Positions 1-64,000 of a stretch of DNA of 64,000 bases are shown here, one piece after another. Position 1 is the first letter of the stretch, and each line of letters opens with the position of its first letter. The notes below the pieces were generated by a model, which did not search any database, was not told the DNA's origin, and saw only the letters and a list, made by a program, of their open reading frames with translations. A program made the position numbers and the translations under genes. This DNA comes from Brienomyrus brachyistius (taxonomy: Eukaryota > Chordata > Actinopteri > Osteoglossiformes > Mormyridae): contig NC_064548.1 in the NCBI RefSeq assembly GCF_023856365.1, positions 14,863,642 to 14,927,641 of the forward strand. The letters are read 5' to 3'.

Positions 1-660
1 CACCTCATGTCGGGTTATGACACAGTGCCATTTGTGTGCCTGTCATTTGTACACAACACTGTGCATCTTAAGTGCTCCAACGCATGCTGTGTACATCAAA
101 TTCTGTGGAATGAGATTATTATTGTTTTGTTTTTCGTTTGCTAACATGTAGAGTCCTATGGTACTACATTTACACATTTACTCAAAGACATTTTACATAC
201 TCACATTTATACATTGGCTAGACAACATACTCCACACACCATATACTGTAAAAGCAAAGTGTAGAAACAGGGACACGAAGATAAGACAAGAAAGACATAG
301 TGGTGCAAACATTATGTACAGCGGATGTAAACTGAATTTTAACCCCCAAAATGTGTCAAACCTCCACACTGACTTTTTACAGAACAATGCAGCCCGATGT
401 GACAGACTGGGTTTTTGCTGCTTTGGTCGTTGGGCGGAAGCTCACAGCCACGGTCAGCTCAGATAAGGTCTTCTGGAGTCATTGTGAAACCTCACATGAC
501 CTTTAATACCAAGCGCTAAGGCTGCTGATATTAGCACTTGCATTCTATTGACTACATTCTCCTGACCATAGTTTTGCCTTAAATTAACTATATTAATCAT
601 CTGAGCACCAACTCAAGAAGAAAACTTCAGTTCAGTGATACTGTTTCAGCAGATGCAAAA
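1..660 (+). promoter_or_regulatory. 5' flank of receptor-like gene R1, a duplicated upstream block
   Basis: This is non-coding sequence leading to the R1 start codon at 661. Large parts recur at about 12430-13163, where the same order leads to a broken copy of the R1 leader exon, and more weakly at about 22440-22740. The best conserved stretch is about 300-490 here and 12790-12990 there, differing at only a few positions. The repetition marks the left edge of a duplicated receptor block. I see no clear TATA box. Open frames inside it are not conserved between copies and are not taken as genes. Confidence 0.6.
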
Positions 661-3600
661 ATGCAGAGGAAAACACTGGGGTTTGCAATCGGTTTGCTCT
701 TGTGGAGTGTGCATGTACTAACTGAAGGTAAGGAGATTTGCAATTATGAAGGTAGATAGTTCAGACAAATCGCATTTAGGACTGGGATTAAAGTAGGAAT
801 TAATGTATGGCATATACAGTATTTATAAAAAAAAACAGCTTAGAAGGTAAAAGTGCCCAAAAATATGTAACAAATCCTTTTTAGATTCATTTAAATGAAT
901 TTCACCATATTGATAAAATGGTTTTATTCAGCCATTAAGCTTTACATTTAAGTAAATATAAATTATAAATAAATATACAAAATATACTTCCCAGTATAAA
1001 AAATGAATACTATTATCTTTCAGACTTTACAAGAATATCCCAAGAGATACAAAGGGTTTGAGTATCTAATTAAAAATTAAGCAGAATTAATATTGAATTT
1101 TTACGTGATTCCTTAACAAATATGTATTGTTTTTCTTAAATGTCAGAATTACACACTTTCATATAACATAATGTACTATGTTACTAGATAATACAAAACT
1201 GCATTTAAAGTTTTAAAAATGCCTTTTAAAACTACAGGATTGATGAACGATTGTCTGGAAGTTGGAAGCAGTGGCTTATTCCCATGCATAAACAGCTTAT
1301 CCCATGAGTCAGTGTTTGTGACTTGTATGGTGCAAAAGACTGACGGCAATAAGTGCATAGTCGCTTTGGACCTTAACACTTTCGAATATATCAGCACATG
1401 TGACCCCAGGATATCATTTAACAAAACGGGGTTCACAGTGTTCCTCAGCATCAGTGACATACAGCAGGCCGATGAAGGAAACTACTCCTGTCAATATAGT
1501 TACAGTGGTGGAACGAATATAACTGACTTTAACATCTGTGTATCAGGTACGTACTGCAACATTATTGAACATGCAGAGTCAACTGATTCCCTAAAAAGGG
1601 GTTTTAACCTGTGGAGAATAAATATAGCATATAAACTGGAATCAGCATGCCTCCTGTGTTAATATAGGATCAGTGAAGAATTATGGGTATTTCTGCAGTG
1701 GATTTTTGCTTGGTTTGTAGTTGGTTTTGATTTGTTTTTTGTACTTTCCCTCTAATCAGGAATGAAGACATTAATGTTAGTTATGTATAGCTATTTTCTT
1801 AGTGAACATTTTTACTATGGCACATTAAATTCACTAACATTTGCACTGTAGTGAGTGTGCGCTTCATCTTAATAAAGGAGGGGGGAAATATCCATCCATC
1901 CATCCATTTTCCAAACCGCTTATCCTATTGGGTCGCGGGAGGTCTGGAGCCTATCCCGGAAGCAATGGGCACGAGGCTGGGAACAACCCAGGATGGGGGG
2001 CCAGCCCATCGCAAGGCACACTCACACACCAGTCACTCACACATGCATTCCTACGGGCAATTTAGCAACTCCAATTAGCCTCAGCATGTTTTTGTGGGGG
2101 GAAACCGGAGTACCAGGAGGAAACCCCACGACGACATGGGGAGAACATGCAAACTCCACACACGTGACCCAGGTGGAGATTCGAACCCAGGTCCCAGAGG
2201 TGTGAGGCAACAGTGCTAACCACTGCACCACCATGCCGCCCCCGAGGGGGGAAATATAAAAAATAAAAAGCATACAATAATCTTGTTGCATAAGTGTGCA
2301 CACCCATAAATTAATACTTTGTTGAAGCACCTTTTGATTTAATTGCAGCATTCAGTCTTTTTAGGCAGCAGTCTATCAGAATCTTGACTTGGAATATTTG
2401 CAGACTCTTCCTTGCAAAACGCTCAAAATCTGTCAGATTGCGAAGGCATCTCTTGTGCACTGGCCTCTTCAGGTCCCCTCTCAGGCGTCCAATTGGATTT
2501 AGGTCTGGGCTCTGGCTGGACCAGTCCAAAGCTTTCATTTTCTTCTGGTGAAGCCATTCTTTTGTTGATTTGGATGCATGCTTGGGGATATTGTCGTGCT
2601 AAAATGCGAGATTCCTCTTCATCTTCAGCTTTCTAGCAGACACCTGAAGGTTTTGAGCCAAAATTAACTGGTATTTGGGACTGTTCATAATTCCCTCCAC
2701 CTTGACTAAAGTCCAGTTCCAGCTGAAAAATAACAACCCCAAAGCAAGATGCCTCCCCCACCACGCTTCACCGAGGGTGTGGTGTTCTTTTGGTGATGCG
2801 CAGTGCTATTTTTGCACCAGAAACACCTTTTGGAATTGTGGCCAAAAAATTCAACCTTGGTTTCATCAGACCACGACACATTTTCTCCACATGTTTTTGG
2901 GAGACCTGATGTATATATATATATTTTTTTTATTTAGCTGGGCCTGGATGTTTTTCTTTGTGAGAAAAGGTTTCTATCTTCCAACGCTGCCCCATAGTCC
3001 AGAGAAATGGAGAATCAGGGAGATTGTTGTCATGTCTAGTACACAATCTAGTACTTGACAGAAACTTCTGCAGCTCCTCCAGTGTTGCTGTAGGCCTCCT
3101 GGCAGCCTCCCTGACCAGTTTTCATCTTGTCTTTTCATCAGTTTCGGCGGGACGTCCAGTTCTCGGTAACATCACTGCTGTCCCATATTTTCTCCACTTC
3201 TTGACGACTGTCTTCATGGTGTTCCATGGTATATCTAATGCTCCCTTCTCCTGACTGATACCTTTCAACAATGAGATCCCTTTTGTTGCTTTGTAAGCTC
3301 TCTGAGAACCATGACTTTTGCTGTAGGACGCAACTGAGTGAATGTCAGGAACATCCTACTAGGACAGCTGAACTTTATTTGGGGTGAATCAGAGTCACTT
3401 TAATTGATGGCAGGTTTGTACCCAAAAAGACTGAATGCTGTAATTAAATCAAAAGGTGCTTCAACAAAGTATTAGTTTATAGGCGTGCAGACGTAGGCAG
3501 CCAGCTTCCATCCATTCATCCATTTTCCAAACCACTTATCCTACTGGGTTGCGGGGGGTCCGGAGCCTATCCCGGAAGCAATGGGCACGAGGCAGGGAAC

Positions 3601-4946
3601 AACCCAGGATGGGGGGCCAACCCATCGCAGGGCTCCAGCCAGCTTATTGTTCATTTTTTACTTTTTATATTTTCCCCCCAGGAGACAGGACAAGCAGGTA
3701 TAGAAAATGTATGGATGGATGGATGGATGGATGGAAGACAACAGGTATAGTGTGTGCTTTATACCTGTATGTGCCACTGGCATCCCATCCAAGCTGTACC
3801 CTTTTCTTATGCTCTGTGCTGCCTGGAATAGCCCCCCCCCCCCCCCCCCCCAAGATAGTTGGCATTTGGATTGGTGGAGTTAAATCTTTTATTAATTTGT
3901 GTATTTGGTTGACTGCAGAAAGCTGGCAGAAAAAAACGAAGGAAGCAGATGGTCGTGATCGTCTCCATCTTGTGATGTTTATGAGCTCTGTAACATCTAT
4001 AGCCGCAGTGTGGGTTATTTTCCTAATCCTAAGGAGAAGACAGGAGATCCGAAGCAAGACAGAAAAGGTGAGAAAATCTTATCTATCACAAACTTAAACA
4101 TCCATCCATCCATCCATTTTCCAAACCGCTTATCCTATTGGGTCGCGGGGGGTCCGGAGCCTATCCCGGAAGCAATGGGCACGAGGCAGGGAACAACCCA
4201 GGATGGGGGGCCAGCCCATCGCAGGGCACACTCACACACCATTCACTCACACATGCACACCTATGGGCAATTTAGCGACTCCAATTAGCCTCAGCATGTT
4301 TTTGGACTGTGGGGGGAAACCGGAGTACCCGGAGGAAACCCCACGATGACATGGGGAGAACATGCAAACTCCACACACATGTGACCCAGGTGGAGACTCG
4401 AACCCGGGTCCCAGAGGTGTGAGGCAACAGTGCTAACCACTGCACCACCATGCCGCCCCCAAACTTAAACATAATGCTTCAAAATAAAAGTGCCTTCTAA
4501 TCTGAATCGCATGGAAAATCTATGGTGAGGCTAGTAACCAGTAGAGGGGATAAAGGCTTTCTTACACCAGCAAGCTGCAGTAAGAAGCATTTAGAAGCGG
4601 TTATCATTGCCAAAGCTGTGCATTGTAGTTATAGTTCATGGGTGCCAATGATTTTACTCAGAACTGTTTTTAATTCCTAAACAAAATATACGAAGCATTA
4701 CAATTTTATTTCTCTGTTATTTTTTTTCCTTGCACACATCTCTGTGCCTGTGATTGGGAGACTCCCATTTCAAACCCTGCCCTTGCCAGTATAGTCAATA
4801 ACGTTTTACATTAACTCCACCTTCATAATGCATTCATTAAGTATTCATAAAATATTAAATATTAAGTATTCATATAAATATCATGTATGTATACCTTAAG
4901 ATCCTAACATCCCTTAACAGCTGTAATATACATTAATAACAAACAT

Positions 4947-4996
<50 letters not shown>

Positions 4997-6347
4997 CATT
5001 ATAATTTATATTATAAGTATAAAAACATAAGAAATTTACAAACAATTAAGAGGAGGCCATTCAGCCCATCAAGCTCGTTTGGGGAGAACTTAACTAATAG
5101 CATAAAGTTCTTAAAATCTTATCTAGCTCTGATTTAAAGGAACCCAGGGTTTTAGCTTGCACTACACTAGCAGGAAGGATATTCAATACTCTAACTACAC
5201 GCTGTGTAAATAAGTGTTTTCTCAAATTCAGTTTAAAATGTTCTCCCGCTAATTTACACCTATGGCCATGAGTTCTAGTATTTAAACTATATAATCATGT
5301 AATGTTTGCTATTAATGTATATTAAAGCTGTTACGGGATGTTAGGATGTTAGGTGTACTTGCATGCTGCTTATGAACGTCCTATGAATGCATAATGAATG
5401 CGTTATGAAGGTGCACTTAATATAAACCGTTACCGAATAGTCAGCTCGGTGCATGTATGTCTGAAATGAAAGCAAGGTGCAAAATGAAGCTTCCATATAC
5501 CTGTACTCATGTGTCTATATTAAAATAGGCAAACAAAACACCTTTTCATTTAAATGATACTAGTACAGTAAAACCTCGGACGAGGTTACGTTCCAGAATT
5601 GAGGAGGTTCGCGGATTTTGGTAAAAATTGTAATATGTGCTTATTTCTACAGTTTAAACCCTAAATATGCTCCCAAACACTTAAATTTCATGTAAAAAGT
5701 TAACTTAATACATTACCTTAAAAAACAAATGTTTGATGAAAAAATAGAATACAGTATCGCCGAACGGATATTTGTCACACTAGCACATTTACAGTACAGT
5801 ATACTAATGTTACCCCTACTAATTCATTTAACACGGCATTGGCTGCCGTTTTCTTTTGCATTCACAGTAAAGTAAAATGAGTAAACGAGCGGGACTGTAC
5901 ACTTATTTAATAAATTATTTAATAAATTATTAAAATACGTAAAGAAAACATGTACTGTACGTACAGGGTACAGGTATTCAATCAATTAAAAATTGCGGAA
6001 AGACGTACAAAAATAAGTTGTAAAAATACTATGTGTGCGCTAACCACGAAAAAGAGAGAGAGAACTAAAATACAGAAACATTAAAAATATTTTTTTTAAA
6101 AACAGTTCGGTTCCGATTACATTTTCGAGTATCTGAATTCGCGAACGCACGATGGCTTACTGTATAACTGAGAAGCCTGTCCTTTTCCATTTCAGTTTAG
6201 TTAAAAATGCTACATGCAAATACATTTTATTTTGTGTGAGTGCATGTTTTGATCTAAAAGGCAGCCTTTTATGTAGTGCTAAAATACAATGTGTTATTTG
6301 TTTCTGCTTATTTATTGCAGGAATTGAAGAATACTGAACTTGAATAA
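661..6347 (+). CDS. R1: CD200 receptor-like membrane protein with a single V domain
   Basis: Exons 661-727, 1238-1546, 3919-4067 and 6321-6347 join in phases 1, 1 and 0 to 183 residues. Residues 1-22 are a hydrophobic leader (starts MQRKTLGF). Residues 23-125 form an Ig V domain with the Cys39-Cys107 pair, the DEGNYSC F-strand motif and an extra Cys62/Cys77 pair, which aligns with the CD200 receptor-like V domains of R2 and R3. Cys52 stands where the core Trp of Ig domains should be. About residues 141-163 span the membrane, followed by Arg-Arg-Arg and a short tail ending ELKNTELE. There is no C domain and no tyrosine in the tail. The family binds CD200 on neighbouring cells and dampens myeloid cells; whether this protein does so is inference. 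The third intron carries a SINE at 4102. The stop overlaps an AATAAA. A V-only receptor of another IgSF family is possible but less likely. Confidence 0.7.
1892..2243 (-). mobile_element. tRNA-derived SINE with (ATCC)n end, full copy
   Basis: Read on the minus strand it starts with a GGCGGCATGGTGGTGCAG head. Box A-like (TGGTGCAGTGG) and box B-like (GGTTCGAATCT) pol III signals follow, and it ends in a (GGAT)n tail. Perfect 14-bp target duplications, GAGGGGGGAAATAT, lie at 1878-1891 and 2244-2257, showing LINE-type insertion. Other copies lie at 3508, 4102, 9338, 26282, 37473, 45759 and 59946. Confidence 0.85.
2262..3492 (-). mobile_element. Tc1/mariner-like transposon, decayed
   Basis: Inverted ends are readable at about 2290-2365 and 3425-3490; AACAAAGTATTA on the right mirrors TAATACTTTGTT on the left. 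Between them, minus-strand reading gives decayed transposase pieces, including WSSQSPDLNPI and the end KSKGASTKY at 2311-2538, typical of the C-terminal part of Tc1 transposases. Frames are interrupted, so no active enzyme is encoded. It lies in the second intron of R1. Confidence 0.8.
3508..3635 (-). mobile_element. SINE copy, 5'-truncated
   Basis: Same family as 1892-2243, but only the tail-proximal part remains. A 10-bp duplication CAGCCAGCTT flanks it (3498-3507 and 3636-3645), so it was truncated at insertion, as expected for target-primed reverse transcription. Confidence 0.8.
4102..4460 (-). mobile_element. SINE copy, full length
   Basis: Full copy of the tRNA-derived SINE in the third intron of R1. 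Target duplications AAACTTAAACAT lie at 4090-4101 and 4461-4472 and match exactly, suggesting a fairly recent insertion. It starts 34 bp after the R1 transmembrane exon donor. Confidence 0.85.
4796..5441. mobile_element. DNA-transposon-like element with long inverted arms and a nested older repeat
   Basis: The left arm (about 4796-4945) and right arm (about 5285-5441) are inverted copies: for example CCTTCATAATGCATTCATTA on the left mirrors TAATGAATGCGTTATGAAGG on the right. Between them are a (TAA)n microsatellite (about 4951-4996) and a separate repeat at about 5030-5280 containing GAGGAGGCCATTCAGCCCAT. No protein is encoded. The superfamily is not assigned. Confidence 0.6.
5572..6163. mobile_element. 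Possible pogo/Tigger-like non-autonomous element
   Basis: The left end reads TACAGTAAAACCTCGG and the right end closes with GGCTTACTGTA, giving short inverted ends bounded by TA. The interior is AT-rich with no open frame. It lies in the last intron of R1. Assignment rests only on the ends. Confidence 0.4.
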
Positions 6348-6717
6348 ACATTTGAAGCAATACAAAGACAATCTTTTGACACTGATTGTTAGTCTTCTTG
6401 TGGCATGAGCAGCGGTGTCTGCTCTCTCTGTCTTCCCTTCCACGACGCACTTTGTGGCTAACATTGCAAAGTGGTAGCACGTATTCAGCCCATTACGCAA
6501 CATAGGCAACACAGCCCACCATGGTGCCATCTTCTAAGGCAGTGCGGACTTCATAAGCCAGTTTCATTTTGTTTTGGAAGGCATGTGTGAAACTTGTCCA
6601 GGGGCGGGAGGTGTGGCATCGAATACTATGTTGGGGTGTTTGTCTGCATTAGTTGTTTGTATTGTGTCACCACTGCTGAAAGAGGGTTAGCTGCATTCCA
6701 TTTTCTTCTCTAGTTTC

Positions 6718-6893
6718 TGTCAGAGTTCGAGGTGGACGAATAAGGCGAAAGGGCAGGCGGGCAGGAAGGATCAGGCAGGAAGGCGGAATACGGAACAAAA
6801 CGGGGATTTAATGGAGGGTTACGGGAATCAGGAAACATCGAAGACACTAACATCAATGACAGACACTGAACTCTGGTAAGACATGGACTCAAA
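6718..6893 (-). mobile_element. LTR fragment, minus orientation
   Basis: The minus strand resembles the short LTR seen whole at 13679-13954, with the same words in the same order. Only part of the element is present and no internal coding region adjoins it. Confidence 0.5.
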
Positions 6894-6899
6894 TAGACA

Positions 6900-7970
6900 G
6901 GACTGGTTGAAAATAACTAGACACAGCTGGGCAGGGACGGATTATGGGTTGTGTGGGCCCCTGGGCAAAACGTTCGCGAGGGCCCATGGAGCAATAAAAT
7001 CATCAGTTCATTGCAAATTATTTTGAATAAAAATAGGATAAAAATTTTGAAGTGTATTTCATATTGTTATGTTTTTGCCTCTTTATTCAAATGGCAATGC
7101 AATCGTGCCCCCAGTAATTACATTACATGTCACCAAACTCTTTTTACACCAAAATTTAACTGAAAATCCAATCTATCTGTCCTCTCATCAAGGCGGGTCT
7201 TCGTTATCCACCTTGTTATCCATTGTTGTAAGCTACGATGGAATGCATTCACTTTACTGTACTTATTGAATTGCCAATTGCACAATGAAATTGCACATTG
7301 AATTACCAATTGCAAAATGAATTGTCATTTGAAATCTGGTGCCAAATATCAGCATAGTTATTAGGAAGTTACTTTTACTCTTGTGGCTATTAAGTGTTTA
7401 TGGGAGAGGTTAGTGATCTGTTTTCTTTATTGCTTTGGCCGAGCTTACCAAGCTTACCCAAAGAGACATGGCATGTTTGTTTGTCCTCATGTGTGTCTGG
7501 ACATGCCTGTAAACAGGGCTGCTCATTGCTGCTCCTGCAGATCTACCACCCTGCAGAACTTAGGTGCAGCCCTAGTTTAACACGTCTGATCCAGATAAAC
7601 AAGTCTTTCAGTGGCATCTCAGTATTAGAGCCAGCTACTGTATGTAACATAAAACACATCCTGCTTTTCCTATGTGTTAATGCGCATATCGAATGCGCAC
7701 ATCCTATTATTTTGTCTACCTGTAGGGTGCCAATGAACCACTTATGCAACTGGTGCAAAGTGCCAGCGTAGAACCCAATTATATCCTCATAACACCGTCG
7801 ATTTTGTAGGCCTGATGATGCTGAATTGCATTCATACAACTAACCAAAACAAATAACTGCTGAATTTATGCATACACTGAATTGGTATGGTAAAAAAATA
7901 ATAATTCAAAAGCATAAAAACTATAAAAACAGCACTGTCACCAGATCTAGAAGGGCATGCAGGCAGCGTA
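6900..7970. other. Intergenic, no recognised gene
   Basis: Downstream flank of R1. Open frames here are short and show no domain or splice logic. A stretch near 7280-7330 repeats the word TTGCA/ATTGC loosely. Nothing else is identified. Confidence 0.5.
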
Positions 7971-7974
7971 TTGC

Positions 7975-8700
7975 TGACAGTGTAAATGTATATAGGTGGA
8001 GTGTATATCTGATAGGATAAATGTATCTAGGTGGAACATATTACTGGTAGCGTAAATGTATTGTATATAGGTGGAGCGTATCTCCGATAGGGTAAATGTA
8101 TATCGGTGGAGCATATTACTGGCAGCGTAAATGTATTGTATATAGGTGGAGCGTATCTCTGATAGGGTAAATGTATATAGGTGGAACATATTACTGGTAG
8201 CGTAAATGTACTGTATATAGGTGGAGCGTATCTCCGATAGGGTAAATGTATATCGGTGGAGCATATTACTGGTAGCGTAAATGTATTGTATATAGGTGGA
8301 GCGTATCTCTGATAGGGTAAATGTATATAGGTGGAACATATGTCTGACAGGGTAAATGTATAAAGGTGGAGCATATATCTGATAGGATAAATGTATCTAG
8401 GTGGAGCATATTACTGGCAGCGTAAATGTACTGTATATAGGTGGAGCGTATCTCTGATAGGGTAAATGTATATAGGTGGAACATATTACTGGTAGCGTAA
8501 ATGTACTGTATATAGGTGGAGCGTATCTCCGATAGGGTAAATGTATATCGGTGGAGCATATTACTGGCAGCGTAAATGTACTGTATATAGGTGGAGCATA
8601 TATCTGATAGGATAAATGTATCTAGGTGGAGCATATTACTGGCAGCGTAAATGTACTGTATATAGGTGGAGCGTATCTCTGACATGGTACTGTAAATGTA
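7975..8700. repeat. Minisatellite, about 35-40 bp units
   Basis: About twenty units share GTAAATGTA, then TATAGGTGGA, then CATATTACTGG or CGTATCTCTGATAG, often alternating to give a higher-order period near 70 bp. Some units carry an extra TTGTA or CTGTA. The long minus-strand frames through it come from the repeat and are not genes. Confidence 0.9.
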
Positions 8701-9337
8701 TTTATCTGGAGTCTGATTGTCATTAATAAAATTGTCTTCATATACAAACTTGTTTTTATGGTTTTCTTAATTATTCTTTGTCTTTTTATTCATAATCACA
8801 ATCACAGAGAATACTTATTCATAATTCCCTTTCTATTATTCAGCATCAAATAAACTCATCACCAATCAGTATTACTTTATAAATCACACACATAGAGAGT
8901 GTGTGTGTGTGTGGGGGGGGGAGGGGTATTCCACAAAGCAGAATTTCTTGGTTAGCCATTTAACTTGATGGATTTTAGGTAGAATTATCTTCATTGACTT
9001 ACATTTAGCCCAGATCACCTTAAATCCGACAATTTTTTCGGCTAAGCAATAAATCCTGCTTCCTGGAACACCCCCACACATTAACAGTACCGCAACTCAG
9101 GGACGTCACTAGGATTGAAAGACAAGGGGGGCTTAGTGCCCAGGGTTGTAGGAAGGAATTAGCGCTTATTGAGGGCTGAAAAATTTTCACCAAACCTAAA
9201 CAGGCTTCTTTAATTTTATTATTAAAGTGTTAGAAGCTGTATGAGGGAGGTATCGGTAAGATGGCACCTCTCTGGGGGCGTCGGTAAGAACACCAGGGAA
9301 GGCAGATGCAGCTCCAAACTTTTTCAAGCCGGAGATC

Positions 9338-9541
9338 ATCCATCCATCCATTTTCCAACCCGCTTATCCTACTGGGTCGCGGTGGGTCTGGAGCCTATCC
9401 CGGAAGCAATGGGCACGAGGCAGGGAGCAGCCCAGGATGGGGGGCCAGCCCATCACAGGGCACACTCACACACCAGTCACTCACGCATGCACTCCTATGG
9501 GCAATTTAGCAAGTCCAATTAGCCTCAGCATGTTTTTGGAC
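9338..9541 (-). mobile_element. SINE copy, truncated
   Basis: Tail-proximal part of the same tRNA-derived SINE, starting with a short (CCAT)n run and stopping after the TTTTTGGACT segment. The tRNA-like head is missing. Confidence 0.75.
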
Positions 9542-10094
9542 TCCTAAATGTTCTGCAGGCTCTATAAAATACTGGGTCCCCTTAATCTGTAAGTACATGC
9601 ATGTCCCGTCAACCCCCCTGAACGCTGCAGTATTTATAGCGTAGGTTCATAATTGTGGAATATTATTGTTCTTCAAGAGAAAATGAGAAAATGCAAAAAT
9701 TGGGCATTGAATACAGCGAGCAGCCTATCTTGTATGTGACCCAGCTTGGTGCCCTAGGCTGAAAGTCCCAACATGGGTTAGACATGGATGAAGGGTTAGA
9801 AGATCGATTGATGATGATTATGATGCTGATGATGATGGATGACAGGTGTACAGTTTCAACAAGAACTACATTTACATCTATATATATATATGTAGTTGCA
9901 TAGTTGTTGTTATTTGTCGCAATTGTGATAAAATGAATGTGTCTAAAACATTACCCCGCATGGTCCAAATACATGCTCAGGTGAATTGCTGTTGCCATGA
10001 TGCCCATGGGTGTGAATGGCGTGAAGCTGTATGTTGTCTTACTAACATGATGTAATACTTTTCCACTTACAAAGTATGTAATTCCTCCTCTCAG

Positions 10095-11804
10095 GAAAGA
10101 GCTCTAAAGTCACGCAGGATACTAACCTCACTGCATACTCACAAAATCCAGTTTCCACAATGCAAGATGGTAACTAATGTTTTTTTTATAACATCAACGT
10201 TTCTTGAGTGTCGATGTTATATTTACAGTTGAGCTCCATTTGCAGAAGGAATATGAGGAGGTGGTCCACATACCCACCGTTTTCGTAGAGTATTAATAGG
10301 ATAAAGTTAGTTGTTTTTGCATCTACGTGGGTGTTTTGCAGAGATAAGATGAAATGTGAGTCTGACAGATAAGAGATTTATCCATACCTGTGAAGGTTTC
10401 AATGTGGCATTATTGCCAATAAATGGGAAGTGTAGTGTTTTCATCTTAATTTACACGTTCAGGGTCAACATGGTGTAATAAGTCCATTGAAATATGTTAA
10501 CTGTATATTTTTATGTATTATTTTATTACTTGATTGCATATTACATTAAACATTACAGGATGTCAAAACTATATTATCTTAATCAGGTATCTCTGCTACT
10601 TTCTGTTATCACCCAGCATTTACAGAATACAGAAGTGAGTACTTTGGCTTAAATAGCAGCGTTACTCTGAACTGCTCCAATAAGACATTGGCTTCGATTC
10701 TCTTCATTACCTGGACGATAGACATTGACGGAAAGCAGTGTCAAATGGCTCATAGTGATAACGATTCTAAACATGATACATGTAAAGATGGAAAGATCCT
10801 GCGCAACAACACAAATGGAGAAACATACCTGTACATTCCTCACTTTACAAAACGAGATGAAGGACGGTATCAGTGTGAGACTGTGTTCAACGGTGGATCC
10901 AGTAAAGTAGTAATAAATGTATCTGCCAAAGGTAAGAAAATATATACATTTATGCATCAAAGTAACTATGGGGTAGCAATCCTTGTTTTTTTTTTTTATC
11001 AATTTGATTAATCAAATGTCATATTTGAATATATGTTCATAATCGTGATAATGGGTATTTCTGCAGTCCCTCTACAGATTTCCACCAGACTGGACCTTGA
11101 CCACAGAGAAGCTGTGTGTTCAGCTGCAGGGGTTAAATCAAACGTCTCCATCTCATGGAGAACTGCGTGGGACACCACTGTAACCAGCAGCTCTGTACCC
11201 AACCCAGATGGCTCCTACACCACGGAGAGCCGACTCAAACTGCCCGACCATGTGCATGGTACCGAGCTGCACTGCATAGTGACACACCCCAGCTGGACAG
11301 AGAATTACACAGAGACACTTCAACTCCCTAGTATGTGTTACATTTATAGAAATGTGGACTTAGTTAGTGGACTTAGTGGACTCATCAAACACTTCATTAT
11401 TTTAATGGGGGCCTGGCTGTCTTTTAATGCTTACAGATGCTTTTCTTTTCCAGATCCATTAAAAGGCAGAACCATTGAAGCCTGGCAGTGGATAATTATA
11501 TTTCTGGATTTATGTTGCTTTTCAGTGGGTATTATTATTGGACTTTATATTATATGGGAACATCTCAGCAAGATCAGGTATGAAAGTCTATCAAATTTTG
11601 TTATGAGCATCAAAAAGCAATAGCTTACCTCAATCTGATGATTATGTTTGGAGAAAAAGAGGACCAGGTGCTATTGTGCTTTAACTGCATTATCTCTGTA
11701 CCAGCAGAAGCTGCTGCAACTCCAGGACATCAGCTACCCCCCCCACCCACCCCACTCCGTCAGACCCCAAAACGTTGGTAAAGGTGTGTAAAGGCCGGCA
11801 GTAG
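10095..11804 (+). CDS. cd200r1: R2: CD200 receptor-like protein with V and C domains, leader exon not found
   Basis: Exons 10095-10169 (stalk), 10626-10931 (V), 11067-11330 (C), 11454-11577 (transmembrane) and 11705-11804 (tail) join in phases 1, 1, 1 and 2. The V exon has the Cys of LNCSN, the core Trp in FITW, the extra pair in KQC and DTC, and DEGRYQC. The C exon has REAVCS, ISWR and LHCIV, matching the CD200R plan of a V then a C domain. The transmembrane exon reads WQWIIIFLDLCC onward and ends LSKIR. The tail is Pro- and Ser-rich (for example TPPTHPTPSD) and lacks tyrosine, so the signalling motif known from mammalian CD200R1 is absent. No leader like that of R3 is seen between 6350 and 10095. 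The first exon could join the R1 exons in phase. Polyadenylation signals lie at about 11949 and 12067. The symbol marks the family, not proven orthology. Confidence 0.75.
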
Positions 11805-12429
11805 CTGAACCTAACAGCGTGGCTACATAGGTTATATCAGCAGTGATTAGCTAAGACGGATCGTACCTCTCATAGTATGGCCTGGAGGAATGTCGTTTTA
11901 TGTGTTGCTATTCTTAAATACATGAAGTGTGATCCATTGTGTAGTGCAATAAACTGAATCAATAAAATAAAATGTTTCTTGGTCTGTAATGTACAATTTC
12001 ACCTTGTTAGCTTCCTTGGTAGTTCTTCCTCTGTGCTTTGTAGCAACTCTCATATTTCTTTTTGCTAATAAAATATAAGCCCTTCTGGGTGTTAAAAAGC
12101 ATAATGAGCATAATTTCATTTCTTCTCTGGGGGCAGAGGGTCTGAGTTTGAGTGCAGTTTGCTGTAGCGCTTTGCAGCAGTTCTGTGATAAATCACTGTG
12201 CATGATATCTAATGTTTAATTCTCCCTGCCATAGGATCACTCAAGGTCTAGAGCAGAACTCATTTGTCAGTATCGTGGTTTCTTCTGTAATGATGCTTAA
12301 CTAGTTACATTTTTAATTACATCAAGTACAGTCAGAAATGCACAGTGTTTCAGTGTGGACAGTATTGTTAGAATTAAGTACCTGTACTGTGATTTTCACT
12401 CCTGAGTTTTCCAACACTTAAGCATCTCA
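11805..12429 (+). other. 3' flank of R2, duplicated after R3
   Basis: It contains AATAAA runs near 11949 and at 12067-12072. The segment matches about 21630-22300 downstream of R3, for example the AATGTACAATTTC word and TAATAAAATAT. No gene is seen. Confidence 0.55.
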
Positions 12430-13163
12430 TATCAGTCGCGGCGCAGTACCAGTTGCATGCCTGCCATTTTCACACAGCACAGAGTTTCTCAGGTCTACCA
12501 ACATTTGCTGTGTTTATCTGATTCTTTGTTCTGAGATTATAATCTCAGTTCATTTGCTAAAGTAGACCTATTTTCAGTTGACCTCTTTTTACGTGCCCAA
12601 AATGTGTCAAGCTGTGAGATTATGATTGTTTGGTTTTTCATTTGCTGACATGCGGAGTCACATGGAGCTGCATTTACTTAACATTTTATATACTAACATG
12701 TGTACATTGATTAGACAACATACTTCACACACCACATACTGTACAAACAAAGTGTAGAAACAGGGACACAGAGACAAGGTAAGACATATTGGTGCCAACA
12801 TTATGTGCTGTGGATGTAAACTGAATTTTAACCCCCAAGATGTGTCAAACCTCCACACTGACGTTTTACAGAACAATGCAGCCCAATGTCACAGACTGGG
12901 TTTCTGCTGCTTTGGTCGTGGGTCAGAAGCTCACAGCCACGGTCAGCTCAGAAAAGGTCTTCGGGAGTCATTGTGGAACATCACATGACATTTCATACAA
13001 AGCTATTTTGCTGCTAGATTTAGTTGCTGCTAGATTTTATTGACTAGATTCTCTTGAGCACAGTTTACTTTTGCTTTTGCATTAAACTAACTATATTAAC
13101 TATCTGAGCACCAACTCAAGAGGGAAACTTCAGTTCAGTGATACTGTTTCAGCAGATGCAAAT
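12430..13163 (+). repeat. Second copy of the R1 upstream block
   Basis: It repeats the order of 1-660, with the best match at 12790-12990. It leads directly into the broken leader exon at 13164 and marks the start of a duplicated receptor block. Confidence 0.75.
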
Positions 13164-13650
13164 ATGCAGAGGAAAACACTGGGGTTTGGTTCAGTAAGCT
13201 CTTGTGGAGTGTGCATGTACTCTCTGAAGGTAAGGAGATCTGCAGCTTACGAGGGTCAATAATTCAGACAAATCACATTTAGGACTGGGATTAAAGTAGG
13301 AATTAAGTTATGGCATATACAGTATTTGCAAAAAAAAAAAACTTAAGGACAATGCACCCAGATGTATGCAGCAAAGTCTTTTTGGATTAATTTAAATACA
13401 TATCACCTTATAGATAAAATTCATAAGTCATATAAAATGAATAATAATTCATATAAAAATTTATAATAAAGACTGGTGGCAATAAGTACATAGTGGCTGT
13501 GGACCTTAAAACTTAGGAATTAGGAAGCACCTGTGACCCAATTACTATTCCTCAGCATTAACAACATACGGCTGTCTTATGAAGGAAATTGATCCTGTGA
13601 ATATACTTGCAGAGACGGATTGAATAAAACCGACTTCAGTACTTAAACAC
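13164..13650 (+). pseudogene. R1psi: broken copy of receptor-like gene R1
   Basis: The leader exon at 13164-13229 begins MQRKTLGF like R1 but is 66 nt instead of 67, a net one-base loss that shifts the frame before the conserved GAAG|GTAAGG donor. Remains of the V exon follow at about 13471-13650. They match R1 from the GGCAATAAG segment through the F-strand region but carry stops, including a TAG after CTTAAAACT, and lack the DEGNYSC codons in frame. No transmembrane or tail exon of this copy is seen. A LINE remnant and an LTR lie beyond it. It is not expected to give a receptor. Confidence 0.8.
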
Positions 13651-14530
13651 TAGGTAGGCAGATGAACTTTATTGATCCTGTCATGCCCGGCTCGTCCGCT
13701 CCTCCTGTGTGCCACGCCCCCTGCCTACCCACGTGTTTTCTCCCGATTGTACCCAGCTGTATCTAGTTCATTTGCTCAGTCCTGTGTATATCAGTCCGTG
13801 TCTTACCCGAGTCCAGTGTCCGTCATTGATGTCTGTTGCCGTCCTGTATTCCCTGCCCCGGATTGCTCCTAATAAACCCCCGTTTTCCCGTATCCTGCTT
13901 GCCTGCCTGCTCCTTGCACGCTCTGCCCGCTTCGCCCGACCGTATCCCGTGACAGATCCAGACTGGGAAATTCATTTGTTATAGCAGCAAGCATAAATTA
14001 GACAACAAAGCACAGTACATATAGCTTAAATATGAGAAAAGGAAGATTTTAGATAAGATAAAATAGAATAGAAAACAGGATGCACGAGAGAAAAAAAATC
14101 AGATAAATAATCAGATAAGTAAGTATGTAGAAGAATTCGAAATAACCACCCTATACTGTAAGTAACAGTAACTGGAACAGCAAGTATTCAGGGCTGTAAA
14201 TGTTAAAGGCAGTGCAAGTGTCGGGTAAGAATGTGCAATATGCGGTCTGCAGTTTAAACAGTGTGCAAGTACACAGATGGAAATGCACAGTGAAAAACAA
14301 TGAAAATCAGTACATAAGAGGGGTTCTTCACAATAAATAAGTACCAACAACAAAGGCAATGTAAGAAGGAGGCTGTAGCAGAGAGCCAAACAGCTACACT
14401 CCATGCCCATATGACAATAGGATGAGCTGGGTTTTCCATGATGGATAGAATTTTCCCGAATGTCCTCCTCTTATCGACTGTTTCAATGATATCAAGGTTA
14501 TTACCAAGTATGTATTGCAACATTTGTGAA
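13650..14530 (-). mobile_element. LINE-like remnant split by an LTR
   Basis: The piece ACTTTATTGATCC at about 13667 continues after the LTR as GATCCAGACTGGG at 13955. This resembles the minus-strand ends of common fish LINEs. The rest, to about 14530, has no open frame that I recognise. The extent is approximate. Confidence 0.5.
13679..13954 (+). mobile_element. Solo LTR, 276 bp
   Basis: It begins TGTCATGCCC and ends CCCGTGACA, has an AATAAA inside (near 13871), and is flanked by the 5-bp duplication GATCC (13674-13678 and 13955-13959). No internal gag or pol lies next to it. Relatives are at 6718, 29700 and 55505. Confidence 0.8.
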
Positions 14531-16040
14531 CATGGGTTTTGACTTATGGAAAAAACAGTGTATGAAATCTGTCTTAAGAGGAGTCAGGGACTATGGTATT
14601 TATGTATTGAATGTTCGGTTTTTTTGTTTTGATTTTTCCTCTAATCAGGAATTAAATCATTTCCATTAGTACAGATATTTTCCCAGTGAATGCTTTTACT
14701 ATGGCACACTGGATAAAATTCACTATTTTATCTGTACTTTTGGCATGTAATACAGACTATGTAAAGGCAGAAATATTAGTCTCTGTCAAAACTAGTCTTA
14801 GTCCAGTACTTCAATAAACGAATATAAAAATAAAGGCTAGGTGCTGTCGGCATGACAACAATGTATTCCCCACACCACCCTGTCACCCCCGTACCCCCAC
14901 CCTAATCCTTACTCCTTTCACACCTCCAACCTCATAACACATCTTGCTGACTGGCTACTGGATTGCTACCGATAAAATATAATATATAAAATGTAAACTT
15001 CATTTTAGAACATTCAAAAACATGTAGACTCTACCTGCCACCCACCCTGAAAAGGACATGCCATTACAGAAAATGGAAGTTCAAATAGCATTTTCATATT
15101 ACCAGTAGGAGGCGCAATTACACCCCAGGTAAAATTGCCATTGCCAGTGAAGTTTAAAAAGGATCCAGATTAACTGTCTTCTGTCTTCAGCTGCCACTTT
15201 TTGCTGCTGCTTCACCTTTGTCTCAGGTGTATCGTGTAGATTTTATCCATATAATGATTTTGTAAAGTGGTAATAGGAACAATCAAATAATTTTAATAAA
15301 GTAATATTATCAAATAGAGTTATGTTGTTCACAAGATCAGGCATCTTCTATAATCACCCTCCCCCTTGCTGCCACTAAGCAGCATTTCTTCAATTTTGTT
15401 ATGATTTGTTTCAAAATTTTAACAGGTTCCGATCGTAATCCATTACGCTCAACTGCTTGGTTGAAACAAAATCTTGGTCTGGACTTTTACTCTCTTTAGC
15501 TGAATTACCCAACTCTGATAACTGCCTATGTCACATATACTAGGAGTTACAGATATTATGTAAGTCTCTGCCAGATTTGTTTAGAGCAGGCTAGCTAAGA
15601 ACACAATATGACCAGTCATGATAGGAGGAGACATCTAGTTTACTTTGGACTGAACCTTTGACCCCAATGGAAATTAGGCGTCTGGTTTTGCTTGCTCTCT
15701 AACCATGTACATCAGTGCTCCTCTCCATTTCTTGAGCATTGGTGTGCTGGTACCAAAACAACCACCATGTCCTGCACTGATGATGTATTTTCCAATGACA
15801 TCGTACTTTCTGGAAATAATGATGTGAATTCATTTCAAATTACATGAAACAACCATGAATCAGAAATGTACATTTTAACAAATCTGATGCATGCTTTACA
15901 ACAAGGTTTTGAAAGACTTCTGAGTTACTCATCTTGCCAACTCTTACTTGCCGCTGACCCAAATATAAACAATGAAAAAAAAGATGCCCCATTAACAACA
16001 AAAGAACATGAGAAAACAGTTAATAAAATGTCAAATAATA
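14531..16040. other. Intergenic, nothing identified
   Basis: No receptor or ligand exon, no long frame and no repeat that I can name. The sequence is AT-rich. Confidence 0.4.
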
Positions 16041-16049
16041 AAGTTCATC

Positions 16050-16660
16050 CCTGACCAAAGGTTGTCTTCCAGCCGGCTGGCCAGCAGAGGGCAGCGGAGG
16101 AGAGTCTCTGCTGCTCCCCAAGACACAACTGCAAGGCTAACCTTATGCACGTTTGCCTATGAAGACACCGTCTTCAGTGCTAAATGACTGTTAACCAGTG
16201 TCTCTCACCTCTGTCATAATCAAGAGTTTTGAATGGCTGGTCATAGGACACATTCATGCAAACCTCCCAACATTCTTTGATCCATATCAGACCTTGACCC
16301 TTCACACCACCGTGACACTTGGACAATAAAGACTCTTATGTGACAATGCAGTTCGTTGACTTCAGCTTAACATTCAACAAAATACTTCATCCCGTAGTAG
16401 ATAAATCACCCCAGCTTGGTCTGAAAATGTCACTATGCAACTGGATGCTAGACTTTCTGACAGAGGGACCGGAGTTTGTCAGAATAATGGATGTCATTTT
16501 GATCCCCTCAGACAGAAACTCCCCAAGGCTGCTCCCTCAGCCCCCCCACTATCTACACTCCTGACATCCAACTGCTTCACCAAGGTCACCTCCAATCACA
16601 TCATGAAGTATTCAGCCAACACCACTGTGATTTGCCTTAGAAGTGCAGGCAGCATTGCTT
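16050..16660 (+). mobile_element. Non-LTR retrotransposon reverse-transcriptase fragment
   Basis: The frame from 16319 contains FVDFSLTFNKI and then LCNWMLDFLTEGPEFVRI, which matches the block of LINE reverse transcriptases usually reading FVDFSSAFN and later DFLT. It is interrupted and short. It lies between R1psi and R3. Confidence 0.7.
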
Positions 16661-16814
16661 AGTTTACGATATACTGCATAAACGCAGACAGATAATTTAA
16701 CAGTCTAATGCTGAATGTTTGTCGCTGTTTATTTCGGCCTGTATACACTAGGATTGGTAAAGTGAAATTTGAGAATGAAACCTTCAGTCAGAATTTTAGC
16801 ATCAAACAATAACA

Positions 16815-17120
16815 TTGCAGCGCATTGACACTGTGTTTATGCGTGGGAGGTTTTCCAGTTGCACAATGGGCACATTCTATTTAAATTGTTTCGACGGAAC
16901 TCTACATGGAAAATTTTGTAGTGCACATATCAGTTTTGTGTATTTCACTGCATTTCCAGTTTTCCAATGCAAACTGTCAGTAGGATCTGGTGTGAAGAGG
17001 GAGACCCTCACTGCCTCTTAGTCGCTTAGTATAAGGTGTCAGGGGTATTTTAATTCCTTTCTTTTAAATGTCTGCAAACCACTTTGTAAACCCTGTGGTT
17101 AAAACAGTATTATATAAACA
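16815..17120. repeat. Dispersed repeat with a second copy upstream of the L3 tail array
   Basis: The segment around 16930-17045, with TTTCCAGTTTTCCAAT and TATAAGGTGTCAGGGGTAT, recurs at about 48329-48475. The family is not recognised. Confidence 0.6.
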
Positions 17121-18399
17121 AAGACTGATTGATTTATTAAATTGTTTGATTGAAATGTTTTAGCAAGGGTTTGTACTGCATAAGGAACATCCAGGGACTT
17201 CAGGGTCGGACAGGAAACTGGTGTAATAAAAGTAGCAGGGAAAAAATTGGAAAGAAAAGACACTGACACATCCCTCCAGGAGAGGACGGCAGCGTGGACA
17301 AGGTCCCTTCATTGTGAACAACCTGGAAATGAAGGGGGGGGGGGGGGGGTGACGTGTCTGTAATAACAGAGGGTGAGGGGAGCACTTCTCATAGGAGACA
17401 CTCCAGCATGATTATGATGTGACCAGTTTCACGGCCTGAGATCTTATGGCCAATGGACTCCACAAGACTCTGCTCGCAGTCCCCCGTCTGAGGTAAAGGT
17501 TTGGAAAAGACGAGTGACAAAAAGAGTGTAAAGGGGGATGCAGTCCTAATAGCCAGCGACATAATGTACTTCTGGCATATGTCTGTTCATTGGACTCAGG
17601 TGCTCCTTTTTAGAAAAGGTCAGTAAGACATCGACCAAAACTAAAAAACATACCTACAGTTTTCCCCTATGTGGTTAGACTGGCTGAAGAGGAACTTTCA
17701 TTGGCTGTGAGGTTAACCTCACTTTTCTCTTTATTGGTTTCTTAATGAACAACCCAAATTAGGTATTAATGCTATTCAATCAAAGTTATGGGATGGTATG
17801 TTGCACAAAAGAAAGTAGGAAACAGCAGGTAACATCTGCACTATTAGTCATTTAAGTCCATTTTACTGAACCGCAGCCCTAAAAACATACAGGAGGTGAT
17901 GAGGCAGGCAAAAGGCATGGAGGTTTGTTAACTTAGGGTCTATTATAACAATAATGTACATCCTGGCTGCTTGTTTAATTCATGCTGCAGTCTTATGTTT
18001 GCATTGTTTCTGTCAGTCATCTAGTTTTTATCATATTACATTGTATTCCTAGTGAACTAATATACAGTGATAGTTGAGGGATTGGTGCTATTCAGATGAT
18101 ACAAAACTCTAACTCTGCTGTTATAACTGAAAGTGAAAATGATTAATTGTTGACATGCTACAACAAAATCCATCCTCTGCATTAACCCATGCGTGACATA
18201 GCAGCTAACAGCTATTACTTAATGGATAGGCAGCAATCCCTCAGTGGTGCCTTGCTGGTCAAGGATTCCAGCCAGCAACCTTCCAATCACAACCACACTT
18301 CCCTAACCCTGCGATTCCCACCACTGCTATTATTGCGTTATTGATGTTGAAAAACCTTTATTTTGCTCATTTTAAAACCAATGCAGAACAGAATATACA
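17121..18399. other. Intergenic, nothing identified
   Basis: It contains a poly-G run at about 17333-17350 and a decayed repeat near 18225-18330. No gene is seen. Confidence 0.4.
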
Positions 18400-18890
18400 G
18401 CTGTGGAAAAAATAATAGGTCACTCCATATATTTTAAGAATTTGCATTGTTACGTTTTGGTTTAATCCTGGTTCTGCTGGCAGAAGGCTGCACTGAGAGG
18501 CAGGCTGCTTCCAGGCTCAGCTTCTAAGACAGCAGCACACAAGAACAAGGTGAAGCAGGAGACACTGGGAACGACCAAAAACCAGCCAGGCAGAGGGCGG
18601 AAGCCACTTTCCAATGCCAGAGATGACTACCAACTTATCCAACAGTGCCTCTTGGATTGGAAGATGACATCAAGTGACCTTCAAAAAAGAATGGGAAACA
18701 TTTAGTGGTGTGAAGTGCACTGCTTGGACAGTGTGTAACAGGCTCCTAGAATCAGGACTGAAGTTCCATAAAGCAAAGGAAAAGCCTTTCATCAATAAGA
18801 AACAGAGAAGAGCCGGGTTGGAATTTACAAAAAAGAACATGATATTTTACACTTTCATTTTTAATTTTGCTGTGGTCTATTTTTTTTAAA
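18400..18890 (+). mobile_element. Tc1-like transposon fragment
   Basis: It starts with an end-like ACAGCTGTGGAAAAAATAAT. The coding-like part at 18600-18840 reads as the DNA-binding half of a Tc1 transposase with several disruptions. There is no catalytic part. The similar end word CTCCATAT recurs at 25365. Confidence 0.55.
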
Positions 18891-19359
18891 GCTGTACATG
18901 TAAAATCTATGGCTTGTGAAATTAAAAATGTATATCATAATGCGGCACCAAAACTATAAAGCAAAACTGAAAGCATTTTAATACCCCAAGTAAAAGCGTA
19001 CTTCAATCCTACAGTAAGTAGAGTACTCGTGAGTTCTGCATGCAGTAGTTGTACATTTCAGTGAGGAATCTAAACTTCACTGCTGCATGTGGTGTGTGTA
19101 ACAATTTCTTGATGACATTCACTTAACCTACTGCTGTGGCTCTGGGGGAAACAAGCATGTTAAATCTGATTATGGCCATGCAAAGGCCCAGAGAAATTTT
19201 CCAATGCTGATGAAAAATATACTCATCGTGGTAAAGCAGCACTCATGCTACAGGAAGCCAGCACCAGCCCTTTGAACTTTGAGGGTGACATTTCCTCACT
19301 AAATGCTGCAAGCGGTTGGATAGAGAGCAGCAGGGTACTAAGACGTTCATGAGAAACCG

Positions 19360-19369
19360 GGAACCGAAA
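19360..19369 (+). promoter_or_regulatory. ETS-IRF composite-like site abutting the R3 start
   Basis: GGAACCGAAA fits the ETS-IRF composite consensus GGAANNGAAA exactly and ends one base before the R3 start codon. It lies in the presumed 5' UTR, so its use is uncertain. Confidence 0.25.
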
Positions 19370-19370
19370 A

Positions 19371-21628
19371 ATGTGGACGTTTATTTCCATTCTGATTATA
19401 CCTGTCACCTTCTGTCACCTGACAAAAGGTTTGTTTGTTTTTATTGTCATTGTCATTTTACTGGTTTATCAAAAGAGCCTGTTCAAAATTATTTACATTC
19501 AAGTGTGTGAATTTCATGTGTATGGTTGTGCAAGTTATTTAAAAATGGGCTTGTAATTTTTTTTCATATTTTCAACATCTGAGAAGAACAGAATTACTGT
19601 ATGGCAGCAAAAGCACCTGCAGCAATGAAGCAAATTAATGTACTTAATATAGACACAGGGGTATCGCGTCATAAAACACAGTAAACTGTTTTACTATTTT
19701 TAAATTGCCTTTCAACTAACAAAATATTTAATTCTCGTAGGTGAAAGCCAGAAAGCCTTGCGTTGTACTAGTGAAAAAGCTAGTACAGATTCCGCGACGC
19801 AAGATGGTAACTAATATTTTTTATAATGACATTAATGTCTGTTGTGCTTTCTAAGTGACGATGTTAGCAATAAACTCACTAACCTAGAATAGAGTTCCGT
19901 TTGTATTATGCGACCAACATATCCTCCAGTTCCATTCATACTTAAGGATGTTTCCACGTGACACCGCTGTAATCAAAAAGGAAGGGGAAGTGTAGCTCCA
20001 AAAATGCATGTATACAAACACATCCAGAATGGAATATATAATATGCAAGAATACCACCATAGACATCGATTTGCTCAACATATTATCTATGTATTCATTA
20101 TTTACACTTTTGAGTCACTTAGAAATTTTCTTGTTTCCAAAAGAAAAGTGATTATTTTTTTGTCCATTAAAATAACATCAGGTTAATTGGAAATTGTTAG
20201 ACATTTATAATGTTGTAAACGACAACTGTAGCTGGAAACAGCATTATCTGCAAACAGCAGCCTTGTGTTCCGGTGGCACGTTGTGTTTGCTAATCCGAGT
20301 TTATCATTTTAAAAGCCAAATTTGATCATTAGAAATCCATTCTACGTCATACTGAAAACTGTTAAGATTGTTAAAGAAGCAATAAAACTGGCCTTCTTTA
20401 GATTAGTTGTTTACCTGGAACATCAGCAATTGTGAGTTCAATTAAAGTCGCAAAATGGCTAGAAACGAAAAATGTTCTACTGAAAACCATCAGTCTGTTC
20501 TTTTTCTGAGACATGACGCCTATTCCTTGGGCAAAGCGTTCCCAAGCTTTTGCACGGTAGTGTATATTACATTTTATTAAAGCAGTATAATTACCAAAAT
20601 AACATGATCTTATGTATGTGTCCTTTGCTACTTTTTCTGTTATCACCCAGCATTTACAGAATACAGAAGTGAGTACTTTGACTTGAATAGCAGCGTTACT
20701 CTGAACTGCTCCAATAAGACATGGGCTTCGATTCTCTTCATTACCTGGATGATAGACATTGACGGAAAGCAGTGTCAAATGGCTCATAGTGATAACGATT
20801 CTAAACATGACACATGTAACGATGGAAAGATCCTGCGCAACAACGCAAACGGAGAAACATACCTGTACATTCCTCACTTTACAAAACGAGATGAAGGACG
20901 GTATCAGTGTGAGACAGTGTACAACGGTGGATCCAGTAAAGTAGTAATAAATGTATCTGCCAAAGGTAAGAAAAAATGTAAGTACATTTATGCATCAAAG
21001 TAATCTTAACTATGGGGTAGCAATCCCTGTTTATTACAATCAATTTGATTAATTAAAACAACAGTTCCTTAGTTGAACAGAATATCAAATGTCATTTGAA
21101 TATATGTTCATAATCGTGATAATGGGTATTTCTGCAGTCCCTCAACAGATAATGTCACACCCCAGCTGGACAGAGAATTATACAGACACACTTCAGCTCC
21201 CCAGTATGTTACATTTATAGAAATGTGGCCTTTAAGTTTCAGTTTCATCAGAAACATGCATGATTCTTTTAGTGCTGGCCAGACTATCTTACAATGATTT
21301 TCTTTTCCAGGCAGAAGAAACTTCAATGTCTGGCAGTGGATAATTATTTATCTCACCCTAATCTGCTTTTTAATGGGCATTTTTGTTGGACTTTATGTCT
21401 TAAGAAACCATCTCAGCAAGATAAGGTATGAAAGTCCATCAAATTTTTATTATGAAAATCAAAAGGAATATTCAAAATAATTTCTTAATGTGATGATTAT
21501 GGTTGAAGAAAAAAAATCACCAGTTGCAAATGTGTTTTTATCTGCATGATCTCTTTCCCCCCAGAAATTGCTGCAAGTTTGGCACGTCAGCTGCCCCCCC
21601 ACTCCGCCAACCACAAAAACGTTGGTGA
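19371..21628 (+). CDS. R3: CD200 receptor-like protein, V domain with C domain deleted
   Basis: Exons 19371-19428 (leader, starts MWTFISILIIPV), 19741-19806 (stalk), 20660-20965 (V), 21138-21203 (C remnant), 21311-21425 (transmembrane) and 21565-21628 (tail) join in phases 1, 1, 1, 1 and 2 to 224 residues. The V exon is nearly identical to that of R2, with LNCSN, FITW, KQC, DTC and DEGRYQC. The C exon is 66 nt instead of 264: it keeps the first five residues and the last seventeen (SHPSWTENYTDT and on). The loss of 198 nt is exactly in frame and keeps both splice sites. The membrane segment reads WQWIIIYLTLICF and ends LSKIR. The tail (starts NCCKFGT) has no tyrosine. The frame is open throughout, so I call it a gene and not a pseudogene. 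A signal at 22139-22144 (AATAAA) may end it. Confidence 0.72.
20398..20580 (-). mobile_element. Tc1-like end fragment in R3 intron
   Basis: The stretch AAGCTTTTGCACGGTAGTGTA resembles a Tc1-type terminal sequence, and the preceding bases look like the edge of a decayed transposase. It lies just upstream of the V exon. Confidence 0.45.
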
Positions 21629-22440
21629 AGGTGTGCAAACTGTGGCAGTAGTTGAACCAAATAGTGAGACTCGGGGGGCGTCGTTAGACCTATTTTAGGG
21701 AGGCCTTTGTGCCCCTTTAAAATGTTTTTTAGTCCCCTAAATAAGTGTGTATTTATTGACTTAAGTCGTGAATTAGATGAAGGAGTCACATCCACAGGGA
21801 CTGCTGACTCTCTTCTAAACTAGCACTAACTGATTAATTTATTGTGATAAATTGTAACTTCTGAAAATCAAACTGATGAGTGGAAAAGGTACACAGGTTG
21901 AAGTAGCATAGTTTTCATGTTTATGCATTAAGGAAAAGAAATCTAGGGAAGAGCTGCAATTATATGTTGCTATTGTTAAGTATATTTGGTGTATTTCGCA
22001 ATGCTTTATTTAACCAATCGAAAAAAAATGTTTAATGGTGTGAAATGTACAATTTCGATAGCTTTCTTTCCTGAAACCCTACACCTGTTCTGTTTCCCAG
22101 AATAATTCTTCTGTACTCTGTAGCAGGTCTTATATCCTAATAAAATATTACCCCCTTGTGAACGCAAAATAAAACTTTATTTAATTTCTTCTCCGGGGGG
22201 AGAGGGTGTGCTTGTGAGAGCAGATTGCTGCAGTGCATTGCAGGAGTTCTGTGACGATTCATACTGCACATCTACACCGTTCTTTATGTTCTGCTCTGAA
22301 ACCCACCAGCCACAGCTTCCGGCTGTGACCTGTTTTCCTGGCTAATGATGCATTATTAGCTGTCTTGTGAGACATATCACAAATGATCAGTGTTCCAGGG
22401 TGGACAGTACTGCTAGAAATAAATAACTATACCTGTGAGA
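21629..22440 (+). other. 3' flank of R3, related to the R2 3' flank
   Basis: It shares the order of short words with 11805-12400, including AATGTACAATTTC and the AATAAA at 22139. No further gene is seen. Confidence 0.5.
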
Positions 22441-22740
22441 TTTTCACTTCCAAGTTCTCCAACATTAAAACACCTGATATGAGCTGTAGCACAGTACCAT
22501 TTGTGTGACTGTCATTTCCACATAACACTGTGCATCCTAGATGTTCCAGTGCTTGCCGTGTACATCTAATTCTGTGGTTTGAGAGTGTGATTGTTTTGTT
22601 GAGTTGAGTCATTGCGAAATATCGCATGACCGTTCACACCAAACGCTTTTGCTGCTACTTTTAGTGCTTGTATTCTCCTGACCACCACAGTTCAGTTTTA
22701 CTTTTGCCTTCAATTAACAACATTAACAAGCCAAGTACCA
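22440..22740 (+). repeat. Third, decayed copy of the R1 upstream block
   Basis: It matches the start of the window (CAGTACCATTTGTGTG, then GTCATTTCCACATAACACTG) and the 12430 copy, but breaks off near 22740 with no leader exon after it. It suggests a third receptor block was once present. Confidence 0.65.
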
Positions 22741-22948
22741 AATCACAAATAAAATATCAGTGCACCAAACAAGGGTACTCTTTAGATGGGATGCCAGTAC
22801 ATCACTGGGCACATGCATGTACAGATGTACAGACACACCAGCACGCACCATGACTGCAGTCCGTCCATCCATCCATCCACCTATCCAACCCACATCAACC
22901 CAAGATGGGATATGTGAAAAATTAACTCCAATGTACTTGTACTTCAGT

Positions 22949-22952
<4 letters not shown>

Positions 22953-22981
<29 letters not shown>
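22953..22981. repeat. (CA)n microsatellite
   Basis: Uninterrupted CA dinucleotides followed by AAAC repeats. Confidence 0.9.
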
Positions 22982-22985
<4 letters not shown>

Positions 22986-22994
22986 AACAAGCAT

Positions 22995-24470
22995 ATATAC
23001 AGTCATGTGAAAAAGAAAGCACACCCTCTGGCAATTCTAAGATTTTATGTATCATATCACATAATAAAAAATCATCTGGTCCTTAGCAGGTCTTAAAATT
23101 AGGAAAATACAACCTCAGATGAACAACACCACATGACATATTACACCGTGTCATTATTTAACAAAAACTAAACCAAAATGCAGAAGCAGTGTGTGAAAAA
23201 TGAAGTACACCCTTACTGCCTCCATGGGAATTAAGAGAGTAAGTAGCAGCCAGGTGCTGCTAATCAAATGCACTTGATTAATTAATCATCAGCAAGTGTG
23301 ACCCCCTCTATAAAAGCAGAAGTTTTAGCAGATTGCTGGTCTGAAGCATTCAGGTGTGTGCGAACACAATACCAAGAAGGAAAGACATCAGCAATGATCT
23401 CAGAGAAACAACTGTTGCTGCCCATCAATCTGGGGGAAAAACCCAAGAGCTACATCTCAGACTCCACAGGCCTCAGTCAGCATGTTAAATGTTAAAATTC
23501 ATGAAAATTAGAAAAAGAACAAGTGTGGCCTGTTAGGAAGGGTTGCCAGGAGAAAGCCTCATCTCTCTAAAATGAACATGCCAGCGCGGCTTAGGATTGC
23601 ATCTGAACAAACCGCAGGACTTCTAGAACAATGTCCTTTGGACAGATGAGACCAAAGTTAAGATGTTTGACCTTAATGCACAGTGCCATGTGTGCCGAAC
23701 ACAGCACAGCCCTACAGTATAAGGAGGTCCTCCAACTTACAGGGAACACTTGGGGGTTGGTGGCAGGATTGGCAGTCACTGGGAAAAAAACTCAGAGGTC
23801 CATTCAGACTAGTGTGGTGCTGAGGTATCACCCACCGCATGGCTGCACTCAGGTTCTCACCCCTGCGGTGGTTTGTCATGTGATGGGTGCGGCAATAATC
23901 AGTGCATACTCCTTACCTCTCTCCTCAACCTGAGATTTGTTGTACTTCAGATCTGTGACAAAACATGTGCCAGATTAAACAGTTTTTGGTTAAAAATATG
24001 CATACATGAAGCACGTCTCATTTTATTACAAAAGCTTAAAAAGAATTGAAAGTAATTTACAATTATGCATCGTAATTACTTTGTGCGAGCAATTTCATGA
24101 GTATCAAAAGTTACAATTAAAGTATGATTTAAATGTACTTTCTAGTCCACTGACCTTGTGTCCTGAGTTATTGTCGCTGTCATTTTTTAAAATGAATAAA
24201 TTAAAAGAATTATTGAGGGTGGGTAAAACTCCACAAAAACACCTCATACAACTGTCAAGCACGGTGATGGAGGGGGTGATGATTTGGGCTTGTTTTGCAG
24301 CCTGAAGACCTGGGCACCTTGCAGTCATTGACCTCCTCTGTATACCAAAGTATTTTAGTGTCACGTCAGGTCAACTTTCCGACACCTAGAGGTTGGCCGA
24401 AATTGGGTCATGCAACTCGACAATAAACCAAAGCACACCAGCAAATCTATAACAGAATGACTGAAAAAGC
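22995..24470 (+). mobile_element. Tc1-like transposon, heavily decayed
   Basis: The left end CAGTCATGTGAAAAAGAAAG is Tc1-like. Transposase traces appear near 23640 (a GACAGATGAGACCAAAG stretch that would encode the DET block) and near 24250 (AAGCACGGTGATGGAGGGGG, the glycine-rich block). The region between 23780 and 24110 looks like unrelated inserted sequence. No intact frame remains. Confidence 0.65.
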
Positions 24471-24782
24471 AAGAAATTAGGGTGTTGCAGTGATGAAGTA
24501 GTAGCAGTAGAACATTATTTATCCAAAAGGAATTTCCAAAAGAGCTACAGTAGCATCACTGTACATATAGAACAGAAAAAGACACAATACAATACAATAC
24601 AAAATTGCAGTGTGCAGTGTGCAACATTTAAAGAATACAATGGGTGGGGTGAGGGTCAGGTGGGACACTTCACCGATCATCTCTGGCATTAGAAAGTTGC
24701 TTCTGCTTGAGCCTGGAAGCACCCTGCTGCTCAGTGTAGCCTTCTGCCAACACAACCAGTATTAAACCAGGTTTTAACAACA

Positions 24783-25395
24783 CAGATTCTTAAAAAAAAT
24801 ATGGAGTAGGCCCTTAATATTCGCCAGAGGACTTCTTTATCACTTCAGTCGTTCGAAAACAGGCAGGCTTTATCAGGAGAACTAAGAAACTGCCGAGTCA
24901 AAATATCTGTGACAGGCTAATTCAGATATACAGTACTGTGCAAACGTCTTAGGCAGCCATGTTTAAATACCTGTCATGTTGGTGTAAAACTATGCTGTTA
25001 CACCTAGCAAAGTGTGTCAGCTTAGCCATTTCAAAACCACTGCTAAAATAACCCTATTATTTCCAGCAACCATACAATACATCCGTGTATTTTTTTACCT
25101 GACCACTAATTTTCATATGTTCCACTCGTAATTTTCATATGTTCTTATGTTAAATTGTATATTTTTTTTGTTCTAAGAAAATGGGCACTTACTACCCAGA
25201 TAAACATAGCGTTAAACATTTCTTTTGAGTGCCTAAGACTTTTGCACAGTACTGTATGTGTATATATTTATAGCCTGTAACAGATATTTTGACTCGGCAG
25301 TTTCTTGGTTCTCTTAATGAAGCATACCTGTTTTCAAACGATTGAAGTGGCAAAAATTAAGAGGCTACTCCATATTTTTTAAGAATCTGTAGGTT
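24783..25395. mobile_element. Nested inverted-repeat elements
   Basis: The outer arms (about 24787-24915 and 25268-25395) are inverted copies, for example GAAACTGCCGAGTCAAAATA against TATTTTGACTCGGCAGTTTC. Inside, a second pair (AGTACTGTGCAAACGTCTTA near 24933; TGCCTAAGACTTTTGCACAG near 25230) marks a Tc1-type miniature element. No coding sequence. Confidence 0.75.
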
Positions 25396-25399
25396 ATAA

Positions 25400-26281
25400 C
25401 CGCACGTTTCAGGGATCTCCTGTTTTAAAAACCATAAAAGCATAACCAACGTGCGATTATAACCTTATCTCATCCTGCTTGTGTGGAAACTTCATTCAGA
25501 GATAGAAGACGACATCTGCCCTCTGCTGGTCTAGAAGGATATCATTGCAGTACGCATGCCAACCGCACTCACACTCACTATTAGACATTTCTGTAAAATT
25601 TACAGTTAATTACTGTATATCACTCAGTAAGATACAGTAAATCCTCATTCCATCAAATAAGTCCAATGCATTATGATAATTTTCGGTGACATCAAACACC
25701 ATATACCGCGTTTTACTGTATTTTTAAAAATTAATGTTTATTACTGTAGTTACCTTAACCGCTCGTTTGGCGCCCATGCACCATTGTGTTTCTTTTAAGC
25801 ACAGAGTTGCTTTGTCTTTTTTCAGTTTTTACTTTTGGTTGTAGAATAGAACCCTTTTTGACTTAGATTAGGATTGTTGCGCACATCTCGGAGTCCTCTA
25901 ACGATTCATCCGGACTTTTCGTGTCGCGCGAAACGACGTCACATGCAGCGACTTGGAGTCCCCAACCGAGAAACCGCGGGAGCAGAGAGACACGGAGACT
26001 CCCTTACCAGAGAGAACATACTCTTCATTAGCGGTCCTGAAAAAGTCTCCAGCAGGGACCTAACCGACACCGAACCAATTACACATAGGAAACACAAGGT
26101 TGTCAGATGCCGAACTGTAAGACGCATACATGGTAGGAGATTTAGGTACGATTAACACACACGAAGATCGGACCACACGCGCGACAATAAGGAAATATAA
26201 CCATTGTTGTTAACAACAGTACAATGGCTATTTACAACTTCACGCGGGCATGCTGGGACATTTGCCCCGCCAGTGCTACAG
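25400..26281. other. Intergenic, nothing firmly identified
   Basis: A more CpG-rich stretch lies at about 25880-26160. An open frame of 93 codons runs through it (25874-26155) but shows no known domain, no leader and no splice context. It could be an old exon or repeat. Confidence 0.35.
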
Positions 26282-26578
26282 TATCCATCCATCCATTTCT
26301 CAAACAGCTTATCCTTCTGGGATAAGGTCCGGAGCCTATCCCAGAAGCTATGGGCACGAGGCAGGGGACAACCCAGGATAGGGGGCCTGCCCATCGCAGG
26401 GCACTCACACACCATTCACGCACACATGCACTCCTATGGGCAATTTAGTAACTCCAATTAGCCTCAGCATGTTTTTGGACTGTGGGGGGGAAACCAGAGT
26501 ACCCGGGGGAAACCCCACGACGACATGGGGAGAACATGCAAACTCCGCACATACGTAAATCAGGCGGAGACTCGAACC
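26282..26578 (-). mobile_element. SINE copy, diverged
   Basis: Same SINE family as 1892-2243. It has more substitutions than the other copies and loses the tRNA-like head near 26578. Confidence 0.7.
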
Positions 26579-26584
26579 TCGTCC

Positions 26585-27437
26585 TACGTAATGGTTTTTC
26601 CACGGTGAGTAATCGGCGATCAACAAAATCAATAAACCGACAGTTTTAACGAGCAGACTAGAGATCAGACTAGAGATAGGGTCATTGTCCATTTGGAAGA
26701 CCCATTTGCGCCCAAGCTTTAACTTCCTGGCTGATGTCTTGAGATGCTGCTTCAATATTTCAACATACGTTCAACATGTTCTTTCTTCTTTCTTCTCCTG
26801 CAGCAAAACACCCCTACAACATGATGCTGCCACCTCCGTACTTCACAGTTGGGATGGTGTTCTCAGGCTTGAAGGCTTCCCCCTTTTGACTCCAAATATG
26901 ACGATGGTCATTATGGCCAAACAGCTCGATTTTTGTTTCGTCAGACCACAGGACATGTCTCCAGAAATTAGGGTCTTTGTCTCTGTGTGTATTTGCAAAG
27001 TGTAATCTGGCTTTTTTATGTCGCTTTTGGAGTAATGGCTTTTTCCTCGCTGAGTAGCCTTTCAGCGCATGTCGGTACAGGACTCGTTTCACTGTGGATA
27101 GTGATACACTCTTACCAGCTTCAGCCAGCATCCTCACAAGGTCTTTTGCTTTTGTTCTGGGATTGATACGCACATTCCGCACCAAAATACGTTCATCTCT
27201 TGGACTCAGGAGCCGTCTCCTTCCTGAGCGGTATGATGGCTGGACATTCCCATGAAAGGGTTTTGTATGATTTAATGTCAGACAGTAAGAAAAAAAAGTT
27301 ATATGTCTTTTTATACAGTGTATGTAAATTTTCGGTTTCAACTGTATACGTAATGGTTTTTCCAGTACACTCCGATGACTAATCGGCGATCAACAAAATC
27401 AATAAACCGAAAGTTTTAACGAGCAGACTAGAGATCC
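26585..27437. repeat. Direct duplication flanking a Tc1 fragment upstream of L1
   Basis: The segment at about 26585-26665 (TACGTAATGGTTTTTCCA ... GAGCAGACTAGAGATC) recurs at about 27347-27437. The second copy leads into the L1 first exon at 27477. The two copies bracket a Tc1 remnant. Confidence 0.75.
26680..27345 (-). mobile_element. Tc1-like transposase fragment
   Basis: The minus-strand frame 26814-27341 contains the paired-type DNA-binding region (PRTKAKDLVRML, STVKRVLYRH) and then HVLWSDETKIELFG, the first catalytic block of Tc1 transposases. The C-terminal catalytic part is missing, so it is inactive. It has no relation to the IgSF genes. Confidence 0.85.
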
Positions 27438-27476
27438 ATGTGTAGTATGCGATTGAGAATTAAAAAGAAAAATTTA

Positions 27477-30400
27477 ATGGATTTCCTTCATTCTTTTGTC
27501 AGGATCATGGTTTCACTTCTCATGGTCTCCCCTCCTGGTAAGTAATTCGTAACTATAAAATGTGTAGGTAGTCTAAATAGCACAGACTAGGCGCCCAACA
27601 GAAATGTCTGCGCGATGTTCTGTGAATAAAGTCTGAAGAGTAATTTTAGAATTATTAACGATGAATACCCTAATTTCTTTATATATAAAATCGTTGTGTA
27701 GTAGATTAAATAGTAAACTAACTGAGTAGTAGCTAGTTCCTCTGGGGCAGTAGTTGCCCAGTGGCGGAATCGGATCTGCAACCGGACAATCGAAACCCGG
27801 GAATCGTAGCCCCACTCTCTGGCTAGGGTTCCCACTAGAGCTATGCATTGGGACTGGGATCCCGCGGGACTCAACGGAAATCTCGCGGGAGCGGGCGGTT
27901 TTAAGGTTGCCGCGTGCGTGAGCGGGCGGATGAAAATAGACAGCTGGTCCCAACATTTTTGGTAGGATGGAGAATGCAACTGATGTTATTTATTTTGTGT
28001 TATATGTTATATTGTGTTTGTTCTGAGCCATTGTATTAAATTGTGATGTTCAACTAGTTTGAATGTATTTCTTTGCAGTAGGGTTCGGAGTTCTCTTCTG
28101 TTTTAAACTGCTCTTGTTTGTTTATAATAATGTGATATTTAAACATTTGTTGTATAGATTGTTTTTTATATTTATCAGATATTTAAACATCTGATTAGTT
28201 TTTGGGCTCCGTTTACATTTATCTGCGATTCAAAGTTGAGAGATTTTTTTGTTGAATTTGTTTTAGTAATTCAGTTCTTGTTTTACTGGAATAAAACATT
28301 TAATGCATATAAACATATGTCATCATACAGTATATCCGTTAATGGATCTGCGGGTGCGGGTGGGATTGGACAGAAATATTGCGGAGCGGGCGGTAGTGAC
28401 AATTGAGTGTATTTGGTATTCATTAAATCATGTCAGTAATTTCCAAACTGTCTATCTCAGTAAGACATTGCCAAATTCTCATTCTGATTTACATGAAATT
28501 ATGAGGATTTTACAGCAAATTATCAGAAAAGCTTCTTAGTTCTTAAGGAAAGGGCTTTATTTGCCATCTGGGACTTTTGTGTAGTACAATTCAGGTGGGT
28601 CAAAATATTAAAACTCTGATGGTAATAAATGCTAAGGATGCAGGTTGTCAGAGGATCATGTTTAGAAACTATCGCATCAATCAGAAAAATGAAAAAATAA
28701 ACCAAAAAAAAACAATAAAGATCCAGCACCACTGGTGCTTGGACCCATAAATACAGGGAAAACTTAGGGGTTGCATATAAACTTATTTCATCGTACAGCA
28801 TATCTGTTAATGGGTTTACGGGTGCGGGTGAGATTGGACAGATATATAGCGGGAGCGGGCAGGAGGGACAGAGACAGCGGGATTTAAAAAACAGTCCCGC
28901 ACAGGGCTCTAGTTCCCACCTCCCTGGTCCACGGAACCATGGGCTTCAAACCGCGGCTATCCACCATCTAGTCAGTTTAAATGAAACTGAAACCGAAATT
29001 AAATCGAACCTGAGACAGCCCCTGGGATTGTTCGCTGACACATAGGCAGAGTTTTATAAAATTTTCTGGTCGCTGTTGGGGGAGGCCCTGCTGGGCGTGC
29101 TGAATGCCAGCATTGCAGCTCCGAAATTCCCCTCAGCTGACAGAGAGTTCTCATTCTATTAACTAAAGGGATCTGACTCACCTCAGGACCTGGTGCCCGC
29201 TGTCCATTCTCTGCCACGACGGTACGGTTTTCTCCAAATTGGCTGCTGAGATAGGTATGGTGATGGACCAAATAATTAATTGCGATCAGGCGTATTGCGT
29301 GCTGAAATTATCTATTTTTGATAACACTAATTTCATTTGTGACACTTTCGAAATTTCTAAATTATTGCGCTTGAAATTTGGTCCAAGAGAAACCCTTTGA
29401 CCGAGTTAAATATAAGTACCCGTGGAACGTTTTAAAGGCATTTTTAATGTAGGTTTTATAGGCAAGGTAACGTTATTGTACAATTATATTGCGAGTATAT
29501 TAAAGGTTACTGGTGGCTTCTGTGCTCCTTTTAACGTCTGCAGGGGTGTTAGGTAAGGATGGTCATTATTGGGAATATTCTACGCCATCTTCGGTGAAGA
29601 AGCTACAGGAAGAAAGGGTTTTTAGTTGGCATGACTAATCAGTGGGGAAAAACTGGGAGGGGGCACTGAAAAGAATAAGAGGGCATCTTCAGAAATGGGC
29701 GTTATGATCCGCGGGTAAGGACGGGCAAACAGGCGGGCAGGAAGCGTGGAAGGATGAGGCAGGTAGGCAAAAGACGGGGAAAACCGGGGATTTATTAATG
29801 GGGAGACGCAGGGTGACGACGATGAACATTACACACCGTTACTAACATAAATGACGGACCTCAGACAGGGCAAGACGTGGAGTGATATGGAAGAGACAAG
29901 TCGAAATAACAAGGAACAGCTGGGCACAATCGGGGAAGCACACGTGGATGATGAGGGGGCGTGGCACACACGAGGATGGGACGAGCTGGGCGTGACACAT
30001 GGCCAGTTGGTAAATTTTGTCAGGTGAGGCAACAATGGCTATATATATCACTAGGAATTATTTCAACAGATTTCTTTGAGGAGAACTCAAACGCAACAGC
30101 TAGAGTGATGTTAGGAAATTGGCGCATTGTAGTTCTATTATTCTTTAGCAAAACATTAGCAACATACTAATTTCTCTTATGTGAAACATTACAATTTATC
30201 AAAATGCCACTAGTAACAAAGTATTGATCTCATGCAACAAAACATGAAGTTTGTTTTGTCGGTTTTCTGAAATTCCATTCACTTTTCTCATTGGCCTTTT
30301 GCCAAGAGAACCAAATGGTCAAAAATGTTATCAAATCGCCTACAAAATAACGTCAGACTTTCTATTTTTATTGGCTGGGAACCTGGCAAATCTGGCAACA

Positions 30401-32073
30401 CTGGCCTCATGCTGGCGCTGTTTTATATTGTAACATCAGGCACTGGTTGCTCATGTCAGTCTGACGTTAACATGCATATACCAGCCCTGGAGTTAAGTCA
30501 TCTCTTTAGTGTGTGTTTGCATTTGTGTCTTGTTTAAAATTTGTCTTATAATTCTAGTGTGTGTGTGTGTCTGTGTATACTCTATTTTGGCCCAATATAT
30601 TTCTCCCCATGTAAAGCGGGTCACTATCATGTACATCGCTGTCCTTTTTGCTCACCCCAGAGCATCTTCCCCGTTAGTTGTAGTTATGTGTCACTTGGTG
30701 TGCTTCTGTTAGCTGTGTAGTTAAGGAGCATTTTGTAATGAAGAGTGAGTCTTTGTTTCATGCTTTATGACGGTCTTTTCCATTAATGATTTAGGCTTTA
30801 CAGAACTCGTGAGAACACAGCGACTTGTGATGGCTTCCCTTGGAGACGACGTTAACATCGCATGTGAGCTTACACAACAGAAAAATGTGAAACAAGTGAC
30901 CTGGCAGAGAGTGTCGGAGCAGACGAGCGAAAACATGGCAACGTACAGTGAACGTTTTGGTTCGAAAATCACCGAGTCCTTCAGAAAAAATGTCAGTTTC
31001 ATGGAAACGGAGCTGCAGCAATCTGCCATAGTTATTAGGAGAGTCCAATGGAGTGATGAATCATGCTACAAGTGTCTGTTTAATGTCTTTCCTGATGGAG
31101 CTATCAGTGGGAGGACCTGCCTCAATATCTATGGTAAAGTAATATCAAAATACTCAAAAATAATAATGAATCCAATGATTTCCTCATTATAACCGGAGAC
31201 TGTTCTGTACTTCCTTTCTTTCAGAACTACACAATCCCGTATTTGAAGTAACTCCAGTCAATGTCGGGGATGACAGGAGATTATCGCTTTCCTGCTCTGC
31301 CACCGGAAGACCTGCACCAAAGGTCTCATGGAGTATTGAAGATTCTGCTCTGGAAAATTCTACAACGTTGTATACCAAAAATCCTAATGGAACTATAACC
31401 GTTACTAAAACTGCTACAGTTCAAATAACCCCCACACTTCTTGCAAATACAACGCAAATCAAATGTGCAGCACAGCAAGAATTTGGAGAAAGGAAAGAAA
31501 TTTTCATTACAATCCCAAATGGTGAGACAGCTGATCACCTTATGAATAAATGCTTAATGTTCCTTATGGCTGAACTATAAACTCTTATTTTTCTTTGTTT
31601 TTTTTTTTTCAAGATGACATAACATCAGATACAAGACATACAGTCTTCTCATACGCTGTCCCTGGTAAGCGCAGTCATCCTCCATACTTCATGATATATG
31701 GTAATTGTGTGTTTCTCACATGTATTTGACATTATATTCTTGGTTGTATTTCTCCTCATCTGCAGTTCTCGGAGTCCTTTGTGGTTTCCTTGGATTATTT
31801 CTATGCGTGTCAAGGAGAAATTTAAAGGTCTGTTGTTTTGTCTATAGTGCTGGACATGTCAGGGTTAATGCGTGTACCTTTTGTTTAGTTAAAATCTGCA
31901 CACTGTACAACTGCGGGAATTGCCTCGAATGGTTATTTTTTTCAGTCTAGCATACATGTTACATTCTTTATCCTTGCATTTGTATGTATGTGCTTCAGAT
32001 GTCTAGGTTTCTTTATAGGGAACAGAATTCAATGTCGTTTAGTGGGTCAACATCACAAGTCACAAGTGCATAA
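27477..32073 (+). CDS. cd200: L1: CD200 (OX-2)-like membrane glycoprotein
   Basis: Exons 27477-27537, 30795-31133, 31225-31521, 31614-31664, 31766-31827 and 31999-32073 join in phases 1, 1, 1, 1 and 0 to 294 residues. The leader starts MDFLHSFVRIMVS. The V exon shows ACELTQQ, VTWQRVSEQTSENM, the ESCYKCLFN F-strand block and GRTCLN, the two-disulphide pattern of CD200. The C exon has LSCSATGRPAP, VSWS and IKCAAQ with several N-glycosylation sites. A 17-residue stalk exon and a membrane exon (LGVLCGFLGLFLCV) follow. The tail is short and ends STSQVTSA without tyrosine. CD200 on one cell signals through CD200R on another; the tail is normally silent. The first intron holds a hAT element and an LTR. 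Polyadenylation signals lie at 32223-32233. The symbol marks the family; four paralogues are present. Confidence 0.85.
27836..28911. mobile_element. Non-autonomous hAT transposon in L1 intron 1
   Basis: The 8-bp duplication GTTCCCAC lies at 27828-27835 and 28912-28919. Inverted ends are TAGAGCTATGC and GCACAGGGCTCTA. Eight-base duplications and CTAGAG-type ends are typical of hAT elements. No transposase is present. A GCGGGTGCGGGTG segment occurs twice inside (about 28350 and 28820). Confidence 0.85.
28983..28998 (+). promoter_or_regulatory. Triple GAAA interferon-response-like site in L1 intron 1
   Basis: GAAACTGAAACCGAAA is three GAAA cores with exact 2-base spacing, the form bound by interferon regulatory factors. 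It lies 70 bp after the hAT element. Function is inferred from the motif only. Confidence 0.4.
29700..29997 (-). mobile_element. Solo LTR, minus orientation, in L1 intron 1
   Basis: On the minus strand it begins TGTCACGCCCAGC and follows the same word order as 13679-13954. The far end is diverged. No internal coding region is seen. Confidence 0.65.
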
Positions 32074-32222
32074 ATATGTTCCACTACCCGTGATCGCAGA
32101 ACTGCTTTGAACAGAATCTGTGTTAAACCTGACTTACTATGCTTCAGATGCCTTTGACATAAATGGACAGTGTACCTAGGGTTTGTGCGGCTCAAAAGAA
32201 TTAAAATGCATAGAATCAATTT

Positions 32223-32233
32223 AATAAAATAAA
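32223..32233 (+). terminator. L1 polyadenylation signals
   Basis: Two overlapping AATAAA hexamers, about 150 bp after the L1 stop codon. Confidence 0.6.
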
Positions 32234-32329
32234 GGCCCGAAATGGCATTACATATGATTCCTGAAGGTATGAATGTTTTTGTGGCAACGAATTAATTGTG
32301 GCAACAAATTAATGTAAAACAGTCAAACC

Positions 32330-33049
32330 CTCCTGACTCATGACCAGGTTGCACAGCCCTAGCCTGTCTCCTGTGCTGTGCCATTGGATACTAGATTTCC
32401 GACCGTGTCACCGCAAACCAGATAAAGCCATCATGAAATCTAGCCGCCTGATTATCCCCCTATATCTAACTGGTTAATTTTCTCCTGCCCCTTTACCACC
32501 TTAGCCACTGCGTGGTGAGCGAACTGTTGCAGAATTGCTGCCGTCACATCATCCAGGTAGGTGCTACACAGTGGTGGTGGGTGAAGTGGCTCCCCATTGC
32601 TTCTGTAAAGTGTTTTGGGCGTCTTGAAAAGTGTTAAATAAATGTAACATGCATTTATTCACTACAGTGGGTGATCTGGATAACCCAGAAAATCACAGGA
32701 GGAGATCTCTATTCACTATAAGACATCTATGACAAGATAATCTGCAGTTGGACCAGCAGTGTCATCAGGGATTCCACCCACCCCACCCATCAAATTTTCA
32801 CTCTCCTGAAGTCTGGCAGGTGATACTGGTGTGTTGATACCAGAACATCCAGACTCCAAAGCAATGTATACCCCCAGGCCATCAGATACATTAACAACTG
32901 TCACTGTCTACCTCTTCCCCCTGTGTCCCTACCCCAAACATCATGACAGTGGTCACACTGCACTCTGCACTTTATATGAAGTTGTACATACTTTTTACTG
33001 AACTGATAGCCACCAGTCACGCTGCACATTTCTCATATGGAATTTCAAC
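32330..33049. other. Repeat-like sequence between L1 and an L2-type LINE
   Basis: It contains decayed pieces that look like retroelement 3' sequence (for example AAATAAATGTAACATGCATT near 32636) but no frame that I can assign. No ligand exon is seen. Confidence 0.4.
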
Positions 33050-33714
33050 CAAGGAGACCTCAATAGGTACTTGTTCGCAACCTTGGAGTTACCATGGATG
33101 ATCGGTTGTCCTTTTCCTCACATATCGCCAGTCTTTCTCGCTCTTGTCGGTTTCTCCTCTTTAACATCAGGAGGGTACGTCCATTTCTTTCCACTCAGGC
33201 TACCCAGATACTCGTCCAGTCCCTCGTCATCTCACGCCTGGACTACTGCAACTCGCTTCTAGCGGGTTTACCACTGCGTGCCATCTGTCCCCTCCAACTG
33301 ATTCAGAATGCAGCTGCTCGACTGGTTTTCAACCTTCCCAAGTTCTCCCACACCACTCCTTTGCTGCGCTCTCTCCACTGGCTTCCTGTAGCCGCCCGCA
33401 TCAAATTCAAAACACTGATGCTCGCATACAAAGGCAAAAATGGTCTGGCACCATCCTATCTAAAAGACCTCATCACACCCTGTACTGCGCCCCGATCTCT
33501 CCGATCCTCCAGCACTGCTAGACTGGTCCCACCACCCCTCAAGGCACAAGGACGACACACATCTCGGCTCTTCTCTGTCCTGGCACCTAGTTGGTGGAAT
33601 GAACTCCCCCTTGATGTCCGAACAGCGGAAACCTTGGCTATCTTCAAGCGACAACTCAAAACTTTCCTTTTTCAGAAATACCTGAAGTAGTACTCTGTAT
33701 TCTTACTCAGCTCT

Positions 33715-33760
<46 letters not shown>

Positions 33761-33935
33761 CAAAAAAAAATTGTTGCACTTTCTCAACAGTGTTCAGATA
33801 GATAGTATTCAGATAGATAGTATTCATAGCTTGGGTCCTTATTGAGCTAGTATCGGAAAAATTCATCGCAGCGTCTTAAAGCACTTATGTAAGCTCTGGC
33901 TAAGGGCGTCTGCCAAATACTGTAAATGTAAATGT
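33050..33935 (+). mobile_element. L2-type LINE, 3' end with reverse-transcriptase tail
   Basis: The frame 33094-33690 contains SRLDYCNSLLAGLP, LQLIQNAAARLVFN and HWLPVAARIKFK, the familiar C-terminal part of fish L2/CR1-group LINE proteins. Downstream, GGGCGTCTGCCAAATACTGT followed by AAATGTAAATGT at about 33905-33937 matches the L2 3' end. It is 5'-truncated. A (TG)n run lies at 33720-33754. Confidence 0.85.
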
Positions 33936-33939
33936 AGTT

Positions 33940-35840
33940 GATGCGAGTGGTTATTTCATTAAACAATTTAAATGAGCATGTGAACAGTGACTTGGCGAAG
34001 CCCGTCTCTTGGTCGTTGGTTCCATCGACTCTGAAGCCGACAGATCTGGCTGGGCGACCAGGCAGGAGGCGAAGGAGCCGACCCCGGACCAGGACGGGGA
34101 GCCGAAGGTGGTGGGAGGGAGGAGGCAGGAGAACCGAATAGCTGTAACGGCAAAGAAGTGGGTTAGACTTACTCTTTATATAAAACCTGGATCGATGTGA
34201 TTGGATACTCTAGCATTCCTTAGGTGTCCTTGTTTGAACTTTCATATTCACTTTCATTTATATGTATATTTTGTCAATTTGTATTTATTAGACCTGCTGC
34301 TGTTTCTTAATTCTGCACATTCTATTCCAATACCAGTATGTATACTTTATATTTTTATGGGTATTTTACTTTTTGTCTATTTCATTACTGATGACTTATT
34401 AATTGTCTTACTCATTGACTTACTGATTATTTCTTTTCTTCTCTTTAATATTTTAAAATAAACAATAATAAGTTAGATGGTAGGTGTGCAATATACTGTT
34501 TACTGTTTATTATGTGCAGTATGTGAATCATTTATGTTGCTGGACACTGGTGAAATAATACTTGTTCTGGTTATTATGTTGTGGTTGGAAATCTCTTTGA
34601 AGATTTAACATTGCATATGTCATCCATGCAAATACTTTGACGTTTTGTACGATTATCTGTCTGTCTGTCTGTGTAACTGTCACTTTATTTTGTATTTACT
34701 GTATGCATTTTGTATTTTACTAATGCATTTTGGGACTGTCATAAAAGTAATTTTGTTGTGTTAATGATAATAAAGTGCTTGAATTGAATATTGTGTAGGA
34801 GTGGATGATCCTGCCATGTTCCTTATTTGTGGGCTAACCCATGGCCAAGCCTGTCAGCTTAAAGATATCGAGATACCTTCTTGTGTGATGGCAGTATTGA
34901 TCATGGGGATGAATCAATTGCTCCTGAGTTTGTCGGTGGGGAGAATGATAAAAAAAATTGATTATTTTTATTGATCCAAAATATTATATTCTTGTCCCAC
35001 TCAGTTGTGACTCGGAGTGTTGATTAATGCTCATCAAACCCTGCATGAGAAAATCTTTTCATTTATAAGTATTACTGTCATACCTTTCTGGGGTAGTAAT
35101 GAGCATAGCGGATGCCGGTAGACTGGCATCGGCGCTGGTCCACCATTGCTGCTGTAGATCCTATAAGTCAGTTCGTAAAATTAATGTTCTCCTAGATATT
35201 CCACAGTGAACTGTGAATGGTATTATTGCAGGATGGGAGCTTTTAGGAACAACAGAAACTCAGCCATAAAGTAGAAGACCATGTAAAGCAACAGAGCGGG
35301 GTCGCCGAGTGCTGAGGCGCATAGTGTGTAAAAGTCGCCAGCGAATATTATGTCTAAAACTAAAATTAGTTAGTGGGTAATGAATGTCCAGTCCCGCTGT
35401 TAATTAAAAATGTCCGTGGCACTGACCTGTCAGTCAAAAAATGTATTAGTAAATGGGGACGCGCCCCTGAAAAAATCCGCCCACACGAGGAATTTGTGTC
35501 AGAAATACAAACAAAAAAGTCAGACAGCCAAGCAAGGCAGTTGACAGCATAACTACAGTCAGGCATCGCAAGCAAAGGAGCACATTATCAAAAGACGTAT
35601 AATTTGTTTGCAAGTAATAAATTTTACTTTTGAGATGACATTTCTTTTGCTTCACTGAGAAGTTTTGCTTGATAATATTGGCACAAATCTGATTCCATAA
35701 ACATGCTGCGTCCTCCTTAAAGTGCAAGGAAGAAGGAAACTGATTTGGTCGCGTGAGACTCGTCACACGATGTTGCTCCATGAAACAAACTCGTTTAATC
35801 ACTGTCTGAACAGCTACAAATTAAAGGCACGATACACAAC
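33940..35840. other. Intergenic between L1 and L2, nothing identified
   Basis: There is a GC-rich patch at about 34010-34140 and a repeat-like patch at about 35290-35340 (GGGGTCGCCGAGTGCTGAGG). Neither gives a supported gene. Confidence 0.4.
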
Positions 35841-35844
35841 AACT

Positions 35845-35874
35845 GGTTTTACTTTCAATTTACCTCTAACCAAT
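35845..35874 (+). promoter_or_regulatory. L2 proximal promoter: ISRE-like site and CCAAT box
   Basis: GGTTTTACTTTC at 35845-35856 differs by one core base from the interferon-response element (TTTCNNTTTC). CCAAT at 35870-35874 lies 97 bp before the L2 start codon counted from its last base. The same pair with similar spacing lies before L3. Confidence 0.4.
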
Positions 35875-35970
35875 GAGAACCACTTCCTACCAAAAAAAGA
35901 CGTTCATTTTGTCTTCTGCAAAAAGGAAAAATTCATGTTATTACTATTAATAAATAATAATAATACATAA

Positions 35971-38269
35971 ATGTATTTTATGTTTACCTTCGTGAATTTC
36001 ATGTTTTCGCTCCCTTGGATTTCTCATGGTAAGTAATCTGTCCTTCAAAAATGTATGAGTAGTTCAAACGTCACTTTGGCAACGTCTGTGAAACATTTTG
36101 TGAATAAAAGGGTAAAATGGTCATTTAAAACTTTTTAATAGCATACAAAATTTTACTTGTATGATATAAAATTGTTGTGTTTATATTGTTACGGGGTAAA
36201 TTCATGGGCGCGGTGGCGGTGGTGTGTGTGTGTGTGTGGGGGGCTGTAGCTCTGACAATGTCGGCAGCTTGCGTCTCAACTGTAACTTTAAATGGAAAAC
36301 GGAAGACAGAGAAGTGCTGCAAAAACTGAAATTGCCTTAGAGCCCCTATGGTGTAACATTTACAGTTGGCAGCTGCCCTATTTAGAAACATCTTCCCCTG
36401 CATATGTGTACATTGTGAATTAACCTGCCTGCTCATATCAGTCATTTATTCAGCTACTGCACATGCTCATATGATTTTATATGATCATACTTTATGACGG
36501 TCTTTCCCACTTCTGCTTCAGGCTTGACAGAATTAGTGAGAACTCAGCAGGATGTGATGGCGTCCCTTGGGGAAGATGTTAATTTGACATGTGAGCTTAC
36601 ACAACAGAAAAATGTGAAACAAGTGACCTGGCAAAGAGTGTCGGAGCAGACAAGTGAAATCATGGCAACGTACAGTGAACGTTTTGGTGCGACTGTCAGT
36701 TGGCTCTTCCGAAAAAATGTCAATTTTTTAAAAATAGGGCTGCAGCATTGTTCCATAGTCATTAGGAGAGTCCAGTGGAGTGATGAGTCGTGCTACAAGT
36801 GTCTGTTTAATGTCTTTCCTGATGGAGCTATCAGTGGGAGGACCTGCCTCAAAATCTACGGTAAAGTCACACTTATCTGCACATTCAAAAAAAGACACCA
36901 GTAATTTTCTTGTTATTTCTAAAATTGAAATGGAAACAGGCAACATTTTGAGTTGTTAAACAACAAATAACAAGACTCTTCTGCTCTTTCAGAACTGCAC
37001 AAGCCTATATTTGTAGTGAAACCTGTCAGTGGTGAGAGTAAATTATTGCTTACCTGCTCTGCCACTGGAAAGCCGGCACCAGAGTTGTCCTGGGATATTG
37101 AAGATACTGCTCCGGAACATTCCACAACATATTGTACCGATAATCAAAATGGAACTATAACCGTTACTAAAACTGCTACAGTTCAAATAACCCCGACACT
37201 TCTTGCAAATACAACGCAAATCAAATGTGCAGCACAGCAAGAATTTGGAGAACAGAAGGAAAACTTCATAACAATCCCAAACGGTTAGACAACTGTTGAC
37301 CTTTTGAATGAATGCCTCATGTATCATCCTTATGGCTATAATGTAACACTTTATTTTTTTTGTTTAAGATGAAATGCTATCAAATAAAGCACGTGCAGAC
37401 ATCTGGCCTGTGGTCCCTCGTAAGCACAGTCGTATCATATCCTTAATGCTGGATGACAATTGTGTATTTTTTGCTGGGTGGCATGGTGGTGCAGTCGTTA
37501 ATGCTGCTGTCTTACAACAAGAAGGTTCTGGGTTCAATCCACGGTTCTTTCTGTGTAGTGTTTGCATGCTCTCCCTGTGGTCCTCTGAATTATTGCCAGG
37601 GGCTCTGGTTTCTTTCTACAGTCCTAAAGCATGCTGGGCAGGTTGTTCCTGGGTTGGACTCTGGGCCCCCCCCTGCAACCCTGGTAGGGATTAAGCAGTT
37701 ATGATAATGGATGTATATTTTGACATGGTTTTTATACTTGGCCATATTTCTCCTCAGTTGTCCTTGTAATCCTTTGTGTGATGGGATTCGGTTTCTACAG
37801 GTATCTACACAGGAAAATACACAACAGGTAGATATGAACAGGTCTTTAGTATCGTCTATAGTTCTGGAGATGTCAGAGATAATTCCTGTTACCTATGTCT
37901 GGCTTAAACGAGTATACTGTATAATTGAATCATTTCAAGAGAATTGTCACATTTTCAGTGTAATACATGTTATCACCTGTACATTTATAGGCTTGCTTTT
38001 CTAATGTCTTGTTTTCTTTGCAGGAAACAAAATGCTTCTTGTGGGTCAACATTGCAAGCGCAGAAGTATGTTCCATTGCTTGGGATTACAGAACATCGGC
38101 TGCAAACCGTTTACTCAGGATTTTGCATGTTCATATTCATTTATCATTCTCAAACTATTAATAACATAGATGGACAGTGTGTCATCTATCTTCTTCACTT
38201 AGCAGCTCAGGAAAGTCTTCTCCATTAAGTGAAGACTGTGAGCTGTTTGGCTACACTAATTGTTCTTAA
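35971..38269 (+). CDS. L2: CD200-like membrane glycoprotein, short-tail form
   Basis: Exons 35971-36028, 36522-36860, 36993-37283, 37369-37419, 37758-37827, 38024-38065 and 38203-38269 join in phases 1, 1, 1, 1, 2 and 2 to 305 residues. The leader starts MYFMFTFVNFMFSL. The V exon (LTCELTQQ, VTWQRVSEQTSEIM, ESCYKCLFN, GRTCLK) and C exon (LTCSATGKPAP, LSWD, IKCAAQ) are CD200-type and close to L1 and L3. The membrane exon reads VLVILCVMGFGF and ends HRKIHNR. The last two exons encode KQNASCGSTLQAQ and a terminal piece ending ELFGYTNCS. The membrane exon has a second in-phase donor at 37800/37801 that would remove nine basic residues. A long form would skip 38024-38269 and join the microexons at 38955-44348. 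The third intron-stalk region holds a SINE at 37473. Confidence 0.82.
37473..37710 (+). mobile_element. Old SINE copy in an L2 intron
   Basis: The head GGCATGGTGGTGCAGTCGTT and box B-like GGTTCAATCC place it in the same tRNA-derived family, but it is much more diverged and lacks a clean (GGAT)n tail. Confidence 0.6.
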
Positions 38270-38954
38270 GTAACCTACTGTAATATGCAAAAATTTTGCT
38301 GTATTAAATAAGCGGATGCTTTTCAATATGATATGGTTCAATCAACATTAAATGCAAAGCAATGATAGTATCTTATATTCTTAATGTAAACCGTATGTTT
38401 TTCCACCATTCAGGCTCTTTAATTCTATAAAAATACAAAAGCAATCGGTTAACTTTTTCCACAGTTATTAATGGATATAAGGAAATGTTTCAAAATATAT
38501 ACAGACAATCCAATTATGCAAATTAAACAGTTATCAAGTTGAAGTTTCCTTTAGACCTTTTCTTTATTCAGAATAACTTAAACAATTACCTTTATTTATA
38601 GTATGTAACTTAGAGCTGATTTCCTCTATTCTGTTTATTACAGTATACAGTACACTACTGTATAAGCATTTAGAAATATACTAAAAATGTTATAAATGGT
38701 GCAGGGGTGACATTAAAACACTATCTAAAGATGGTTGAGACAAACCCACTATCAGTACAGTGTGCTTGAAATATCGTTAAGGGGCGGCTCCTCGCTTATT
38801 GACTAAATCGCTCAATGACCTAGTTGTGGGAACGGAACTCGGTCGTTAAGTGTGGAGTGTCTGTATTGGTTTAACACTTTCAGCATTTCTTTGTAATGAA
38901 TAGTCAAATATCATCGGAAAGATGTAATATGATGATTTATGAATTCCTTTTCAG

Positions 38955-41900
38955 CGCACCAGATTCTTGTCAGGATCAAGTTGGGTGAGGCCTTATTATT
39001 TTCTGCAAATCATGCTTAAATACACAAACTGCACTGAAGTGACCTTTAAGGAAATGAAATTTGAATTTAGCGGATATATAGAATATTTTCATGGGAGTGG
39101 TGATGGAGATTACAAAACAAGTACAGGACACTGACAATGACATTCTGACTAGAAAAAAATAGGGGTGTCAGTGCTTGTAAAGGACTAGCAAATGATTTGA
39201 GATCTGGGTGTGTGTTCTGTGGTACATCATTAATAATAAAGTACAGGTAAAGTCAATAAAAGTGCCTGTCACATGACTACACCCAGCTACGCAACATCCA
39301 TGCCTCCCTCATGTCTTAGGTTTCATTTAATATTCCAGTACATGTGTGTTATTACCTTTCAGATTGCTTGATGGAGCTTTAGTAAGGAGAAGTCAATCAC
39401 GGTAAGTCTTCATTTTTTCCATAATTGTTATCGCACTTTTAAATAATTGTGAGTGTAGATGTGTGTGTATATGTGTGTGAAATGTCCCCATAATGTGATA
39501 AAAACCTGTTATTTTGCTGACATGTGGACTGTGTTCCTCAGTCCCTACAAGGGGAAACTCAATTTTATAAAAATCTGTGACTGTAATCAAAAACTTAAAA
39601 ATGTCAAGTCTTCTTTACTTAAGGTTAGGGCTTGGTAGGGGATAAGGTTGTCATTGCTGGGATTAGGGTTTTTCCCATAAAAATGACTGAATGGTCCTCA
39701 CAAACGTGTGTGTGTGAGTGTGTGTTTTTTTTGTTGTCAATTTTGTGTGGTAAGAGACAACAGCGACAGCACAGTACTAATGACTCTCTATCTACATTGT
39801 TTTCAGGTCTTTTTCTATGCAAATCACGTAAGGCTTTAATTTGAAATCATCTGTGAAAATGTCCTTTTATAAAAGCCTTTGCTGTTTTCCATACTTTAGA
39901 GCTTATGGACATTGAAAGTTAAGTTTATATCGTTTGAGGTCAGAAATCTAGGAATGATAATTTCATTGCAGTTAAAATTTTCAATTTATTTATATTTTTA
40001 TGTAGTGTACAGCTTGTGATACTTTGTTAAACAAAACTATTAAATGTAACTCTTAAGGTGACACACATTTGAGAATTAGAGAGTGTCAAGGACTCAAGGC
40101 TTATTTGTCACAGACAAGATATACAGTCCAACTATGGCCTGCATTGAAATGCAAGGTGGTCAGCTCTGATATATTAAGAACTAGTGAAAAGCAATAAGAC
40201 CTAATGTACCAGTAAATAAATGTATAACAAATAAGGAACAGTAACGGAAAACTAGGTATGTGCAACGTTGCTCCATTAAAGTGCATGGTGCATGAAAAAG
40301 GAGCAAATCTTTAATTGCAGCTGTTAAGCAGGTTGATGCTTTGAAGGTAGAAGCTCCTTCCAAGGCTCTTGGGTCTCAGTGAGAGACACCAGAAGCACTT
40401 TCCATACCTCAGCCTGGTAAAGTAGTAGGAGGTAGTTGTTTGGAGGCTTCTGTCCCTGCTGATTTTGGCAGCTCGGCTAATGCGTCGCCTGAGGCATGTA
40501 TCCTGTAGGGGGGGGGGGGGGGGGCTCAGCCTTGCTGTACCTCCCTCTGCAGAGCTTTGCTGTCCAGGGCAGAGCAGTTACCAAACCAGGCTGTGATGCT
40601 GGTGGTGAGGATACATTTTGACACGGAAGAGTAGAGGGCTTTGAGAATGGCTAGAGAGAATGGCCTGGAACCTTCATAGCTGCCTAAGATGGTACAGCCA
40701 ATGCCTGGCTGTAGATTTCTGAGTCTGTGCATGATTAGACCAGGTGAGGTCCTCAGAGACCTAGACCAGATATATGCCAGATATCTAAATGTATTCCCCA
40801 CTCAACTGGGACCCCATTGATGTTCAGAGGGTTGTGTGCATTGAACTGCTTATGCCTAAAGTCCACCATGATCTCTTTAGTATTAGAGGTGTTGAGTGAG
40901 AGTGAGAGATTGTCTACCTCATCCAGGTAGGCCTTCCTGTAGTTATTGAAGATCAGGCCAATTACTACTGTGTCACCTACAAGTTTGATTATTTAAGCTA
41001 TGTTTGGCCACACGGTCATGCACGCACAAAGAGTACAGCAGCAGGCTCAGAACACAACCTTGTAGGGCACCAGTATTGAGGGTGATGGGAGCCAAAGCGA
41101 TCCCACCTCTACTACCTGAGGTCCGCCTATGAGAACTTCTAGGAACCAATCACAAATGAGTGCTTTCAGACCCACGTTCTACCCTATTCTAATTTCACTT
41201 TTGTCTGCTTGGCTAAAGAATGCAGTCAGTTCCTGGATTTCTCCAACTTGAGAAACTGGGGATAGATATTATAAAACAATTTGGGAGGAGCAAGTACAAG
41301 ACGCGCATTCAGATGTCTAGACTAGGAAGACAGTGGGGGGTGTCAGTGCTTGGAAAGTGCTAGAAGATCATGTGGGGTCAAACATCGGGGTCTGGGTGCG
41401 TGTTGTAACGTGGAAATACAACCTAGTTACATATGATTAATAATGACGTGCAGCTGAAGTTAAGGAAAAGTGTTTTTCAATTGACTGCCCTTATCCAGTC
41501 TTAGGTCTCGTTTCATATTCCAAACTACGTTTCATTACCTTTCAGATTGCCGGATGGTTCTTCAGTAAAGAAAAGGCAAGGACGGTATGCCTTTTTTTTC
41601 CCCACAATTGTCATTCGTTGAAAGGTCTTGAAGATGGTGTGGAGTCAGGCATCAGGGTCTGGGTGTGTGTTCTTATAAGGAGATAGAGCAGAACCCAGTT
41701 TTATATGATTAATTATAATGGGCAGCAGAAGTCAATGAAAGTTTTTGTCGCCTGACTTCACCCAGCTATGTAAGATCCATGCCACTGTCATGCAGCCTTA
41801 GGTATCATTTGATATTGTAATATGTGCATTTTATTACCTTTCAGATTCAAGGATGGTTCTAAAGTAAAAAGAAGACACACACTGTATGTTTTTTTTCTCA

Positions 41901-44348
41901 CAATAGTTATTGTCAAAATTTATAGAATTTATATAAAAGTGCATGTGTTTATTAAGTCTATTGCAAACCGATTGTTTTCTTTAAAATTAAAAAATATTTA
42001 CCCACTTAAATATGTCTAAAAATAAGAGTGATGCCACAATGGCGAGTGAAAAAAAGGAAAGTGATTAGACATTAAACTTGACAATATTTAAATGTGGTCA
42101 GAGTAAAAGTAACATTAGAAGAGAGCTTTAACGAGTCAACAGTACGGACCATTCCCTACAAGAGAATGTTATGTAAGAGTATTATATACCCATAGGTTAT
42201 GTATGCTTCATTATATTGAAATCAATCAATAGTGAAGCAGTTGTCATTTTTATGATTGATTAAATTTGATTAACGTGGCTTCGATTAACCTGGTGACATC
42301 TGGGGATTGATTAATTGCGTTAATCAAGAGAAGCCTATATACACTGTCATAGGTACAGCACAGTACTAATGCTCTTTATAAATATTCTTTCTTTTCAGCC
42401 TACCTAGTCCTACTCAAAACACGTAAGGCTTTAACTTGAAATGCTTTCTTTGAAGACGCCCTTCTTAAACGAAGTGACATCATTTAGTTTTGTGAAAATT
42501 TTGCATTCATTGTTTTCCATATTTTAGAACTTCTGACATTCCAGACAATGAAAGGTAAGTACTTATTTCTTGTTGTCGGGCCAAAAAGCATCCAATTGCA
42601 AATTAATTTGAGTTCTGTGAACGCTTTTAGATATTTGCATTCAAAATGACTTATGAAATGTTTGTGGTGTAAGCATATATTGGACTTTATTATTTGTAAC
42701 CCACAGAAAACAATCCACAAATATGTACCATGATCCACAAATATATCACTCTCCACAAATATGTATTTTTATTTGTGCTGTGTAAAATCATATCCACAAA
42801 AATACAGAGCAATTTGTACAAGTGAAATGGGTATTGCATATTTGTGGAGCATGTCACATTTGGGCCTTTGCTCCTATTTGTGGATTTTTGTCCACCAGCT
42901 GAAAAAATCCACATGTGAGGTGAAGTTAACCAGCAGGGGGGCGTGGCGCACATGAGGGCTGGACGCGCAGTCATGACACTCCATCACAATGCTGCGTGAA
43001 CCACGCAGGCAACGTAATTTTTGAACTGCTGTAGGTGAAGTGCATCTGTGCGATTCGCGAGTTGCACATACTCCATCGTGCTGATACTGAATGCTGTAGC
43101 ACTCTCACAAACACATACGCACACAAAAGACGCTATTAATAACACATTTGAATTATGAATGCACTTGACCCACAGACATTTTCAACTGCTAATGTTTTTT
43201 TTTATTATTATTATTCAGGTCAATAGTTAGCTTCAAATTTTATTTTTTGCTGTAAAAAAATGATCAAGGTCCAGACCTCGGTGACCTCATAGCTGGCTAT
43301 GGCCCTGATCTTAACCCTTGACCATTTATGAATTCTGTTTCAGCTCACAAGATTTTCCAGTGCAAGAAAGGTAAGGCTTTATCTTCATGTTTCCTGTAAA
43401 TCATGCCTGATTACATGAATAGCACTCAAGTGACCTCTCTGAAGGTGATATTTGACAGTATGAAATTTAGGTGTGTGGAATATTTTCACGGGAGTGCAGA
43501 TAGATATTACAAAACAATTTGGGAGGAACAAGTACAAGACGCCTATTCAGATGTTCTTATAAGGAGATAGAACAGAACCCAGTTTAATATGACTAATTAT
43601 AATGTGCAGCCAAAGTCAATGAAAAGTGCTTGTCAACCGACTGTACCCTGCTGTGTAACATCCATGTCACCCTCATCCAGTCTTAGGTCTAATATTCAAA
43701 TATATCTATTTTATTGCCTTTCAGACCAAAGAGGAGACACACAATGTATGTTTTTCCCCACACAATCATCATTGTTCCTTTAATTTGATATATTTTCCAT
43801 TAATACATTCAATATAAATTATCTTTTGTACAGTACAGTATTAATACTCATAAATATTCTTACTTTTCAGCGGACCTTCTCTTACTCAAAACACGTAAGG
43901 CTTTAACTTGAAATGTTTCCTTTAAATATGCCTTTTTTTAAATCAAAGTGGTATCATTAAAAGTTTTGTGTTTTGTGTAATTTTGCATTTGTTGTTTTAC
44001 ATGTTTTAGAAATTTTGAAGGAGAAAAGGTAAGTCCAACTTCATTGTTACAAGAATGACAAATTTAGTTTGGCCTCTGTATGGCACATATTGTTTTGAAT
44101 GTATAAGACTTTAAATTAATTGGTAATGCATAAAAATCACATCTGTTTTATGGATGATAATGACAATACTGCATGGTGTTATATTGGGGATTGATCACTA
44201 TGATATCAGTATATTTGTCATTTAATAATTATGTGCATATATTAATTTAGCCTCCTTACCTTTCCTTCCTTTTAAGATTCTTAATGCACTTTTTTATGGC
44301 AGCAATGAAAGCAGAGATCACGTCAACGACAAAACACAAAAACTTTAA
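38955..44348 (+). CDS. Array of in-phase tail microexons downstream of L2
   Basis: Twelve exon-like segments have AG acceptors and GT donors: 38955-38984 (APDSCQDQVG), 39363-39401 (LLDGALVRRSQS), 39807-39827 (SFSMQI), 41546-41584 (LPDGSSVKKRQG), 41845-41883 (FKDGSKVKRRHT), 42399-42422 (LPSPTQN), 42528-42554 (TSDIPDNE), 43344-43370 (SQDFPVQE), 43725-43745 (PKRRHT), 43871-43894 (GPSLTQN), 44010-44028 (NFEGEK) and terminal 44277-44348 (starts ILNALFYGS, stop 44346). All but the last two enter and leave in phase 2; 44010-44028 leaves in phase 0, which is the only phase giving a short closed frame in the terminal exon. Joined to the L2 membrane exon they give 396 residues. They fall into families also found in the L3 array. 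A further copy at 39900-39918 has lost its donor and carries a stop. Use in transcripts is inference. Confidence 0.55.
40085..41180 (-). mobile_element. LINE fragment inside the L2 tail array
   Basis: Minus-strand frames contain GALQGCVLSLLLYSLCVHD at about 41010-41070 (the reverse-transcriptase block CVLSPLLYSL) and ITAWFGNCSALDSKALQR at about 40540-40600, the usual C-terminal block. A poly-G run lies at 40507-40524. It separates the 39807 and 41546 microexons. Confidence 0.8.
42680..42975. repeat. Unclassified repeat rich in CCACAAATAT
   Basis: The word CCACAAATAT and near forms occur five or more times between 42713 and 42900, on both strands. No gene is seen. Confidence 0.5.
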
Positions 44349-45076
44349 CTACATAAAATCATCAAGACAATTTTTTTTAATGTGTTGTGTTCTCTTATTG
44401 TGTTGCGGTATCGTGCCTCTGACACCGATATCTAAGGTAGCTGATTAGTGTCGACGCACTACAAATTCAGAAAAGTTACCGACGTGTAGGTTTTAGATTT
44501 AAAAGATCTTCACCCTATGTTTTGAGAGCAGTGTCATAAACGGACATTTGAGTAAATCGCTTTTGTCGTGGCCGCTTTATTTAACCCATGCAACAGATAT
44601 AGCCATACATTGATTTTTGTTTTTATTTTCAGATGTTTGGAATACATAAAATATCTATACTGAATAGTATAGATATAGTATAGTAATAGTATTTTTTGCA
44701 AAGTTACTGGCCTACGCAATGAATATTGATGAGATCGGTGTCACCACCCCAATAAGAGTTTGCATACCCCAATAAGAGTTTGCATACCGTCAATGCTCCA
44801 TCAGTCTGGAATGTCATTGTCACTGCGTCTGATGTAAATGTATTAATATTATCATTATAGGAAGCATACCCATAAATTGAGAAATTAGTGAGAATAAAAA
44901 TGCTGCTGTGGTCTCGATTTTTTTCCAGAGCTATGTATTGTTTTGTATTATTAAGAATATGAATTTATTGTTTTGTATTATTCAAATAATATAATGTGAT
45001 TGCACTTTTTTCCATCACCATTTAATACATTGCATGTTATAACGACATATATACTAAAGCACGCTTCACTTAAATT
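44349..45076. other. Intergenic between L2 array and L3
   Basis: It holds a short direct repeat (CCCAATAAGAGTTTGCATAC twice near 44748-44787) and AT-rich sequence. No gene is seen. Confidence 0.45.
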
Positions 45077-45104
45077 GGTTTCACTTTCGACTCCTATAAC
45101 CAAT
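45077..45104 (+). promoter_or_regulatory. L3 proximal promoter: ISRE and CCAAT box
   Basis: GGTTTCACTTTCGA at 45077-45090 reads TCGAAAGTGAAACC on the minus strand and fits the interferon-stimulated response element. CCAAT at 45100-45104 ends 92 bp before the start codon at 45197. Both sites align with those upstream of L2. Confidence 0.5.
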
Positions 45105-45196
45105 AGGAACGATTGTAACATTTAAACTTCGCGCGGAAACGAAACAGTGGTCCATGCATTTTGTAATCCGTGATTAATCATTTAAAATAACGAATA

Positions 45197-48100
45197 ATGG
45201 ATTTTATGAATGCTTCATCCATTTTCGGGTTTTTACTCCTCATGATTTCTCTTCGCGGTAAGTAATCGGTGACTTTAAAATTTATCAGTAATTTAAAATT
45301 CTTAATACCGTTTAACACCCGTCTACCTTGCGCAAGAATGAGCTCGTATGGTTTTATGTATTCACGTTTTCTTTTTAGGTTCCGCAGAATTAGTGAGAAC
45401 AGAGCACCTTGTGAAGGCTTATTTTGGTGCAGATGTTAACTTGAAATGTGAGCTTACAAAATACAAGAATGTGAAACAAGTTACCTGGCAGAGAGTGTCG
45501 GAGCCGACGAGCGAAAACATGGCAACGTACAGTGAACGTTTTGGTTCGAAAATCACCGAGTCCTTCAGAAAAAATGTCAGTTTCGTGGAAACGGGGCTGC
45601 AACAGTGTTCTATTGTCATTAAGGGAGTCCAGTGGAGTGATGAATTGTGCTACGATTGTCTGTTTAATGTCTTTCCTGATGGAGCTATCAGTGGGAGGAC
45701 CTGCCTCAAAATCTACGGTAAAGTCACTTTGATTTATAATATCAAAATGATCAAAAAGGGGGCGGCATGGTGGTGCAGTAGTTAGCACTGTTGCCTCACA
45801 CCTCTGGGACCCAGGTTCGAGTCTCCGCCTGGGTCACATGTGTGTGGAGTTTGCATGTTCTCCCCATGTCGTCGTGGGGTTTTCTCCAGGTACTCCGGTT
45901 TCCCCCCACAAAAACATACTGAGGCTAATTGGAGTTATTAAATTGCCCATAGGTGTGCATGTGTGAGTGAATGGTGTGTGAGTGTGCCCTGCAATGGGCT
46001 GGCCCCCCGTCCTGGGTTGTTCCCTGCCTCATGCCCATTGCCTCCGGGATAGGCTCCGGACCCCCCGCGACCCAGTAGGATAAGCGGTTTGGAAAACGGA
46101 TGGATGGAAAATGATCAAAAAGAATACCGAATTACCCAGTAATTTTCCCATTCTTTTTCAGTTTGATTTGCACACTTCTGAAAAGTGATGAAACGCTGAC
46201 GCAAGCGAGATAACTGTCTTTCTGCTCTTTCAGAAATTCACAATCCTGTATTTAAAATAAAACCCGTCAGTGGTGAGGGGATATTATACCTTTCCTGCTC
46301 TGTCACTGGAAAACCTGCACCAGAGTTATTCTGGAATATTGACGATACTACGCTACAAAATTCTACAACATTCTACACGAAAAATCCTAATGGAACTATA
46401 ACCGTTACTAAAACTGCTACAGTTCAAATAACCCCCACACTTCTTGCAAATACAACGGAAATCAAATGTGCAGCAAAGCAAGAATTTGGAAAACAGAAGG
46501 AATCTTTCGCTACAATCCCAAATGGTGAGACAGCTGATCACCTTATAATACATAATTAATTTTACTAATTAATCCATAATTAACCTTATGGATACACTGT
46601 AACATTTTTTTTCTTTTTTTTTGGAAGACATGCCATCAGACACAAAACAAACAGACTTGTACGCTGTCCTTGGTAAGCATAGTCAGTCTTCATACTTCAT
46701 GATGTATGGTAATTGTGTATTTCTCACACATGTATTTGTCATTTGGCTTTTATATGTGGTTGTATTTGGTTTTTTATACTTGATTGTATATTTTCTCATC
46801 TGCAGTCATTGGAGGCCTTTGTCTTTGCGGAGGCCTTTGTATTTGTGGAGGCCTTTGTATTCGTGGAGGCCTTTATGCTTTTTTGAAACTCTCTCTAAGG
46901 AAGGAAAACAAGCACAGCAGGTAAACATGAACCAACAGCTGTTTTTTTTATTGTCTATAGAGCCAAACATGTCAGGATGAATTCCTCTTTAGTGTTTTCC
47001 CTAGGTTAGTGGTTCTTAAACTCGGTCCTCGTGACCCAAGCTGTAAACCTAGGGCAGGGATAGCTGGAAAACAGGCAGGGCAGTGGGGCCTGAGGACTGA
47101 GTTTGATAATCACTGCCCTAGGTTTACAGCTTTTTTTTTTTTTGGGGGGGGGGGGGCAGACTGACACCAACTGGATTTATGGTGTTCGTGTGTTTCTTTT
47201 AATGACAGCAGTCAATATAACAGTTCAACAAATACATTTCTTTTTATGACAATTATCCACACAGTGTGCAGGTAGAACATTTCTAGAGCCTCTTATATGG
47301 GAAGTCAGAAACGTCTGGCCCATTTATTGAGATCCGCATGCAGGCTGCAAGATGGTCTCCTTGCAGCCTATTGCAGATGTTTGTCTCGACCTGCAAATAC
47401 ATTAACTGTTAGGCTTTAAAAGTGATAGCTGATAGCTTAAAATAGTGATAGTTTAAAGTAGAAAATCCCATTGTGAAACATATTTATTACCCTGTTCATT
47501 TTTGTCTGCTTTTCAGGTGGTTGATGCAACATATTTCCCAACGCGCGCTCTGTCCGCTGTTGGGAGTGTGTTCACCTGTGTGTGCGCGCATGTATCTGTG
47601 CATATTAAAGTGGAACTCTGCCACGTGTGATACAGAGAGCAGAGGGGAATTGTAAACGCGCGACCATGTAGAGACAAAAATGACAAGCTGTTGCGTATAA
47701 CATGAGTCTATTTAGCTTGTTTAATAAAAGGACAATATATATATATATATAAATGACTTCTGTTGTGATCTGGCGCTATATAGAAAATAAAATTAACTTG
47801 ACCTTCAAGGGGGGGCGGGACACCACCCTATTATAATGATAGGGGAAACACTGCTCTTACCTTTGTCTGTTTAAAAATGGGTGCACTCTACATTTAATTC
47901 AGTACCTTCGAGAGTGTGGTTATTTTTTTCAGTCTAACATTTATGTTACAACCTTTTCCCCTATATTTGTATTTCTGGGGGAAAATAATGTCTTCTTCAG
48001 TAAGGAAAGCACAATATGTCCTAATTTTTTTACAGTTCTCATGTGTAACTCATGTAGTTGTTTAACAGTGACATCATTCAGCCAGTGACAAGGTTTAACC

Positions 48101-49741
48101 ATAAGTTCTAACCTGTAGATCCACATGCTACTCCAAGTTCTTGTTTAAAACTAACAGCAATTTAGGAGGGTGATACTGTTAATGTACATGCATTTCAGGT
48201 ATAAATGGAAAAACCAATTACTGAACTTAATGATATGCTTCAGATAATAGATGTGCTGGCTGCTCTCACTCTAACTGCATCTTCATTCAGGTGTCAGGTT
48301 TTCTGCACAGTGATGCATGTAAAATAAATCCTACTTTACACATCAGTTTTGCATATTTCACTGTATTTCCAGTTTTCCAATAGTGTAAACTGTCAGTGGG
48401 ATCTCGTGTGGAGTGGGAGACCCACACTGCCTCTTAATCACTTGGTATAAGGTGTCAGGGGTATGGTGACGTGCAGAAAGAGCTTTCAGAAGGTTCATCC
48501 TTTGATAGGCTTGAGGCTGCTTGTCTGAGCTCTGCAGTGAGCTCCTGCATTCCTCCATCTTGTGTTTACACTCTCCAGTGTTTAAATTGAACACATTTAG
48601 TATCCATCTATGTTATGAATTGTAAAGAACCATATGGATGGTTAGTAATATGACCTATTATGAATTCCTTTTCAGCACACCGAACTGTTCTCCAGTGAAA
48701 TCTGCGTAAGGCTTTAACTTAACGTTTCCTGTAAATCATATTTAATAACATGAATAGTGCTGAATCTTACAAAGCTGAGATTTTACAGTAAGAATTTACC
48801 CAATATACAGTATATTTCCAAAAGAATGGAGGTGTATATTTCAGAAAGTTTGATATCGGAGGAACAAGGACAAGATGTTAAAACTAGGAAGACAGTGGGG
48901 GGTGTCAGTGCTTGGAAAGGGCTAGAAGATCATGTGGGGTGAAGCATCAGGCACTGGGTGCGTGTTCTGATGTGGAGATGGAACAGAACCTAATTTTACA
49001 TGATTAGTAATAACATGCAGCTGAAGTCAGTGAAAGGCTTTTTGCCCCCTGACTGCATGCAGCTGTATAACATCAGTGCCACCCTCTTCCACTCTTAGGT
49101 CTCATTCAATATTCCAATCTACATGTTTTATTACCTTTCAGAATACTGATGTGTTCTTCCCTGAAGAAAAGACAAATACAGTAGGTGTCACTGTAGCTTT
49201 GATAATGTATAAATATATGCATTCCGTAATTACTCTGTATGTTAGGGGTGGGAATTTCTAGATTGCTGATTCCATACATATTCCGATTTCATGTTTTTTG
49301 CTGAAGAGTAGTTCATGTCAACATTTATTGTAAAGACAAGTGCTGTAATGGTACAAATATTCAGAAGGTTCATCCTTTGATAGGCTAGAGGCTGCTTGTC
49401 TGAGCTCTGCAGTGAGCTCCTGCATTCCTCCATCTTGGAATCTGGAATTCAGGCGCAGCTATGAGACTCTGATTCTAACTGAAGCTGTAACCTGTTGAAC
49501 TGCCAAGCTCTTAACCTATGCATTTTAAATGATCTTTTATCACTTTCTTTTCAGCACAACAGATACTCATAAAGTGTCAATCAGGTATGGCGTTCACTGC
49601 TGAAAGTTACAACTCATTTAGAATGCTAAGGAGAGTAACATCATCCTATTTTCCATTAGCTACACACCAAAGTCTTTTCCATTAAATGAAGACTTTGAAA
49701 TGTTTGCCTGCACGTTTTTGTCCTGCTGCTGCCTTCTGTAA
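45197..49741 (+). CDS. L3: CD200-like membrane glycoprotein with one tail unit
   Basis: Exons 45197-45257, 45379-45717, 46234-46524, 46628-46672, 46806-46920, 48676-48705, 49142-49180, 49555-49584 and 49660-49741 join in phases 1, 1, 1, 1, 2, 2, 2 and 2 to 343 residues. The leader starts MDFMNASSIFGFLLL. The V exon has KCELTKY, VTWQRVSEPTSENM, ELCYDCLFN and GRTCLK; the C exon has LSCSVTGKPAP, LFWN and IKCAAK. The membrane exon is unusual: four six-residue Gly-Gly-Leu blocks from an 18-bp tandem repeat. The tail comes from microexons TPNCSPVKS, LMCSSLKKRQI and TTDTHKVSI, then a terminal exon starting YTPKSFPLNEDF. An AATAAA lies at 49748-49753. Further copies of the same tail set follow, so the true 3' end may lie further on. 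The V and C domains are certain; the tail path is inferred from splice sites and phase. Confidence 0.78.
45759..46107 (+). mobile_element. SINE copy, full length, in L3 intron
   Basis: Plus orientation, with tRNA-like head and (GGAT)n tail. The 15-bp duplication AAAATGATCAAAAAG is exact (45744-45758 and 46108-46122), so the insertion is young. It starts 41 bp after the V exon donor. Confidence 0.9.
46811..46882 (+). repeat. 18-bp tandem repeat inside the L3 transmembrane exon
   Basis: Four consecutive 18-bp units each start GGAGGCCTTT and encode GGLCLC, GGLCIC, GGLCIR and GGLYAF. The homologous exons of L1 and L2 have no such repeat, so it arose after the genes split. It keeps the frame and fills the membrane segment. 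Confidence 0.85.
47517..47655 (+). CDS. Possible alternative terminal exon of L3
   Basis: After a good TTTTCAG acceptor, the phase-2 frame from the L3 membrane exon stays open for 46 codons (starts WLMQHISQRAL) to a stop at 47653-47655, with AATAAA at 47723-47728. The sequence has no match in L1 or L2 and looks repeat-derived. It may be an exonised element or chance. Confidence 0.25.
48329..48475. repeat. Second copy of the 16930 dispersed repeat
   Basis: It shares TTTCCAGTTTTCCAAT and TATAAGGTGTCAGGGGTAT with 16930-17045. It lies directly before the L3 tandem array. Confidence 0.6.
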
Positions 49742-52700
49742 GATGCAAATAAAGTTCAGTAGGAAACGAGCCGATGCCTCTCAGTGTTTTATCATGCAAT
49801 CAGTTTCAAATACTGATTGCATGTAAGAGAATAATCTATGTTTCCATTCGGGCTAACTGCAAAAAGATAAAGGCCGCAACTTAATTTTTCCCCAAAATTT
49901 TGTGATTATTAGTAAACCTTTCAAAACAGTGTTTAAATTGAACACATTCAGTATCCATCTATGTTATGAATTGTAAAGAACCATATGGATGGTTAGTAAT
50001 ATGACCTATTATGAATTCCTTTTCAGCACACCGAACTGTTCTCCAGTGAAATCTGGGTAAGGCTTTAACTTAACGTTTCCTGTAAATCATATTTAATAAC
50101 ATGAATAGTGCTGAATCTTACAAAGCTGAGATTTTACAGTAAGAATTTACCCAATATACAGTATATTTCCAAAAGAATGGAGGTGTATATTTCAGAAGGT
50201 TTGATATCGGAGGAACAAGGACCAGACGTTAAAACTAGGAAGACAGTGGGGGGTGTCAGTGCTTGGAAAGGGCTAGAAGGTCATGTGGGGTGAAGCATCA
50301 GGCACTGGGTGCGTGTTCTGATGTGGAGACGGAACGGAACCTAATTTTACATGATTAGTAATAACATGCAGCTGAAGTCAGTGAAAGGCTTTTTGCCCCC
50401 TGACTGCATGCAGCTGTACAACATCAGTGCCACCCTCTTCCACTCTTAGGTCTCATTCAATATTCCAATCTACATGTTTTATTACCTTTCAGATTACTGA
50501 TGTGTTCTTCCCTGAAGAAAAGACAAATACAGTAGGTGTCACTGTAGCTTTGATAATGTATAAATATATGCATTCCGTAATTACTCTGTATGTTAGGGGT
50601 GGGAATTTCTAGATTGCTGATTCCATACATATTCCGATTTCATGTTTTTTGCTGAAGAGTAGTTCATGTCAACATTTATTGTAAAGACAAGTGCTGTAAT
50701 GGTACAAATATTCAGAAGGTTCATCCTTTGATAGGCTAGAGGCTGCTTGTCTGAGCTCTGCAGTGAGCTCCTGCATTCCTCCATCTTGGAATCTGGAATT
50801 CAGGCGCAGCTATGAGACTCTGATTCTAACTGAAGCTGTAACCTGTTGAACTGCCAAGCTCTTAACCTATGCATTTTAAATGATCTTTTATCACTTTCTT
50901 TTCAGCACAACAGATACTCATAAAGTGTCAATCAGGTATGGCGTTCACTGCTGAAAGTTACAACTCATTTAGAATGCTAAGGAGAGTAACATCATCCTAT
51001 TTTCCATTAGCTACACACCAAAGTCTTTTCCATTAAATGAAGACTTTGAAATGTTTGCCTGCACGTTTTTGTCCTGCTGCTGCCTTCTGTAAGATGCAAA
51101 TAAAGTTCAGTAGGAAACGAGCCGATGCCTCTCAGTGTTTTATCATGCAATCAGTTTCAAATACTGATTGCATGTAAGAGAATAATCTATGTTTCCATTC
51201 GGGCTAACTGCAAAAAGATAAAGGCCGCAACTTAATTTTTCCCCAAAATTTTGTGATTATTAGTAAACCTTTCAAAACAGTGTTTAAATTGAACACATTC
51301 AGTATCCATCTATGTTATGAATTGTAAAGAACCATATGGATGGTTAGTAATATGACCTATTATGAATTCCTTTTCAGCACACCGAACTGTTCTCCAGTGA
51401 AATCTGGGTAAGGCTTTAACTTAACGTTTCCTGTAAATCATATTTAATAACATGAATAGTGCTGAATCTTACAAAGCTGAGATTTTACAGTAAGAATTTA
51501 CCCAATATACAGTATATTTCCAAAAGAATGGAGGTGTATATTTCAGAAGGTTTGATATCGGAGGAACAAGGACCAGACGTTAAAACTAGGAAGACAGTGG
51601 GGGGTGTCAGTGCTTGGAAAGGGCTAGAAGGTCATGTGGGGTGAAGCATCAGGCACTGGGTGCGTGTTCTGATGTGGAGACGGAACGGAACCTAATTTTA
51701 CATGATTAGTAATAACATGCAGCTGAAGTCAGTGAAAGGCTTTTTGCCCCCTGACTGCATGCAGCTGTACAACATCAGTGCCACCCTCTTCCACTCTTAG
51801 GTCTCATTCAATATTCCAATCTACATGTTTTATTACCTTTCAGATTACTGATGTGTTCTTCCCTGAAGAAAAGACAAATACAGTAGGTGTCACTGTAGCT
51901 TTGATAATGTATAAATATATGCATTCCGTAATTACTCTGTATGTTAGGGGTGGGAATTTCTAGATTGCTGATTCCATACATATTCTGATTTCATGTTTTT
52001 TACTGAAGAGTAGTTCATGTCAACATTTATTGTAAAGACAAGGGCTGTAATGGTACAAATATTCAGAAGGTTCATCCTTTGATAGGCTTGAGGCTGCTTG
52101 TCTGAGCTCTGCAGTGAGCTCCTGCATTCCTCCATCTTGGAATCTGGAATTCAGGCGCAGCTATGAGACTCTGATTCTAACTGAAACTGTAACCTGTTGA
52201 ACTGCCAAGCTCTTAACCTATGCATTTTAAATGATCTTTTATCACTTTCTTTTCAGCACAACAGATACTCATAAAGTGTCAATCAGGTATGGCGTTTACT
52301 GCTGAAAGTTACAACTCATTCAGAATGCTAAGGAGAGTAACATCATCCTGTTTTCCATTAGCTGCACACCAAAGTCTTTTCCATTAAATGAAGACTTTGA
52401 AATGTTTGCCTGCACGCTTTTTGTCCTGCTGCCTTCTGTAAGATGCAAATAAAGTTCAGTAGGAAACAAGCAGATGCCTCTCAGTGTTTTATCATGCAAT
52501 CAGTTTCAAATACAGTAAGAGAATAATCTATGTTTCCATTCGGGCTAACTGCAAAAAGATAAAGACCACAGCTTAATTTCTCCCCAGAATTTTGTGATTA
52601 TTAGTAAACGTTTCAAAACAGTGTTTAAATTGAACACATTCAGTATCCATCTATGTTATGAATTGTAAAGAACCATATGGATGGTTAGTAATATGACCTA

Positions 52701-53240
52701 TTATGAATTCCTTTTCAGCACACCGAACTGTTCTCCAGTGAAATCTGTGTAAGGCTTTAACTTAACGTTTCCTCTAAATCATATTTAATAACATGAATAG
52801 TGCTGAATCTTACAAAGCTGTGATTTTACAGTAAGAATTTACCCAATATACAGTGTATTTCCAAAAGAATGGAGGTGTATATTTCAGAAAGTTTGATATC
52901 AGAGGAACAAGGACCAGACGTTAAAACTAGGAAGACAGTGGGGGGTGTCAGTGCTTGGAAAGGGCTAGAAGATCATGTGGGGTGAAGCATCAGGCACTGG
53001 GTGCGTGTTCTGATGTGGAGACGGAACAGAACCTAATTTTACATGATTAGTAATAACATGCAGCTGAAGTCAGTGAAAGGCTTTTTGCCCCCTGACTGCA
53101 TGCAGCTGTATAACATCAGTGCCACCCTCTTCCACTCTTAGGTCTCATTCAATATTCCAATCTACATGTTTTATTACCTTTCAGATTACTGATGTGTTCT
53201 TCCCTGAAGAAAAGACAAATACAGTAGGTGTCTTCATTGT
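48489..53240 (+). repeat. Tandem array of tail-exon units after L3
   Basis: Periods between equivalent points are 1351, 1351 and 1341 bp. Unit 1 spans about 48575-49926, unit 2 to 51276 and unit 3 to 52618; unit 4 is partial and diverges after 53224; a fragment of an earlier unit lies at 48489-48562. Units 1-3 differ at roughly one position in a hundred. Each full unit has a 30-nt exon (48676, 50027, 51378; also 52719), a 39-nt exon (49142, 50493, 51844; also 53185), a 30-nt exon (49555, 50906, 52257) and a terminal exon (49660, 51011, 52362) followed by AATAAA. In unit 3 the terminal exon has Cys for the first Tyr and a shifted frame that ends at 52452. Near identity means either recent unequal crossing-over or gene conversion, or possible assembly error. 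Confidence 0.9.
49748..49753 (+). terminator. Polyadenylation signal of tail unit 1, repeated in units 2 and 3
   Basis: AATAAA seven bases after the unit 1 stop. Equivalent signals lie at 51099-51104 (unit 2) and about 52448-52453 (unit 3, where it overlaps the stop). Confidence 0.6.
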
Positions 53241-54628
53241 CATTGTACCTTTCTTATTGTATTTATATGTGTGTTCTATAGCTACACTGTACATTAAGGG
53301 TGGGAATTGGCAGATTATTTACCGATTAAATTAGTATTTTGATGTTTAATTTTTGTTTCTGAAGAGCAGTTCACATCTATTTTTATTGTAAAGCCAAGGA
53401 CTGTAACGATACAGATATTCATCATGTGCTTTTCAGTTACATCTATTTTGGTTTATATGAAACAAATGAATACATTTTTTGACACAGACAGAACCTAAAT
53501 TCATTAGTAGATGATCATCATGGAAAATATGGTAATTGTGCCCTTGAGTTGGTTAAGGCTCGTGCTTGAGATCTCCGAGACCCTTCCACGTCACATAAAT
53601 CGCTAGTTTGGGAAGATTCTGGTTTCCCAATAAGTTATACTAACACCGGAGAGTAAGTAGTTGATAAAACTAAGACTCCCCATCCGCTCTGTTATATCAA
53701 ACTGGGATACGTTGCTGGAAACGCATCCAACATGCAAACTCATTTCAGATGACAACGTTCAAGTGTGTGTAAAACCAGAGCAAGGCAGACACAGCTCTGC
53801 AAGTTGGGCTCCCCATGGCATTTAGGACGGTTTGGCGAAGCAATTTAGACTGGACTTCATAGGACTGAAAGATCATAGGACCGACTGCTGCAGATATGCA
53901 ACCATACTCTGTGGCAGAGAACATGGAATTTAGTTCAAAATGTAATTATGAATTGGTTTTGTTATTCGGTCACGACGATAGACACATTGCCTTATGTTCG
54001 GTTTACATCCGTTGCTATATGGTTTGCTTTATTAATAATGAACAATTTAATAACGAATTCTGTTTCCCTGCTGTACTGAAATCGAACCAAACCATGAACC
54101 CCAGCAGACTCATTCACGTCTAGGCTTATTTCACAGAATCAAAGTTTGCCCAAACTTCGGATTTCAGTTGAGGTGCTGCTCATAAAGTCTCTGCACAGGC
54201 TTGTTTGTTCATGATGCCACTGTACCAGGCCTGCACATGTCAGTCCTTTAACATAACTGTGCAGTGTGCAACTGGGCACGTATATCAGAAGTAACAAATG
54301 AGGCCGACATTACAGCAACCTGCAGTTAAATAGATTTTTCAAATTTGATTTTTAATTTTCACAGATATAAAAATCTCCATGTTGAGGAATCGTGATTTGT
54401 AACTGAATCGATTTCCACACACCCGTACTATATATGCACTATATATGTCTTTTTTGTGAGTGGTCAGAGACAATGAGTATAGTACAGAACTATTACTCTA
54501 TAAGCATTCTCCGGACACGTTAGACTATAAAGTTGAAATGTCCCCCGTGAAACTTTGATTCTTAAATAAATTTGTCACATTTAAATGATCATTTATGTAA
54601 GTTTTGCCTTTGTTTTCCATGTTTTTAG

Positions 54629-54957
54629 TTCTTGTGAACATCCAAAGGTGAAAAAGTAAGTTCATCTTTCTTATTTCAAGGATGAAACACATCTACTACT
54701 ATAGGAAAATAAAGTTTGGTTCTGGGACAGTGTCTGGATATCTGAATTCCAATTGGCTTATAAAATATTGGTTGTCCATGCACATGTGTATAATAAATAC
54801 TGTTGATTTTAATTAATTTTAAAAGCATTAAAAAAAAATCACATTTTCAGTTTGAAAATGGCAAGTTGTGAAACTGGTTTTTTTTTATCACTTTGGCATC
54901 AGTGTCGTTTCTTCTGCTAGGAGCCTGGACTTCAGTGAACAGAAGCATTTATTATGA
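54629..54957 (+). CDS. Distal tail exons of L3
   Basis: Exon 54629-54655 (27 nt, SCEHPKVK) lies between TTTTTAG and GTAAGT, is phase 2 to 2, and is homologous to the L2 array exon at 42528. A candidate terminal exon at 54921-54957 (after CTTCTGCTAG) continues as SLDFSEQKHLL and stops. With unit 4 exons 52719-52748 and 53185-53223 they would give a complete in-frame tail. The first exon is well supported by homology, the terminal one only weakly. Confidence 0.4.
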
Positions 54958-55504
54958 TGGAGGTCGTGAAGTGTTGGCTGGACTTGGTTGGCGTTTGTGA
55001 TTGTAACGTGGCTTCCGAAAATCTATGCAAATGTGAAGTTACATATCTGTGATCTTGAACACAAAACTTTCTTGTAAGCAAAATCCTTGCTGCACGGGTG
55101 GACGTAATTAAATATGCAACTCTGTTTTAAACAATCACGGAATTATGTCTTAAAAATCACTGCATAATTATCAGGGGTCCATGCAGTATCAGCTGACTTA
55201 ACAGTCACAGCATATGTGATAAATGTTTTATGTGTCATTGTTCTCTGATAATTTAACCCTTGTGTACATGGGAATGTCAGCAAACACTTTACTAAGTCTA
55301 ACAAAACGGCCCACTTACTGTAAATACGTATGTGATCATACAATCGCTTTACCATGTTTGGGTGGCTATAGCCCGTCACTTGTTTGGCAAATAAATGTTC
55401 ATAAAACAATAATTTCAAGATATAGCCTTAAAGTTATAGTAAATTGTTGAGGATGATGAGTGTGTAGTGTAATCTGGGAATAGCATCCACACCGAATCTT
55501 ATGA
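54958..55504. other. 3' flank of L3
   Basis: No further microexon with good splice sites is seen. Confidence 0.4.
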
Positions 55505-55802
55505 TGTCATGCCCGTCTCGTCCGATCCTCGTGTGTGCCACGCCCCCCTGATTATCCATGTGAGCCTCCCTAATCGTGCCCAGCTGAATCCTGTTGTTTT
55601 GCCCTGTCTGTGTTGTATATCAGTCCACGTCTTGCCCTGCTTGTTGTCCGTCATTCATGTTACCTGATGTTAGTATTGTTGCGATGTTCTGTCCTGCCCG
55701 TAGCCGTCTTCCCCTTAATAAATCCCCCGTTTTCCCCGACTTTCGGCTACCTGCTTCATTCTTCCCTGCCAGCCTGCCCGTCTGCGCCCGCGATACCTGA
55801 CG
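55505..55802 (+). mobile_element. Solo LTR, 298 bp
   Basis: It begins TGTCATGCCCG like 13679-13954 and contains an AATAAA in the same place (near 55717). A 5-bp duplication TATGA flanks it (55500-55504 and 55803-55807). Confidence 0.7.
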
Positions 55803-55809
55803 TATGACA

Positions 55810-57056
55810 TGACATGATTTGTAACTGAATCTATTTCCACACACTTGTACTATATATGCACTACAGTATATATGTCTTTCTTGTGAGTGGTCAGAGACAA
55901 TAGGTAAAAAGTGACAACGATGTAAAAAGTTAAGTTTCTTTAGAAACTGTTCTTGATGTACAGTAATGAGGCATTCCGTTCCTCATTTGCACAGTTCAGT
56001 TGTGGTTACTATTGCATTCATCAGGAAAAAAAATCAGTTTTTCCAGTATAATGAACCGATCACTGTTTTTACGAGTAATGTTTTTCTGAATTAATGAGAA
56101 CCTTTCTGTTTTTCATGATGCACGATCTCCGAAAACTTTTGTAATATCTCTGTATACTTTGTATCATAATTACAGTGGCTTTGTAATTCCATGCCAATTG
56201 CCTCAATAAGTATGAATAAAATAAATGCTTTGTGACTTCATTTTTGACTTTGCAAACCAGCAACATTGGTGGCCAGCTGTTTAATGTTGTTAATTACGCA
56301 AGGAAGCCATTTGCAGGCTCTGGTTTCAGTAAAACGGTGGTTTATTGAACAGCACAAATGATATAATGTAATATAGGGTAGAAATACACTGGGTACTGAA
56401 ACAGCTCAAATACAAATTCAGGATAGTCCTTAAACCACCTTTATACCCCAGAGGACACTGCCCGACTAGGTACTGTGTGTATAGGTGTTGCGAGTGAATT
56501 TGCATATACAGGATGACCGCCTGGAATGTGAGGATCCTGAGACAGGCATGGAGCAGGACAGAACAGAGACTTCTGGTGAGAGCAAATGGTAACTCGCTCT
56601 GCTCACTGCCCTCCTCTGGACACAGTAAATTCACTCACTTCCTTATCGCCCTACTGGTGCAAACTGGAGCCCACATTCTCTTCCCGAATTCCCCTATGGT
56701 CATAAATAACTCAGTTTGTATTTAACCAAGAACGCTGGGGTGTCTTTACCACTTTTCCTTACAGTTATGACAAATAATTAAGAAATGTTGTTCCTACAAA
56801 AAGTTTAAGAACTTATTTTGTGATCTACTCTTTGGCCTGAGGAGGGGGACACATTCAAAATCACATAATTTGACTTAACCAACTTGCTCACCCATGCTGA
56901 GGGCTTGCAAATCCACACACACTGATGGGAATGAGACCCACAACATTGTAACTGTAGCCGCCAGAGGGCAGCATTTCCATAATAAATACAAGTAGTGCGA
57001 TAGGAATATGTCTGCGTGTACTGTTATTACGCTACGAAGTGAGCTGCTCTGTGAAA

Positions 57057-57109
<53 letters not shown>

Positions 57110-58272
57110 CAGTTTCACACTAGTTATCCCGGGTAAGAGCAGTTTAAGATGCTTTCTGTATAGGCTGTAAATATCCTATAAATTATTCGAATTATTTCAT
57201 GTTAATTTACGCGGTTTCCCCCAATAAGATGCTGCGCGGCACTGTCGTAGCCTATATTTTGATTTAGGTTCTTTAAAAATATGTAATTTTATTTTTCGAA
57301 ACATCTCGTGCCATTTGTCTGTTCCTTCTTTGCTCCACTTTATAGTAAGACGAGGGGTGGTGCGTGTCCGGAGTTGGGGTACAATAAATCAGGGACGTGA
57401 GATTATATCGGAATAGGAGTTTGTCAAAGGAGCGCTATACATGTGCTGGCAGACGCTCACCGGTAAGTCTGAAGGAGGGAAGACCTTTGGATTGTGTTAT
57501 ACTTGTATGCTGACAAAGATGTGCTTTATTGGTTTATTCGCTGTTTGGGGCAGCCTATTGAGTAAAAAAAAAACTAACTGAAAACTGAATAAACAAATCG
57601 CAAATACATCCATCAGTTTTGTTTAATTTAAATAGTGAATTATATGAAATATAATAATAATAATTATATATTTTTTTGTGTCATTTTGTGCGCATTTGAG
57701 ACATTTAGCTAGTCTTAACGTATGGAAGATTTTTTTATTTCCTATCTAGCTTGATTTGATTACATCTGCAGTTTTTGTTAATACTCGAGGAAATTATGAC
57801 GCACATTTAAACGCTGATGTTTAAAAGCGGTTTATCGCAAGGTTTCATCCTTTAGGCGTTTTGAACTGCGCCATGCATACAACCCAGAACCCATCGGAAA
57901 AGCAAAGGGAACACAATAATAACGAATTACTTTTGAATATCTCAGTAGAAATAAGACCGCTATGTCCTTTATTGTGGTTGCATATCATAAATATTTTAAA
58001 GAGAGGTGCTGTTGTATGGAAGAATATATTTCTGTTTTGTTTTATTTTATGTTCCAGAGATATTAGTGCTGCTTTTTGGTAAGCTGAGGACCAGTACAGG
58101 CATTTAATTGGGAAATACTTTATTAATTAGTTTAGCCGAATATTATGTAATGAAATAGGATGCTTTTGATATGACTGCTGAAGTTAATCCTGCCCTTGTA
58201 GAACAATGAATGCAGCCCAGGTTCCATTTACGAGGCAAACTGAACAGGCGTGTCCTTTCTTTGCAGACAGAC
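55810..58272. other. Region between L3 and L4
   Basis: A repeat-like block lies at about 56290-56770 and an (AT)n run at 57061-57106. A possible non-coding first exon of L4 ends at 57462 before GTAAGT, matched by a TTTGCAG acceptor at 58266. No coding gene is seen. Confidence 0.4.
57061..57106. repeat. (AT)n microsatellite
   Basis: Uninterrupted AT dinucleotides. Confidence 0.9.
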
Positions 58273-61913
<3,641 letters not shown>

Positions 61914-64000
61914 AAGGTTTTGTCTGTGTTAAATTACCACCCCATACTGCATATCAGTGACAGCAACAGAAAGAGGAACATATATTTTATTAAGAAGATG
62001 CTTTTATCCAAAGTGATATACAGTTGAGAAAGCCGGGTCAGACAGTTCCTGAAGTGATACAGGGTTAGGGGCCTTGCTCAAGGAACTAATAGCGAGATCA
62101 TTTTGTCAACTGTGGGATTTATACCAACAACCTTCCAGTGACAGACACAGTCTCCTAACCTATAGAATATAGTCTGAATGCCCGAAATGACAATGAGACA
62201 TTCCCTGACGCGTGACCCTACAAACACTGCATGTTTTTCTAAGCTCAAATCCAAGTTATTTTTGGTAATTCATTGATGTGTCAGGTTTTTAACAGGATCT
62301 TGTAGGTCATGATGTTTCAGGACATAAAACAGTGGGTCACATCCTTTTATTAATCAGGAAGGTGCGCTCACTTCACACAGGAAAGCCAAGTGCCATCTTC
62401 TCTGTTGAGTTTTGTCAGCATGGCTTGTAATAGTGATCTGTGTGATGGGGAAGGACATCCCACGGTAAGAGAGGCAGTACACAGTTCTTCAGCTAAGGAA
62501 GCAGCGCCTTTTTCCTGGTCATTGTGCTATGGAGCACTCTGATTCTGGTGATTCAGTATGGCTGAATCAAACCGTTGTACGACATCAACTTTGTTTTGTA
62601 GGCATCACAGATTTGTTTTGACTTTTTTCAGAATCAATGTCCCATAAAACTCTTATTGTCTTCATTCACCTTAGTAATGTTTTTTCCTCTCCCAAAGAAA
62701 TGCAGTCCTAATCATAGTAATGGGTTGAAATGTCTTGTGTTTACCCGGTTTGTATTGTCCCGCCAGTGACGTCTGGCATGTTTCATTGGCTGAAAAATAG
62801 TTTCTCTGTGGGGACAATAAAGTACCTACCTACCTATCAACCAACCAGCTAACAAACAAACAAACAAAGCAAAAAAACAACAAGCAAAACAAACCAAACA
62901 AACAAATCAACCCAAAACCAATCAAAGAAGTAATGAAGAAACATTCAGGGATGGAACTTAAGAATTTTGGCTACAAACTGAGCTTTCTCCATTTATCCGT
63001 AAAACTATGGCATCCACGCTCTTGATCATTCACTCTCCTGAACAGAGGGTGCCACTGAGGTACTAGTGAAAGGCTTTGTGACATAAACAGATTCTAACGC
63101 TGTGCACAGAGAGGGTGCAACTGTGGTGTGATGGGTACGTGAACTGGGATGTGTCAGACCACACTGTAGGATACTGTGCTTTCTGCAATTAAAGATGTAA
63201 ATGGCAAATTCATATAGGGGCAGTTCTCTTATTTTAAAATCAAATCAATAGAGCCTTACTGCTGTGTTTGCTATGCAGGTCAGCAGGTCATCAAGGAGTA
63301 TTATAACCCGATATAGGTTGATTATTTTTATATATATATAAAATCTCCAATAGATTTTCAATGAACTGATGTAATAAAGAGTGGTTCTATAAAATGCGAT
63401 GTTGATGTAATACTTTGAGTTCTAACTTAAACAGCGATATCCTATTGAATTCAGTGTTCTTCAGCTATAGTGACCCAACTGAAATAAAACTAATGCTGCA
63501 AGAAAGGTACAACCAACTAGGGTGAAAAGCGGTTAGAGTGAGCTGGACAGGGCACTGGGCCAGGTCTGGACAGTACACTCATTGATACCACACACTGCTC
63601 TCCCACTCGCTCTGCTCAGAGCACCCAGCTACAGTAACAATGCAATGTAAATACTTTTATGCCAAGACAAGAATAGCTTCTTGCTGAACAACAGCAACAT
63701 GGAAAAGGCAGAACCATGTCCTTCCTTCCTGCAACTTCTACATTTTCTAACTATTTAACCTCTATATAAAAAGTTTTATACACCTTCAGTTCCTCATCGG
63801 AATTGTTGCATATTGTAAGAATTTTATTGAAATTCTTACAGTACAAGGACCATGTTTTCCATGTGGTTTTTGATCACTGCTTCTTGACCGATTCTTTGCT
63901 CCCTTCCTGCCAGACAGTGACCGTTTTTTGTCTAGTGTTCCCTGAGGACCAGTTTGGGAAACATTATTTAGACAACTCAGTGTTGTCCATTCTAATATAA
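61914..64000. other. Downstream of the L4 membrane exon, no gene identified
   Basis: A fish repeat piece lies at about 61985-62160 (ATGCTTTTATCCAAAGTGAT, then GGCCTTGCTCAAGGAACTAA). An AAAC-rich stretch lies at about 62850-62920. A tail exon for L4 may be here but I cannot place it. The frame open at the right edge has no recognised domain. Confidence 0.4.

Follow-up and report, generated by a model that had tools for sequence, protein, structure and literature searches.

A tandem array of candidate microexons and terminal exons downstream of a CD200-like gene in the mormyrid fish Brienomyrus brachyistius

The cytoplasmic tail of mammalian CD200 (OX-2) is short and simple. The closest precedent for the locus described here is provided by the chicken BG genes of the butyrophilin family, which encode Ig-type membrane proteins and assemble the tail from a varying number of small exons. 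In two papers on these genes (PMC5938342, PMC4046983), the BG tail is described as encoded by many 21-nt exons and a few of 18 or 24 nt, in which the first codon is split and whose number differs between genes (13–36 small tail exons per gene in one haplotype). The same papers report alternative splicing, or early stops via intron read-through, and their authors mention the number of cytoplasmic exons in BG1 as implicated in resistance (PMC4046983, PMC5938342). Searches of the literature gave, among the matches listed and as far as their available parts go, none on the subject of fish CD200 tails or CD200 microexons, and nothing useful on tandem terminal exons or micro-exon genes.

Three CD200-like genes in the window

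The window analysed is a stretch of 64,000 nucleotides of contig NC_064548.1. Three adjoining CD200-like genes are found on its + strand: L1, L2 (36–44 kb) and L3 (45.2–55 kb). The exons of L1 extend from 30.8 to about 32.1 kb, and a candidate first exon at 27.5 kb was proposed from similarity to protein P0002 of Paramormyrops kingsleyae. The B. brachyistius protein P0003 corresponds to L1 and gave rows at ≥99% identity for residues 1–122 and 222–299 of 299, its second Ig domain being without a row at this filter.

The body of L3 comprises five exons (+ strand). Exon 1 (45197..45257, open frame) carries the start codon and a signal-peptide-like stretch; exons 2 (45379..45717) and 3 (46234..46524) have open frames and domain matches to an Ig V-set and a second Ig domain (I-set / C2-set_2), respectively; exon 4 (46628..46672, 45 nt, open frame) encodes the stalk, and exon 5 (46806..46920) the transmembrane segment. 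Exon 5 leaves phase 2, and its read-through yields KHSR and a stop. The ectodomain matched V-set, I-set and C2-set_2 domains, and its top match in the PDB was OX-2/CD200 (4bfi_B, E 1e-23), with nectin-3 in second place (1.9e-14). The V plus C2-like ectodomain is nearer to CD200 than to nectins/PVR, and as in the CD200 family a single transmembrane segment is followed by Arg and a cytoplasmic tail. The best 19-residue mean hydropathy was similar in the three genes (2.38 for L3, 2.35 for L1 and 2.45 for L2), and the dN/dS of the L3 ectodomain against L1 and L2 was 0.39–0.41 for the V and 0.57–0.71 for the C domain. On its predicted protein, L3 is a mormyrid CD200-family (OX-2-like) membrane protein gene.

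Two repeats were noted in this part of L3. The transmembrane exon contains an 18-bp tandem repeat (3.6 copies, 46810–46874) that encodes GGLCLC-GGLCIC-GGLCIR and makes the membrane segment odd, that is, Cys/Gly-rich. A dispersed repeat (45758–46108), SINE-like by eye, lies in the intron between the Ig exons and has 85–94% identity, over its whole or partial length, to six further sites in the window.

Elsewhere in the window, V-domain exons at 10583–11620 and 20608–21000 are alike by eye, the first being followed by a C2-like exon. The top PDB match of the V domain at 10583–11620 was CD200 receptor 1, at a weak E of 0.0043, and the window may contain a cluster of both ligand-like and receptor-like genes. 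Further Ig gene(s) at 58570–61159 contain two V domains and a C2-like domain just under the Pfam cut-off; in the PDB, the first V domain is matched best by nectins. A single V-set exon is present at 1192–1659. Other features are a transposase fragment at 26817–27389 on the − strand (HTH_Tnp_Tc3_2, E 1.5e-22) and a minisatellite at 7987–8689 (75-bp period, 9.4 copies). Rfam at gathering thresholds gave 0 matches on the window.

The tandem array 3' of L3

A tandem array of three full units and one partial unit lies 3' of L3. The repeats start at 48576, 49927, 51278 and 52619, and the resulting spacings of 1351, 1351 and 1341 bp bear out the periods given in the sequence-only reading. In each full unit there are three microexons, a (30 nt), b (39 nt) and c (30 nt), which are bounded by AG and GT, open, and all in phase 2 to 2, followed by an exon t that contains a stop and AATAAA; the succession of 30-, 39- and 30-nt exons and a terminal exon, as proposed earlier, is seen in all three full units. 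On the + strand, unit 1 consists of a1 (48676..48705), b1 (49142..49180), c1 (49555..49584) and t1 (49660..49770, stop 49739–49741, AATAAA 49748), with a c1–t1 intron of 75 nt. Unit 2 has a2 (50027..50056) and b2 (50493..50531), both also supported by alignment to L2, c2 (50906..50935) and t2 (51011..51121, stop 51090–51092, AATAAA 51099). Unit 3 has a3 (51378..51407), b3 (51844..51882), c3 (52257..52286) and t3 (52362..52472, stop 52450–52452, AATAAA 52448). The 3' ends of the t exons are approximate; t3 has a shifted 3' reading, in which indels alter the final residues and the stop overlaps AATAAA. Unit 4 contains a4 (52719..52748) and b4 (53185..53223) only, and weaker similarity extends to 53421. 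The near-identical array has b4 as its final exon. An apparent remnant of a unit preceding unit 1, a 78-bp piece of the b–c intron with 98.7–100% identity, is present at 48485..48562 (+).

An acceptor, an in-frame stop and a poly(A) signal, the marks of an alternative last exon, accompany 3 of 3 copies of t. Reading t as an internal symmetric exon ending before a downstream GTAAGA was rejected because its length would be 78 nt in t1 and t2 and 76 nt in t3. Beyond the array, a candidate 27-nt exon d (54629..54655, +) resembles the L2 modules d1p, d2p and d3p described below (0/300 shuffles each); its read-through gives SCEHPKVKK and a stop (54657–54659), with AATAAA at 54708. A candidate last exon e after d (54921..54957, +), weakly supported, would encode SLDFSEQKHLL and a stop, with an acceptor in the top 1.9% by the ranking described below.

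Since a, b and c are all in phase 2 to 2, any number of them could be added in frame by a transcript. Joined in this way, (abc)1–3 plus t reads open, as the earlier reading of 33 residues per unit had predicted, and yields in-frame products of 343, 376 and 412 aa. Each unit adds 33 residues that are Ser/Thr-rich and carry a net positive charge, with KKR in b and in a the site SPVK, which we take to be a proline-directed kinase motif. As a working model, the cytoplasmic tail of L3 would be encoded by symmetric microexons arranged in tandem. At each unit the transcript would either splice into t and end, or skip t and continue, so that the output would be a ladder of (abc)n–t tails and, as the longest form, a tail that terminates at d (or e). 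Transcription of L3, a choice among the t exons and any role for tail length are inferences. The frames, splice signals, stops and poly(A) signals, which are present in all full units, support the ladder, and we give it about an even chance of being correct.

Splice-site strength was scored with a consensus matrix and expressed as a rank among the AG or GT sites of the window. By this measure the acceptor and donor of c are each in the top 1.1%, the other acceptors rank in the top 5.7% (a), 2.4% (b) and 8.5–9.8% (t), and the donors of a2 and a3 in the top 1.9%. The donors of a1 (12.7%), a4 (11.8%) and b (9.6%) are mediocre, as are the t acceptors. When strong symmetric open microexons were sought in a blind scan, three were returned in the L3 tail, a number that was reached in 1 of 200 shuffles, and all three were copies of c. 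A single L3 unit gave one microexon, matched by 9/200 shuffles, and two controls gave 1 (39/200 shuffles) and 0. As only c passed the scan, L3 taken alone is a weak case.

It could also be that only unit 1 works, the transcript running E5-a1-b1-c1-t1 to the first poly(A) site, and that tandem duplication left the later units as by-products. That t1 has its own AATAAA and the short c1–t1 intron is in line with this, as is the near-identity of the units, which leaves little time for separate roles. The later units nevertheless retain open frames and splice signals, an argument that is weak because the differences are so few, and with the evidence from L2 given below we consider the use of unit 1 only to be unlikely.

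The number of units has to be read together with the age of the copies. The segment 49144–50634 is identical to 50495–51985 at an offset of 1351 (0/1491 mismatches), while the other copies differ at 10/568 positions (units 1/2), 9/431 (units 2/3) and 9/608 (units 3/4). The newest duplication is therefore very young, or a unit was copied by the assembler. In the latter case one of the three full units would be assembler-made and the unit number partly an artefact, which is compatible with the other readings of the array. Besides the contrast between 0/1491 mismatches and the 1.5–2.1% among the remaining copies, a suspected error in the B. brachyistius assembly points in this direction: in one paper, the count of the tandemly duplicated kcna7a gene in this species is suspected to reflect such an error (PMC12188244). 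Against it, the left halves of units 1, 2/3 and 4 and the right halves of units 1/2 and 3 bear differences of their own, so that at least two full units plus the partial one remain. We regard an assembler-made unit as possible, if somewhat unlikely. In the ladder model, the number of rungs would be altered by unequal crossing-over in the array, the exact 1351-bp copy being the newest event.

An older, diverged array in L2

The exon classes proposed for L3 recur in the neighbouring gene L2, where they are used by a public gene model. P0005 (B. brachyistius 'poliovirus receptor-like isoform X5'), itself a predicted protein, was reproduced without a single mismatch by joining the L2 exons, starting at the transmembrane exon and ending at the C terminus, and aligned with the L2 region in ten pieces at ≥99% identity. 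The L2 exons had been listed by eye before any homologue was known, and their bounds also preceded P0005, with the exception of two that were fixed only afterwards, the 3' bound of k2 and the point where d3p ends by read-through. Past the transmembrane exon, the tail runs on the + strand through k2 (38024..38065, 42 nt), a1p (38955..38984, 30 nt), b1p (39363..39401, 39 nt), c1p (39807..39827, 21 nt), b2p (41546..41584, 39 nt), b3p (41845..41883, 39 nt), c2p (42399..42422, 24 nt), d2p (42528..42554, 27 nt), a2p (43344..43370, 27 nt), b4p (43725..43745, 21 nt) and c3p (43871..43894, 24 nt). All of these are matched by P0005, and a1p, b1p, b2p, b3p and a2p are also supported by alignment to L3. 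The internal exons (21–42 nt) are in phase 2-2 in 11 of 11 cases; a twelfth, terminal exon, d3p (44010..44058, +), closes the protein by read-through with NFEGEKVSPTSLLQE and a stop.

The blind scan returned seven microexons in the L2 tail (0/200 shuffles), six of which are P0005 exons; one at 39320–39343 is absent from P0005. An exon z at 44633 was rejected as the end of L2 because P0005 terminates via the read-through of d3p. The module d1p (39900–39918) was left out of the exon counts, as it has an in-frame stop, lacks a GT donor and is absent from P0005; with this broken copy, the L2 array seems to lose modules too.

Since the exon classes of L2 are matched by P0005, the exon reading of L3 is much stronger than from L3 alone, and to this extent the earlier assignment of the L3 exons is upheld. 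L2 also contains a single diverged homologue of t with a stop, t' (38203..38269, +), which is not in P0005. The alignment of t and t' scored 115, the best of 300 shuffles reaching 38. The P0005 model bypasses t', after which eleven further exons follow, and this argues against the use of the first unit only in L3.

At the DNA level, when the L3 region was compared with the window by blastn, L2 proved to contain diverged copies of the L3 tail at 68.6–75% identity (E down to 3.5e-48; one 34-bp piece reaches 88%), and none appeared in the region downstream of L1. By alignment, a and b are homologous between L2 and L3 together with their flanks, and hardly any change is seen in the bases directly 5' of these two exons. 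Relative to b1p, b2p and b3p, the b of L3 shows two 1-nt gaps of opposite sign, which leave its length at 39 nt. The homology of c is uneven (16/300, 0/300 and 3/300 shuffles against c1p, c2p and c3p). Of exon k, which opens the L2 tail, L3 has at most a degraded trace, whose flank resembles that of L1 (0/300 shuffles); comparison of the L2 k2 region with its L3 counterpart found nothing (7/300 shuffles). The order of modules is k2, t', a1p, b1p, c1p in L2, and t, a, b, c is repeated in L3. With this shared order and the homology of t and t', of a and b and, less surely, of c, a segment with an alternative end already in it seems to have been amplified in L3: the unit [t-a-b-c] looks like an amplified segment whose single older copy is the t'-a1p-b1p-c1p of L2. 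By eye, the L2 lineage appears to have expanded other modules than L3 did.

Between L2 and L3, conservation is lower in the tail exons than in the sequence flanking them (0.66–0.76 for b and 0.69–0.71 for a, against 0.75–0.80; b4p, at 0.5, is poorly aligned). A whole-unit global alignment (a 0.57, b 0.54, rest 0.58) was discarded because t was misplaced in it. In amino acids a likeness of the L3 and L2 tails is not recognisable (129/500 shuffles reach the score), and no clear purifying selection on the tail modules was seen, with dN/dS values of 0.43–1.58 for pairs of b and 2.1 for the t pair from few sites. The low conservation could reflect disuse, but loose constraint or fast change would explain it equally well.

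These values bear on the possibility that L3 is a dying or silent paralog with a passive array. L3 was absent from the 12 matches found in database proteins of 189–600 aa, where L1 and L2 are found, and an L3-type tail matched no protein at E ≤ 10 among 39 candidates. The degraded k exon, the transmembrane exon altered by the 18-bp repeat, the tail exons conserved less than their flanks and the tail modules without visible purifying selection would all suit a silent gene. On the other hand, exons 1–5 are open and have splice signals, the hydrophobic segment is like those of L1 and L2, the dN/dS of the ectodomain is below 1, and P. kingsleyae has an L3-like protein, P0001 (81% identity over 64% of the query). 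We consider a silent L3 rather unlikely. Residues 243–258 of the 260 of P0001 (16 aa) are 81% identical to a piece of the L3 unit at a weak E of 0.056–0.073, a weak hint that the unit may also lie 3' of the L3 relative in that species.

Comparison with other fish and with known systems

For P. kingsleyae the comparison covered proteins. By eye, P0006 of this species contains the same modules as L2 in a different number, namely a b c followed twice by (a b b c d); by comparison, the order in L2 is a b c, b b c d, a b c d. The shorter tail of P0009 from Scleropages aligned weakly to P0005 and P0006 (0/500 shuffles reach the score in each case), and 12/500 shuffles reached the score of the L3 tail against P0009. 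In sturgeon the OX-2-like protein P0010, compared at the protein level, is likewise CD200-type with a tandem repeat in the tail (56 identities at offset 50 in 171 residues); its tail scored at 9/500 shuffles against L3 and 83/500 against P0009. The sequence-only reading had stated that the tails of known CD200 members are short and simple, which does not extend to L2, two P. kingsleyae proteins and the sturgeon OX-2-like protein, all with long modular or repeated tails. Such tails can already be met in protein databases under names such as 'poliovirus receptor-like' and 'nectin 1a-like'.

If the array is used, the unit number, a structural variant, would be directly tied to the length of a signalling tail and its count of sites in an immune ligand. 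The fullest form of the ladder, in which a stop/poly(A) cassette of variable copy number would determine the tail length of a CD200-family checkpoint ligand and give a counted ladder of 3' ends with a rung number that differs between fish, is rather doubtful at present. With L1 (no array found), L2 (older) and L3 (young), one window offers a natural series for tail growth, and use of the array would suggest, together with chicken BG, more than one origin of microexon-cassette tails among Ig-type immune proteins.

Among the closest known proteins, P0005 as well as P0004 and P0006 (P. kingsleyae) are of the same family with the same exon or module classes, and mammalian CD200/OX-2 shares the two-Ig ectodomain (top PDB match 4bfi_B). 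L2 differs from L3 in having one run of diverged modules and a single t' in place of near-identical [t-a-b-c] units. Many small symmetric tail exons in variable number, as in BG, were found in L2 by the gene model and in L3 by sequence only. The 7-residue heptads of BG are lacking in the mormyrid exons (21, 24, 27, 30, 39 and 42 nt), and the ectodomain is of the CD200 type, V plus C2-like. Overall, the mormyrid tail array resembles BG in design and is not a BG gene; unlike BG, L3 has a terminal exon with a poly(A) signal inside the repeating unit.
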